A DNA stretch of 64,000 nucleotides, taken from Brettanomyces bruxellensis (taxonomy: Eukaryota; Ascomycota; Pichiomycetes; Pichiales; Pichiaceae). How positions within the stretch are numbered: the stretch's first letter is position 1; each line of letters starts with the position of its first letter. Made by a program: the position numbers and the translations under genes. This document shows positions 1 to 64,000 of this stretch, piece after piece. Below the pieces are notes generated by a model. It was not told where the DNA came from, ran no database searches, and was given only the letters and a program-made list of their open reading frames with translations. The stretch lies in assembly GCF_011074885.1 (NCBI RefSeq), contig NC_054690.1:3725001-3789000 (forward strand), in the 5' to 3' direction.

Positions 1-2
1 GG

Positions 3-1736
3 TACGCGATCCGGTTTGAAGATAACACGTGTCCGCAGACGCAGGTGAAGTTCATGACGGATGGAATCTTGCTCCGCGAGTTTTTGCAGGATGCAGATCT
101 CGACCGGTACTCGTGCATAATCATGGATGAGGCCCACGAGCGGTCTTTGAGCACTGACATCTTGCTTGGGCTATTGCGGGGAGTTTTGTCGCGTAGGAGG
201 GACCTGAAGCTCATTGTGACGTCGGCAACGATGAATGCGGGCCGGTTCTGCAGCTTTTTCGGCCATGCGGAGCAGTTTGTCATCCCAGGCAGAACGTACC
301 CGGTGGATATTGAATTTTTGAAAGTTCCACCCCTGGACTACGTGGAATCGGCGGTCCGGCAGGCCATCCGGGTGCACGTGGGTGCACAGGGACCCGGCGA
401 TATTCTCGTGTTCATGACGGGGCAGGAGGACATCGGTGTGACGTGCAGGGAAATCGAAAAGAGATTGTGCGAGTTGTCGCAGGTGGACAACACCCTTGCA
501 CCACTTGACGTGCTACCCATCTTCTCGATGCTCGCAGCGGCGAGCCAGGCGCGGATTTTCGACGCGTCGCCCCGTCGCAAGTGCATCGTGGCCACCAACA
601 TCGCCGAGACCTCGCTCACGGTGCCCGGAGTCCGGTACGTGGTGGATTCAGGACTCGTGAAAGTCAAAGTGTACAATCCGCGGCTTGGCATCGACGTGTT
701 GCAGACCGTTCCGATCTCCCGAGCCCAGGCGGACCAGCGGGCCGGCCGAGCAGGCCGTACTGCCCCTGGAAAGTGCTTCCGCATGTACACTTACGGGGAG
801 ATGGCTGCAGAAATGTTCGCGGAACCGATTCCGGAAATCCAGCGGACCAACCTCGACAGCACTGTTTTGGTGCTCAAGTCGCTCAATGTGGCCAGCATCG
901 ACAAGTTTCCTCTTCTGGACAGGCCCTCGGCCGAGGCTCTGGCCACCGCCCAGTACGATCTTTGGGCACAGGGTGCGTTGGGCAACGAGGGCGGGCTCAC
1001 AGCTTTGGGTGCAAGGATGTGCCGGCTCCCCCTCCCCCCGGCCCTTGCCAAGCTGCTCGTGCTGTCAACCCTGCACCACTTCCACTGTGTGGCCGAGTGC
1101 CTGACGCTGGTGGCCATGCTCACGATACCGGCCGTTTTTCTGCGTCCCCGGGGCGATTCCCGGCTGCAAAACAGGTCTGACCGTGCCCGGGAGCGGTTTC
1201 TGGCCCTCCAGAGTGACCACCTGACCCTTGTCAACGTGTACGAGCAGTTCGAGGCCCACGGCCAGGACCCCGTGTGGTGCCAGCACAATTTCTTGCAGTA
1301 CCGGTCTCTCCGGAGGGCCCGGGATGTGAGGAATCAGCTTGAGAGCATTCTGCGGGCTTCTGGTTACAACACGCGGGAATCCGCGGCAGGAGACCCAGAT
1401 CTTGTCCGTGAGTGTGTGTGTGCGGCGTATTTCCAGCATGCAGCTGTTTTCAAGAAGTACGGCAGCTACCAGAACCTTCGAAGCGGCATGGAGGTCGCCT
1501 TGGCACCAACGTCCGCACTATTCGGCATGGGTGACCTCCCCCGGTACGTCGTGTACCACGAGGTGGTTCTCACGGGGAAAATGCAGCACATGAACTGTGC
1601 TACCGCGGTTGATGGCCTGTGGCTTGCCCGTTACGGCTCTGTATTCTACGCGGAGCGGAATCCGGCGGAATCCGGCATCCAGCACCAAAAGCGTGTCGAG
1701 GCCGAGTTTGCCCGTGTCGTCCACACTGCGGAATGA
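3..1736 (+). CDS. PRP16: DEAH-box splicing helicase Prp16, 3' part (5' end off the window)
   Basis: This is the C-terminal two thirds of a DEAH-box RNA helicase; the reading frame is already open at base 3, so the gene is cut by the window edge. Visible motifs are the DEAH box (bases 126-137), the TSATMN motif III, the FMTGQED stretch, NIAETSLT, and the QRAGRAGR motif VI (about 735-758), followed by the helicase-associated and OB-fold domains. Details such as the IPGRT stretch, the TSALxGxGDLP stretch and YVVYHE fit Prp16, the ATPase that remodels the spliceosome after the first step and releases Yju2 and Cwc25, better than Prp2, Prp22 or Prp43, from memory of those families. YJU2 lies about 20 kb away in the same window. 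The assignment to PRP16 rather than a paralogue is likely but not proven. Confidence 0.8.
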   Translation, partial: YAIRFEDNTCPQTQVKFMTDGILLREFLQDADLDRYSCIIMDEAHERSLSTDILLGLLRGVLSRRRDLKLIVTSATMNAGRFCSFFGHAEQFVIPGRTYPVDIEFLKVPPLDYVESAVRQAIRVHVGAQGPGDILVFMTGQEDIGVTCREIEKRLCELSQVDNTLAPLDVLPIFSMLAAASQARIFDASPRRKCIVATNIAETSLTVPGVRYVVDSGLVKVKVYNPRLGIDVLQTVPISRAQADQRAGRAGRTAPGKCFRMYTYGEMAAEMFAEPIPEIQRTNLDSTVLVLKSLNVASIDKFPLLDRPSAEALATAQYDLWAQGALGNEGGLTALGARMCRLPLPPALAKLLVLSTLHHFHCVAECLTLVAMLTIPAVFLRPRGDSRLQNRSDRARERFLALQSDHLTLVNVYEQFEAHGQDPVWCQHNFLQYRSLRRARDVRNQLESILRASGYNTRESAAGDPDLVRECVCAAYFQHAAVFKKYGSYQNLRSGMEVALAPTSALFGMGDLPRYVVYHEVVLTGKMQHMNCATAVDGLWLARYGSVFYAERNPAESGIQHQKRVEAEFARVVHTAE

Positions 1737-1802
1737 TGCGTGTTGGGTGATAATGTGTGGATAGATACGTAATGTGGAATAGATTTGTTATGAATTAATA
1801 GT

Positions 1803-2079
1803 TTGTTGTGATGTATAACTATTGGTTTGCTGTAATGTATAACTATTACTTTGCTGTAATGTATAACTATTACTTTGCTGTAATGTATAACTATTACTTT
1901 GCTGTAATGTATGATTAACTATTAGTTTGCTGTAATATATAACCATTGGTTTGCTGTAATGTATAACTATTAGTTTACTTTAATGTATAACTATTACTTT
2001 GCTGTAATGTATAACTATTACTTTGCTGTAATGTATGATGAACTAGGGTTGGTGTATTGGTTGCTTTAATGTATAATAA
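1803..2079. repeat. Degenerate 24-bp tandem repeat, about ten copies
   Basis: A unit close to TGTAATGTATAACTATTAC plus TTTGC is repeated head to tail about ten times. Several neighbouring copies are identical, and others carry substitutions or short insertions such as GTATGATTAACTAT. It sits just 3' of PRP16 in a convergent spacer. Confidence 0.85.
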
Positions 2080-2942
2080 AAGATGTGAGATACTGTAAGC
2101 TGATAGAAATCGGCTGTTGTTGGTGGGTGAGAAATAATCTGAAATATACGTATTAGGAACTATTCAATTATTTACTGTGTAACAATGTATAAGATCGATG
2201 TATGGAGATATTATGTGTAGTACTATGGAACTAATGCATAGTATCCTATGTGTCATTACTGTATAATAATATGTAATACGATAATCACATAATAAGCGTT
2301 CTAAGCATTGATGCAAAATAAGCAGTATGGGACAAATGCATCATAAACTATAGGAGTTGGATATAGATGAGTTTTCTGGAAATACTGTATTATGTAATAC
2401 TGATGCACCTACAATAAGCTATTTGATTGTTTACTCTGCACTAATAGTAATACAGGATCGATGTGTTATAACCTACGTGTAATTTTGGATGAATACATGA
2501 TGAGCTATGTAGAGAGTACTTCTGATAAGCTATGTGGAGATATACTGCATTAAACAACAGAAGTGAATGTGGTTGTAGATTGCTGTTAATATGTAATAGG
2601 GGTGAACGCATGATAGGTAATTTATATAGTATTTATAAAGTGAGTTGGTTCATTGGAGCCGAGGCAGAAAAAAGGACTAGGGTATGCAGTGGTAGCAAAT
2701 TAGAAAGCATGATAATCTGAAAAATTATGCTATGCAATTACAAGTCAAAAACTATTAACAGGAGATTACATTGGCATAGGAAGAGGGCCAAAGTGTTATG
2801 TTCAAAACTATATCCAGTATTAATACAGCATTGCACTCCATGTTACATTACCAGCTTCATAATCTAGGAATAAGACTTATCCTGACAAAGGCAAATAAAC
2901 CAGCTGGGTTCTCAAGATATTAACTACATACATTCCACACCG
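2080..2942. other. Rest of the PRP16/PAN6 convergent spacer
   Basis: AT-rich sequence rich in TATG and TAATAC words, with no convincing coding region. The small open frame at 2532-2720 has no recognisable product. It probably holds the 3' untranslated ends of the two convergent genes. Confidence 0.6.
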
Positions 2943-3881
2943 TTACCCCCTGAGAGGACCAAATATCGAATTGTCAATTAGTCTCGTTGTTCCTTTGGAT
3001 TGGTCCTGGAAATCGTTCGGCACGTACACAGCCATGCTGAGAATACAGCCAACCGACGCGTCGATCGACTCGAGGTAGTGGAGGTCATCCGGGTCGTTGA
3101 ACGCTATGTAGTCAATTGTGAATTTTGACGATGCCGATTCGATGGTCTGCCTCACCAACTGCGTCAACTTGGCCACGCTGCACTCGTGCTTTGTTTCGTA
3201 CTCGTTCTTGGCCGCTTTCAGCGACTTAAACAAGCACGTGGCCCTCTCTTTGACAGAATCGGAAAGGTATGCGTTTCTGGAAGAGCGCGCCAAGCCCGAT
3301 TCGGCACGGATGATGGGCAGAACAGTAATTTTCATGTTGAAGAACAAATCGGCAACCATCTTACGCACAACAATGGTCTGTTGGACGTCCTTTTGGCCAA
3401 AGTATGCATTGTTAGGCTCCACAATGTTGAAAAGTTTGGCAAGAACAGTAGTCACACCTCTAAAGAATGCCGGCCGGCACTTTCCCTCTAGTTGCTCTGC
3501 AACACCCACAACATTGACAAATGCTCCTTTTTGGCTGGCAACATCTAATGGAATTCCTGAAGGATAGATTTCAGAGACCGTAGGTGCAAAAACAAGACTC
3601 ACCGACTGGTTTGGGCCTCCCACCTCGGCCAAAACACCGAGATCGTGCTCGAGATTCCGGGGATACGCATCTAGATCTTCACCCGGTGCAAATTGGGATG
3701 GATTCACAAAGATGGAAACTACAGTAGCATCATTTTCACTTAGAGACTTTTTCACGAGACTCTGGTGGCCCTGGTGGAGAAAACCCATGGTCGGCACAAA
3801 GCCGACTTTCTGGCCTTCTTTCCTCCACCTTTCCCGATACTCTCTGACTTCTTTGACGGTTCTAACCACAGGAATTGACAT
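2943..3881 (-). CDS. PAN6: Pantoate--beta-alanine ligase (pantothenate synthase)
   Basis: The enzyme condenses pantoate and beta-alanine with ATP to make pantothenate, the precursor of coenzyme A. The 312-residue product is close to the usual yeast length (about 309). It shows the nucleotidyltransferase signature PTMGFLHQGH with the H36-x-x-H39 pair, the FVNPSQF stretch, EGKxRPxFFRGV, the AYFGQKDxQQ stretch and SSRNxYLS near the ATP site. The start is placed at the ATG at 3881, since the frame continues upstream to 3923 without another ATG. The gene is convergent with PRP16 and in the same orientation as MTD1 behind it. No targeting signal is visible, so it is probably cytosolic. Confidence 0.95.
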   Translation of the reverse strand: MSIPVVRTVKEVREYRERWRKEGQKVGFVPTMGFLHQGHQSLVKKSLSENDATVVSIFVNPSQFAPGEDLDAYPRNLEHDLGVLAEVGGPNQSVSLVFAPTVSEIYPSGIPLDVASQKGAFVNVVGVAEQLEGKCRPAFFRGVTTVLAKLFNIVEPNNAYFGQKDVQQTIVVRKMVADLFFNMKITVLPIIRAESGLARSSRNAYLSDSVKERATCLFKSLKAAKNEYETKHECSVAKLTQLVRQTIESASSKFTIDYIAFNDPDDLHYLESIDASVGCILSMAVYVPNDFQDQSKGTTRLIDNSIFGPLRG

Positions 3882-4559
3882 CTTTGGAACTTTCGGGAAA
3901 TCAACTGCAAATTGAGTTTTCAAGTGGTATCTGTAGCGCCTACTACTAAATGTGAAATGGCTAGCAATTCATCATCATTTTTAGGAAATCTGTCACTCTT
4001 TCTTCCCCGTACTTTTTATATTTTCCCCATTCCCATTCTTCAGATGGTATTTTTCGTTGCCTATTTCTCGCAGTAATTTTCGTTACCTAGCCTATTATTT
4101 GGATTTTTCATTTTTCACTCGCTCGTTTTATTTTTCATTTATTTCTCACCATCTTCCATTTCTCGCTTTATTTTTTTCATTTCTCACTATTTTTCATGGC
4201 ACTTTATTTCTCACTATTTTCCATTTAGCACTTTTTTTTCACTTCATTCCTCCTATTTTTTATCATCTCTTTCTTTCTCCCGCACCAACTTTCCGGACCT
4301 CATTGTGTCCATCTTTTGGATCCATGCGAGCCGAGTATCGAAATCTCCCCCAAGTTCAAATTAATGTGGAACTCATGTGAGTCATGTTAGTCATCCTCGC
4401 ATCTCATCGCATTTCTCCCATTCTACACCTTCTCGCATTTTATCGCATTTATTATTATATCATGTTTTGCTCGATTGTCTTGTTATATACACCCAATGCA
4501 CCATTCACACTCTACACTGCCCATTATCTAACCTGTGAATGCCGTCACACTTCCCATTC
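3882..4559. other. PAN6 upstream region, pyrimidine-rich
   Basis: About 4020-4290 is a run of T/C-rich words of the type TTTTTCATTTCTCAC, repeated imperfectly on the + strand (purine-rich on the PAN6 strand). The open frame at 4057-4380 is made of this low-complexity sequence and is not believed. The region combines the PAN6 promoter with the MTD1 3' end. Confidence 0.5.
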
Positions 4560-5696
4560 CTAATTCTCGGACTTCTCCTCTTCCCCATTGTCATCGTTCT
4601 TGGCCTCACTAGGCTTTTCTAGCGATCCATACTTGTTAATTCTTAACCTAAGCAAATTCCTAAGAAGCATGGCAATTGTGACCTTGCCAATCATAGGAAC
4701 GTACATGGAGGCAACCTGTTTCACGGCCTCGCCATCGAAGTTCTTCTCACTCGAGAAATTCACAAGAACAGCTCCTCTCTTTATGTACTCTGTAGGGAAC
4801 TTGTAGTCCTTGGATGGAACTCCTGTAATGATGATATCAGAGCTCTTGGCACATTCCTCGAGACTCTTGGTGCATTCTTTCACCTGATGCTGCTTCAAAC
4901 GGAGTCCGTCGCCCCTCTCGTATATCTGAATATCGTTAATATCGACAGAATACACTGTGGCACCATCATTTGCCAAAAGTGCGGCTAATGGCCGGCCGAC
5001 AATCTCCGATCTGTTGATAATGGTGACTGTTTTTCCGTAGAGCCTATCGCCATAGTCCAACAGATTGTTGTACACTCCCAAATACTCCAAAATCTTCACC
5101 ACTGCCAAAGGAGTGCATGGCAAAATGGATTTTTTCTTGTGGTCGCTATCTAAAAACCTCACGTTGTGGTACATATTCGAGATGTACTGGAAGTTGAGGC
5201 CCTCCACATCCTTGTCTATGGAAACACACTGCTGTAGATACTGGTCCTGCCTGTCACCAAAAACCGGGAAGTATACAATCATACCGTCAACGTTATCATC
5301 TCTGTTTGCCTGGTAGATTTCCTCCTCCAATTGGTCCTTCTGCGGGATTTCCACCAACTTGTAGTTGAATCCAAGCTTGCTGGCGGTTTTCCCGGTCCAG
5401 TTTGCGTACAATTTGGCTGCTGGATCATCGTTAGCTAATAATCCCACTAATGTAAGTGGTTTATCCAACTTTGAAGTGAGTTGTTCGACATCTTTGAGAT
5501 ACTTCTGGGCTATTTTGCTTGCGGGCACAACCTTGCATGGAGTTGCCATCGATTGCTGCTGTGTAGACATCACTGAAAATCTTCGTAAAGCTGAATTCAG
5601 TGCCGATGATGATTTCACGATATTTCCTGCTTTTGAGGATTTTATACCGGCCAAAAGTGTAGAAGTACAGCTCTTAAATAAATATCTTCTGAACAT
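4560..5696 (-). CDS. MTD1: NAD-dependent 5,10-methylenetetrahydrofolate dehydrogenase, with N-terminal extension
   Basis: Mtd1 oxidises 5,10-methylene-THF with NAD in one-carbon metabolism. The protein is 378 residues, whereas cytosolic yeast Mtd1 is about 320. The catalytic domain has the KLYANWTGKTASKLGF region, the substrate-side PVFGDRQDQYLQQ and CTPLAVVKIL segments, and the nucleotide-binding NRSEIVGRPLAALL segment. The extra N-terminus (residues 1-42) contains no Asp or Glu, about eight Lys/Arg and many Ser, and ends in an RRFS sequence; it looks like a mitochondrial presequence. Met43 (codon at 5568-5570) would give a normal cytosolic form. Two start sites giving two locations is inference. 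The C-terminus is short, acidic and Lys-rich. Confidence 0.92.
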   Translation of the reverse strand: MFRRYLFKSCTSTLLAGIKSSKAGNIVKSSSALNSALRRFSVMSTQQQSMATPCKVVPASKIAQKYLKDVEQLTSKLDKPLTLVGLLANDDPAAKLYANWTGKTASKLGFNYKLVEIPQKDQLEEEIYQANRDDNVDGMIVYFPVFGDRQDQYLQQCVSIDKDVEGLNFQYISNMYHNVRFLDSDHKKKSILPCTPLAVVKILEYLGVYNNLLDYGDRLYGKTVTIINRSEIVGRPLAALLANDGATVYSVDINDIQIYERGDGLRLKQHQVKECTKSLEECAKSSDIIITGVPSKDYKFPTEYIKRGAVLVNFSSEKNFDGEAVKQVASMYVPMIGKVTIAMLLRNLLRLRINKYGSLEKPSEAKNDDNGEEEKSEN

Positions 5697-7065
5697 TAGA
5701 GCGGGAAGGGAGAGATTCGGCTTTTGGTACGCTAATCTCTTTGTTATTGTGTTGTTTTCGGTCTCCTCTCTTACAGTATCAGCGGGCGATGCCTTCCTAT
5801 TTATATATATCTTTACTGTTGACTAATTAAAAATTTTTTATTATACTCTTATTTTTATTCTCTATTCTAATTCTTAATTTTCTTATTTTATTTATAATTT
5901 TTTTTTTTTTTTTAACTCCCCCTACTTTCCTTATTGAGAGGCTTTAGTCTGTGGCTTTAATCTTCTTTTTAGTGAAGTGTGAATAAATAGGATAAGGACC
6001 ATTCCGTGTTTTGGTTTTTTTCAAATTCATTTTATCTTTTTCTGTCTTCTTTTTTGCGTTTTTCATAAAGTTTTTGACTCCTTCCCATATCAGAACTTGG
6101 TATCAAGCGCTCGTCTATCGACGCGTCTTTGACCTGTGAAATGTTTCTCCTCTCCTCCTCGCTCCTTTTTTTTTTTTTTCGTATGTTAAAAAAATTTTCC
6201 AGCCTTTTTTTCGCCATTCCACTCGCTGAGTTCTCAGAAAGGCAACTGAGGATTTCGCCATATAATCCTGTGCGCGAGCGCACCCAGCCTGCAGCTGTTG
6301 CGGCTAAGCGCCAGTTCATTTAAGGTGCTTTCAAATAGATTTTTGGTATTTTTGAAGTGCTAAATTCATTCCAACTTATATTTTCTTTTAAATTTGCCCT
6401 TAGATTCCTCAAGCCGTACTGTATTAATCTTGGAAAGATTGTAAAATGTGGCCAAATTAACTTAGCGCCCAAGAATATCGTAAGACACACGCACAAGCGC
6501 AAGTCTACCGCAGGATTGAAGCGGCTACGCTGATATTTGCGCAATTTGATATTAATTTTATCATCTGAAAATATAATACGGTATTTTTCAAAATACGACA
6601 TTATTTGGACGACTTTTACATTGAATATTGAATATCCTGATAAAGCAGCCCGCACTCACATACAGTTGTATATGATTGGTCGGCCTTGAAGCAAAAAACA
6701 ATACTATACCATGTTTTGTGCGTTTTACCATCCGAAAATGGCATGTATGAACATACTGCGAACGCCAATACAATTCAGTTTATTTTATTTTTACGTTATT
6801 TTTTTTTGGAGTAATTCGAAATTTGGAAGTCGAGCAATTCACAGTTTTAGTTTTTGCACCCAAGTATAAATAAAGAGAGGGATTCTCCTAAACACAATCT
6901 TCAATTATCCATTTTTTCTTTCTGTATTTTCTATTTAATTCGATTTCGTTCCATACATCTTTCTTTTCTTCTGCATCTCTCGAACCCTTTGCTGTCGTGT
7001 TATTTTCATTGTCTTGATTGCCGAATTTAAGTTGTTCTCAGTCTAGATTTATCCCATAATTTAAA
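5697..7065. other. MTD1/BNA1 divergent spacer
   Basis: A 1.4-kb AT-rich spacer with poly-T runs near 5900 and 6170. A perfect inverted repeat, GTGCGC-GA-GCGCAC, lies at 6270-6283 inside a small GC-rich patch. A second GC-rich patch lies at about 6470-6545. Short open frames on both strands (for example 6032-6319 minus) resemble nothing known. I see no tRNA. Confidence 0.5.
6865..6872 (+). promoter_or_regulatory. Putative TATA box of BNA1
   Basis: TATAAATA lies about 200 bp upstream of the BNA1 ATG, followed by a pyrimidine-rich stretch typical of yeast transcription start regions. Confidence 0.4.
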
Positions 7066-7578
7066 ATGCTTCCAGACCCAATTAACATCCCAAAGTGGCT
7101 TGAAAAGCACGGAGATCTTTTGAAGCCTCCTGTTAATAATTTCTGTCTTCACAGAGGTGGATTCACTGTGATGATTATAGGAGGCCCAAATGAAAGAACT
7201 GATTATCATATTAATACCACTCCCGAATGGTTTTACCAGTATAAAGGTGGTATTACTTTAAAAGTTGTCGATGAGGGCAAGTTTAGGGACATCGAAATTG
7301 GCGAGCAGGAGTCCTTTTTGCTCCCTGCAAACACCCCACACAGCCCTGTTAGGTACGAAGACACGATTGGCATAGTTGTGGAGCAGGATCGGCCAAATGG
7401 AGTCAATGACAAGATGAGATGGTACTGCAGTAAGTGCAAGGCTCAACTTTATGAGGGGGAATTCAGATGTGATGATTTGGGCTCACAGGTGAAAGATACA
7501 ATTGACAAATTTGATTCTGATATCAATGCAAGGACTTGTAAGAAATGCGGACATGTGAACAAATCTCGTCCCGAGTGA
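7066..7578 (+). CDS. BNA1: 3-hydroxyanthranilate 3,4-dioxygenase
   Basis: Bna1 opens the ring of 3-hydroxyanthranilate in the kynurenine route to NAD. The 170-residue protein matches yeast Bna1 along its whole length. The iron ligands are visible: His48 and Glu54 in [13 protein letters not shown], and His92 in [10 protein letters not shown]. The C-terminal rubredoxin-like metal site is also complete, with the pair CSKC at residues 121-124 and a CKKC pair near the end. The ATG at 7066 is preceded by AAAA. Its presence implies de novo NAD synthesis from tryptophan, which some yeasts have lost. It is divergent from MTD1. Confidence 0.96.
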
Positions 7579-8899
7579 ATATTTTGTTTGCTTGTTTGTA
7601 ATTTGTTGTTGACTCGGAGAAAAGACTCTTTACGCTACAGTTATTTTGTTTTCCTTTGCAATTATTTATGAATTACAGTTGACACTTTTAATTGGTCCTG
7701 TCTGCTTGCCATTAAATTTGTGCATGCGGGAAAATAGTGTGGTGTACGGATGCAGTGGTACAAAAGCAAATAGCTAGAGCAGAAAGTAGAAGGTAGAAAG
7801 TAGAAAGTAGAAAGTAAAAGCGAGCGCTAAAATAATACTATGAGAAAAAAGGTTGATATTTAATATTTCACAGTGACAAGGATTCCCTTAAACGAAGAAT
7901 GTGCTTAATACTGAATTAAAAATTTCTTGTTCAAGCCTTTTTTTTGTAGATAATTTACAACTATATACTGAATAGAAGTATGCGGGTAAATTAACACAGT
8001 TCATGTATTGATAGTCCAGAAAATATCGTATCATAGCTTCCCTAATAGGCAACTAAAATGTGTGTCATGCAGATTGAAGAAGAGTTAAAAAGCAACACAA
8101 TAACTTGTCTGAGGGCTTTCGATCCTGCTAAAACTCAGGTTGCAAAAAATCAGACCCTATACGTAACACATTTTTAAAAAAAAACTGCGATAAAATAAAT
8201 GTAAAAACTGCTTATGTCTATATTGAACCTTGGACTATTATTATTTCCCCACCCAGAATATAAATAATACGGACATACGAAGGCTGATTCATCTGCCTAA
8301 TTTTTCCCCACGAACTTCCAAATCAGGTGCAGAGGTGTAAAAATAAAGAATGAGATGTGGAGATTTTGCGAGGGAGGATTGTATTTATGTTTTTTATGTT
8401 TTTTTCACGGATTGCGTTGATACGTGTCAGAATGGGGAAAAATAAGAAAAGACCAGATCTGGAGACATCCCGGGGCAAGAGTGGGGATGCGACTCATTTT
8501 TTTTTACATTTATGGGAATTTGGTAGTTGTTGTGAGCGATCCGCAGGATGCGCAGCGTTGGAATGCGCATTAGAGCGCTGGAAAGAACAAGGTTGAGGCG
8601 GCAGCGGATATAGGGCGGTTGGTTTCGGAAGAGGAGCCGTAGAATCGGTGCGCATAGCGCGTGTGCGCCGAGCGAGCAGCGCGCCGAGGCCGGAAGAAAT
8701 TTAAGTTTTTGTGGAGATTCCTGTGATTCTAAGTAAAGCCCAAACCGCAAGGATAAACATGGAGTAAACGATGTTTTAAGTGCTATTGTACTACGGATGT
8801 CGAAACTATATAAAACGGAATAAATCGTTAACGTTGTCAGGATTAGCTGGGCTAACACGGAAAAACCACTCGGAAATCCATAGACCGCGAGGGATAACA
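7579..8899. other. Spacer downstream of BNA1
   Basis: 7579-8340 is AT-rich, with a short GTAGAAA repeat near 7785-7815. About 8520-8700 is strikingly GC-rich for a spacer, with repeated GCGCA, GTGCGC and GCGCGCC words. The GC patch could be an upstream control region or unrecognised RNA. I cannot assign it. Confidence 0.4.
8807..8815 (+). promoter_or_regulatory. Putative TATA box for the small frame at 8900
   Basis: TATATAAAA lies 85 bp upstream of the ATG at 8900. Confidence 0.35.
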
Positions 8900-9089
8900 A
8901 TGGGAAACGCGAATTCGAGCGCGGAGAAACAGGCGTCATTGTTTCCCTTCATACACAGAGAAAAACTGGCGCCAGAGTTTATTGACCGGTACAATAAAGC
9001 TGGGCTCGACGGAAAAGGAAGTTAATCCGGAGGCACACCATGCGGAAATCATCTTGAAAACAAGAAGAGCCGGGTTGGCGCGCAGGTAA
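8900..9089 (+). CDS. Possible small protein with N-myristoylation-type start, frame broken once
   Basis: The ATG at 8900 opens a 41-residue frame beginning MGNANSSA, which fits the N-myristoylation pattern MGxxxS, and continuing FPFIHREKLAPEFIDRY. It ends at 9025, just after an AAAA run (9013-9016). If that run were one A shorter, the frame would continue for 24 more codons to a TAA at 9087, giving about 62 residues with a basic end (KTRRAGLARR). A TATA box stands 85 bp upstream. I do not recognise a family. Evidence for coding is composition, the myristoylation-like start and the promoter only, so this could be a chance frame. Confidence 0.35.
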
Positions 9090-9898
9090 TCAGACGACAA
9101 GTGTTTCTTTAATTTTTGGTATTGTTTGCATTGTTTGAAATCTGGAGACCCCAGAGATTACCCGCAAGAGGGAATTTGGCGTGTTGATGCGGATGCAATT
9201 TGAGGAGGACGGTAATTTGTATTTTGTGGAAATTAGTGTTTGAAGAGAGGGATGCGCTGCGGATGAGTTGTGGATAGGGTGCGGATAGGGTGCGGATGTG
9301 CTGCGGTTGGCACAGAAGTGTGACGCACCAGTTGAATCCGGCCCGCACGGAGTCATCGACGCTTTCACACGCAAGCACCCGCGGAAAAATTTTCTCTTCT
9401 CTATTCTTGAGACAGTCGTATTTTGACTGGCTGCGCGGGGCAGATTTCCCCTTGTCTATTGTGCAACAGTCCACTTTGTCCACCTAAAAAACTTTTTTTT
9501 TCACCACCTCTCGGGCACCTCGAGCACACCTTGCCTGTTAGTGGGGTGAAAAATCACCCCGACTTTTTTTTTTTTGCAAAAATTACCTTGTGCATTCATA
9601 CCCACTTTTTTTTTCCCCTGCTGTTAGCAGTTTTTCTTTCCTTGGTGGGGTATGGTAATACAGTCGGGTAATATATAAATCTGGTTGTTTTCCGTTTTTT
9701 TTTTTTCAGGCTGCCAGATGCAGTTTTCTTCACGATGCACGTTATCCCTTTTAACGTTTGATTTGTTTTTCTTTGATTGTACAAAGCTACTTTATCGGTT
9801 GATCTTGTCATTGCAACAGCAGAAACAGGACCTTCGTACAGCAGATATAGGTAGAAGGACTACAGAAAGTCACAAAACATAAATTTCCAGTATATAAA
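9090..9898. other. GLK1 promoter region
   Basis: Contains three near-identical GGATAGGGTGC-type units at about 9270-9305, a GCGGGG word at 9435-9440 (Mig1-like core), a perfect inverted repeat GGGGTGA-AAAA-TCACCCC at 9543-9560, several T-tracts, and a TATATAAA at 9672-9679. These fit a glucose-regulated promoter, but no factor is demonstrated. Confidence 0.5.
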
Positions 9899-11392
9899 AT
9901 GCCAGAACCACCTATGCTTACAGGAGAGGTGAGGACTCGTGTGGAGGACATCGAGAAGCAGTTCTCAGTGTCAGAGGAGTTCTTGAAGAAGGCAGTGACC
10001 TTCTTCATCGAGTGTGCCGACAAGGGCTTGAAGGTGAAAAACGACCCCGAGGCTTTGTTGATGATTCCAACGTTCGTGACTTCGATCCCAACAGGAAAGG
10101 AGAAGGGAGTGTTGTTGGCCATTGATTTGGGAGGAACGAACTTCAGAGTTGTGTCGGTGGCGTTGAACGGAGACCACACGTTCGACTTGGTCCAGGCAAA
10201 GAACCCTATCCCTGTTGATCTCATGAAGGGAACGAGTGATGAGCTTTTCCGGTGGATGGCCGAGAAAATCCATGACTTCGTCAAGGAGAACCACTCGAAC
10301 GCCGTGGAATCGGGCAACAGGCTCAAGATGGGATTCACGTTCAGTTTCCCGATCGACCAGACGTCTTTGGACTCTGGAACCTTGACCAGATGGTCGAAGC
10401 ACTTCAACATTCCTGATTGCATTGGCAAGGATGTGGTGAAGCTTCTCCAGTACCACTTGGATGCTCTGAAGGTGCCGGTGGTCGTTTCTGCACTCGCCAA
10501 CGATACTGTGGGCACACTATTGGCCAGATCGTACACGGGAGCGGACAAGGAGGGAAAGACGAAGATTGGATGCATTTTCGGAACGGGAACAAACGGTGCC
10601 TACGAGGAGGACTTGGACAACATCACGAAGTTGCCACAGAGCATCAGAAATGAGCTCAAGGCAAAGGGCGTGAGAAAGATGGTGATCAACACGGAGTGGG
10701 GCTCGTTCGACAACAAGTTGAGAGTCTTGCCAAACACCAAGTGGGACGAGCAGGTGGACAAGTTGAGTCCAAACCCGGGCTTCCACTTGTTCGAAAAGCG
10801 TGTCTCTGGAATGTTCATGGGTGAGATCTTGAGACAGATCTTGCTCGACTTGTACAGGGAGGGCTTGATCTTGCAGCAGTACAGAACTGAGGACAAGTTG
10901 CCTCACCGTTTGAGAACTGCCTGGGATTTGGACACCGAGGCCATGTCGTTGTTTGAGATTGATGACTCTACCGACTTGAAGGCCTCCGAGTTGAAACTCG
11001 AGCAGATGCTTCGTCTTCCAACCACCGTTGAGGAGAGAGTTGTCATCCAGAGGTTGACCAGGGCCATTGCACACAGATCTTCCAGTTTGGCAGCTGTTCC
11101 TATCAGTGCCATCTTGCTCAAGAGCCATGCTTTGGACGGTCACAACGTTAACGTCGATGTTGGTGCCGACGGCTCTGTTGTTGAGTTCTATCCTGGTTTC
11201 AGAACCATGATGAGAGATGCCATTGCCCAGACCCAGCTCGGTCCAAAGGGTGAGAGAAGGTTGCACGTCAACATTGCCAAGGATGGTTCCTCTGTTGGTG
11301 CTGCCCTTTGTGCTTTGAGCAGCGAGTTCTTAAGCATGGTTACGATTGAACGATCACTTGATGCCTTATGCGTTAGTTTTGCTTTTATTTAG
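9899..11392 (+). CDS. GLK1: Glucokinase
   Basis: An ATP-dependent kinase that phosphorylates glucose at C6 at the top of glycolysis. It resembles yeast Glk1 more than Hxk1/Hxk2: it has IPTFVTSIPTGKEKGVLLA near residues 56-74, NPGFHLFEKRVSGMF and GLILQQYR. The phosphate-binding LGGTNFRV follows Asp76, FSFP is at 148-151, the catalytic base is Asp202 in NDT, and GTGTNG binds the adenosine side. Glk-type proteins normally end soon after VGAALCAL. Here that point is followed by about 24 unrelated residues. Dropping one base near 11318 would give a family-like end, ALAASS, with TAA at 11331. The tail may therefore be a base error or a real novelty. Confidence 0.93.
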   Translation: MPEPPMLTGEVRTRVEDIEKQFSVSEEFLKKAVTFFIECADKGLKVKNDPEALLMIPTFVTSIPTGKEKGVLLAIDLGGTNFRVVSVALNGDHTFDLVQAKNPIPVDLMKGTSDELFRWMAEKIHDFVKENHSNAVESGNRLKMGFTFSFPIDQTSLDSGTLTRWSKHFNIPDCIGKDVVKLLQYHLDALKVPVVVSALANDTVGTLLARSYTGADKEGKTKIGCIFGTGTNGAYEEDLDNITKLPQSIRNELKAKGVRKMVINTEWGSFDNKLRVLPNTKWDEQVDKLSPNPGFHLFEKRVSGMFMGEILRQILLDLYREGLILQQYRTEDKLPHRLRTAWDLDTEAMSLFEIDDSTDLKASELKLEQMLRLPTTVEERVVIQRLTRAIAHRSSSLAAVPISAILLKSHALDGHNVNVDVGADGSVVEFYPGFRTMMRDAIAQTQLGPKGERRLHVNIAKDGSSVGAALCALSSEFLSMVTIERSLDALCVSFAFI

Positions 11393-12894
11393 TTTAAGTG
11401 TACGGTTTATGCTTGTGTAGTTTTGTGAGTATGTTGGTGGAGCAGTAGTTTGATGGCTTGGTAACTTTGTTGGTGATGCAAGAGAGGATTCACTTACGAG
11501 GATTAATGTACTTAAGCTTGCTTATTTATCTCTTTTATGCTTTCCTGCTTCGCTTGTTTTTTCATTTCATTAGTCTTGAACCATCACCCTAACAACACTT
11601 CATGAAGCAATCGCGCTTAGAACCAATTGAAGAAGTATTGCAGGGTTGGTGAAGTAGACATCAATGAGTTGGTAAAGGTGTGAAAATTGATTGGCTAAAA
11701 AGTAGGATTAATGTACTGATGAAGTAGGCAATACTCTACTGAGAAGTAAGTATTACTTCACTAAGAAGTACTACTTTACAGGGAAGTACCACTTTAGAGA
11801 GGTGTTACTTTACTAAGAAGTATTACCTTACTCACAAGTACTACTTTACTGCATTAAGTAGGAATTACTCTACTAATTGATTCGTTCCGGTTGAACTTTA
11901 TGGCCTTGCTTGAATTCAAACTTCTTGTTACGGCATCAAACCAATCATTGTCTCAGAAAGACTCCATTTCAAATTAAGTCACACATGAAATCAAAAATAG
12001 AATGTATATACAGCAGCGATGATAAGCTGTTCTACGTTGAATTCGAACCAGGTAAAAGAGCGTGTAAAGTATGGGTCCAAGTATTTGTGCCGAGATGCAA
12101 ATATAGTTTGTATGACTAGCATCGATGAAAAAGATGATTTGCAAAGCTGATTCAATGCCAGGTCCCTGGTTAAGATGGGAAATCCAACAACCATTGAATG
12201 GATAATGAACAGTTTACTAACGCAATCAATCATTCAATTGCTCAAAGGACTTCATTAGGAAGCATTTCATTTGGTGTAAAGCTACACATCCAATTATACG
12301 GCACAATAATTATATTACAACCGATCAATTCCAGTCAATTAGTACATCGCTTGAATTAATTTGAATTAATTAATGTAGTCCAATAACCCCAACTGGTTCA
12401 TATTGGGCTGTATTTCATAAAACAGTAACTACCACTTTCTGTCCTTACCTATATATACGTTTTCCAAACAAAGCAGTAAACTCTCACAAGCTATCGGAAC
12501 TGATTCAGTTATGCAATTCACATCAGTTCATGCTTTAGAAATGCATATTTGAACAAGCAAGCAAATATTTGAATACATATTTCAACAAACACAACTTACT
12601 GCTCATCAGGCCAGCAACTAAGCTGGAATCAGCAGAAGAAACTCTCAAATTCCATTATCCAGGGATATACTTCCAAAACAGGCAACCAAACACTTTGAAC
12701 ACCTTGAATGCAATTTAAAGCAGCATTAGTGGAAACTTTCGAGGAATGCATCTCTTCTCACTAACAATGCTGAACCCATATCCAAATCCGAACTCAATCT
12801 GGCCGTAAATACTTTAAAACGGCAGTAAGACATGCTAAATACATTATACTGCCTTTCAGCCAAACCAACCCCCTTTAACTAATCCTTCCCAACT
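11393..12894. other. GLK1/JID1-like convergent spacer
   Basis: A 1.5-kb spacer with a repeat tract at its start (listed separately) and then featureless AT-rich sequence with many short direct repeats. The open frame at 11910-12119 has no recognisable product. Confidence 0.5.
11700..11875. repeat. Degenerate GAAGTATTACTTTACTAA repeat
   Basis: Six to eight imperfect copies of a unit like AGAAGTATTACTTTACT, with variants TACTACTTTACAGG and TACCACTTTAGAG, follow each other downstream of GLK1. The core TATTACTTT-CT also occurs in the repeat behind PRP16. Confidence 0.65.
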
Positions 12895-13827
12895 TTAGCT
12901 ACCCTGTCCATTTTCGGCAGCCTTTAACTCTATTTTCTGCGTCTCCCCTTTTCCACCCCCTAATGCATTTGCAATAATCATACTGCTATACTCATTATTT
13001 CCGTACTGCCGATATGCCCTTTCCTGGTTGGAATTATTTTTGTGCTTTGAAATATTTTTCGCCGGCTTTGTCCCATTAGCATCCCACGCCTGACCCAATG
13101 TGAGCTCCCACAACGCCATCAATCCCACCACCGTTAGCGCCAGCCGCCGTAGAAACCGCATCTCGCGCCGCCGCGCATCCTCGTCCGACTGCCGCGAAAA
13201 TCGGCGGAGGTCCTTGCGCACACCCATCGAAAGATCAATATTATTCAAATCATGGTGGAAAAGATCGCCGCATTGGGTAATCTTGCGCTCCCGCATCCGC
13301 TGCTCGTTCGCCATATTCCACTTGAAGTACCGCTCCCTGTTAAAGTCTGGGGTGCGCTCGTAATTCCGCGCACCGTACCGCGTGTAGTGGTATCCCGGTG
13401 CGCCACGCGCCCGGAGCGCCGCCTCCTGCTGCGCAGTGCGCGCCTGCTCCACTGCCAACGTCCGGTCATATGCGCGCCTGGCCGCTGGGTCACAGAGAAC
13501 TTCGTACGAGCGCTTGATGCGCAGGTAGTCCTCCTTCTTGCGCTCCATATCTTCCTCACTCAGCTTTTGCGACTGCAATTTATCCGGGTGAAGTTTCATG
13601 CTCAGTTTCTTGAAACTTCTTTTAATTTCCCTCAATTTTGCATTCGGCCCCAAATTGAGATTTCTATAATGGTTCTCCTGGCTTCCTTTTTTGGTCGAAT
13701 ACATCCGCTTTGATCTCAACTCGCATGCTATTTGTCCATATGCTATCTTTTCGCTTATCCGCTCAATTTGCTCATCAAACAGCCCGATATGACCTCTCAA
13801 TTGCCTAATATATACATGTCTATCCAT
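12895..13827 (-). CDS. J-domain co-chaperone with one C-terminal membrane segment, JID1-like
   Basis: A 310-residue protein with a J domain at about residues 53-115. It has the HPD tripeptide at 80-82 in KLSMKLHPDKL, and helices of the type REIKRSF and RIKRSYEVLCDPAARRAYD. Behind it is an Arg-rich region (ARGAPGYHYTRYG, then FNRERYFKWNM), and one hydrophobic segment at about 226-246 (LALTVVGLMALWELTLG). Domain order and length resemble yeast Jid1, a mitochondrial J protein, but the match from memory is weak. It could be another organelle-anchored J protein. Residues 1-42 before the J domain are not a clear presequence; Met42 is an alternative start. Confidence 0.75.
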   Translation of the reverse strand: MDRHVYIRQLRGHIGLFDEQIERISEKIAYGQIACELRSKRMYSTKKGSQENHYRNLNLGPNAKLREIKRSFKKLSMKLHPDKLQSQKLSEEDMERKKEDYLRIKRSYEVLCDPAARRAYDRTLAVEQARTAQQEAALRARGAPGYHYTRYGARNYERTPDFNRERYFKWNMANEQRMRERKITQCGDLFHHDLNNIDLSMGVRKDLRRFSRQSDEDARRREMRFLRRLALTVVGLMALWELTLGQAWDANGTKPAKNISKHKNNSNQERAYRQYGNNEYSSMIIANALGGGKGETQKIELKAAENGQGS

Positions 13828-14141
13828 AATGCATGTTCTAGAATTTGCCGGCTTTATCCACCAGATAGTTAGTTACAAACTTAGTCTTTGATCCAATGTT
13901 ACCTTTTTATTATCGAAGCTTTGTTTTCCCGCCATTTAATTGAGATCATTTTTCTTTTTTTTTTTATTCTTATTCCCCACATTGCTCCTCCTCCGTTTTC
14001 TTCGTTTTCATTTATTCTTTTGAGCCCTTCTATTTTTTAGCTCAGCGTCGATCGACCCGTCGTCGAATGAAATCCCTTCCATGTATTCATCTAAATGCAT
14101 GAACCATCATCTACATACCTCAAATAGAACAACTATTACTA
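13828..14141. other. JID1-like upstream / MDM12 downstream spacer
   Basis: AT-rich spacer with a poly-T run near 13955. No coding sequence seen. Confidence 0.5.
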
Positions 14142-15596
14142 CTAATCCTCCTCATTCATATCAATTTCTATCCAGCTGGGCCAGGCCAACTCATTCACCA
14201 GCACTTTTCGCAATGCAGAAAGCAAAAATTTCTCGATTTTCCCAATATTTCTCAACACAGAACCATTACTTGCTCCATCCACATTGCTTGGACCTTCATT
14301 TGCAGCCATAGACGCACTCCAATTCTGCAATGCTAATCTCTCCTTCTCGCTTAAACTCGAAGAGTACATGTGGTGGTGATTTATCTCGTTTGTATACGAC
14401 CTCGTCCGTCCCGCATTAATTCCACTACTTGTCGATTTTCTAGAATGAGAGTTAACAGACCGACTTATTCCATCATCTGTGTTTCCTGTGATGTCCATAT
14501 AGTCTCCTAGCTCACCCTCGATCTTCATATTCTTGATAATATCGATCCTGTTTCCACTGTCAGAGCCCAACTCGTCCGTGCTGAGAAAGGCGTCTGCAGA
14601 CCCGTCGCTATGCACCGATCGACGCGTCGTTGTCGCGCCTGCCGCCCCCGCGTCGGAATCGTCATCTAGATCGCACAAAAACGACACAAACACTCGGTGG
14701 TTTAAATATGCCAGCACAGCCAACGAATGAATCAGCAAGTCGCTTATCTTGAGTCTGACAGGCAAGGTGATAAAGCCTGGGGATGGATAATTCACCATCA
14801 AGCTGCAAGTAACTTCAATGTAGATGTTTGAGTTCCATTCTAGGTCCATAGTGAACTGGATATCATTTTTGCCTTTAGCCGGTATTTCTGTGCGCTTCTG
14901 GGCATCTGTTTGATTTTCTGACACTGCAGTTTTGTCTATTTGATCGCCATCTTCATGCCAAGCCGCCGGAACATGCCCGGGTGCTTTTCGTGGAGATTTT
15001 AAGCCAGAAGTCTCACCTTGAATTCCATCAATGCTGACGTTTGGTTCTATGGAAGACTCCAGAGACCCATTTTGCGAAGTTGTCTCGCCTTCCCTTGCCC
15101 CGAAGGCACTAATTCCCACCCCATTGTGCAGCCCCGGTAGATAAGGAGAACCCGGGCGTGGAATAAAGAGATCTGTAGTTGAATGAATACCAATTGGGGA
15201 AGATGTGCGTAATTCTGAAGTGTGCAAAGGGTAATTCGACTCGGACATAGACTTTTTTATACTTTGAGGTCTTATTACTGGGTGGTGTGTTCTTCTTTGC
15301 TCTGCACTTGTAAAACTTTTGCTTCTGTTTCTATTCTCACTGTCAGAACCAATAGACAGATCGGCATTGCCTGAATCTTCGGGCTCTTTTTGGTTGTAGA
15401 ACTCGGCAAATGGGTAGTCTATATCCCGAATTGTAAGTTTTGGCGACTTTGAGCCCAAGTTGACTTCAACTATTCGCAAGTCTTTCATGTATTTTGGCAA
15501 ATCAATTGATGTGAGCTTTTCGTTGAGGAAGTCTTTCAATGAGGATCTCAGGCCGTCATCTGTGTATATTGTCTCCCAGTTGATGTCAAAAGACAT
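14142..15596 (-). CDS. MDM12: ERMES subunit Mdm12
   Basis: Mdm12 is the SMP-domain subunit that bridges Mmm1 (ER) and Mdm10/Mdm34 (mitochondrial outer membrane) in the ER-mitochondria encounter structure, which moves phospholipids. The start MSFDINW is diagnostic, followed by the usual LPKYMKDLRIVEVNLG. The second half of the SMP domain, with NYPSPGFITLPVRLKISDL, FVSFLCDL and IIKNMKIEGELG, is also present, as is the end ELAWPSWIEIDM. At 484 residues it is much longer than the 271-residue S. cerevisiae protein because of a Ser-rich, disordered insertion at about residues 85-270 and another before the C-terminus. The frame runs open upstream through ambiguous bases, but ATG 15596 is the family start. 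Confidence 0.93.
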   Translation of the reverse strand: MSFDINWETIYTDDGLRSSLKDFLNEKLTSIDLPKYMKDLRIVEVNLGSKSPKLTIRDIDYPFAEFYNQKEPEDSGNADLSIGSDSENRNRSKSFTSAEQRRTHHPVIRPQSIKKSMSESNYPLHTSELRTSSPIGIHSTTDLFIPRPGSPYLPGLHNGVGISAFGAREGETTSQNGSLESSIEPNVSIDGIQGETSGLKSPRKAPGHVPAAWHEDGDQIDKTAVSENQTDAQKRTEIPAKGKNDIQFTMDLEWNSNIYIEVTCSLMVNYPSPGFITLPVRLKISDLLIHSLAVLAYLNHRVFVSFLCDLDDDSDAGAAGATTTRRSVHSDGSADAFLSTDELGSDSGNRIDIIKNMKIEGELGDYMDITGNTDDGISRSVNSHSRKSTSSGINAGRTRSYTNEINHHHMYSSSLSEKERLALQNWSASMAANEGPSNVDGASNGSVLRNIGKIEKFLLSALRKVLVNELAWPSWIEIDMNEED

Positions 15597-17254
<1,658 letters not shown>

Positions 17255-17291
17255 GTTTGAACATGCATGTACAGTTAGTGGATATACGTTA

Positions 17292-17372
17292 ATATAGTTC
17301 TATTGATTATAGTTCTATTGAGTCTAGTTTTATGGCTTATAGTTTTATGGCTTATAGTTCTATTGAGTATAC
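17292..17372. repeat. Degenerate TATAGTTCTATTGAG / TATAGTTTTATGGCT repeat
   Basis: Five imperfect 15-16-bp units in tandem just behind HEM15. Confidence 0.65.
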
Positions 17373-17800
17373 TTGATATAGAACACCTCAGAAAATGGGT
17401 TGGAATTATGGTGGGAGTCATGTTGATAGAGTATTGGTGTTCTTATCGTAATTTACATAATGTTGATTTTATTTTTTTTGCACATCCTTTAAGTAGCACC
17501 ATTTAACCTTTGTACGTTGTTTTAATAGAACGTGCCACTGGAAGCATAGAACTCCACCATTGATTTACTTCATATAGTATTATTGCATTAATTTGTAATA
17601 TTAATTGTTTGTATTATGTGGATTAATACATCGTTTGGAATTTTTAGGTATTATTCATACGGTATGTGCTAATTCGTTATTTGGTGATTATATATTGGAT
17701 TTTTTACCTGTATTTCATCTCTACTGGTTATCTGAAGAACATTAGGTAGGTAGTAGTTATATTATCCAAGATACATATGTTGATTCATAGTATTATGATT

Positions 17801-17905
17801 AGCCATAGTATTCTCAATACAGTAGTCACCATATCCATAGTATTCTCAATATAGTAGTCACTATACTCACAGTAGTCACCATATTCACAATACTTCCAGT
17901 ATCTG
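17801..17905. repeat. Degenerate CCATAGTATTCTCAATA / GTAGTCACCATAT repeat
   Basis: Two to three copies of a roughly 32-bp composite unit, with partial copies at the ends, just before the 3' end of YCS4. Confidence 0.6.
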
Positions 17906-18059
17906 CATTGTATGTCATATATCCACATTTCCTCATGCAGTATTCATACCAGCTTTATTCTTCACGTTGCATTAATTTACATTATCTATAACCAGCCCCG
18001 ATATTCCTCATACTACCCCATATTCACAGTCCTGCATTTTCCTTTGCATACTTTCAGAT

Positions 18060-21000
18060 CTACTCCTTCTCTTCTGGTTGCTGATAGCCCTTCTCGATCT
18101 CATCAAAAATCGTGTTGTACAACTTAGCTTTGGCACTCTCCTTATCCTTCCTGGAGGCAGCAGTGGAATCCTGACGAGGAATTATCTCACGGATCACGAA
18201 AGCAGTCTTTTTCCAGACATCGCTATCATCTGCCTTGAGAAGCCGCTGGTACAGCCGGCTTGCCAATTGCTGCCGGTGCTTATCTTTCTGTATAAACGGC
18301 ACCACAAACCGGATGATGGTGTTGAAGTCGGCCTCGGAAAGCTTTTTGTCCGCAGTCAAGCCACTAAACATGTCGATGAACCCGTTGTAAATTGCATTTT
18401 CCTTGGTGGCCAACTCGGTGAAGAAAAGCTTGCACATGTCAACAATTGCCGGATCTTTATTCACGTACAACTTGGCCATCTGTGCCAACTGGCCCTTGAC
18501 CTTGACCTGGCCGGCCAAAATCAAGAATGTCACAGTCATGAGACACGTTCTTTGAACCATGAGATCGGGATCCTGGAGCCGGCCATAGAGATAATTCTTG
18601 TTTGTGTCGATTATGCTGTTGAAGCAAACCGCCATGTCACCTAGCCCGAGAACCGCATTACTCCGGACAACCGGATCTTTCGAGTTCTCCATCACTTCGA
18701 GCAAAAGCGGGAGGTTATCCTCGCAAAAACGAGGTGAAATGCACATCATCTTGCACAAGCAAAGCACCGCCTGCCTCTGCAACCTCGGGTCTGCAAATTC
18801 TTTCTGATCCTGCACTATTCGTCTTACCATCGGCACATACCCGGCAAGCAGACTCGTCTTGCCATATAGAAGCTCTTTCTCCTTGATTGCCTGGACCGCA
18901 TCCGAGAAATCGTCCTCGTTCGTCCCGCCGATCATATCCAACTCGTTCTGCTGCTCGCTTTTCCTCGTTTCTGCGTTTATCCGCTTTTTCTTGAACTCCG
19001 CCTCGCACTGCTCCAAGTATATTACGATTTTCAACCCGATGTGGCCCACAAGGAACAAAAGCTGCGAAAGAGCCCCTATTTCCGCATTCGGATCCCTGGT
19101 CCCGAACACAGCCTCCGTTTTCTGCCTGAGGATTTCTGTTGATACAACATCCGGCCGGGATGAAACCGCAAAAAGTGAATTCAGTGCCTCTTCCGCCATC
19201 CCGAACCACTGACCATTTTCACTGTACATCAGCAATATTGCCTTGAGCTTTTCCACCGCCTCATCTTCTTTTGCCATCCGAAATCCCACCCCTGCATCCT
19301 TAGGAACAGCTCTTCTGAGTGCTACACAGGAAAAAGACGTCAAAATCCAGTCTTTGGCCTCCGGATCAAGCCCTATGCTGAGAACTAGGTCCAATCCTTC
19401 AAGCGAGATCCGATTGTTGACCACTGCAAGCATCCCCAAGACGATTATCGAGCCTCTTTTGCACTCTTTGGGTACTCCCTCCTGCTTAAAAAGACTCCAC
19501 AACACTTTCACCACGCTGTTTCCCACAAGATGCGTCTGGTAAAGCTCTCCAATAAGCTTTTCGAGCGACGCGAGATCGGCCATCGACGCGTCGTAAGTCA
19601 ACTCGACGAGATTCTTTGCGATACTTGCCGATTTCTGGAGTGGGGTAGCCGTAGGCGGACTGTTGAGATACAAAGTCTTGTAGCAATCGATCAACTTGTC
19701 CACAACCTGGTTTCCCTCCTCATTGCTTCCCTTCATCCACACCAAATGAAGCATCTGCTTGATTCCAGTGTCCGAATTCTCCACCCCGTATGCATCCAAA
19801 AGCACAAAGTACGTCATCACGTCTATGACCTCGAGTTTGGACTTCGAATGAAGCAGCTGGCAGCACAATTCTGCCGACTTCTCGATCTGCTTGATAAAGA
19901 TAGTGCAGTCTTTATAGATTTGCCAAGTGAGGAAAAGCTTGTGGACCATTGTGGGGTCTGCTTGATTTTCTTTCTGGACACTTTCCTCTGTATTTCTGTT
20001 AATTTCTGCATCTTCTACCACCTGATCGTCCATATCCTGGTTGTCATTAGGGTGTTCATTTCCTTCCACCTCTTCTTTATCTTCCTGTCCTTCATCATTT
20101 TCTTCATTTACCTCCCCCTCCTTATCCTTTTCTTTATTTACCTCCTCTTTATCATTTTCTTCATCCCCCTCCTCAAATATATCCGGCTGCAGCTCCTTCA
20201 ACTTCCCCGTTAGCATCTCAAGCTTTGAATTCCAAGACTTGAACTCTAACCGCTCATCGTTGATGGAAGAATATGGATGCGTCATTATCAAATGCGACAA
20301 AAACTTGATCGCATTCCTCCGAACCAACCCAGATCGATCTTCCAAGTGCCGCACTGCCAGCCTCGTCCATTTCAATCTTCGATCCACAAACTTTATCTTC
20401 ATCTCAGTCAATTTTGTGAGTCCTTGGATGGCTCTTGACCTCACGTACGGATTCGCATCCAGTAGTCTCTCTTCCAATAAATCGATGTAGCTGTTTGCAC
20501 TCTCCTTATGCTGCTCAAAGTCCTCGGATGAGCTCGAAATGGTGCTGATGATATTTCCAACAACTTCAACCACCGCACATCGAAGTGTGAAAGAGTTATT
20601 ATCCAATAAAACGGCAACCAACGACATCTGCCTCATTGCAACACGAGGAGCAATCTCAGATAGCTTGGTGAGAAACGTACTGACCGATTTGGGACCTGTC
20701 ACATCGTTCTCGTTGAACTTTTTTGCACTCACCTCTTTCAAAATGGCATCTGTCAACTGCGGATAGTCATATTTGTTTGCCATCACCTCTAGAAGCTCTG
20801 CCATCACACTACTCAAGTGTGGAAAGTACGTAAGATGCTGTAAAATGGCATTCTGTGTATGTGAAGCCTGTCCGTGGTACTTCACTGCTAAGCAAACTGT
20901 TTTAAAGCAGTGCCTTTTGATCGAATTCACTTTGGCCCGGTGCGTGTTCTCCAAAAGAGCATTTATCGGACTCAAAAGCAAGTTCCCCACAAACATATTT

Positions 21001-21512
21001 CGCTCGGGCGTGGTCTGGAACAAGAGGGAGAGCCTAAGTGCAAATAATTGTGTCACAGTCCCAAGAAGACTCTCTATGATATCGTTTGACTTCATGACGT
21101 GTCGTTTCATCTTCGAGTTTTTCGTATCTGCATCCTCCTTTCCCAGGTTGTAAAGCAACACAAACACTAGATATCCGTATAGCTGAAGAATCTGTTTCTG
21201 CTGCTCAAACATCTCCGTTTCGCCGCCTTGAAGAACTGGTCTTGTTTCCGAGTCGATTTCCAAACTGAGCGAGTTAGACACAAGATACGCCATTTGGAAT
21301 CGAATTTCGTCCGGCAACGTTTTGTAACAGTGCACCATCTCCACTAGTGGATCCCAGATCATCTCATCCATAATTGCAGATGGTCTAACTGCCAAAGTAT
21401 TTGTGATCTCGTTTAATCTTGTTTTTAGATCATCTGAGATGTCTTCTGCCTTGTATGAATCAATTTCCTCAGGGTATTTAGTCACGGCATCCGATAGGTT
21501 GAATTCAAACAT
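18060..21512 (-). CDS. YCS4: Condensin complex subunit 1 (Ycs4 / CAP-D2)
   Basis: A HEAT-repeat subunit of condensin that binds the Brn1 kleisin and DNA during chromosome compaction. The 1,150-residue length is close to S. cerevisiae Ycs4 (1,176). Visible segments are the N-terminal Cnd1 domain (MFEFNLSDAV start), HEAT-type helices (ANPYVRSRAIQGLTKL), a long Glu/Asp/Lys insertion at about 440-520, and the conserved C-terminal Cnd1 block with DPVVRSNAVLGLGDMAVCFN and LMVQRTCLMTVTFLIL. The start is placed at ATG 21512, since the upstream extension of the frame is hydrophobic low-complexity sequence. The tail is Lys/Glu-rich. Confidence 0.93.
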   Translation of the reverse strand: MFEFNLSDAVTKYPEEIDSYKAEDISDDLKTRLNEITNTLAVRPSAIMDEMIWDPLVEMVHCYKTLPDEIRFQMAYLVSNSLSLEIDSETRPVLQGGETEMFEQQKQILQLYGYLVFVLLYNLGKEDADTKNSKMKRHVMKSNDIIESLLGTVTQLFALRLSLLFQTTPERNMFVGNLLLSPINALLENTHRAKVNSIKRHCFKTVCLAVKYHGQASHTQNAILQHLTYFPHLSSVMAELLEVMANKYDYPQLTDAILKEVSAKKFNENDVTGPKSVSTFLTKLSEIAPRVAMRQMSLVAVLLDNNSFTLRCAVVEVVGNIISTISSSSEDFEQHKESANSYIDLLEERLLDANPYVRSRAIQGLTKLTEMKIKFVDRRLKWTRLAVRHLEDRSGLVRRNAIKFLSHLIMTHPYSSINDERLEFKSWNSKLEMLTGKLKELQPDIFEEGDEENDKEEVNKEKDKEGEVNEENDEGQEDKEEVEGNEHPNDNQDMDDQVVEDAEINRNTEESVQKENQADPTMVHKLFLTWQIYKDCTIFIKQIEKSAELCCQLLHSKSKLEVIDVMTYFVLLDAYGVENSDTGIKQMLHLVWMKGSNEEGNQVVDKLIDCYKTLYLNSPPTATPLQKSASIAKNLVELTYDASMADLASLEKLIGELYQTHLVGNSVVKVLWSLFKQEGVPKECKRGSIIVLGMLAVVNNRISLEGLDLVLSIGLDPEAKDWILTSFSCVALRRAVPKDAGVGFRMAKEDEAVEKLKAILLMYSENGQWFGMAEEALNSLFAVSSRPDVVSTEILRQKTEAVFGTRDPNAEIGALSQLLFLVGHIGLKIVIYLEQCEAEFKKKRINAETRKSEQQNELDMIGGTNEDDFSDAVQAIKEKELLYGKTSLLAGYVPMVRRIVQDQKEFADPRLQRQAVLCLCKMMCISPRFCEDNLPLLLEVMENSKDPVVRSNAVLGLGDMAVCFNSIIDTNKNYLYGRLQDPDLMVQRTCLMTVTFLILAGQVKVKGQLAQMAKLYVNKDPAIVDMCKLFFTELATKENAIYNGFIDMFSGLTADKKLSEADFNTIIRFVVPFIQKDKHRQQLASRLYQRLLKADDSDVWKKTAFVIREIIPRQDSTAASRKDKESAKAKLYNTIFDEIEKGYQQPEEKE

Positions 21513-21871
21513 TATCAACAACCTGCTCAAATGTTTTGTGGTGTACAGAATGCAGGGACTTGGGAAAATGCCGAAAAGAGACGATAATATAAAAATATAG
21601 AAGACGGGATGCAACCGCGTTTTAAAGATGTAAATAAAGGAAGTGGGGGATAAGGTGAAGAAAAATGAAATAAAGGGAAATAAAACCAAAATGAAGAGAA
21701 GTAAAAATTAAATAAAATAAAAATGATAGCAAAAATCAATAGTATAGCACAGAATTGAAATATTTATTTACAGTATCTATAGCATCGTTGATACATAAAG
21801 CATTCAATACTTACGTCTATCACACTAGCAAAGGCAAGAAATCGCTAGCCTGAAGACCGCTTACCCACAAT
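21513..21871. other. YCS4/YJU2 divergent promoter
   Basis: AT-rich and purine-rich on the + strand near 21650-21725. No coding sequence believed, and no clear control site recognised. Confidence 0.5.
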
Positions 21872-22735
21872 ATGTCAGAGAGAAAAGCGATAAACAAGTA
21901 TTATCCACCCGATTTTGATCCATCAAAGATCAAAAAGCCTAAAAAGAAGAAAGGCAAGGCAGCTTGGCCTTCGGTGCGATTAATGGCACCGTTTTCGATG
22001 AAATGCTTGAAATGTAACGAATATGTGGCACAATCGAGGAAGTTTAATGCGAAGAAAGAGGTGACGGATAAGGATTACTTGGGGATAAAGATCATACATT
22101 TTCATATCAGGTGTCCTAGATGTTTCAACAGCATGGTATTTGCGACAGATCCACAGAATGGGGATTTTGAGTGTGTTTCCGGATGCAAGCGGAACTTTGA
22201 GCGTGCGAAAAAGAGTGAGAAGAAGGAAGAAAACTTGGAAGATATGATTTCAAGATTGGAAAAGGAGGATAAGCAAGAGCAGCTTGAAAAAGAGAAGGAG
22301 AAGAATAGGAAGCTAGGAAGGCCGATCAACTCGAATGGAGAGATTGAAACCGGTTTGGAGCAATTGGAGAGAAGGATCAAGCAACAACAAAAAGAGCAGG
22401 AGATGGATGATAAGGTTGAGGAGCTCAGGAATCGAAGTAGAAAGCTGGAAAATGCTAGAAGACAGATGCAAAAGAGGGACATTGAAAAGGAGCAGGATGA
22501 ACAGGACGAGCAGGAAGCCAGGCGAGCATTTAAGAAGGCAAGGGCTGGTAATGGAAAGAGTCTTACTAAAAAAGTGAGGATCCATTTGGATATGACAACT
22601 ATCGAAAAAGTACAAGATGGAAGTGCAGCAAACAAAGCCTCAAATAGGGCGTTGAATGTGGTACCAACAGAGAAAATAGCAAATGCTATAACTTCGTTAA
22701 ACGGATACTCCTCCAGCGACTCAGATGACGAGTGA
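21872..22735 (+). CDS. YJU2: Splicing factor Yju2 (CWC16 family)
   Basis: Yju2 joins the spliceosome to promote the first transesterification and is released by Prp16. The 287-residue protein starts MSERKAINKYYPPDFDP, the family signature. It has a zinc-binding module with CxxC pairs (MKCLKCNEY, IRCPRCFN) and the SRKFNAKKE and YLGIKIIHFHIRC stretches. A long charged coiled coil fills the second half (about 120-235), and the tail is SSSDSDDE. Length matches S. cerevisiae (278). Its partner PRP16 is also in this window. Confidence 0.94.
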   Translation: MSERKAINKYYPPDFDPSKIKKPKKKKGKAAWPSVRLMAPFSMKCLKCNEYVAQSRKFNAKKEVTDKDYLGIKIIHFHIRCPRCFNSMVFATDPQNGDFECVSGCKRNFERAKKSEKKEENLEDMISRLEKEDKQEQLEKEKEKNRKLGRPINSNGEIETGLEQLERRIKQQQKEQEMDDKVEELRNRSRKLENARRQMQKRDIEKEQDEQDEQEARRAFKKARAGNGKSLTKKVRIHLDMTTIEKVQDGSAANKASNRALNVVPTEKIANAITSLNGYSSSDSDDE

Positions 22736-23102
22736 AGAAGTAATTTAGAACTTTTCTAAGCGTGTATTAAATATAATGGTTGATATGATAGGAGAACTTG
22801 CTGTGAATATGTGTAGATTAGAATATAGCATATTTGGAATATGCTCACCAGTTAATTAGAGTAGAGATATCGAACGAATAGTGGGGTTTGCTGAGTAATG
22901 ATGTTTATGTTGATGTTAATTTATATATTATTGCATTTCTATGTTAATTTATATGTTATTGCATTTCTATGCTATTGCATTTCTATGCTAATATCTATAT
23001 ATCTTCAGCTCCCACACCATTAAAAGCGATCCTTGATGCAATTATATTACTCAACTCAAGACAAACCACACCCTATTATACAGTACAATACACAGCAACC
23101 TC
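22736..23102. other. YJU2/TAF4 convergent spacer with short tandem repeat
   Basis: Around 22900-23000 three to four imperfect copies of TTATTGCATTTCTATG, spaced by GTTAATTTATATG, form a small AT-rich tandem repeat. Otherwise featureless. Confidence 0.6.
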
Positions 23103-24110
23103 TCAATCCCTCAACTTCGCATATCCCTTCACTATTGTCGATGCTACTCCCATTCTGCGGTTTTCTATAGCTGCCAACACATCTCTCGTTACAATTCCGG
23201 GTTCCTCCCGAGCCTCCCGGTACCGGATACCGTTATCACCACGTGACCCCAACGGTGTATGGCGTGAATTTGAAGTCTGCATCCAAGAATATCGTTTTTT
23301 CATCGATCCTGACATCATCAGAGACGCCGTAAGGTTTGTCTGTGTCTGTTCTTCAGTCTCTTCATCTTTTTTTTCCTCATCCAAGCCCAGAGCAACCCTC
23401 CTTTGACTCCGCTTCTCCTCCATGAGCTTCTGCTTGATCGCTATATCCCTCAATGCACGTGATATATCTGATTTCGACCCGGATATCGACTGATGCCGCC
23501 TGATTTTCACACCTCGTCTTCTGTGTCTTGACATCAGTACTGTATCCGTTACCAGCCCATTCATATACGACTCGCAGGCGGCAGACATGAGGTTAATCAA
23601 CTCGGGATCGAACCCGCTTGTCCGCATTCCCTGATCCTCCATAGCCCTTGCCATAAACCACGCTAGTTGTTGAGGTTTTAAAAAGTGGTTTCGGTGCACT
23701 TGCTTTCTTGAAACGGACAACCCGGAGCTTCCCGCCATAGCCTGCTCCTCCTCCATCCTCAAATTCACTCCGGCTGCTGCCACGGCATCTGTTAGTGCCT
23801 CTGGGTCCACCTGTTTGCCATTTCCAGCACTTTTTACTGCTTTTGCATCTTTTCCCTTCTTCAGCTCACTTTGTGAATGTATCCCGGTCTTTTCTTCCAC
23901 TTTGTGCTTTTCCCTCTCCGCCCCTTTCCCGTTATCTCCGTCTTCTGAGTCCTCTGGGGCTGGTGTACTCAATTGTGGCGTCGCTAATGTTGGTGTTGCT
24001 AATGATGATATATCCTCAGAACTCGAAATTCCCCCTTCAAATACATTTAAGGGCGATCCCTCTTTGCCAGCTGTGGACTTTCCTTGCTCTTGCTTCACGT
24101 TGCTGCTCAT
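23103..24110 (-). CDS. TAF4: TFIID subunit Taf4
   Basis: Taf4 pairs with Taf12 through a histone-like fold and holds the TFIID lobes together. The 335-residue protein (S. cerevisiae 388) has a disordered acidic, Lys-rich N-terminal third. The conserved C-terminal TAF4 domain follows, beginning AVAAAGVNLRMEEE, then FLKPQQLAWFMARAM, DPELINLMSAACESYMNGL, and finally EEPGIVTRDVLAAIENRR and KGYAKLRD. Identification rests on this C-terminal pattern. Confidence 0.82.
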   Translation of the reverse strand: MSSNVKQEQGKSTAGKEGSPLNVFEGGISSSEDISSLATPTLATPQLSTPAPEDSEDGDNGKGAEREKHKVEEKTGIHSQSELKKGKDAKAVKSAGNGKQVDPEALTDAVAAAGVNLRMEEEQAMAGSSGLSVSRKQVHRNHFLKPQQLAWFMARAMEDQGMRTSGFDPELINLMSAACESYMNGLVTDTVLMSRHRRRGVKIRRHQSISGSKSDISRALRDIAIKQKLMEEKRSQRRVALGLDEEKKDEETEEQTQTNLTASLMMSGSMKKRYSWMQTSNSRHTPLGSRGDNGIRYREAREEPGIVTRDVLAAIENRRMGVASTIVKGYAKLRD

Positions 24111-24446
24111 TTTGGTCTGCTTTTTGCCGCTTGTAAGGCAAATTTATGTGCTGAATGCTCGTAAGTGTAATTATTCTTAGTGATACGCAAAACACAGACC
24201 GTGCCGAAATGAAATCGAGCGAAATAAAATCAACAACTGGGACCAAGATGCACGGATGTATCGTGCATAAAGATTGGTGTAAGCAAAAAAAAAAAAAAAA
24301 AAAATTGGGGAAGTGAAAAATGAAAATTTTACCTGCAGATCCTTGAATCCCTGAATGCAAGATCTTTCTTATGCTCACATCTCCTTTCTCTAGTATACTG
24401 ATCCAACTGTTTTTCACGTCCTTTCTCCACAAATAAGCAGCATACA
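24111..24446. other. TAF4/RCL1 divergent promoter
   Basis: Contains an A run of about 20 bases at 24284-24303. No other feature recognised. Confidence 0.5.
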
Positions 24447-25550
24447 ATGGTGTCACTTAAGAACGCAAAGCTTCCGACATTCCAGGGAACGAAGAATTTC
24501 CGCCTCAGGCTTATACTGTCGACATTAAGTGGAAAAGCTATTAGAATTGAGAAAATCAGACCTGATGACCTGAATCCCGGTCTCAAGGACTACGAGATCT
24601 CGTTTCTAAGGTTGCTTGAAACAGTGACAAATGGTTCGATTATAGAGATATCGTACACAGGTACAACGGTGATATACAAACCCGGACTCATTATTGGTGG
24701 AAACTTTACACACAACTGTCCAACATCAAAATCTTGCGGTTATTTCATCGAACCCATGCTGTATCTAGCGCCATTTTCAAAGAAGAAGTTTTCGATTGTT
24801 TTTAATGGAATCACGTCCTCAAAGCAGGACCCAGGCTTAGACTTCATCAGGTGGGGGCTATTGCCAGTTATGGAAAAGTTTGGTGTTAGAGAAGTGGAAT
24901 TGCACACTTTGAAACGTGGTGAGCCACCAAATGGAGGCGGTGAAGTCCACTTGTTGGTCAACTCGTTGATTGCACAGCCGTCAACCGTCCACATCCTTGA
25001 TCTGCCCAAGATTTCGGCCTTGAAAGGAGTCGCATACTGTGCAAGGGTGTCTCCATCTGTTGCAAATCGGCTTGTTGATGCTGCCAGAAACGTTTTGAGG
25101 CCTACAGGGTGTCTTGTTGACATCACCACTGATGTCTGGAGGGGAGAGAATTCAGGAAAATCGCCTGGCTTTGGACTCACGTTGTTTTCGGAGTCAAAGA
25201 AGACGCCTATTCGATATTGCGTGGATGATATTGGAGGTCCAGGTGAGACTCCTGAAGATGTTGGCACTAGAGTTGCGTATAATCTCATGGATCTGATCCA
25301 AGGCAGTGGTTGTATGGGCAGAAATCAGCTGGAGCTTGCATTTGTGTACATGGTGGTGGGTAAAGAAGACATTGGACGTGTTTTGGTGAATAAGAAGCAA
25401 CTAGACGCCAGATTGGTGCTACTATTAAGAGACATAAAGACCATATTTGGCACCAACTTCTTCTTCAAGGACTGCATCGACCATTCTGACTGCCTGTACG
25501 CCACAGTCAAAGGTATCGGCTTCACGAATGCATCCAAGAAGATTGCTTAG
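24447..25550 (+). CDS. RCL1: U3 snoRNP-associated rRNA processing protein Rcl1
   Basis: Rcl1 is an RNA-3'-phosphate-cyclase-like protein without cyclase activity. It works with the GTPase Bms1 in early 18S rRNA processing in the nucleolus. The product is 367 residues, the same as in S. cerevisiae. It has the fold landmarks FQGTKNFRLRLILSTLSGK, GGNFTHNCP, KRGEPPNGGGEV, RVSPSVANRLVDAARN and the GFGLTLFSE segment. It is convergent with MVP1, 134 bp away. Confidence 0.94.
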   Translation: MVSLKNAKLPTFQGTKNFRLRLILSTLSGKAIRIEKIRPDDLNPGLKDYEISFLRLLETVTNGSIIEISYTGTTVIYKPGLIIGGNFTHNCPTSKSCGYFIEPMLYLAPFSKKKFSIVFNGITSSKQDPGLDFIRWGLLPVMEKFGVREVELHTLKRGEPPNGGGEVHLLVNSLIAQPSTVHILDLPKISALKGVAYCARVSPSVANRLVDAARNVLRPTGCLVDITTDVWRGENSGKSPGFGLTLFSESKKTPIRYCVDDIGGPGETPEDVGTRVAYNLMDLIQGSGCMGRNQLELAFVYMVVGKEDIGRVLVNKKQLDARLVLLLRDIKTIFGTNFFFKDCIDHSDCLYATVKGIGFTNASKKIA

Positions 25551-25684
25551 GGAGAATTTCTGCTGCTTCCATCTTGTATCTTTTCTACACATCGCACGCG
25601 TAGACTTCTAATCACGTCTTTTTACGTTTACTTCTTAGTCATTCTTAATTATAGATCTGTCGTTTTACACACGAATAACACTAT

Positions 25685-27662
25685 TCACCTCAAAGGAAGA
25701 TCCTCGAGATCGTTAAAAGCTCTTCTTAGTGCATCTTGCTGTTTATCACCGTAGTCGGCTCGTTCCCGGAACCAGCATTGCATTGCCTCACTTGCAATGT
25801 ACTTCACCTTCTGGAAAAGTGCGTACTCGTTCAGGAAAGTCATCTTCACAAAGATGATCTGTGAGATGACTGTTTCAAGCTGTTGCGAGTTTTTCGTTGC
25901 AACATTAACCAACCTGTCCACTTCCGAACCCTTGATGTCGGACTTTCCCTTGATTTGGGAAAGCCGATCGTAATTGTGGGTCACACCGCCTAGAAGAGAG
26001 TGCACCTGCTTCTCTGACTCATTTCTGTAGATGGATATCCGCTGCATGAGGAAGTGCAACGATGCTAAATAGTCCTGGAACTTCTTGAAGTTCTCCATAA
26101 CCTCCACCCCGACAGCACTTAGCTCATCAAACTTCACTTTTTTCGTGTTCAGCATGAACTTGCTCACCTGTTTGAAGATCGTGTTGATGATGTCGAGATT
26201 CTGAAACTCCTCAGAGAGGTTTCCGGCCTTGTGGGAGGCCATATTATCCTCACCAAACACATTAACGTCCGTTTCAACAAACTTATCGAGCATGTTTGAG
26301 GCTCGTTCGTGATCCAAAGCCGCTGCAAACTCCCGCTTTTCGATTCTGTCCACGAGAAAAAGTAGCCTTGACCATATTTCTGCCAGGCGGGTCAAGTTCC
26401 CATCCAATTTGTTGAAGTTGTCAACAAAATCCGACTCTGTGTGCTGTTTCGGGCTCTCACTCCAAATCTGTGTGATGTTGTTGATGACCTGGCTGTTTTT
26501 TGAGCCTGGATTCGAACCCTGGTCATCTTCAGCACTATCTCCGTAATTGGAGTCATTATCTCTCAATCCCTGGAGAGCCGGCTTCATATTCACGTGAAAT
26601 CTGTGCGGAATGTGTATTTTCACGTTTGCAAACTCGTTCCCCAGATCAATGTTGGCGAATTTCCGCCACCCGGCAAAGTCGTTCGGCACTGTAAGAAACA
26701 TTACCGTCAGATTTTCCTTGGAAAGAACTGGATGCCTCACTAGCTCGTACAAAAAACGCTGAAGACCTCTTCTTCTTCGTTGAAGAAACGCTGGATCATT
26801 GGTTGCTGCTACTGGAAGGTGTTAGTAATGTTACTGAGAGTAATAAATACGGATTTAGCATCCTGCTTTCCTTCTTGCTGGTATACTTACTTGCAAACTT
26901 CTTTGGCGGGAGAGGTGGAATCATTCGGTAGGGATATTTCCGTATCAGTGCATCTGCTAACCATGCGAAATCGCTATAACGTCTCACCACTTTTGTTTCA
27001 TTCGATCCCCTTCCTCTTTTCTTTGCTCCGGGTCCCGTACTCGTGCCTGAAATTGAATTTATGCTGGAATTGGTGTTTGTGCCGGTCTGATTGGCTCCAA
27101 TTTTGCCATTTGTGTTTGCCTCCAACGTGTTTAAATACTGGCTTGAAAACTCAATGTTGTGCATCACCATATAATTGATGTGCTTAAACACTAGGCCTTC
27201 CTTTTCCGGTATCTCCTTCACCTGGAGTATCACTTTGTCATCCGAGTTTCTGTAACTAAGGGGATTGAATTCTGCCACAATGTCATCTGCCCACTCTTCC
27301 GACTGCAGTGCATTGTATGACTGTTCTTCTTCTTCAATATCACCCCCTTCCTCAACCGAAATTTCCCCTCTTTCAGTATTTTTGTCGCTCACAGTTGTTG
27401 TTTCTCCATGTTTAATGTTGTTTGACACTTCCGGGACCAAAGGACTCTCTTCCATCCCATTTGAGCTATTGAGAACGCTTCCGGAGCCAAATATTGACTC
27501 GTCTCTGTTCAATATATTGTTCTGATGCTCTGCCTCACCCCATTCTGAAGAAACATACATGCTAGATGAGCCTCCAGTAGCACTAATTGGCTTGCTTGGG
27601 TTGCTAGTTGCCCAGGGGTCGACTTCCTGGTCCATTGACGGGTCAAATGGATTCACTGACAT
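25685..27662 (-). CDS. MVP1: Sorting nexin Mvp1 (SNX8-like), two exons
   Basis: Mvp1 is a PX-BAR sorting nexin that tubulates endosomes and recycles cargo to the Golgi. Exon 1 (27662-26891) carries an acidic, disordered N-terminus and the first half of the PX domain (KVVRRYSDFAWLADALIRKYP, then IPPLPPKKFA). Exon 2 (from about 26811 down to 25685) resumes with NDPAFLQRRRRGLQRFLYE and the BAR helices. The intron has GTAAGTAT and TACTAAC. Total length is about 632 residues, against about 511 in S. cerevisiae; part of the excess is a Gly/Asn/Thr-rich insertion inside the PX domain. Three AGs, each 3 bp apart, keep the frame, so the exact acceptor is open. Confidence 0.88.
26812..26890 (-). other. 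Spliceosomal intron in MVP1 (about 79 nt)
   Basis: On the minus strand the donor is GTAAGTAT (26890-26883), the branch site is a perfect TACTAAC, and candidate acceptors CAG, TAG and CAG end at 26812, 26809 and 26806. Splicing joins the two halves of the PX domain in frame; reading through meets a stop. Confidence 0.88.
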
Positions 27663-27952
27663 GCTTTGCAACTGTTGTGGATTAATTTGTGCAAGATTTT
27701 GAAATTTGGAAAGAAAAAGGACGAAATTTTATGTTGCAGTTAGCAGTAAATTGTCGAGCGTGCATGCACCAGAGAATGCATGAATGTGATTGCTTACGAA
27801 TCAGGGGGTGCTGGCATTTTTCTATTATCTTTTTTTTTTTTTTTTAAGATCTATCTCTTCCTATTTCGTCCTAACTGTGTTCTTTTCGGACCCTGACCAC
27901 CACTTGCAAACCCTATCTATTTTTTGTCAAAAAAAGGAATTTAAATCGCTCA

Positions 27953-28810
27953 ATGTCGTCGACACTGCCAAAGAATACACCCATTTCACTTTCGGGATCT
28001 CCGGCCCTTGCCCAGGTATCGAAAAACGGCCAGGGAAACTTCAAGACTTACCATAATGATAAAACCGAAATATACAAAAAGCTATCTGTGATAGAGCAAA
28101 GGCTACAAGATTTGACGAATTCGATTCAAAAGTACGAACCCAATCCGGATATAGCGGCAGATATTGTGCAGGCAGTGGACTGTTTTAATTCAGAGTTGGA
28201 TAAAATACAAACGCTACATGAAATGAGATCGAACCAGATAATACGACAGAATGCAGAAAACGACAAACTAAACATGAATTTGCGTACTGTTCTCACAACC
28301 TTGGATGAGTGTCATCAGGAATTGGCACGTCTTCCAGACTTATCCGTCGCACAAATGAAAAAACTCCATGTGGAAAGTATTGAGGAAGCGAAAAAGAAAC
28401 TTCCAGAGCCGGATCTCAAATCTGTGAAAAAGCTACTAGCATATGCCATGAAACTCTCGAAATTCTCGAGGATACCGCAAACTTTTGATGGATTCTTGCT
28501 TCCGAACAACTTTCTCTGGCCCGGCGATGACAATATGAGGCGTGGAATGCTGGCAATGGCCTCTATGTACCCGGATAGAATCATTGAAGAGGAAAACAGA
28601 GATAGCGATGAGAGCAATGAGCATAAAAGTGATGCAAACGGTGTGGTTGATGGTGAAGATGAAGAGCAGAAAACCATCCAGAGCCATGATGATGATGATG
28701 AGGTTGGAGAGACGAGTTTCGATCACAGAGAGCATGCAAAGCCAAAAGATGCAAGTGAAGTCATGGCTGGTCTCGACTTGTTTGATGAAGATGAGGATGA
28801 CGACATGTGA
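27953..28810 (+). CDS. MED4: Mediator subunit Med4
   Basis: Med4 is a middle-module subunit of Mediator. The 285-residue product (S. cerevisiae 284) has the coiled coil at about 40-130 and the family signature PNNFLWPGDDNMRRGMLAMA near residues 182-201. The C-terminus is highly acidic (DLFDEDEDDDM). It is divergent from MVP1; the 290-bp spacer has a T run at about 27830-27845. Confidence 0.92.
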   Translation: MSSTLPKNTPISLSGSPALAQVSKNGQGNFKTYHNDKTEIYKKLSVIEQRLQDLTNSIQKYEPNPDIAADIVQAVDCFNSELDKIQTLHEMRSNQIIRQNAENDKLNMNLRTVLTTLDECHQELARLPDLSVAQMKKLHVESIEEAKKKLPEPDLKSVKKLLAYAMKLSKFSRIPQTFDGFLLPNNFLWPGDDNMRRGMLAMASMYPDRIIEEENRDSDESNEHKSDANGVVDGEDEEQKTIQSHDDDDEVGETSFDHREHAKPKDASEVMAGLDLFDEDEDDDM

Positions 28811-29018
28811 TGGGTGAAGAAGCTGCAATATAGGCAGTTGTGAATGTGTTTTAATGTCCACGTCTTTTCTAATGATACATAGCGTGCCTGTAGCATACAG
28901 ATTAGCGTAATTACATTATATCTACCTAGCCTACCTTCCCGATATTCTGTCTTTTTATTTCAGCCTTACACAGAAGTGCAGTATATTTGAATTTGTGGAG
29001 TTTCCAACAGCATTCTCC

Positions 29019-30890
29019 TCAATCGTTCTTCTTTTTCGAATCGCTCAGTGTGTCTAATGAACCAATGTAATCGTTCAAATCACCCTGAAGCTTCGTCAAG
29101 CCCTCCTTAAGATGCTCAATCTCCTCATTCGTCAACTGCTGCGCCTTCTTTCCCTTGGTGGCCTCTCTTTTCCACTCCTGGAACTCTTCATTTATCCTGT
29201 CAATATTACTTTCCATGTCGACATCCAGAACTCCAACACTGTCATGGAGCTCCGATTGCTTGTCAAATGTTGGCAAGGATGCCAGGCTCTGGTTTGAGTG
29301 TGTAAGGATGTCATCCTTGGCCTTTTCCGACTTCTCTGCCTCCAATTCGGTCTTCTCTGTGCCGTGGTCTGGTTCCTGTAGTGCAGTTGAGCGTAAAGCA
29401 CGATTCTGGAAGAATATCTTGACCTGCTTTGCATATGGACCGTTGAATATGAAGAAAACCGTAAACGATCCAACGTGAACCCAGAAATAGACGCCTGCCC
29501 AAAGAAGCATCGAGCGCTTAAAGGTCAGAAAGAGGAAGGGGCCCACTATGTAGCCAAAACTGAGTTGTGTCACTACCCAGCAGACCAAATCATAAAATTT
29601 CTTGAAAGTAGACACGTTGCTACCATCTTTGGAAATAAACATCGGCCTCAAGTTGTGGCGGAAGACACGGCCAACAGTTTGAATGATGGCTCCAGCTATA
29701 AATGTCATGTAGTAACCTGGCATAGTTCCATGCCAAAATGCTGAAGTTGCAAACGTTGCAAAAGTGGGGAGAACACCCCGGCTAGGTTTGCCGGTTTCAC
29801 GATCAATGTTACAGCATCTTAAGTAGACGAAGTTCTTTAACCACTTGTTTGTGTTCATATTCCAAGCCTCTAAGCAGTCGTGGATATTTTGGCCCGTTTC
29901 AAAAGCCTTCGGGTCGATATTTTGCACTCTATTCCAGTACATCTTCTTCTTCACGGGGTCATATCCATTGTATCCAAGACCTGCAACAATGCACGATGCC
30001 TCGCTAATCGTCCATGCTGCATAGTACTTCAACCTGAACACAAAGCTAACAACCCACATGTAGCATATTCTGTACAAAAATGAACGTTCATGGCGAAATT
30101 CACCTGTCACCTCGTACTCAGTGGGGAATCTCGGCCTCAGAACAAACATTAGTGCTGCCCAGAAAAGCCCCTGAACCACTTTTAGCAGTGCAACTTTGCC
30201 ACTGTGCGGAATTTTCCGCTTTCTTCGTTTTCCAGGCCGTTTTTCCGCCGGAACGTCGTCAAACACGTCCGTCAATATAAATCTGTGGTAATCGGCAAAG
30301 TCAAACGATGGACCAGTAACAATGGAGCCGTAGAAGAAGGAGTATCCCAAGTAGGAAATCAAGGAAGGCTGCGAAAGTATGGCACGTGACTTCTGGAACT
30401 GATTCAGCTCCCTGTTGAATCTGTTTCGGTCCTTTTTGTACAAGATACCATCCCGATATGACCATGCATAGCTTGTGAGCTTCATGACCAAGACCATCTG
30501 TGCACCAGTAATGTCGATATCGACCTTGTCGGGGTTGAGCCGCTGGAATTGCGATTTCAAGTGGCTCATACACATGAGAAGCATCAACACTATAAAGTTT
30601 ACCCAGGGCATCAACGGAGACCGGTAGTAGCGCGTGATGACGTAAGTGAACATCGAATTAAACAAGAGGATGAAGAATCCGGATCTGATCTGGAGGATGA
30701 AGGCGATAAAAATGGCACTCACCGCCACAATGTATACATTTTTCAATAAGATGTTCTTATCCGGGAGTCTTTTGAAGATTGCACTTGCTGGAAATGACAC
30801 CACGAGACATGTGAGGATTTTTGTACTTTCCAGATCGAGGCCGGAAACCCCGGACAAGTACTGCTGAAAGGCGAGGAATGGGTTTTCCAT
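29019..30890 (-). CDS. ALE1: Lysophospholipid acyltransferase of the MBOAT family
   Basis: Ale1 (Slc4/Lpt1) re-acylates lysophospholipids in the ER. The 623 residues match S. cerevisiae (619). The MBOAT core is clear: GPSFDFADYHRF, the catalytic-side NIHDCLEAWNMNTNKWLKNF (336-354) and the essential His387 in ATSAFWHGTMPGYY. About ten membrane segments alternate with basic loops. The C-terminal 120 residues are cytosolic, charged and coiled-coil-like. It is convergent with MED4. Confidence 0.95.
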   Translation of the reverse strand: MENPFLAFQQYLSGVSGLDLESTKILTCLVVSFPASAIFKRLPDKNILLKNVYIVAVSAIFIAFILQIRSGFFILLFNSMFTYVITRYYRSPLMPWVNFIVLMLLMCMSHLKSQFQRLNPDKVDIDITGAQMVLVMKLTSYAWSYRDGILYKKDRNRFNRELNQFQKSRAILSQPSLISYLGYSFFYGSIVTGPSFDFADYHRFILTDVFDDVPAEKRPGKRRKRKIPHSGKVALLKVVQGLFWAALMFVLRPRFPTEYEVTGEFRHERSFLYRICYMWVVSFVFRLKYYAAWTISEASCIVAGLGYNGYDPVKKKMYWNRVQNIDPKAFETGQNIHDCLEAWNMNTNKWLKNFVYLRCCNIDRETGKPSRGVLPTFATFATSAFWHGTMPGYYMTFIAGAIIQTVGRVFRHNLRPMFISKDGSNVSTFKKFYDLVCWVVTQLSFGYIVGPFLFLTFKRSMLLWAGVYFWVHVGSFTVFFIFNGPYAKQVKIFFQNRALRSTALQEPDHGTEKTELEAEKSEKAKDDILTHSNQSLASLPTFDKQSELHDSVGVLDVDMESNIDRINEEFQEWKREATKGKKAQQLTNEEIEHLKEGLTKLQGDLNDYIGSLDTLSDSKKKND

Positions 30891-31783
30891 GGCTTACCTG
30901 CTTGGTTGAATTTTAATATGTGTCTGAAAAATAGAGTATGATTCAAAATTGGATTGCCAACTTCCAGCTTCTATTGGTCTTCACTTTTTTGCAATTGACA
31001 GACCAGCTGATGTTAGTACAAGCCAGGAAGCCAATTATAAAAGAAGCGATTCAAGTAAGTGGAAGATGGAAAGAATGGAGGGAAAAAAGTGAATAAGCCC
31101 AAGTGGTTGCTCACAATTGCTGGAAAATCCGCCTGTGCTTTAAAGTTTCCGGAAAGCTGCATGTGGGAAAACTGCTGGGTAGGGGGTAGTTTTCCCGCAC
31201 TAAAGCTTATTGGCTTTCGCTTGCCCAGTACTGCAGGGATGGGAAATTTTGGACACTGGGCCGGAATAATGAAAAAGCGCGCGCCGACATGTGTATATCG
31301 CCGGTGGGGAAATTAAGCCGCTTACAGGCCGAACGAGGTATCGCGAATTTTTCCTGAATTTAGCACTGAAGCAGACTGGATAATTCAAAGCCCACAGCCC
31401 TCCTCAACCTTATTTCCTCATTGTTTGTTTACGTATTCAAAATGAAAATTCTAAGAACTGCTATATTGAGAAGTCATTTATGCACAATAATCCTTACATC
31501 TTTGTGATATATATATGTTTTCTTACTTAACAGATACATCTCTCTCCCTGTTACATTTTGCGTTCAATACAAAAGCGCATTACCACATCCTTGCATCTAT
31601 ACCTGTTGCCTACTTTTCTATAGCGATAGTCTTTTTTTTTTTCAAATTTTTTATTTTTTTTTTATTTTTCATCTCGATTATTTTCTTGTATACGAGCCCA
31701 ACGGCCTGAAACAATTGAACCAACATTTGAAGGATAAAAATCGAGGCCATACAAGCACACAGAGCACAATTGACCAGGACAGA
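30891..31783. other. ALE1/COQ10 divergent spacer
   Basis: A 0.9-kb spacer with T runs at 31630-31665. The small frames at 31059-31316 and 31200-31388 are not believed. No RNA gene recognised. Confidence 0.5.
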
Positions 31784-32386
31784 ATGTTTTATTCGGCCAT
31801 CAGGGTCCCATCCAGATTTTTTTGTAGGCCATCTGCTATAACGCTCCCGCAAAGTGTGGCTTTGAATAGATTGCATATTCAAGCACACAGAAATGTTAGT
31901 TTAGCCAGTCTGATTAGAAGGCATGGAGAGGACCATGGCCATCAATCATACACATTTAAGAAGCATTTCCCCTATCCACAAAAACTAGTGTATGAGGTTG
32001 TATCATCAGTGGACCAATACGAGCAATTCATACCTTTCTGTATGAAGTCTTTCGTTAATGCCAAGGACTCAAATGGTGATCCTACTGAAGCCGGCCTAAA
32101 GGTTGGTTTTAACGAGTTTCAGGAGGAGTTCACATGCAAATTGACATGCGAGAGCCCAAGGCTTGTTGCTGCCGAGTCAATTACAAATACACTCTTCAAG
32201 TATTTGAAGACTGAATGGACAATTGAGCCTCAAGGTGCCGGATGTAGTGTTCACCTTGGTTTACAATATGACTTCAATAGTGAGCTGTACAATCGAGTCA
32301 GCTCACTCTTTGCAAAAAGGGTGGCCATGGTGATGACTAAAGCATTCCAAAAGAGGTCTTACGAGGTTTACAAGGCGAGATTTTGA
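31784..32386 (+). CDS. COQ10: Coenzyme Q-binding START-domain protein Coq10
   Basis: Coq10 binds coenzyme Q in the mitochondrial inner membrane and supports its delivery to respiration. The 201-residue product (S. cerevisiae 207) starts at the ATG at 31784 with a basic, Ser-rich presequence (FYSAIRVPSRFFCRP). The polyketide-cyclase/START fold follows: FPYPQKLVYEVVSSVDQYEQFIPFC, the GFNEFQEEFTCKLTC strand and LQYDFNSELYNRVSSLFAKR. A frame extension to 31715 lacks an ATG at its head. This is the last clear housekeeping gene before the accessory region. Confidence 0.92.
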   Translation: MFYSAIRVPSRFFCRPSAITLPQSVALNRLHIQAHRNVSLASLIRRHGEDHGHQSYTFKKHFPYPQKLVYEVVSSVDQYEQFIPFCMKSFVNAKDSNGDPTEAGLKVGFNEFQEEFTCKLTCESPRLVAAESITNTLFKYLKTEWTIEPQGAGCSVHLGLQYDFNSELYNRVSSLFAKRVAMVMTKAFQKRSYEVYKARF

Positions 32387-32463
32387 CATGCGGGAGTTAG
32401 TTTTTGTTACATTTTATTACAAATCGCTGAAGTGCATGATTCCTGCACTATATTCTCTGTTTG

Positions 32464-34011
32464 TTATACATTTTGTGTGGCCTTGTTATCAGTGTATCTT
32501 TCTGGACTCTTTCTGATTATGGAATCGCTTTGTCTGAGTACGAATGGCAAACATAGACTTGAAATAGTGCAGATTCCGGCCATGAGAGTGTAGGTTCCAC
32601 CTATAGTTAGGGAACCGTTCATTTTGGTAAGGCAGGAAATGAAAATGGATCCCAACCCACATCTAAACAAATTGTTAAGCGATGAAACCGCACCAGAATT
32701 CTCGGGATGCAAATCAACAAGAAGTGTATTTGTAGCTGTCTGGGGGTACACTGAACAGAATGTCAGAATTGCCGTGAATATTATAACAGTGGCGACATTC
32801 CAAAGCTGATTTACTGACCAGCCGTATAGAATTGAGGATATGACCACTCCCAAGTTAAATGGCTGGAAATATCTCAAGCGGGCCCTAATAATATTTGGTT
32901 GATGGTTATTGGGAGAGTTTTCCGAGTTGACGGTTAGATCTTGAGTCTGAGTGTCAGGAATCTCTCTGCTTTCATTAGAGGAGTCTGTTTCCTCTTCTGT
33001 AATCTCCCCGTCATCATGTTGTTTCTTGTATCCGTGGTTCAACAACTTTCCACAAAGTATTGCACTAGTGCAGCAGGCAATTCCGGGAGCCAAGAAGCAT
33101 AGTCCAACCTTAATCGGCACGTAGTGGTAACTATCGCTTAAGGAAAGTGACATAGTTGCCTGTGACATGGTCCATGTTGCATAGATAAGTGAATTTGGTA
33201 CCAAAGCAAAGATGACAAGCGGGTCTTTGAGCAACTTCATAGTTGTAACTATTTCCTTAATGTTGAATTTGTATTTCTTTGTTGTGTTTGCTTCTAGACC
33301 ACAAATTCTCTTTCTTCCTCGAATATATATGATCGGTGATTTGTGGATGAAATGCCTTGGGAGAATGCTCATATTGCCAACTATGGGATGGCTGGTTTCG
33401 GGTAAAAAAAGAAATGCAAGGGTGAGTGAAATGGCATTAAGTATGGCCGCAAATGCAAAGATTCCTCGCCATTTCCATCTTTGGTCTAAGCATGCACCGA
33501 TAAAAGGTGCAAGACCACTTCCTATCAATGTGAATCCAAACGTGAAGCCAACATAACCACCGCGATCAATTCGAGTGGTAAAATCACCTACAACTGCTGA
33601 GGAAATAGCTATTAGAGGTGCTGCATGTGCTGCTAGCAAACACCGGAGAAAAATCATTACTCCGTAAGATGGGCAGAGTACTAATCCTAGGTTTGACCCC
33701 AAGGAAGCTAGCATGCAATATAAAATGATCGGTCTTCTACCCCATATATCAGAAAAAGTGCACACAAGCATTGGAGATACTGCCTGGAATACGAGATATG
33801 CTGTTATGGTAAGATTAGCCTGCTCCTCGGTAATATCAAAATGCTTCTTTATCTCCGGTATAGCAACCCAATATATTGGCGTATTGAGGCCTGAGCAAAG
33901 CGCAATCAATGCTATTAATCCGGAGAGAAACAACTTTTCTCCGTGCATCATGATTGTAACCTGTGAAGACTGCTCTCCAGTATTAACGTCCTGCTTTTTA
34001 CCATTTATCAT
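32464..34011 (-). CDS. MFS drug:H+ antiporter-like transporter, QDR type
   Basis: A 515-residue membrane protein with about 12 hydrophobic segments. It has the DHA1 motif A (FSDIWGRRPII, residues about 83-93), DFTTRIDRGGYVGF after TM4, and FLPETSHPI after TM6. These are features of the Qdr/Aqr1/Dtr1 branch, whose members export drugs, cations, polyamines or amino acids. The central cytosolic loop is long and acidic. It shares a 384-bp divergent promoter with the zinc-cluster gene at 34396, so co-regulation is plausible. Substrate is unknown. In C. albicans, MFS genes NAG3 and NAG4 lie next to the GlcNAc genes; I cannot tell whether this is their counterpart. Confidence 0.85.
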   Translation of the reverse strand: MINGKKQDVNTGEQSSQVTIMMHGEKLFLSGLIALIALCSGLNTPIYWVAIPEIKKHFDITEEQANLTITAYLVFQAVSPMLVCTFSDIWGRRPIILYCMLASLGSNLGLVLCPSYGVMIFLRCLLAAHAAPLIAISSAVVGDFTTRIDRGGYVGFTFGFTLIGSGLAPFIGACLDQRWKWRGIFAFAAILNAISLTLAFLFLPETSHPIVGNMSILPRHFIHKSPIIYIRGRKRICGLEANTTKKYKFNIKEIVTTMKLLKDPLVIFALVPNSLIYATWTMSQATMSLSLSDSYHYVPIKVGLCFLAPGIACCTSAILCGKLLNHGYKKQHDDGEITEEETDSSNESREIPDTQTQDLTVNSENSPNNHQPNIIRARLRYFQPFNLGVVISSILYGWSVNQLWNVATVIIFTAILTFCSVYPQTATNTLLVDLHPENSGAVSSLNNLFRCGLGSIFISCLTKMNGSLTIGGTYTLMAGICTISSLCLPFVLRQSDSIIRKSPERYTDNKATQNV

Positions 34012-34395
34012 TTTGCTGTCTAGACTTCAGTTTTCCTGCTAAGTATTTCTGGTGTCTGGTAATGCCTATATAGATTATTTCTTGTACATAATGAAATATT
34101 AGATTTTTGTCCTGTGGATTGACACAAAGTTATACTTATATATATACAACTTGGTTGTTCAAACTTATGTAATTTTTCTTGGCAAGGAAATAAGACTTGT
34201 TTAAGCCCGCTATTCTAAGCACTCAGTCAACAAAACTTTTCCGCGGAGATAAGAGTTTTATTTGTCCGCACGGCAATTCTTTTAATCGCTGCCCGCAGTT
34301 AGCAATATATTTGTTCCACAATCCTCAAAAAGTTAATGCTTCCAGTTTTCTTGTCAGCACTCTAATACCTGAACCAATCTTCTGGTATCAAAGTC
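34012..34395. promoter_or_regulatory. Shared divergent promoter of the MFS transporter and zinc-cluster gene
   Basis: Contains the palindrome TCCGCGGA at 34240-34247, running directly into GATAAG at 34248-34253, and a TATATATA stretch near 34138-34145. CCG/CGG halves are typical zinc-cluster targets. Confidence 0.45.
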
Positions 34396-36894
34396 ATGAA
34401 ACCTAAAAGAAGATTAAGATTGTCGATTTCCTGTGAAAGGTGCAGAAGGAGGAAAATCAAATGCGACCGTGGTCAACCATGCGGGAATTGCATTAAACGG
34501 CATGTTATCGCAGAGTGTGTGTACAAGAAGCCATTGAAAAGGAAAATAAAGCAAGGACAAAGGTATAAGCAAGAGCTTTTCAAAGAATTGTGTCGTCTTA
34601 GATCAGAAAATGAAAGTCTAAAGCACAAAATAATGGATAATAACAGGGACTACACTCTAAAGAGCTCAGAATGCGCTTCTGCGAATTTCGACATGCTTCT
34701 AGTTAAGGACAGGTTGATTTTTCATAGTGTATCTACATCGAGACTCAGCATACTTCGAGGTGATTCTGGTCTAGCTTCGATGTTTAATGAGTTTTCAAAG
34801 GCTACAAGAAAACCAAAGCTTTACAGTATTCTCACAGATACTGACGGATTAAGTATTGGCTGTCCAAGTGGAAAAGAGTCAAGTTCTACAATCAACACAA
34901 ATGGTGAAAGACTGAATCACCAACTTGCTTCATCAATAACTGCCTATAAGTTAAAGCATCGTGGAAACCTTTTAACTCAGTCAAATACTGGACGAAATGA
35001 TTTAATTCACTTGATCCAAGACAAACTGCCTTCTCCCTTCATAATTGATGCTTTGGTTCAGCATTTCTTCAATAGAGTTTACTACTTGATGCCATTTATA
35101 GATGAGACTGCATTTCAATCAGAGCTGAAGTTCTCAATCTACACAATGGACCATGGAAAGCATTCAGTATTAAATCCGAAAGCAAGAACTGTTTTTATCG
35201 TCCTCCTCCTGCTCGTTATGCGTTTCTCATATATAGCTATCCCTAATGGAAGCGTTGAGAAAATCACTGATGAAAGTGCCAGAATAGTTGTAATGTCCGG
35301 TATTAAGATTGAACCTGAGATTGTTGAATTAGCGAGGCAGCTTTTGTTTTCTCAAGATGGAGAGTTTTGTATTTTCAAAAGAGTTACGCTTTCAAGCATA
35401 CAGTGTCTTTTGTATCTTCATCTTTATCAAGCATATTCTTCGGAAATAAATGAAGATAGCGCCGAAAACTCTATATTTGTCAATATGCTTGTTCAAATGA
35501 GCATGCTTATTGGTTTGAACAGAGACCCCGATATGTTTCCTACGCTCATAAAGGACAAATCTATCAAAATACTTTGGCGTCGGATTTTCTACCAGATAAT
35601 ATGGATTGATACTCTCAATGCATTTAATTTTGGAGGTCTCCCGATGATTTCCGAAGGCTACTATGATGTCAAACTTCCAGATCTCACCGAAGATGAAAAA
35701 GCAGCTATCAGTCTGTTTGAGCACAAAAATATGATGACACTGCCCCCAGAAAAACTTAAACGCCTACTTTTAGAAGGGGAAATTAATAACAGCATTACTG
35801 CAAATCACAACTTATGTCTTCTACTTCATCATATGTTAAGCCGCGTTTATAGAATTGACACAAAAATTGAATTCGGTGAATTGATGCAATTTGTTGACCA
35901 GCTCGTCTTGCTAAAATATCAATATTGTCCAAACATATTTTCACTTTATGGAGCTATTGGAAAGGGAAGAAAGAAGGTAGATGCGATTTTCAGTATTCCC
36001 AAGTCCAGGTTGTTGTTAACAGCTGCATTCGTGTACATGTATATTAACACATTTGCCTACCTAGCCTTTGATATTGCAAAGAACGCCGAAGATAGAAAGC
36101 AAGCCTCAGGAAAGGCGTCTCAATCTGCTATTTGTTTATTCAAGCTTAGCTATGACTTGGCTGATAGTTTATCAAAAAGCTCCACGGATCACTCAAGTCA
36201 AAGCATTTTAAGCTTATTGTGTGGGGATTTGCAAAATCTCATTTTTGTCAGAATTCACAGCTGCTTTGAAAGAGTGCAGTTCTGGTTTATATCCAGGAGT
36301 ATCCGTGAGATTGATCCAATGGCTAGTCCTAGGATATTGGATGAAATAGAACACTTTTATAACTTGGATGATTTAGCAGAGGTAAAATCATGGTTACTAA
36401 AAGACACAGCCGGGCTATTCCAAAGTATTCTTAATCATTTCAAGAGTTACTATTCGGCTTTAAGTAAGTTGGAGACACGTTTCTTTATAGCATGGAGAAA
36501 TAAAGTTATGGTAACGTTTTTATTTACGTTTATAAAACGGAAATGTGCAGGGATGAAAGATGAGAAACTTGAATCGACACTACAAGGAATTCTTAGGTCG
36601 AAAATTAGTATAAATGATAATTCACGCATTGATATACACGGAAGTAACGTTTCAGGGAAGATTCCTCGTGAAAGTATGGTTGCGAATACAACTACAAATT
36701 TGCAGCCTACATTTTCTTCAAATTTATCAACTGAACGGTCTGGATTGTCTGATAATAATAACTATGAACCTACACTTGAAAGTTTTAGGGATTTTGATAG
36801 TCAAATCAGTGACCTTTTTGGAGGTGAATATGATCTAAATTCAGTATATGGTTCGGATGACTTGGTTTCTTTGATGGGTCTTAATTTTGAATGA
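34396..36894 (+). CDS. Zn2Cys6 zinc-cluster transcription factor
   Basis: An 832-residue regulator. The N-terminal zinc cluster has Cys13, 16, 23, 29, 32 and 41, with a basic stretch (CRRRKIKCDRG). A basic linker and a coiled coil (KQELFKELCRLRSENESL) follow, the usual dimerisation arrangement for binding paired CGG triplets. The middle part holds the fungal-specific regulatory domain (from FFNRVYYLMPFIDE, about residue 224, to 480). The C-terminus is Asn/Ser/Asp-rich and acidic (DLFGGEYDLNSVYGSDD), like an activation region. It is divergent from the MFS transporter. I do not recognise a specific orthologue. Confidence 0.88.
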   Translation: MKPKRRLRLSISCERCRRRKIKCDRGQPCGNCIKRHVIAECVYKKPLKRKIKQGQRYKQELFKELCRLRSENESLKHKIMDNNRDYTLKSSECASANFDMLLVKDRLIFHSVSTSRLSILRGDSGLASMFNEFSKATRKPKLYSILTDTDGLSIGCPSGKESSSTINTNGERLNHQLASSITAYKLKHRGNLLTQSNTGRNDLIHLIQDKLPSPFIIDALVQHFFNRVYYLMPFIDETAFQSELKFSIYTMDHGKHSVLNPKARTVFIVLLLLVMRFSYIAIPNGSVEKITDESARIVVMSGIKIEPEIVELARQLLFSQDGEFCIFKRVTLSSIQCLLYLHLYQAYSSEINEDSAENSIFVNMLVQMSMLIGLNRDPDMFPTLIKDKSIKILWRRIFYQIIWIDTLNAFNFGGLPMISEGYYDVKLPDLTEDEKAAISLFEHKNMMTLPPEKLKRLLLEGEINNSITANHNLCLLLHHMLSRVYRIDTKIEFGELMQFVDQLVLLKYQYCPNIFSLYGAIGKGRKKVDAIFSIPKSRLLLTAAFVYMYINTFAYLAFDIAKNAEDRKQASGKASQSAICLFKLSYDLADSLSKSSTDHSSQSILSLLCGDLQNLIFVRIHSCFERVQFWFISRSIREIDPMASPRILDEIEHFYNLDDLAEVKSWLLKDTAGLFQSILNHFKSYYSALSKLETRFFIAWRNKVMVTFLFTFIKRKCAGMKDEKLESTLQGILRSKISINDNSRIDIHGSNVSGKIPRESMVANTTTNLQPTFSSNLSTERSGLSDNNNYEPTLESFRDFDSQISDLFGGEYDLNSVYGSDDLVSLMGLNFE

Positions 36895-36981
36895 ATTATG
36901 TTCTTTTGATTACTGTTCGTACGAATTGCATAGTTATTATGTGATTATCGCCCAACCTTTCTAAGTAAGGCAATTCTGAAT

Positions 36982-36989
36982 TCCGCGGA
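36982..36989. promoter_or_regulatory. TCCGCGGA palindrome upstream of the second zinc-cluster gene
   Basis: The same 8-bp palindrome as at 34240, 168 bp before the ATG at 37157. A T run of about 16 bases follows at 37033-37048. Confidence 0.35.
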
Positions 36990-37156
36990 GTATCTTGGTT
37001 CATGAACTTACCCGCATCAAGATTTTTCCGCTTTTTTTTTTTTTTTTTAAACGGTACTACATTGGCAAAACTGTTCGTTCATCTTCTGTAATTCTTATCT
37101 CACAATATACCGGAAATGATTTCCAAGTGTCAATAGTTGATGTATTTTTGTCATAT

Positions 37157-39234
37157 ATGAGAGTGCAAAATGTTCAAGGAGATTCACCATCAATTGGAGA
37201 ACAACAATATAGGGTGACAAAGGTCAGAAGAAGAACAAATTGCTACTCACGGAATGGTTGCCAAAAGTGCAAGCAAGTACATTTGAAATGCGATGAATCG
37301 TATCCGATTTGTGGGAGATGTAGCCGGCTGCATCTACAATGTGTTTTTAAAAATGAAATGTTTGCAGAAAATTTGATAGTTAACCGAGGAGAGCTTCGGA
37401 GACTTTCGGAAACCTTTAAAGGTAATTCTAATCAAGTTGAAACTAATTTGGCCAACAGTTTGCGTAATTCAATCATTAGTAAAACTGCTGGGGGTTTAAA
37501 TGAAAGCGCTGATACTAAAAATTTAAATCAGATAGCAGACTCAAGGGAGTTTGGTGGGTTTCAGCAAGCAATTTCCTTACAATCAACTTCAAATTCCGAT
37601 ATGATTTTACCTTCAAGCACGAAAATTCAATCTAGAGCATCTAGTTCAACAAGTGACAATACAGCGGTTATTGATAAGGCTACTACTCGAGAAACTCAGG
37701 ATATCATTCCGACTGAGAGTAGTTCAGAACATAATTTTGGTATCTCTTTGGACGACTTTAAGATTGATGATTTGATTGATATTGTTCCAAATGATGTTGC
37801 CCTTATAAATATGCTAGGTACTAATGGTCAGGATTTCTGGAAGCTGAGTCAAAAGCATATATCGGAGCCGAATCTGTATTTATTTAGGACCTCCTGGAGA
37901 AGTTCATCTGCTTTGGAGTGTTTGCAGATACTCGAAAGATTTGATCCCATAATCGGTAATATGGAAAAAGATACGCTCGCCACGTCGAACTCTAATCTTT
38001 TGGATTTGTCTGGACTCTCTGTCGTGAAACACAATTCTTTTATAATTTTGTGGATTACCCGGAAGAAACATTCAATGATATCATGAACATTTTCCTTGTA
38101 TTGACCAAAAGGCACAATATCATAGAGAATACCATTTTGTTCAATGCCAGTGTGTTTTTGACAACTTTTTATTCCTCTGCAGGTATGCCACAGGTAGAAA
38201 AATGCTGGGATAAGTATGTAAGGATCCCAATGCTTCGAAAGATCATAACCGAGCTCAAAACTGCACTTGCCAAAAGATGTTCTTTTTCCGAACTTGTAAC
38301 GTTAGCCTTCTCTGTGGCCATTCTATTTTCCGTTAATAGCTGTGATCCAAATGGTACATGGAGAAGCAATCTCAGAAATTGTTATACTTTGATGAGAAAG
38401 GCTATCCCTTTGGTTGAAACTGTGGATCTTAACAACGACACCGATAAAGCAGCATTGGATTTCTTTCATGTTTTGAGAGAATGGTTTTTTAACGTGGAAT
38501 TTTTGGCCATGATAAGCTCTGACAACGGAGGAGAAATCACAAAACCAACACCTTTAGAAGTGCTTTTCGCTCCAACGTCGCGAAGTGAATATGTAACGTT
38601 AAAGAATGGCATCAACGTTGTTAGAGGGTATTCTATGAGCTTTAACAGGATTCTTCAGGGTCTATACGACTTTATAAACCACGAAAAGTCACTGGGGATT
38701 AACTTAAGTGGAACTAACATTCTTGGGCTCATCTATTTGGACAATTATTCCGTTTCTGTTGAAAGGGCCAGAGCATTTGGTTATAAACTATTACGGCAGA
38801 TTGATAAATTTCATGTTGAATATAGAAGTTTAGGATTAAAGGACATTGAGATGGAGATAACATTAAAAATGACTGATATTACGTTCAGGAAAGGGACGGA
38901 ATTGTATGTCATATTCTTTTTAATAGGGGAACAATCACCAGATGAAACGAAAGTGAAGCTTATTGCTTTGCTTGAAAGTATATTTGCCGCTCCGTATTAT
39001 GACACCTGTGGAGTCACTTTGCACTGGGTAGTGTATGTTGGAGGATTAATCTCTTTGGTCATCAATAATATAAAGCTCTATCAGGGCTTTGCAAGCATTC
39101 TCAGGAAGATTGCTTCCAGAGGTATGTATGTTGGGGAGAAATCGCTAGAGCGTCTAGAGCATATTAGAAATAAGATAGCAGAAGGCAAATACACCGAGCT
39201 GAGTGATCCACACCAAGATTATATACTATTCTGA
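37157..39234 (+). pseudogene. Zn2Cys6 transcription factor interrupted by one frameshift
   Basis: The ATG at 37157 starts a protein with a zinc cluster (Cys35, 38, 45, 52, 55, 62) followed by a Ser/Thr/Asn-rich linker. The frame stops at 38086, but a second frame from about 38040 continues the same kind of protein (YPEETFNDIMNIF onward) to 39234. One extra T in the TTTT run at 38038-38041 would join them into 692 residues, and no other stop lies in the way. So this is either a recent loss of function or a homopolymer base error. The end of the gene faces the permease, 73 bp away. Layout (cluster at the N-terminus, long alpha-helical second half) is like the Upc2/sterol-type or Lys14-type regulators; no specific orthologue is recognised. 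Confidence 0.75.
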
Positions 39235-39307
39235 TAATATACATACTTCTTATGCTTTTAAAAGAGAACGAATATAAAGAACTCAAAAAAATCATATATT
39301 TAAAATA

Positions 39308-40972
39308 TTAATGCACGCTTTCAACAGTCCTAATTTCTTCTTCAGAAAAGGCCTTTTCTGATGCACCAATAGCAGGATCGGTACTGTTTGTAGTAGAATA
39401 TGGGATCAAATTATAATGCTTGCACTCGGCTGGCTTGTATGTATTAAATAAATCAGTTTTATCAGGTTCTCCAACCGTTTCATTTAAAAATATGTTAAGA
39501 GCATAGTGGACACAGAATGAGATCGCAAATTGAAATATGAATGAACCTTGGAAGAAGTGTAGTGCACCTGAACTGATGGAAATTGAGGGATTTGCTGCAT
39601 TTATCAAACCAGGTAGGCCGGGAGCAACTCCCACAGCAAAAGATATGATGCTTCTCCAATTTATGCCGTTGTTATACCAGTAGATACTTTCCTTAGAAGA
39701 AATGTAACAATGAGAGATTTTAAGCTTGCATCGGCGAATCACATAAAAGTCGCAGATGTATATTGCTATTAATGGTGTAAGAAAAACGGAGAATGAAGAT
39801 ATAACTGTCAAAAAGACGGAATCTGAATTGTAAAAAAGCCAGGGTTGAGTTGGCCATGCGAGTAACATGACCAACACTGATCCACGTCTAATGTTGAGGA
39901 ATCTTGGGCATAAGGAAGCTAAGTCCATCGCTCCACTGATACAGTTTCCAACAGTATTAACTCCTTGCTGAGAAACAACAAGGGCCAATCCACAGAAAAA
40001 TGCAGCTGCTCTGGATTTTGAGTCATAGTTGTCCTGCAACCATCTCATGCATATATCATTTGGCATCCAGTAATAGGTTCCATATTTATCGTACAAAGCA
40101 CTAGCTGTTAAAATTCCAAATAAAGGCACCAAAAATCCTGTGAGATTTGTTCCAAGAACAATACCGTACATGCATCCCTTCGTGCTCTTATTGTACCTGG
40201 AGTAATCGCCTTGATTGGCTATTCCCGAAGTCAAGGATGAATACCAACTCGATAGTCCGTACATCCAAGCCCATCCCATATCTGAGCTGCTTAAACTCAT
40301 TTTTTCATTCATCAAGCTACCATAATTGTTTCCATTGAAATGAACAGCCCAGGCAGTTATTCCAATACCCATGAAAAAAATCATGAATGTTGCAACAGCA
40401 AGAAGTGAATCAAGATACTGAGGTGGCACCATGAGGAATGGAAAGGTCAAAACAAGATATATCACAAAACCACAGAGTTCCTGACTAGTCATGGGAACAC
40501 TTTCTGGTAGAGTATTCTCCCAATTTAGATATGATTTGCTCCACGAAGACAAAATAACGTTGACGCAAAGTCCCCCAAGCCAGGCTTGACTAGCAAACCA
40601 AACCACAGAGAGAATAGCTCTTATTAGCACACCAATACAGGACCCACGAATTCCAAATATCACTCGCTGGTACACTGAGAAACCAATATGATATCTGGAT
40701 GCGTAATAACCGTTCAAGGCAGCAGCTATTGAGATAATTGCATTTGCAATCACAACTATTCCCATAGCGTAGTTTCCGTTAAGGCCTAAAGAGAGTAAAG
40801 ATGAACCAGCGGACCAAGTAACTGCACAAAGTGACGTAATTCCCCAATACCATAAGTAGGCAGGAAATCCCCATTTTCTTCTATCTATAGGGATTGGCAC
40901 CAAATCTTTGTTCTTCATACCATCGGATTCCTCCAAAGTAATGGCGTCAGTAAATCTCCGTAGAAAAGACAT
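39308..40972 (-). CDS. NCS1-family permease, Fur type (uracil/allantoin/hydantoin-like substrate)
   Basis: A 554-residue, 12-segment membrane transporter. It has the Fur-subfamily signatures: WGITSLCAVTWSAGSSLLSLG in TM1, ALNGYYASRYHIGFSVYQR, FGIRGSCIGVLIRAILSVVW, AWLGGLCVNVIL, DYSRYNKSTKG between TM6 and TM7, and FLTPLIAIYICDFYVIRR near TM9/10. Yeast members import uracil (Fur4), uridine (Fui1), allantoin (Dal4) or thiamine; bacterial Mhp1 imports hydantoins. It shares an 870-bp divergent promoter with the hydantoinase gene, which suggests a hydantoin- or allantoin-like nitrogen compound. The exact substrate is inference. Confidence 0.87.
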   Translation of the reverse strand: MSFLRRFTDAITLEESDGMKNKDLVPIPIDRRKWGFPAYLWYWGITSLCAVTWSAGSSLLSLGLNGNYAMGIVVIANAIISIAAALNGYYASRYHIGFSVYQRVIFGIRGSCIGVLIRAILSVVWFASQAWLGGLCVNVILSSWSKSYLNWENTLPESVPMTSQELCGFVIYLVLTFPFLMVPPQYLDSLLAVATFMIFFMGIGITAWAVHFNGNNYGSLMNEKMSLSSSDMGWAWMYGLSSWYSSLTSGIANQGDYSRYNKSTKGCMYGIVLGTNLTGFLVPLFGILTASALYDKYGTYYWMPNDICMRWLQDNYDSKSRAAAFFCGLALVVSQQGVNTVGNCISGAMDLASLCPRFLNIRRGSVLVMLLAWPTQPWLFYNSDSVFLTVISSFSVFLTPLIAIYICDFYVIRRCKLKISHCYISSKESIYWYNNGINWRSIISFAVGVAPGLPGLINAANPSISISSGALHFFQGSFIFQFAISFCVHYALNIFLNETVGEPDKTDLFNTYKPAECKHYNLIPYSTTNSTDPAIGASEKAFSEEEIRTVESVH

Positions 40973-41842
40973 TTTTTTTTTTTTTTTTTTGGCTTGAAAT
41001 TATTTATGCCTCTAGCACTATGATAAATACATGTGCGTTTTCATCATACTTTTTGCATTTGCAAGCATAATTTTGAACACTGAATAACCTGTTTATATAT
41101 ATATTATTACGGTGTACTCCGTATCTTAATCTCCAAATTTTGAAAATACATGTTCCGTCATTTTTTTTATCTTTCCCTTGAAACAAAGTTGAAAAAATTA
41201 TTTCCCCTTCCAAATCAGGATACGATTCCGACAAATAACTAGATCACCGCTTAAGATTGGACTACTACTTCTTCTTCTTTTCATTTGTTAGTCATTTTGC
41301 ACTCTTTCAAAACTTTCTTTCCCCCTTTAAAGCCTCCTTTCAAAGCATCTGAATAGTTCTGTGACTTAGGATGCTTGGAACGGGTCTTTGAAATAGAATA
41401 TTTGTCTTTTGTCTTTTATCTTGAAGTTGTTTTCTTTTATCTATTGTCGTGGTACAAAGTTTTGAACCTTTCTCTGTTATACTTTCTTTTCAGAGGGCTT
41501 GATTTCACCATGATTTTGAAACTAATTGTTATGTAGTCATATTTTTGAACTAAAATATTCTTATTACCGTTCAAATATATTCCGCGGGAACCAAATTCTG
41601 ACCACCGAAAGATATGCACCATTTCTCGTCTTCGTATCAATTTCCAAATTTGGATACGCTTCGTGTCACTTACCCAAATAAAATTTTTGAGGAAAGGTGA
41701 ATAGGTGTACATATTTTGATGTTCCAAATGTATAAAAGCCGGGGAAAAATGCATTCAGAGTTGTTTATGGCTAATGTGTAACATTCATTTTTGACAACTG
41801 AATCCGTGGTAAAGTTAAAAGGCATTTTTTTTGACAAGAGAA
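40973..41842. promoter_or_regulatory. Divergent promoter of permease and hydantoinase
   Basis: 870 bp with no credible gene. It holds a T run beside the permease ATG (40972-40990), a TCCGCGGG word at 41581-41588, and a TATAAAAG at 41731-41738, 105 bp before the hydantoinase ATG. A GTGTAAC word is at 41776-41782. Confidence 0.45.
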
Positions 41843-44800
41843 ATGGGAAATAGAAAGCTTATCATAGGGGTAGATGTTGGTGGAACGAATTCCGACTTGG
41901 TAGTTGTCGAACCGGAGAAGTTAGGTACCGAGTCAAAAGGGGTCATTGCTTGGCATAAATCTGTCACAACCCCAGATGTTTCAGTTGGTATTGAACATGC
42001 AATTACGACTGTTCTAGGGAATCCAAAATATGGCATTTCAAAAAATGAAATAATATCAATAACTATTGGTACTACACATTTCATCAATGCCGTGATTGAG
42101 AGAGATGCAAATAGACTTGAAAAAGTTGCAGTGATTAGACTTGCTGGACCATTTGGACAAAGTTTGCCTCCTTTTGGAGATTTCCCAGAAGATTTAGCTG
42201 ATATTATTAATGGGTATTTTTGCAGCATTGATGGTGGTTCTCATATTGGAGGTGGTGATATAAGGAAATTGGATAAGTCTGCCTTGAGACGAGAGTGCAA
42301 AAAAATTAGAAGTCTTGGAATTACAGCTGTTGCAATTGTTGGAATATTTTCCAACATGAATGCAAGTCAGGAGAAAGAAGCAGGTGCAATTGTTTCTGAA
42401 GAAATTCCCGGTTGCGATGTTGTTCTCTCTCATACGATATCCGGAATTGGTATGGTAGAAAGGGAAAATGCCACTATTTTAAATGCCTCAATTAAGAAAT
42501 TTGGACAAAAAATTATTCATTCTTTTGTTGGGGCCGCTAGAAGGCTTGGCTTGCGTTGCCCTGTGATGCTCTCTCAAAATGATGGTACTGTTCTTTCAAT
42601 CAAAGGTGCTTTGGAGACACCGATTAAAACGTTTTCTTCGGGTGCCACTAACTCCATGAGAGGTGCAGCTATTTTATGCTCGGAGGATCCTGATGTTAAG
42701 CATAATAATGTTATTGTTTGTGATGTTGGAGGTACCACAACAGATGTGGGTCAAATTCTCAGTAGTGGATTTCCACGGCAATCTGCTATGTACTCATACG
42801 TTGGAGGAGTGCGCATGAATTTTTCAATGCCTCACGTTGTGTCCATTGGTCTTGGTGGAGGTTCCATAGTAAGGGGAAATGAAACAACGGCGTTACTGTT
42901 GGTCCTGACTCTACTGGAAGTGATATTGTCACCAAATCTTTAGTTTTCGGTGGTAATACAGTCACAACGACTGATGTTTCTGTGTCGATACGACAAAAGG
43001 AGTCAAATGACGGAAATTCAGGTGAGCTTATCGAAATTGGTGATCCAAATAGAGTTAAGGATAAGTTTTCTTCCAATTATTTGGAAAAATATCAGCAAGT
43101 TCTTAAAAGGCACCTTGAAAAGGTTATTGATAGAGTGAAGACGTCACGAAGGGATATACCTGTAATTTTTGTTGGTGGAGGTTCGTTCATTGCTCCAGAT
43201 AAATTGGCGGGAACATCTAAAGTGATTAAACCGCCATACTCTCAGGTGGCTAATGCCATTGGTGCTGCCTTGGGAAAAATCTCTTCCTCAATTTCAGAAT
43301 TTAAAACACTCAAGGGAGCAACTGACGAAGAAAAGCAAAGTGTTATCAATGAATTAATTGCAAGGGCAAAAAATGATGCTATCTTGAAGGGTGCCAGCAG
43401 CTCTTCACTTGAAGTTGTTAATATTGTTTCCGATGCAGTTCCGTATGTTGAAAACGTTTATGATTTTGAAGTCAAAGTTGTTGGTGATGTCGACTATGAC
43501 AAAGCTCTTGAGTTGACAAGAAAAGCTGAGACTGAGCAAAGTCTCCCCTTCGATAATGAATTTTTGACCGTGGCCGTGTACAAGCATGCTAAAGTGTCTA
43601 GCAAAGAACAAGAGCAATTTGATTATGAAAGTTATAGACCAAAGATTGTTAACGGAATTTGGAAGCTCACTGAAACTGACATAGATTTCATTGGACGTGG
43701 AGCATATATATTGGGTTGTGGAGGAGGTGGAGATCCGCATAGTTCTGTTATTGAACTTAAAAGAATGATTAGACATGGTCATAATATTCAGATTTTGACA
43801 TTGGATAAATTCTCTAGTCTTACGAGTGGAACTGGTCGGCCATTAATGTTGGTTACTTCGGATCTCCTACTATTTCTGGAGAAAGGCTTCATGCCGATGA
43901 GATCCTTGAGGCCTTGGATAGAATGGAGCAGTATGAGGGTAAAAAAACGGATGGAATATTTATGTTTGAGATAGGAGGAGGGAATGGGCTCAGTGGCCTT
44001 TGGACTGCAGCTATGAAAAATCTTCCCGTCATAGATCTTGATCTAATGGGACGTGCTTACCCAACACAGTGGCAATCACTTCCTTCTGTCTACAGCGAAA
44101 ACAGAGGCTATCCATATCTTACTGTTTCTGATGGAAATGGGTTTGAATTAACAATTAACAGTGCGATAGATGATATTCAGATGGAAGATATCATGAGAGA
44201 TTGTATGTATAATCGTGGTTGTCAAGGTGCATGTGTGGAACCTTCAATGGATATTGAACAGATGGAGCAGCAAACTGTTCATAATCCAGTTTCCTTGTCA
44301 TGGAGAATTGGACGTGCAGCATACTTGGCTGCCTATCACTCGGATTTGGATCATCTACCTAGCTATATAATTAATTCCTCTGGCGGTTCAAAGTGCACAA
44401 AATGCATTCTGAAGGGAAAAATTGTTTCTGTCGAGAAAAAACTTAAAAGGGGGTACGGATATGGTGTTGTGGAAATCGAAAGTCTCCCGGGTGTGATCGA
44501 ACTGGACAAAAAAGTAAAGAAAACTGTCATTAGAATGCCGTTTAAAAATGAGAATATTGTTGCCTATCAAGTTGAAGATAACAGGCTTATTCCTTTGTGC
44601 TCTGTCCCAGATTTGATCACCCTAGTTGATGAGGATGGAAATGCAGTAGGAACCCAAGATTATCGTTACGGTTTGATAGTCTATATCATGGTTTTTGCCG
44701 CCTCAAATAAGTGGAGAACACAAAGAGGATTACAAAATGGTGGTCCACAAGCTTTTGGTGAAGAGTTCAAGGATGTTAAATATCAGCCTATTGGAGATTA

Positions 44801-44852
44801 TTTTGAAACATTACCTGTTTCTTTAGAGTATGAAGGGTTACATGGGAATTAG
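41843..44852 (+). pseudogene. Hydantoinase/oxoprolinase-DUF917 fusion, interrupted by two frameshifts
   Basis: Proteins of this family hydrolyse cyclic amides such as hydantoins or 5-oxoproline, usually with ATP. The first part has the ASKHA-type motif GVDVGGTNSD (residues 9-18), GTTHFINAVIE and IRLAGPFGQSLPP, then the hydantoinase A block with SQNDGTVLS, CDVGGTTTDVG and the SIGLGGGSIVR segment. The third part is DUF917, with ILGCGGGGDPHS and FEIGGGNGL. The frame is lost near 42881-42885 and near 43828-43831. Adding one A at each (in GAAAC and in GGAAC) restores a single reading frame of about 1,003 residues without internal stops. This is either early decay or base error. Between the breaks coding looks perfectly conserved. 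Confidence 0.8.
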
Positions 44853-44997
44853 ATCCAAGTTATATATCAATATGAAATTTTAGATAACAATAGATTTGTT
44901 TATTATTACTAGTAGATATCCAGTAAATATTTAGGAATAAATGATAGGACAAATGTTTCTCTAAAATGCTCGTTTGATAATTTCCTTTCAAAGATAT

Positions 44998-46934
44998 TTA
45001 AGAAAAGCCTCCATCCCCTATTTCGCTTCTGAGAAATTTGTCACCAGTAATGTCAAAAAATTCCCACAGTTCATCCAAATTATCAATAGTCATGGATTGT
45101 TTACCCGAAATTCCTGGTAATGAGTAGAACTTAATTGCTTCAGCTTGCATGTCTACTGATTTTTCTGTTTCAGGCGTGACGGAAGATTCTTTGTCCTTTT
45201 CCATTGACGTCTCTCCTGTCATATCTTCAGCATCATTGTCCATGGATTGTTTCACAATTTCAGACATATGCTCAAAGGTATCCCGAAATATTGAACCACA
45301 ATGCCAACGTTCAGCGGCTACATATAGAATACTTGAGCATGATGAAATCGTTTCATAAATCAGATTCTTTCCGTGAGGTCTCAAAATATGAAAGTTCCTA
45401 TCTAGCCACACGCAGTAGAGAAATGAAATGCCAGCCACAAAGTAGCAGTGAACTGTGAGCCACATGTATCTAAACGTACGTTTCAAATACATTTTCTTAT
45501 AACTGAGGCATATTGTTGAAGCACTCTCAAAAATGTATTAAACCACCTCACACAGTCTGAAGAACTGTCGACGCCAAGTTTGGATACCTCCAGGACCACC
45601 GGTCTAAGAAGTACTGTAACCGAATTGTGATATGATATTGTGGGCCAGTTGTCGGTTTCAAATGGACAGTTTACCTTCTCTTTGGTAGGAAAGTTTTGCC
45701 ACCATTCATTTAATTTGTACAGAATTTGTCTTCTCGTCATATTCCAACTCTTTCGGTGTTCCCATCAAGCGTGGTGGTTTGTAAATAAAGCTAGAAAGTC
45801 TGGACTGTATTTGCCAAAGCATGACTACTTGATAAGCTATTTCCGTTTTCAGAGTCCTCTTTGGTACAGGAACATTTATATCCACATCAGAAATGCTGAA
45901 TGGCCTCCCTAAGATCAATCCATTCATCCTTTCGATTCCATATGCAGACCAAAACATTCTTGATCTTAAATCGTTCATTTTGCTTTTTTGTTGTTCTGGA
46001 ACACCTCTTTGGCGATGAAAATAATACTCATTTGACAGTTCTCTATGTAGTCCCAAAGCTACAGCAGCTCTGATTGCCATACCTGCAGTCTGCCAAACTG
46101 AGGATCCATCCAGAACTTTCTGAGAAAATACTGCCAACATTAGATACGCCTGAACAGTATGTATGGTTGTGTGCTCGACAATACTGCTTATCGAAACGCC
46201 TTCTCGTAAAAAGTTCTCGTGCAGCCACAAATTCCTGTTCTAAAGTCAAGAAGCTGGGTTCCAATTGCAAAAATCATGTATATAAAAATTTTTGCATTTT
46301 GGTCTGTACATCTTGCCCTTCCTTCAAACACATTACATGTTCAAACCAACATCGTGCCTCTTCCCAATCTAGAAAAGGGTACTGAATATGTATTGGGTCA
46401 TGATAGGCACAAAGGTATGCTTCGGCCGCCTTTCCTGAAGGCTGAAAAAAGGGCACAAAACTACGACAAGTTGACTTATACATTTCATCAATCGGATCTA
46501 GATTAGTCACTCCCTGAGTCCGAGTACTCACATTGTCAAAAGTTCCTGATTTACAAGAAATACTACTTGCAATAGCTTTAGCTATGGAGTATGCACTGGC
46601 CTCCCAGATATAGCGTGGCTGTTCCAACTGTTATCAGCCCAGCTTGTTCTGCAAAATTATGTGTTTGAGTAACGCGTCTTACCTGAGTTTGATCCAAATC
46701 ACTTTTCGTCAACTTGTTGCCTTCAACATGTTTTTTTTCTTTCCTTATATCCATCTCTTTTTGCAGTCGCTGGACCTTCTTTTCAAGTCTTTCTAAGTAG
46801 TCGCGTGAAATTTCTTGCCCTGTCGGTGGGTATATTAATGTACATTGAATTCCCAAATGCTCACAACCTGAGCAAGCTGGATATTTTCCATCACATTTTT
46901 TGCGTCGGCGTTTGCAACCGCAGCAAGCAGCCAT
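44998..46934 (-). pseudogene. Zn2Cys6 transcription factor with about six frameshifts
   Basis: The ATG at 46934 opens a zinc cluster (Cys4, 7, 14, 21, 24, 31) with CKRRRKKCDG, then a coiled coil (YLERLEKKVQRLQKEM). The regulatory domain follows in pieces: PRYIWEASAYSIAKAI, YMIFAIGTQLL, EQEFVAAREL, HTTIHTVQAYLMLAVF, then GMAIRAAVALGLHREL. Next come RSRMFWSAYGIERMNGLILGR, KLNEWWQNFP and MYLKRTFRYMWLTVHCYF. Frame changes fall near 46615, 46290, 46240, 46210, 45725 and 45490, each at or beside a short homopolymer. The net change restores a multiple of three (about 644 residues), with no nonsense codon between breaks. The domain layout resembles Put3- or Gal4-like regulators. It is probably the regulator of the hydantoinase module, now broken or poorly assembled. 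Confidence 0.78.
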
Positions 46935-49562
46935 TTGGTGTTTTGATGATCGACGATGTGTTTTTTTTTGACATGTACCTACAACTATTCACACTTCTTC
47001 TGATCTACTTTGGCGTAAATCATGAGACCTGTAATCGTTGTTTGCCGTTATTTCTCTTTCAGAGTATGATCTCCGCAGACCTGGAAGTCTAAATTTTGTT
47101 TGTCCCTCTTGAAGCGATTTCATTATCCAGTTTGAAACTGCTTATCCGGTTTCCTGTTTTTCTTTTTTAGCTGAATTAGTTCGAAGTTGGAAATAATTTA
47201 ATTTTATCGACCGTTTGACGAAATCTACGATGTTTATTCAATTCAAGAGCAAAGCCGGCGGAAGAATACGATGTCTAGTGTTTTCTTTATTGTTTCCCTA
47301 AAAAGATAAGCGTAGAGTTGCGCCTGGCTCTTTTTTGGAAACTATAATTATTATCGAGACATTTTAACGATATCTTCAATGTTTTATTTTTGACTTTTCC
47401 CCCCCCCTCCTTGCGCTGCACCAATAACAATTATATTTGGTTGTTACCGCCAAATAGTGCAGAATTAACTAACCAATTTTTAAGGACAGTGTGGAAGTAA
47501 AAAAAAAAAAAATAATGAATTGTCTATTATGCAATTACTTATCGTTTTTGTTCTAGTGAAATTTCGTATTTATTACAACCTTTATCAACGATAAGTCGGT
47601 GACTTATGAGTAATATTTTTCTCTACCAGCAAAAAAAAAATTCTTGATTGGCCTGATTTAGTTGTCGCGGAAATGTTTGGAAGCTGAATAACAAAGATAA
47701 GCTTATTTAAGGTTCAAAATATAATAATGTTTATGTGCGTAATCAAGAATACGATGATGTGCTGAACAAAATAATTTTCATATTATACTATTTGTATAGG
47801 AGGCCGAAAAGCACAGCATTACATATGTGCGTATCTTACAGCTGTCAATTTCCTAAACTAGGGAAGAAGCATGATGGAATTCTAAACGTATCTGATGCAG
47901 TTACGATCAAATTAAAGAAGAAGCGTTAAAGCAAGATTATATGGTAAATTTCTTTACTACTATGGCTGTTTCTAATGTATTCTTTGAGAGTACTTTCTTA
48001 GTCCGCTACTAATATAATATTTGTTGTCTTTTTATCTTGAAGGACAAACATTCGAGCAGGCATTCTAGTTTGCATCACTGAAAATAGTTTAATAAGCATC
48101 TGTATTTATAAGCTGCTCAACCCATCTCTTTACCAATGTTCGGCTTATTCAATATTTTGGTTTCTGGCCAATTGAAAGGGGCAAATTATCTCAAGTATAA
48201 TTGGAACACCGCATTCCATAGGAGAGAAAAAAAGTTATGTTTTGTGTTGTACGCTTCAAAATTGTTTAAACCCATTTAACTATATGCATGTTTAGACTCT
48301 CCCTACTTGCAGTTTAAGAGCAAACAGATTTTAATAATTTTCGTAATTACATATCATATATGCATGCTTTTTTTTAGAAATAGAAGTTCCGGAATACCCG
48401 AATTAGTTATATTCCCCAATAATAATAGTAATAACAACAGCATGAATGTTCATTAAAAAATATACTTTTCTCTTGAATTCTTGAACACTCATTTTACCAC
48501 AACTCTGTTGAGTTATAGAATTCGCGGAGGAATCCGAATAACTCGTATTTGGCTCTAAAAAGGGAACCTGACCTATTTCGGCAGTAGTATTACCGCCTTT
48601 TGGGGTATATTATAAGTTATCCGAAGGATTGAAAGGCATATTGATAGAATAATGGCTTATATTAAGATATATAGCGGTGATAGTCTCTGGAGAAAGAGGT
48701 AAATAGAAATAAAAGTAATAGAAGAGTGAGAATAAATGAAGGGTACTGCAAGACCCTTTGTATATTCATACTCGAGGTAAAGTTAGAAACCATAAATATG
48801 GTTTCTAAGATATTCAAGATATAATAAAAGTGTTAAAAGTGTTTCACAAAATGTAAATATCAGTGAAATATAATAAAAGAGATAAAATAAATAACGGATA
48901 AAACAGTCCTGAGACTTGATAAGGTTTCAGATGTTTTGAAACTAAAGAAAATGTGTGAGGTAGTGTAATAATTAATCAAAGCTATCAGTGAAATATTCCA
49001 ACAAATACCTTTAATTCTTATGAGCGAGGTTTTCTTGGGCATGAGCAAGGCGGGGCAGCCTTACATAGACGCGACTGTCGACGCATCTATTACGGCATAT
49101 GCTCCATTTGTATACTGCTCGCTCGCTATGCTGAACTGAAATGTCTCCATTATATATGGCAGTTTCGTCCTCAAAATTGCACTTCAATGTATTATCTTAA
49201 TATTGTTTCGTTAGCATATTTCATTCGGAATAAATATATGAAATTTATTTGTAGCGTATTGCATTTATTATTTATAGAATTTTGTAGGAAAACATGCTGA
49301 TGTTGAAACTGTATCTGAGGTTACATTTTACAATACGCGGAAATACAATAATTACATCGGTGCACCAAGGATAAGTTCAAAAAATATTGACCGCTCGTTA
49401 TCGTATTTCCCAATCGCAGTTTTTTTGCAATAATCTTGACGGTCGTAAGCAATAATGCACGCTTTGATTATCAATGAATAAATATATTTTAAAATCATTA
49501 AACTTCAAGTTTGTATAGTTCCGGGTACTGGATACCCTATATTTGAACGACTTCTTTTAAAC
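46935..49562. other. Long spacer between the broken regulator and RON1
   Basis: 2.6 kb of AT-rich DNA without a believable gene. Four GATAAG sites (47305, 47538 reverse, 47590, 47696) cluster within 400 bp on the side of the regulator; another is at 49370. ATGTAAC occurs in reverse at 49320-49326. An inverted repeat GGGTA-N5-TACCC at 49523-49537 lies 25 bp before the RON1 ATG. A C-run at 47400 and poly-A at 47500 and 47632 are also seen. The frame at 47735-47929 has no known counterpart. Confidence 0.5.
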
Positions 49563-51188
49563 ATGAAAACGAGTGATGAATTTCGGCAGCAATTTATGCC
49601 TGATTTGGATTTAAATGGAGCTCAATTTTCGTCAGAGTGTGACAATTTGACGAGGAAGTCTGTATCCAATAATTCTGACAGTTCCGCAACTAGTACAATT
49701 ATTAATACCAATGGAGAAAGAGAACGAGCCATTTTTTCTGAGATCATGGGTTTACGAACTTCTCATTATTCTAATTTGGTACCTCTGGAAGCATCTGGAC
49801 TTGGACAACCGGCGATGCTTCCACATTTTCAACAGTCTTTACCAGAAACCAATACTATCAATCCGCCATCTTCTTTTTTCGGCTCACCGAGTGGGATTTT
49901 TGACAATCCATCAAATCTAGGTGAATTCCAAAATTTGACACAGCCACCTGCTAATCTTTCCGGCGGACAGTTTTCTATTCCAGGATCATTTGAATCTGAT
50001 GTTAAAAGTGAAAAAGGACAAAATCGACTAGATTCGACATTTGGACTCCAGTCATTGGATGAAATCAATGAACCAATGCATAAAAAGCGGAGGATGATCA
50101 TGGATAACAGCGCTGATAATATTGCTCGTAGTACAACGGATGAAAAAAACTTTTCAATCAACAAGTCAACTTTGAGTCCGAAAGAGATTCTTTTTGAAGG
50201 CAAGCATAAACTCCTAACGTTGAAATTGACGAATGAAAAGCAGGATAAATATCTTGTCGATTCCTCCGGTAATATCGTGGACTTTCGTGTTGCTGGTTCT
50301 CTTTTTGGTGGGTTTTCATATGAGGGAACTGGAGCAGGTAAGGAAAACTTTGCGAAAATACCTATTATATGCTACCGTAGAAACTACATAATTCTTGACA
50401 TTTGTTTAGGAGCATCTGAATGTCCTAAATTTGTATTATTCAAGGATGGAAGCAAAAAGGAGTTGAAAAGTATAAAAGTTGAAATACAGGCAAAGTCAAG
50501 AGTTTCGAAGAATGGTATTCCGTTGGTCCTCTTTGATCCGATGATTTCGCATAACAGCAAGTTTGGAAAAGTACCAAAGACCATTATATCCGTACCTCAT
50601 GCTATGGTTCAACCTTTCAAGGGAAGACATATGATCATTTTTAATAGATTTCAGTTTAAGAGTGCTACACCAACTAACAGAAAAAAGACACCCGTCAATT
50701 ATTTTTATATTTCGGTCAAATTACATCTCGTTATTTCTTGCGATGGCGTTTCAAAGGGGATAGCTTATGGAGAAATGAGATCTAATGATATTTCAGTTAG
50801 GGGTAGAAGTCCTACATTTTACAACAAGCGGTATGATATTTCGATTTTAAAGGAAGTTTCGGATTTTTCTTGGGATAGTTTATATTGCATACCTTTGGTC
50901 GAACATGGGAAAATGCAGCTCCATAAAAGAGAGAAAGATGCCTCTGGTGTTAATATTACATGTATAGGAATGAGTACATCTAATAAATGTGATAACAAAA
51001 AGCTCAGGGCAAAATACAAATACATACCAATAAGTTCTTCTTATTATTTGCCTCCCATTCGGCCTTATTACTTGCCTCATAGTGCTGCACATAGGGAAGG
51101 GAAGAATGATCACCTGAACATGAGAGAATTCGCAAATGCAAGCAAATATAATTTTTTTATTAAAAAGACCAGTGATCCTGTTGTTTAA
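49563..51188 (+). CDS. RON1: Ndt80/PhoG-type transcription factor, RON1-like regulator of GlcNAc use
   Basis: A 541-residue protein with a disordered Ser/Asn/Pro-rich N-terminal half and an Ndt80-type immunoglobulin-fold DNA-binding domain at about residues 215-440. Family hallmarks are NRFQFKSATPTNRKK (about 359-374) and SVRGRSPTFYNKR (about 411-423). The Ndt80 relative Ron1 is required for GlcNAc catabolism in filamentous fungi and has been linked to it in Candida (established knowledge). Position at the head of a complete GlcNAc gene cluster makes RON1 much more likely than the meiotic regulator NDT80. It is convergent with DAC1, 93 bp away. All key residues of the fold seem present and the frame is intact. 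Confidence 0.85.
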   Translation: MKTSDEFRQQFMPDLDLNGAQFSSECDNLTRKSVSNNSDSSATSTIINTNGERERAIFSEIMGLRTSHYSNLVPLEASGLGQPAMLPHFQQSLPETNTINPPSSFFGSPSGIFDNPSNLGEFQNLTQPPANLSGGQFSIPGSFESDVKSEKGQNRLDSTFGLQSLDEINEPMHKKRRMIMDNSADNIARSTTDEKNFSINKSTLSPKEILFEGKHKLLTLKLTNEKQDKYLVDSSGNIVDFRVAGSLFGGFSYEGTGAGKENFAKIPIICYRRNYIILDICLGASECPKFVLFKDGSKKELKSIKVEIQAKSRVSKNGIPLVLFDPMISHNSKFGKVPKTIISVPHAMVQPFKGRHMIIFNRFQFKSATPTNRKKTPVNYFYISVKLHLVISCDGVSKGIAYGEMRSNDISVRGRSPTFYNKRYDISILKEVSDFSWDSLYCIPLVEHGKMQLHKREKDASGVNITCIGMSTSNKCDNKKLRAKYKYIPISSSYYLPPIRPYYLPHSAAHREGKNDHLNMREFANASKYNFFIKKTSDPVV

Positions 51189-51281
51189 AGTTCTTACTAA
51201 GTCTTGCAGAGAAGCATAAAATATTGATTTTTATGTTCATTAATGTCATATCTATAGCAATTTCAATTTTATATGTGTAAT

Positions 51282-52463
51282 CTAAATGCTACCCGAGCTA
51301 TACACGATGTTTCCCATCTTATAAACCTGTTTCACGTTTCCATCTTTGTCAATAACACAAAGATCAGCATCGTACCCTTCCTTTAAAAAGCCTTTATGAT
51401 CATCAACATGAACTGACCTTGCTGGGTGATTAGTTACACATTTCACAGCTTCTGCAAGGCTAGTATTAGTCCATTTCATCAAGTTCCTCATGCACTGTGC
51501 CTGATCTGTGACTGATCCAGCTATTGTATCAGTACCCTTCACTTTCAAAGAACGGCCTTTTTTGACCAAGTAGCGGCCTTCCCATGGGTATTCTCCATCA
51601 GGCAATCCAATTGTATTTTGTGCATCTGTGACAAGACAGCACCTATCTTTGTTGGCATTGTAGATAATATTGATGTACGTTGGGTGAATATGGACACCAT
51701 CAGAAATTAAACCAAAGTATGGGCATAGCCGCTCGTCCGCCAATCCTTCCAATCCGATCGGACCAGGATTTCTATGATGTGGTTGAGGCATTGCATCAAA
51801 AATATGTGTTATCATAGTTGCGCCTCTATTGATTGCCTCCAAGCATTGTTCATATGTAGCCATTGTATGGCCAATTGAGAATATAATATTCCGTCCTGTA
51901 ATTTCCGGAATAAGAGAATTAACTCCATCTAATTCGGGTGCCGCTGTAATAATCTTTATATAATTGAGGTTTTCCTCGCATCCAAATGCTGAGTAAAGGT
52001 CTTCCTTAGTCTTCGGTCTACAGAAATAATTCTCATCATGGCAGCCCTTTTTAATAGTAGAAATTATAGGACCCTCGCAATGTGAACCCAAGCTTTCAGT
52101 TCTATCCTTCTTTTCTTCTGCCTTCAAAAGCGGAAGTACATGCATACATACATCATCCGTGAATCGGATCACTGTGGGGCAAATTGATGTCGTTCCGGTT
52201 TTGATTAGCTCCTTCATACATTTGTTGTAACCCTTGGTATACTCCTCTTCGGATGAATATTCTGAGAAGTCAAATCCATAGCATCCATTTATTTGAATGT
52301 CTATAAATCCTGGGGTTAATATCAATCCATGAAGATCAATAACCTCATCAACTTTTTTGACGGCCCCCACTATCTGTCCTTTCGTTGTACAGATGTATAA
52401 ATCTTTGCAACCAATTTTACCTTCGTCGCAAAGTTGACAGTTTGTAAATCTGATTATTGCCAT
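51282..52463 (-). CDS. DAC1: N-acetylglucosamine-6-phosphate deacetylase
   Basis: It removes acetate from GlcNAc-6-phosphate to give glucosamine-6-phosphate, the second step of GlcNAc catabolism (also called NAG2). The 393-residue amidohydrolase has PGFIDIQINGCYGFDF (51-66). The metal ligands are Glu130 in HCEGP, His199 in SIGHT and His220 in THIFDAM. The substrate-side segments are HHRNPGPIG and DGVHIHP (255-261), and the catalytic Asp280 is in LVTDAQ. These positions line up closely with the bacterial NagA residues. The usual HLEGPF is HCEGPI here. It shares a 651-bp divergent promoter with NGS1. Confidence 0.95.
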   Translation of the reverse strand: MAIIRFTNCQLCDEGKIGCKDLYICTTKGQIVGAVKKVDEVIDLHGLILTPGFIDIQINGCYGFDFSEYSSEEEYTKGYNKCMKELIKTGTTSICPTVIRFTDDVCMHVLPLLKAEEKKDRTESLGSHCEGPIISTIKKGCHDENYFCRPKTKEDLYSAFGCEENLNYIKIITAAPELDGVNSLIPEITGRNIIFSIGHTMATYEQCLEAINRGATMITHIFDAMPQPHHRNPGPIGLEGLADERLCPYFGLISDGVHIHPTYINIIYNANKDRCCLVTDAQNTIGLPDGEYPWEGRYLVKKGRSLKVKGTDTIAGSVTDQAQCMRNLMKWTNTSLAEAVKCVTNHPARSVHVDDHKGFLKEGYDADLCVIDKDGNVKQVYKMGNIVYSSGSI

Positions 52464-53114
52464 TTTTTAATTTTTTAATTAACTGGAGATGAGCAACTAC
52501 TGTTCGCTGCTATCTCTATTTCAAAAACTGAAAGGGTAAAAATTAACATAACGATTAATGTGATTATATATACTTTTTGAAAATTCTAAAAAATTGATGA
52601 TTTATAGTAATTGTGGTATCGATCCTATTATTAATATCATTTTATCGCAGGCATTCTGGATCACCAATTCAAACATGGTAGTATTTTGAGGCTGTGTACT
52701 AGGTGTAGTGTAACCATTCAAGAAGTTCGTTACATCAAAAAAAAGAAGTTTTAAAGGCCTAAATGGAAATATTCCGATGATAAGTAAAAAAAAAAAAAAA
52801 AAAAAAAGTGGGAGAGAGGAAAAAACTGCCGTAAAATTAAAGGAGAGTAAAAAAAAGTTTGGATCATTTTGTGTACGCGCAGATGATTTGCTATACCTTT
52901 AGTATTCGCAACGCAGTAAATGTATTGTTTATCTTATATTTCATCGTTAATTATAGGTTTAAGAGTAAAGCAGGTAATATAATTAAGGTGGATGTGGGTG
53001 AATATGTTTATCATGTTGCAATTACATTTAACACAATACAACATTTGATAATTTTTTTAGGATACAAATTAATGACAGTAGATCGAAAACACTTTTAACA
53101 GAAACAATTTGACA
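52464..53114. promoter_or_regulatory. Divergent promoter of DAC1 and NGS1
   Basis: Holds ATGTAAC in reverse at 52729-52735, a related GTGTAAC at 52708-52714, GATAAG at 52779-52784 and an A run of about 19 bases at 52788-52806. The frame at 52859-53098 is not believed. Confidence 0.5.
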
Positions 53115-56100
53115 ATGAATGCTGATCCCACAAAGAATAATCATACTTTAACATCTTCAAATACAATATCCACAAAGGTTGAGATGGAACCTTCCGATGT
53201 GACAGATACAGTAGGAAAGATGCTGATAGCTGGTTTTGAAGGTTGCGAGTTAAAGCCTGGATCGCAGGCGGAGAAGTTGATCCGGCAATATAGAGTTCAT
53301 TCATTTATCTTAGGAACTAAAAACTTTCGTAATGTTTTACAAATGAGGCAGCTTATACAATCCCTTCAAAATCTGGCTGAATCAGAACACTATGAGTATC
53401 CTTTACTTTTGGCAGTAGATCAGGAGCTTGGATGTTGCAACTCTATGTACGATGACAAATTTTTAACGCAGTTTCCCGGATCAATGGGTTTGGGTGCAAC
53501 TGGAAATATGGATTTAATCTACAAAGTTGGAAGAGCTGCAGGTACGGAACTTCGATCCATTGGCTTTAACCTGTATATGGGACCGGTTCTTGATGTCGTT
53601 TCAAGCATGGCAAATCAGCTTATAGGAATACGATCGTTCGGCTTTACAGCAGAAGATGTTACAAAATGCGCAGAAGCATTTGCTAGAGGTCTTAAAAGTT
53701 CTGGTATGACTATCTGTGCTAAGCATTTTCCCGGTCTTGGATCATCGTATGTTGATAATGTTCTAGAGCTACCGATGATGCTTGATACAATGGCACAACT
53801 AAAGGCTCGCCATATCATACCTTTCAAGAAACTTATTGCTGATGGACTTGTGGATGCCATTCATGCTAGTGGTGTAGCAGTTCCAAATATTGCCCCAAAT
53901 GAAATTCATGCATGCCTCTCGCCAAAGATAATTAAGGATTTACTTCGAGATGAGTGTCACTTTGATGGTCTTGCAATTTCGGAGTGCCTTGAACTCGAAG
54001 CCTTGTGCAAAAACATTGGTCTTGGACAAGGTGTAGCTTTATCTATTCTTTATGCTGGTTGTGATATAGTGATGATTTGCAATGACTTTTCTTATCAAAT
54101 TGAAGCTCTGTCGGCTTTACATCAGGCGTATGTGTCTGGGAACCACAAAAGATCATTTAGCGAGGCTATAAGAAGAATAAATCATGTTTTGTCTAAATTA
54201 ACTTGGCCAATACCTCATTTACTTTCAAGGAAAATGATGTCCATTCATCATACGTTGTCCGTACAGGCATATCAGAAGTCGATAACGTTGGTTCGAGATG
54301 ATCAGGAGGCTATTCCAATTAGTCGCTATTTTGTGCCAGAGGAAGAGAATAACGTTCTTGTTTTGACTCCCCTTCTTACGGAAATAGATCATGCCAAGGA
54401 TCATAAGTTTGATGGGGTGAAAGGAAGTGGAACAAAATTATTTCCGGAAGAAACTGTATTTAGAAGTTTTGGTGAGAGTTTGGCAAATTATGATTCTACA
54501 TTGAACTACACAGTTTTGCATACGTCCTACACGGCGAACGGACTTACAAGTGCGCATGAGGCTTTAATTGATAGTTCGAAGGTTATTATACTGTTCTGTG
54601 CTGAGGCAAGTAGAAATATGTTCCAAATTGGAGTTGCGAAGTATATTAGTCTGCTCTGTGGTGGATACAGAAAACTGGATGGTTTTCTAAAGAAACCCCT
54701 TATTATCGTTGCAGTGACATCTTCATACGATTTCCTTTACCATCGTGGTATAGCCCCAACTTATTTATGCACCTTTGATTATACGGAAAGTGCTTTGAGT
54801 AACATTCCAGCTGTACTTTTTGGAGATTTAAATCCCGGAGGTAAACTTCCTGGATGTAATGATGCTGTGCAAAGAAATGGAGAGGGTATACCAAGTAGCA
54901 GCCTCATGGAGGCTGGAAATTCGAAAAATATGTCACTAAGAATGATATTAAATCAGGATGTATTACCTGACTCACTTTCTGAAAGAGAAATTAATAATAG
55001 TGAAGACAAGGTAATGTTGTCACAGTTAACCCCTGTGTATCCCCTAGAAACTACTAAAGTTACTAATGAAGAAGAACCACAAAAGCAACAAACTTTTCCT
55101 AGTAAACCTTGGCTGGTGGAGAATTTTGATATCTCTAGGGATTTTAGAAGTCTGATATTACTTTTAAAAAATTCTGGGGCTTCTGATTTGCAAAATACTG
55201 TAGATAAGGTTTTTATTGAAAGGTTAAAAAAGTTTTTGGATGAAACTAGGGCGTATTCGCATCATTTTGTGGTTCGAAATTCTACCCTAAATCTTCTGCT
55301 AGGGGTAATTTTTACGTGGGTTGATCGGAACTCCAGCAATGGAAGAATTTTATATGTGATAGTTGACAAAACTAAAAGGAGGCAATCTATAGCTAGTGTT
55401 TTGCATCAACATGCAATCACGAATCTTAAAATGGAAATGGGTTGCAAGAATATCATTTTGGGTTCTGATTTCCCTCTCTTTAATTTCTTTAAGCCCAATA
55501 TCTGTGAGGAATTATATCAAAATTGGGGAGAGATAGGGATTCGTCATCAAATAAGTAGCTGTGCCTTACAGATTCTTCAATTTACCAAGTCAATGAAATG
55601 GTGGAATAGCATAAATAAGCCTATTAGGAGATATATCCTGTCGGTTCGAATGGATACTTGGCGTTTAATTGATAACTTGATCAAGCAAATGAAACTTCTG
55701 GGAATTAAGCTTTGCATTGCTGAGAATTTAAGTGATATCATCTTACTGGTCCAAGGGAGTAATATGGAAGAAGCAAACCAGTTTTCCAATTTGTCCGAAC
55801 TATACATGATGGCCTTCAAATGCATTGAGGATGAGGAGAGAAGAAGAACGAAAAATACATTTGTTCTAAAGTTAGTAGCAAGCAGCAGTCAGAAGCCAAT
55901 AGGATCGATTATATTGTATGATGCAAAATCCAAGTTAGTAAATTGGCTTCCTTTCCTATCTTATGTTCCGTCTAATAGTTGTGGAGTGACATTTTTAACA
56001 GGAAGTTTTGTTGATTCAGATTATGGAGATCTTAGGCCGATGTTAAAGATGGGCTTGATATGCACAGCTGTGTCGTTTGCAAAGCAGTTAAAATCTGAAA

Positions 56101-56231
56101 TGGTTATGCTAGATGGATGTCAGTGTAATGAGATTGTGAAGCTGCAACAATGTGGATTTCAAGTATTTAGAGAATACCTTTCTATGCTAAGCTTAAAAAA
56201 AAGTTCGGAGTTTAATATTAATAATTGTTAA
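53115..56231 (+). CDS. NGS1: GlcNAc sensor/transducer: GH3-like domain fused to GNAT acetyltransferase
   Basis: A 1,038-residue protein with the layout of C. albicans Ngs1, which binds GlcNAc through its GH3 domain and turns on GlcNAc genes by histone acetylation. Residues about 30-370 are a NagZ-type GH3 barrel (LAVDQELGC, GPVLDVV, KHFPGLG at 203-209), and 380-600 a GH3 C-terminal fold. A GNAT domain with VDKTKRRQSIASVL (R755-R756-Q757) and KNIILGSDFP follows at about 690-830, and a degenerate second GNAT-like part runs to the end. In NagZ the dyad reads D-S-H; here it is Asp214-Asn215-Val216, so the His is gone. The nucleophile Asp of the ITDD motif is Glu290 in AISECLE. Catalysis therefore looks lost and ligand binding retained (inference). 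The first ATG in frame is at 53115. Confidence 0.88.
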   Translation: MNADPTKNNHTLTSSNTISTKVEMEPSDVTDTVGKMLIAGFEGCELKPGSQAEKLIRQYRVHSFILGTKNFRNVLQMRQLIQSLQNLAESEHYEYPLLLAVDQELGCCNSMYDDKFLTQFPGSMGLGATGNMDLIYKVGRAAGTELRSIGFNLYMGPVLDVVSSMANQLIGIRSFGFTAEDVTKCAEAFARGLKSSGMTICAKHFPGLGSSYVDNVLELPMMLDTMAQLKARHIIPFKKLIADGLVDAIHASGVAVPNIAPNEIHACLSPKIIKDLLRDECHFDGLAISECLELEALCKNIGLGQGVALSILYAGCDIVMICNDFSYQIEALSALHQAYVSGNHKRSFSEAIRRINHVLSKLTWPIPHLLSRKMMSIHHTLSVQAYQKSITLVRDDQEAIPISRYFVPEEENNVLVLTPLLTEIDHAKDHKFDGVKGSGTKLFPEETVFRSFGESLANYDSTLNYTVLHTSYTANGLTSAHEALIDSSKVIILFCAEASRNMFQIGVAKYISLLCGGYRKLDGFLKKPLIIVAVTSSYDFLYHRGIAPTYLCTFDYTESALSNIPAVLFGDLNPGGKLPGCNDAVQRNGEGIPSSSLMEAGNSKNMSLRMILNQDVLPDSLSEREINNSEDKVMLSQLTPVYPLETTKVTNEEEPQKQQTFPSKPWLVENFDISRDFRSLILLLKNSGASDLQNTVDKVFIERLKKFLDETRAYSHHFVVRNSTLNLLLGVIFTWVDRNSSNGRILYVIVDKTKRRQSIASVLHQHAITNLKMEMGCKNIILGSDFPLFNFFKPNICEELYQNWGEIGIRHQISSCALQILQFTKSMKWWNSINKPIRRYILSVRMDTWRLIDNLIKQMKLLGIKLCIAENLSDIILLVQGSNMEEANQFSNLSELYMMAFKCIEDEERRRTKNTFVLKLVASSSQKPIGSIILYDAKSKLVNWLPFLSYVPSNSCGVTFLTGSFVDSDYGDLRPMLKMGLICTAVSFAKQLKSEMVMLDGCQCNEIVKLQQCGFQVFREYLSMLSLKKSSEFNINNC

Positions 56232-56572
56232 ACGTTACATTTAGGTCCTAATTTTTATCTTATTAAATACGGTTTGACAAGAAAGTAGATTGAAAATGTA
56301 ACTTCCGGGAGGGGGGGAAGAAAAAAAAAAAAAAAGATAAGCAGAATGTAACATTACGTAGGAGTCCCCATTGCTGAGAGCATTAGCACATTGTATATTC
56401 TTTAAAGTGAACTCTTTCTGAAGTACATGTTCAAGGAGAAAGGGATATTTTTCTTGCTCATGATCTACTTTCATCAACGACCGACTTTCTCTTAACATTA
56501 GATTCATACTCTACTAGTTTATGAGCGAAGTCACACACTTCATACTACGTGTGAGTAATATCAATAAGGCAA
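56232..56572. promoter_or_regulatory. NAG1 promoter and leader
   Basis: Three ATGTAAC copies (56234-56240 reverse, 56296-56302, 56346-56352) and a GATAAG (56336-56341) stand beside a G-run and an A-run. An ATG at 56521 starts an 18-codon leader frame that would end, after splicing, at a TGA overlapping the NAG1 start. The frame at 56241-56507 minus is not believed. Confidence 0.5.
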
Positions 56573-57377
56573 ATGTAAGTATTATTAGATCTTTTTCTAG
56601 AACATAGAAGCCACTTTACTAACATTTAATAGGAGAATTGAACTATACAGCTCGCCGGAGGAGGCTTCAACTGCCGTTGCCGATCATATTGCTTCCTTAA
56701 TTAGAGCATTTCACCCAACAGAAAAGCGCCCATTTATCCTTGGTCTTCCAACAGGTTCTTCGCCATTAAAGGTTTATGCAAGGCTTATTACCCTTTATCA
56801 TAACAATAAGGTTGATTTCTCGAATGTTGTCAGTTTCAATATGGATGAATATTACCGTCTTCCGCCAACGGATTCTCGATCATATCATCACTTCATGTAT
56901 ACGAACTTTTTCAATCATGTGAATTTTAAACCAGAGAATATCAATATTCTAGATGGAATGGCGAATAGCTGGGAGATCGAATGTCAAAATTATGAAGAAA
57001 AGATCAAGTCTTATGGGAGGATTAATTTCTTCCTAGGAGGTATGGGTCCTGAGGGACATTTAGCGTTCAATGAATCTGGTTCTGATAGGACAACAAAAAC
57101 AAGGCGTATCTCTCTAGTTGATTCCACAATTAAGGCCAATTCTCGTTTTTTTGAAAATGACCAGAAAAAGGTCCCAAAAGCAGCCCTTACTGTTGGTATA
57201 TCAACAATTTTAGATAATTCGGATGAGGTCTGTGTTGTTGTTTTCGGAAAGAACAAGCATTGGGCTTTAATGAACACCTTGACTAGGAAACCAACTTCCG
57301 TCGTTCCATCAACATTCCTAAAGGATCACAACAATAGTGTAATTGTTGCTGATTATGCAGCAATCGATGAAGACTAG
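56573..57377 (+). CDS. NAG1: Glucosamine-6-phosphate deaminase, start codon split by an intron
   Basis: It converts glucosamine-6-phosphate to fructose-6-phosphate and ammonia, the last step of GlcNAc catabolism. The gene model is AT (56573-56574) spliced to G at 56633, giving ATG AGA ATT GAA and a 248-residue protein, exactly the length of C. albicans Nag1. Landmarks are LGLPTGSSPLKVY (37-49), the general-base Asp72 in FNMDEY, YHHFMYTNFFNH (85-96), and Glu141-x-His143 with Glu148 in GPEGHLAFNE. Without the intron there is no upstream in-frame ATG before residue 71, and the unspliced sequence reads ATG TAA at the donor. It is convergent with NGT1. Confidence 0.93.
56575..56632 (+). other. Spliceosomal intron inside the NAG1 start codon (58 nt)
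   Basis: Donor GTAAGTAT at 56575, branch site TACTAAC at 56617-56623, acceptor TTTAATAG ending at 56632. Removing it joins AT to GAGAATTG and creates the initiator codon. All three signals are canonical for yeasts. Confidence 0.85.
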
Positions 57378-58343
57378 ATTAGTACTTAGTCACGCATATT
57401 AATGGCATTATTTTGTTCCTGTGGAATATTTATTTCAATTTGTTGAATGGTACTTTATTACACGAGTCAAAAATTCAGAGCCTGTTCAATCATTTGCTTT
57501 TCTTATAAGCACGATCTAATCTCCTTGGATTTCTGTGTAATTTTTTAATCTTTTTTTATGAGGTGAACATGTAACCTAAGCTTTTTTATCTTATTATATT
57601 TTCTTTCCAATAAAGTTTGGTTTTCTTGCTGTCAAGTATATTCATATATAGTATCAGACATTGTTAAGTGTATTTTTCTGAGCACATTAATTGATTAATT
57701 AATTATTCTGAAGGTAATGATAAAGTTTGAAAGAAACTATAGATTGTAGTTGAATCTTTCTAGCATTCAAAAAACAATAAATTGCAGATTTATCTTACGT
57801 CTTTAGTGTCGGATTTGGCGGATTTTTAGAAATTCGAATGAGAGCACGATTTTTAAGAATTGAAGCGACACACTTGTAAAAAAGGATATCTGAGTTTTGC
57901 TAAAACGATACTACGTAACAAGTACTTCCTTTTTCTTGAAAGAGTTTAAGGAAGACAAGCTAATATATATTTTTAATTTAATATTGATTGTATTATAAGT
58001 TGACGGTATTGTCCATACTGCTATCATTATCGATTATTATTCGTGTCACTGAGTTTTGTAACTTCACACACCAGGAATCGGTATCTGGCTTGTCGACATA
58101 CCATCCTTACACGAATTAATTAGCCTCATTCTAAATTCGGGTACCATTCACTAAAATGTCCCATGATTTTAATTAAGAAAAGAAATCTGCGCGCTCTAAT
58201 GAAAAGTTGCTTACGATTAAATAAATATGTTTCAAAATCTTTCATTTTCCTAGCTAAGACAAATTTACGTTTTTTTTTGTCAAGAATCCAGTTCTTGAAC
58301 TCCGGTATAGAAAATAAAAATAAAAACTAGGTAAATCATATAA
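57378..58343. other. NAG1/NGT1 convergent spacer
   Basis: 966 bp of AT-rich sequence without a credible gene. One ATGTAAC lies at 57569-57575. It has no repeat tract like those in the convergent spacers of the housekeeping block. Confidence 0.5.
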
Positions 58344-59867
58344 TTAAGTTCTTTCCTTGGTTGTTATAGTCTTCTGGATATTTAATTCATCAACTAATTC
58401 TTGGCTAACACCCTTTATGTCTTTCAAATCCTTCTCAATTTCTGTTGTGTTTTCAACCTTCAAATACAAAATCGGAAAAGCAACGACCAAAGAGCCAGCT
58501 AATAAACCCCATGTCGTTCCGTACATTGTTTTATACGGTTTTTCATTGAGGTCCATCGACCAAGCTATAGCCGAGCCTGCACTTTGAAGACCCTTATACC
58601 ACCCTGCGTATATAGCACCCTTTCTTGCAGAATTTGTGAGTGCACCCATGATCCAGTAGGTATAACACTGCCAAATGGCATCATAAAATCCAAAGAACAT
58701 GTATAAAAACATTGGACCTATATATCTTCCTTCCTTAAAATCGATAAGTGACACAGTTTGATTTCTAGTTCGGCCCTTCACCCATAGCATTCCAATTCCC
58801 CATATAACTTGCGTTAAAATAAACAATGAAACCCATCCAAAAATTCCACGTGTTCGCCTCGATAGTTTTTTCAAGTCAAGAAGAATTCCAATAACATAAG
58901 AACCCACCATTTGCATAAGCCAAAAGAGTAAGGAGTTCAAAGATCTCGTCCGAACCGTAAAGGCAATTGCGAAGTCTGACTGTTCATAGGTATAAAAGAA
59001 GTTGGATGCAAAAAACATTGGGAAAAGAAGTAAAATCCATGGTTCCTTGACCAAAAGTTTTACTAGTTCAGTCAGTTCGCTCACAATATTTGGATTCTTT
59101 TGATATATAACCTTAGTCCCATCCGTTCTCCTAACATTCTTTGTAGGAAGCATGAAGAGGGCAATAATGGCACCAAGGATTGTGAGAATAAGGAAAGCAA
59201 TATAAGAACCATCAGTCACATCGCCACTTGAATTATTCATATTTTGTGCTAATGGGATCAAAGATCCAATAACTCCACCTAAATTGAATATGGCCCAAAA
59301 GATAAACATGTATGTTCCCTTCTTTGCCTCGGTAGGATAAGATATATTGCATGTGGATGTTGCTGCCCAAAGTGTGGCAGCAGTTAATCCCAACCATGCT
59401 CCGGCAAAAATTATGAAACCTTCATTTCCGGTATGCTTGTAACAAAGAAAAGAGCCAATATAAATCGAGTAGCCGGTACCACCAAAAGCAAGAGACCACC
59501 TAACACCAAATGTGTTAACAATTGTTCCAGAGAAAAATCCAACCGTTGCAAAGCAAGAGTACAATGCAATATTAGCCTTGTTTGAAAGTGTTGCAGACGA
59601 CAATCCAGCACCTCCCATACCAGATAATGCGTTGAACATTCCCGGACATAAAAAGCAAACAAAAGAAACCATCAAAATCTGAGAGAGTCCACTTGAAAAG
59701 GGAAATAACTTTCCAAATGGCTTTTTGTTGTACCATTTGGCAGGATCATAGTCAGAATCATTGTTTTCTTCTTCTCTGGTACTGTCATGACTGGATGCAG
59801 AGCTAGTAACCAAATCCACATTCGTACCTGGCGGAGTTTTTGTTTCGTTTTCTTCAGTGATCGACAT
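58344..59867 (-). CDS. NGT1: N-acetylglucosamine transporter, UNC93/NGT1-type MFS
   Basis: A 507-residue, 11-12-segment membrane protein of the UNC93-like (DUF895) branch, to which fungal GlcNAc:proton symporters of the Ngt1 type belong, as I recall. Signatures are VSFVCFLCPGMFNALSGMGGAG in TM1 region, NTFGVRWSLAFGGTGYSIYIGS, AGAWLGLTAATLWAATST, the SYPTEAKKGTYMFIFWAIFN stretch, GIFGWVSLF and a tail with AGWYKGLQSAGSAIAWSMD. The acidic N-terminus is cytosolic. The location between the deaminase and the kinase supports GlcNAc import at the plasma membrane. Other UNC93-like proteins have unknown substrates, so specificity rests on context. Confidence 0.85.
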   Translation of the reverse strand: MSITEENETKTPPGTNVDLVTSSASSHDSTREEENNDSDYDPAKWYNKKPFGKLFPFSSGLSQILMVSFVCFLCPGMFNALSGMGGAGLSSATLSNKANIALYSCFATVGFFSGTIVNTFGVRWSLAFGGTGYSIYIGSFLCYKHTGNEGFIIFAGAWLGLTAATLWAATSTCNISYPTEAKKGTYMFIFWAIFNLGGVIGSLIPLAQNMNNSSGDVTDGSYIAFLILTILGAIIALFMLPTKNVRRTDGTKVIYQKNPNIVSELTELVKLLVKEPWILLLFPMFFASNFFYTYEQSDFAIAFTVRTRSLNSLLFWLMQMVGSYVIGILLDLKKLSRRTRGIFGWVSLFILTQVIWGIGMLWVKGRTRNQTVSLIDFKEGRYIGPMFLYMFFGFYDAIWQCYTYWIMGALTNSARKGAIYAGWYKGLQSAGSAIAWSMDLNEKPYKTMYGTTWGLLAGSLVVAFPILYLKVENTTEIEKDLKDIKGVSQELVDELNIQKTITTKERT

Positions 59868-61135
59868 CTTGTAATTTGTTTATCGTCTGGTTGATAGGTA
59901 ACCAAGTAAATTCTTTCCCTTACTATAACTATCGATCCATCCTTACAATCGTGAGCAAAGATTTTGATGATTGTCAGGTATATTTATACTAATTTATCGC
60001 TTGCTTATCCAATGATAGATAGGGTATATTCCTTGAGCATCCTTATTCCTATCTGAAAAAATTTATATATTGTATTGTCCTTTTCCCTAATCATAGAAAT
60101 TTTCTCTTCTTTAATTTTTTTTCGCTTATCTCTACTCTGAAAAAAAAATGTAACAAACGACTAGTATACGATTATAGATGGAAACAGTACATTCACACCG
60201 AATTTTTATTATAAATCATGCGTCAAATAACGTTACATTGCAGGGAAACAACTGCCACTGGTAAGGATTTAATAATTCAAAAAAATATTTATTTTGTGGT
60301 GAAAGTATCATAGGTGTCTTTTTATTTTGTGCCGTACATTTATGCGGTTAATATCGGACAAAATTTGCTAAGAACTCACACCATTGCAAATTGCAACACT
60401 TTCTCTGATGTGAAGCTAATTGGAAATCGAAAAAGCGCTTGAAAATAATTTGTACCTTTGGATTGGAACGACTAAAAATCTCACCAATTCAAATCAAGAT
60501 ATTTTCATTCCCTAATTTACAGCTGCTAGTAGGCCAAAGAAGGGATGTTTCTAAAAAATGATTTGTAGTCCCATTAAATGTGGTGATTGTAACGATTAAA
60601 TTTGATAAGAACAAAAGCTGGTTTCGAAATGCTCCATGTAATACGGGAAACTTGTGTAAATGTTACAGTATTTTGTAAGCTCAGTTGTGATCCCATTTCT
60701 TATCGCTAGATCAATTTTAAGTCGTGCGCAAGAAAAAAAAAAATAGCGATTGTACTGTATGAATTAAAATCAAAAAAAAAGAGGAACTAAATTTTGAGAC
60801 ACCTTAATTAATTACATTTTTCTGTTTATTGAATAAATGTAACCTTTATACTACTGATAAGGTTTATGCAAGAAATGATTATGATCGCTTTTAATCTGAT
60901 GTCAGTGAAGTGTCGCATTACATTTTCGTTACACTGATAAAAAAAATATTACTTTTTACTCAATACTATTGCTTTAAATTTGTGGAATACAGATATTCTA
61001 CTCAATTGGATATGGTTCTGTAAGTAAAAATTAGAATTTTCTATTGCTCATTATTTATAAAGTGATCGATTTAACTTCACTTGTCAATTTTCCCGTTCAT
61101 CCACGGCCTTCAGAATCTCGAATATATCCCAAAGT
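59868..61135. promoter_or_regulatory. Divergent promoter of NGT1 and NAG5
   Basis: 1,268 bp without a gene. ATGTAAC occurs at 60148-60154, 60232-60238 (reverse) and 60837-60843. The shorter core TGTAAC or GTTACA occurs at 60588, 60662 and 60928. GATAAG lies at 60004, 60125, 60699 (all reverse) and 60856. This is the densest set of both words in the window. Confidence 0.5.
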
Positions 61136-62647
61136 ATGTCTCATGTTCAAATAATGCAAAAGCGTATATGTGAGAAGGCCATAGAGAGTTCTGATAGCGT
61201 TTCGGAGGCGTTATTCGAAGAATCTGAATTGTCATCATGCTCTAATCCATCTTCTTCCATTGAAGATGATGCACAACCTCAAAATTCATTATCAGAAGCG
61301 CTGAAGAGCATTACGGAAAGTTTCAGTGAGAAGCATGTATCAAGTTTTGTCAACAAGCTATATGGAGAGCTCTTACAAGCCTTCACAACAAATTCTGATA
61401 GAACATTAATTAAGACGAAGGCACCCATTCCAACAACGAACGAAAAAGGTCGATTTCTCGTCATTGACTTAGGAGGTTCTACGTTTAAGGTATTTGTTGT
61501 TGACCTCTTGGGTGATTGCAAAGCTGCAATTGTTTCTGGAAAGGTTTGGAATATTGAAAATGACAAGAAGACTATCGATCGAGGATTTTTCCGATTGATG
61601 TGTGATCACATTCAAGAGTTATTAAATACTGGAACTTATTTTGATATCACACGTAAGATACCAACGGCAATTTCGTGGAGCTTCCCTGTCGTGCAAACAA
61701 GGCCAAATAATGGATGTATAAGTGACGTGACAAAGGGATATACACTAGCCGAAGACATTAAAGGTCAGGATTTGGGAATTATCTTTAGTAAGATGATGAT
61801 GGTTAACAATAATGTACAACTTGAAGTTGACTCGATTGTTAACGATGCAGTTTCTGTTTATTTAGCCGGTTTGTATGTGCACAAATGTCATCTTGGCCTT
61901 GTTTTAGGAACCGGTCTCAATGCTTCTTTTCCTATAAAAAGTCATCTTTATAACAGTGAATTGTCATTCTTTGGCACATCCTTCTTGCCGTCACTAACAC
62001 ATAATTTGATAGATGAAACTATGTGTCCAGATGTTGCATTCATAGCCCCAGATAATTATATATCTTCCAAAAGTCCGGTTTACCAGCCTCTAGAGTACAT
62101 GTGTGCTGGGAGGTATCTAGGGGAAATGTTTCGGCTTGGGTTGGTTATTGGAGCTTTAAATCGTGAAATATTTCAAGATCAGATTACGCAATTCAATCGT
62201 AATGAAATTCTTGTCACTCCATATGGTTTAAGTAGTAAAATAATCTCCGAGCTTTCAGAAGCCGATTATTCAATTGCCTGTGGTATCTTCAAGATAAAAT
62301 TCGGATTGATTTTAACATCAAATGATTACACAATGATTAATAGTTTAATTGAAGTCCTTACTAATAGAGCAGCCATTATCCTATCGGCTTCTATTTTGGC
62401 ATGCATGAAATTTATCTCTAAATTGTCGTCAAAAAAAGACGTAAATTTACGAGAGCAATGTCGTTTAGTATATGTGGGCTCCCTTTTACATCACTACAAG
62501 AAATATCTGACAAAGGTTCAATCAATACTTGATAGATATCATATTGATGTCGGTCTTCAAAAATTTGATATGAAACACATGGACGATTCCAGTATTATCG
62601 GTGCCGCGGTTTCTGCTGCTACGTTTGTCACTATGGAGCATATGTGA
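61136..62647 (+). CDS. NAG5: N-acetylglucosamine kinase (hexokinase family)
   Basis: It phosphorylates imported GlcNAc at C6, the first step (also called HXK1 in C. albicans, 493 residues). The 503-residue protein is a divergent hexokinase with phosphate motif IDLGGSTFKV (110-119), SWSFPVVQ (180-187) in place of FSFP, the catalytic Asp237 in VNDAV, GTGLNASFP (258-266) and AAVSAATF near the end. The first 55 residues are acidic, Ser-rich and disordered. The sugar-binding residues differ from those of GLK1 in this same window, as expected for the GlcNAc-specific branch. It is divergent from NGT1. Confidence 0.92.
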   Translation: MSHVQIMQKRICEKAIESSDSVSEALFEESELSSCSNPSSSIEDDAQPQNSLSEALKSITESFSEKHVSSFVNKLYGELLQAFTTNSDRTLIKTKAPIPTTNEKGRFLVIDLGGSTFKVFVVDLLGDCKAAIVSGKVWNIENDKKTIDRGFFRLMCDHIQELLNTGTYFDITRKIPTAISWSFPVVQTRPNNGCISDVTKGYTLAEDIKGQDLGIIFSKMMMVNNNVQLEVDSIVNDAVSVYLAGLYVHKCHLGLVLGTGLNASFPIKSHLYNSELSFFGTSFLPSLTHNLIDETMCPDVAFIAPDNYISSKSPVYQPLEYMCAGRYLGEMFRLGLVIGALNREIFQDQITQFNRNEILVTPYGLSSKIISELSEADYSIACGIFKIKFGLILTSNDYTMINSLIEVLTNRAAIILSASILACMKFISKLSSKKDVNLREQCRLVYVGSLLHHYKKYLTKVQSILDRYHIDVGLQKFDMKHMDDSSIIGAAVSAATFVTMEHM

Positions 62648-64000
62648 AAAGCCCTACCTCCAGAATTATGGATCGAAATGAAATGAAATTTATATTTTAA
62701 TACGCTTCAATACAGGATATATGTTCTTGAATCAAGTAATAAAAAAGAGAATAAAAACCTTAAATTGAAATATAATTTTTATTTTGTATTCAAAAGAAAG
62801 GCGATCAACGATAAGCATGTGATAGGATCGTCAATTATATAAGCCCAAAATGCATATATATATTATTACCCCTTGCTGTTTGTCCGATTAAGCCTTAATT
62901 GATGCAATCAAGCCCTCTTTCTTTTTTCTACACTTTCTTTCAAAGTATTAGTGAGAAAACATATGAAAGAATTTAGGTCACATTTATAATAATTTAAAAA
63001 ATTCAAATTAGTATTATTACAGCACGCCTATTCATTTCTGTACTGTTCCAGGAGAATGGACTGTGGGATTTGTTCCGAACAAGTATTTAGATTCAATAAA
63101 AAAAAAACACGTAAAGAATATTGTATGTAATTCAGAATTTGATGTAGACCGAGATTTATTGAAAGCTATCTTTATATTCCAATTACGTAAATAAGCAGCT
63201 GGTATAATATCAGTGAGTTGACCCTTAATAAATTGTTTAATTTTGTTATTCCTCTTGACCGTTTACATCATGCATATTTCATCGGTGCAGAAGTGGCAAA
63301 GAAAGTCCTTAATTATAAATAAGAAACTTTTCAACTGATGGTTTCCCAAGCTCCTTAATTTTCATTGTTTGTTTACTTATTCATCATAAAATCAACCAAG
63401 ATACCTTTCTCTCAACCATCTTCAATCCTTATTAAAGACCAACACCATATAAATCAGCTTTAAATTCGTTCACCAAATTCGTATTCCAGGTTAAGTAACT
63501 CAACCAAATATTAACGCAACGCGCATGAACAACAGAATTAACACTGAGTATATCATTTACAGCACTTTTCGAAAAGATTAAATGGTCACACGCTCCTTCT
63601 TAATCATTTTTTCGGAATATATTGAGGATTCCGCTAAATATAAATTTTCTCTATGTATATGAAACCGCGGATGCTTCAGTGAATATTTATCTATCGAAAT
63701 AGTATTATCCATGCTTACCCTTTGATCTGGAATTATTATTAACTGAAACATCTACGCAAATCAAAAAATAGGGACTACGAATGCATTTGAATAATAAACT
63801 GAAGTATATTAAGTATAAAACTTGGCAGTCTGATAAACAGCTTGAAGAAGCGGTTTGTTGCATTGTGATCTGTTATGCTCTGGAGCAGTTGTAATTAGTA
63901 GGAACATATTGCCTCTACTTTATGGCTTTGCACTGATTTTGTTACGACCGTGATAAATCAAAATTTTCTAATTTGGTTTACAAAAAACGTTAAGGCCGGC
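62648..64000. other. Region right of NAG5
   Basis: 1.35 kb of AT-rich DNA to the window edge. I see no coding region, tRNA, telomeric repeat or transposon. A CCGCGG word is at 63665-63670. Confidence 0.5.

Follow-up and report, generated by a model that had tools for sequence, protein, structure and literature searches.

A start codon that exists only after splicing raises the question whether expression of the gene is controlled at this step or whether an ordinary intron happens to lie there. In Brettanomyces bruxellensis, the gene concerned is NAG1, located on the plus strand at 56573-57377 of the window, i.e. the whole stretch of 64,000 nucleotides analysed here. The gene is part of a GlcNAc-type catabolic cluster of six genes in about 13 kb (49563-62647), together with an NDT80-type regulator (49563-51188), an N-acetylglucosamine-6-phosphate deacetylase (51282-52463, minus strand), a GH3 hydrolase (53115-56231), an UNC-93/MFS-type transporter (58344-59867, minus strand) and a hexokinase (61136-62647). 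Missed 5' exons aside, the five other genes are open frames from an ATG. According to a previous report, five of the six cluster genes are missing in Pichia pastoris as well as in 14 Saccharomycetaceae (PMC4950302). In the GH3 protein (1038 aa), the Pfam match was confined to a segment close to the N-terminus (residues 43-358, counting from 53109), the C-terminal half having none. The GC content of the window (1-64000) falls unevenly, from 48% in the first 4 kb to 33% in the last 4 kb.

The anatomy of the split codon was established by direct reading of the sequence and by script. The coding part of exon 1 consists of AT (56573-56574), followed by a phase 2 intron of 58 nt (56575-56632) and by the G of the initiator codon at 56633, all on the plus strand. 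The intron opens with GTAAGTAT and contains a 5' splice site GTAAGT (56575-56580), a branch-point motif TACTAAC (56617-56623) and, ending 9 nt beyond this motif, a 3' splice site TAG (56630-56632). Yeast-type spliceosomal introns follow a consensus made of a GTRNGT donor, a TACTAAC branch site and a YAG acceptor; the NAG1 intron belongs to this type, and its size is within the range of the genome. In the 60 nt that follow the branch motif there are two YAG acceptors, of which only TAG at 56630-56632 completes an ATG. Joining AT to exon 2 (56633-57377) yields an open reading frame of 248 aa plus stop (MRIELYSSPEEAS..., N-terminus MRIELYSS). Unspliced RNA reads ATG TAA at this place and its first in-frame ATG is codon 71 (56841-56843); upstream of exon 2, its frame contains a stop at 56598 and no ATG after it. 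The intron described in the earlier note, as well as the reading of the unspliced form, were therefore found exactly as claimed, and it follows from the sequence that a full-length enzyme would need splicing in this species. Additionally, an ATG at 56521 opens an upstream frame (56521-56641, plus strand) which, in spliced RNA (56521-56574 joined to 56633-56641), forms a uORF of 20 codons (MSEVTHFILRVSNINKANEN) that runs over the NAG1 ATG in another frame. It could lower NAG1 translation, provided that transcription starts upstream of that ATG.

The spliced product was assigned to the glucosamine-6-phosphate deaminases (NagB/NAG1) by a whole-length match exceeding the curated cut-off of TIGR00502 (nagB; 291 bits for a cut-off of 236.9). 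The match covered residues 1-245, with residue 1 aligned on profile position 1, and PF01182 was matched as well (72.6, cut-off 27). A search of the whole genome (13.14 Mb, 9 contigs) found no other deaminase gene. Relatives were collected from two homology searches (best 120 of 2117 and best 120 of 3787), giving 132 proteins, of which 128 possessed an LPTGSSP-type anchor and could be compared; the four proteins lacking this anchor were left out. Among the matches listed, the closest relative was the database protein P0001 (85% identity), and the nearest named one came from Brettanomyces naardenensis (76%). A Met was located exactly in the column of the splice-created one in 89 of the 128 anchored relatives listed, and 34 others started a few residues away, leaving five exceptions, P0001 to P0005. 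Homology thus requires this Met: the residue created by the predicted splice is, from the aligned proteins, that of the family. With a donor within the initiator codon and a joined ATG that corresponds to the start of the family, the intron has the features expected of a start-codon intron.

Pattern counts were performed on the genome to estimate whether such motifs occur more often than by chance. The combination GTAAGT-N16-46-TACTAAC, to which the NAG1 intron belongs, was found 96 times, compared with 33 for the reversed control. No such excess was observed once the string had to be preceded by AT: ATGTAAGT was found 7 times (4 in the control), and ATGT[A/G][A/C/T]GT...TACTAAC 11 times in one search and 5 in another (11 and 7 in the controls, respectively). 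As the AT-prefixed string is no commoner than its control, it proves nothing by itself; what counts is that it coincides with the NAG1 gene. Genome-wide, 16 candidate sites of the form AT|GT[A/G][A/C/T]GT...TACTAAC were retained (18 in reversed controls), and only in NAG1 was the AT|G split accompanied by both a YAG acceptor and a long open reading frame. Site L007 was considered as a second start-codon intron, since it would give 120 aa, but its acceptor is GAG and it was not counted; no start-codon intron other than that of NAG1 held up among the 16 sites of this pattern search. Two other donor classes displayed no excess in association with TACTAAC (GTATGT, 28 for 29 in the control; GTTAGT, 11 for 32), although these counts may be lower bounds.

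The position of the intron was also compared with that of other introns of the same genome. Fifty-two of 92 regions around GTAAGT...TACTAAC sites were readable and yielded 56 candidate introns. Twenty-nine of them, NAG1 included, gave a spliced frame reaching at least 150 nt into exon 2 and longer than the unspliced one; this census is sequence-based, with neither RNA support nor randomised control, and some of the 29 may be false. The NAG1 intron was at the short end of the observed ranges, yet inside them, both for its length (54-87 nt) and for its branch-to-acceptor distance (5-43 nt). The coding part of exon 1 did not exceed 50 nt in 21 of the 29 introns and 3 nt in three of them. It measured 3 to 47 nt in 20 of the 28 introns besides NAG1 and more in the remaining eight. 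Only that of NAG1 lay inside the ATG itself, so that ATG-splitting introns appear to be rare in this genome. Retention brought a stop inside the intron in 24 cases out of 29 and would therefore ruin most of the corresponding products, whether or not the ATG is split: an intron located just 3' of the ATG gates as fully as one within it. The earlier assertion that splicing gates the deaminase absolutely is accordingly true of this sequence, but it does not make NAG1 special, and it may fail in its closest relative, as discussed below.

If the intron is inherited, traces of it may be expected in related proteins. In P0001, P0004 and P0005 (three of the 128 anchored relatives), the Met column is occupied by an Arg preceded by an extension, the junctions being ...IFTNDFNR|KLELY, ...NTNNVAPFYSHNR|KLQLF and ...VLTIRPFFYTHYR|KLQLF, respectively. 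This Arg fits an AGG codon (AG|G), and the preceding Asn, Asn and Tyr allow a YAG acceptor. Each extension can also encode TACTAAC, a compatibility found in 3.0, 3.9 and 4.9%, respectively, of random stretches of the same length from the same protein family. The motif would be located in different reading frames in P0004 and P0005, which is what a non-coding motif should show, and at a distance from the acceptor of 29 nt in the former and 30 nt in the latter; in the window and in P0001, this distance is 9-11 nt. P0004 and P0005 are 95% identical sisters and do not therefore represent independent cases. When the extension of P0001 was back-translated onto the window intron, its score was reached by only 3 of 2000 peptide shuffles and 2 of 2000 DNA shuffles. 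The fit was weak for P0004 (73 of 2000 in both types of shuffles) and absent for P0005 (857 peptide and 614 DNA shuffles of 2000), for which, as for P0004, it is the putative 3' motifs that carry the case. The three proteins are best read as ORF calls that traverse an intron located where that of NAG1 lies, most firmly so for P0001. That these insertions are open was rejected as a mark of selection, because ORF callers report only open ones. DNA encoding P0001 was sought in viral contigs and none was found.

Other relatives showed no such trace. P0002, an annotated protein of B. naardenensis, has a Glu in the Met column, and its extension fitted the window intron no better than chance (335 peptide and 665 DNA shuffles of 2000), while P0003 starts two codons later than this column. 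On account of these two proteins, the intron is not shown throughout Brettanomyces. P0096 was considered as a fourth case with Arg in the Met column and set aside, as its start, MRLQ, merely reflects a shift of MR by one residue. Gene models P0118 (Ambrosiozyma), P0133 and P0134 (Saccharomycodes) begin exactly at the equivalent of the Met of codon 71. Their true starts are perhaps hidden, either by an intron in the 5' region or by the end of a contig; as any such intron or contig end would have this effect, they were not counted as further cases. With apparent traces at the same position in three relatives, the NAG1 intron is probably shared with some related yeasts and not a one-off. The check proposed earlier, the same position in relatives, gave apparent protein-level traces in P0001, P0004 and P0005 and none in P0002 and P0003. 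The suggestion of a simply drifted 5' intron comes close, except that the intron is probably shared.

P0001 deserves separate consideration. The similarity of this protein to the window begins at the split ATG itself, where it reads M-L-V-L-L and the window M-stop-V-L-L. If its first Met corresponds to the split ATG, the insertion is 51 nt long, in frame and free of stops, and the donor slot consists of ATG, a Leu codon and GTN. The Leu codon in second position means that the donor there cannot be GTAAGT; as the GTTAGT class is not enriched in the genome of the window, a donor slot with a Leu codon would be uncommon in that genome. Either the species carrying P0001 splices from another donor, possibly GTTAGT-like, or it translates the segment. 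Whichever applies, unspliced RNA could yield an enzyme with 17 extra residues and, the insertion being open and in frame, gating may not be absolute in that relative. Residues 1-18 of P0001 may also be viewed as a possible exonisation or as the mark of a weak donor. One may speculate that a splice switch is evolving at the NAG1 start codon, with production depending wholly on splicing here, maybe in response to GlcNAc or growth state, and with the gate being removed in P0001. Such a scenario is unlikely, but if true, the NAG1/P0001 pair would catch a gate in the course of removal.

Two explanations would dispense with the 58-nt intron altogether. An upstream non-coding exon, or another transcription start, might supply the start codon, the segment considered here not being the intron used. 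A GTGAGT at 56551 could indeed serve as donor for such an arrangement, but joined to the NAG1 acceptor it leads to a frame that stops at once, and the interval separating the neighbouring gene from the start holds five other ATGs, none of which reads into NAG1, whether spliced or unspliced. Since, moreover, the AT|G junction falls precisely on the family Met, this explanation is very unlikely. It is scarcely credible that NAG1 is a decaying copy, the start of which was broken by mutation or by an assembly error and in which the likeness to an intron is due to chance. In its favour, the unspliced frame is broken at its start and the AT-GT...TACTAAC string is as frequent as its control; donor, branch site and acceptor nevertheless match the enriched class of this genome at the sole place where the Met of the family is restored, no defect interrupts the other 247 codons, and relatives display apparent traces of the same intron.

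A true control point would imply regulated splicing, responding to GlcNAc or growth state, with unspliced RNA kept in the nucleus or destroyed. The dependence of the full-length enzyme on splicing, as asserted by the earlier note, the lack of another deaminase gene in the genome, the seeming conservation of the intron in some relatives and the five other cluster frames, open from an ATG (missed 5' exons aside), are all compatible with this idea. However, donor and branch site agree with the consensus and are not weak, and the apparently open, in-frame insertion of P0001 indicates that the gate would not have been kept there. The leader fold was not more stable than those of shuffled sequences (z = +0.71; 149 of 200 shuffles folded at least as well), and no Rfam family was matched in 53000-58500, so that nothing in the 5' sequence of NAG1 appears to point to a switch. 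In Yarrowia, start-codon introns combine the highest splicing efficiency with the lowest expression variability, according to PMC13309789. Furthermore, the corresponding Trichoderma cluster is under the transcription factor RON1, as stated in PMC4950302, and an NDT80-type gene is present in the window. Regulated splicing is consequently improbable here.

NAG1 is, with high probability, interrupted by an ordinary inherited spliceosomal intron lying inside the initiator codon, most likely constitutively spliced, with control exerted at transcription. U1 would pair with GTAAGT and U2 with TACTAAC, TAG being used as acceptor, and the joined ATG would start a normal glucosamine-6-phosphate deaminase of 248 aa; RNA left unspliced would end at ATG TAA and give no full-length enzyme. 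The intron would have been inherited from an ancestor common to some related yeasts and would have kept a location at the 5' end, like most introns sampled in this genome. We infer that splicing takes place, that it is efficient and that it is not regulated, the pathway most likely being controlled at transcription. The apparent sharing of the intron by some relatives and the existence of similar introns in Yarrowia make it look like an old, ordinary intron and not like a special switch.

These observations have consequences for annotation. ORF-based methods misplace such starts, either at codon 71 (a 178-aa ORF in the window, and three database proteins beginning at the equivalent Met) or by reading the intron as an N-terminal extension. 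NAG1 also provides a probable case of a start-codon intron in a yeast other than Yarrowia. With P0001, in which the same intron is apparently open and in frame, it forms a pair that could be used to test whether expression is affected by placing an intron within the start codon.

Searches of the literature on NAG1 or deaminases and introns did not reveal this start-codon intron in titles or abstracts, subscription papers and supplements aside. The closest known system is that of Yarrowia lipolytica. Published accounts mention 47 genes in which the A of the ATG makes up the whole first coding exon (PMC2911113), 42 introns whose donor immediately follows one of the three letters of the initiator ATG, which are those with the highest splicing efficiency and the least variable expression (PMC13309789), and an early stop upon retention of up to 93% of introns (PMC2911113). 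The introns in question resemble that of NAG1 in being spliceosomal, in interrupting the initiator codon or lying immediately next to it, and in commonly leading to an early stop when retained. They belong, however, to a different lineage: a branch-acceptor spacing of 1 nt and a median intron length of 196 nt are reported for Yarrowia (PMC13309789), whereas NAG1 is split as AT|G by 58 nt, with TACTAAC 9 nt from the acceptor. In yeasts and fungi with few introns, these show a 5' bias and likewise lie close to the start codon, being inherited and, in the course of time, lost (PMC4202332 and PMC8476143), but that of NAG1 differs in being inside the codon. Candida albicans NAG1 (P0090), also a glucosamine-6-phosphate deaminase, is described as intron-less in PMC4950302, and its protein starts directly with MRQ. 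The same paper reports that in filamentous fungi the deaminase gene lies beside those of a deacetylase, a hexokinase, a GH3 hydrolase and an NDT80-type regulator, and that expression of the Trichoderma GlcNAc cluster is controlled by RON1, a factor of the NDT80 type. The NAG1 intron is real, probably old and constitutively spliced, and happens to lie inside the start codon.
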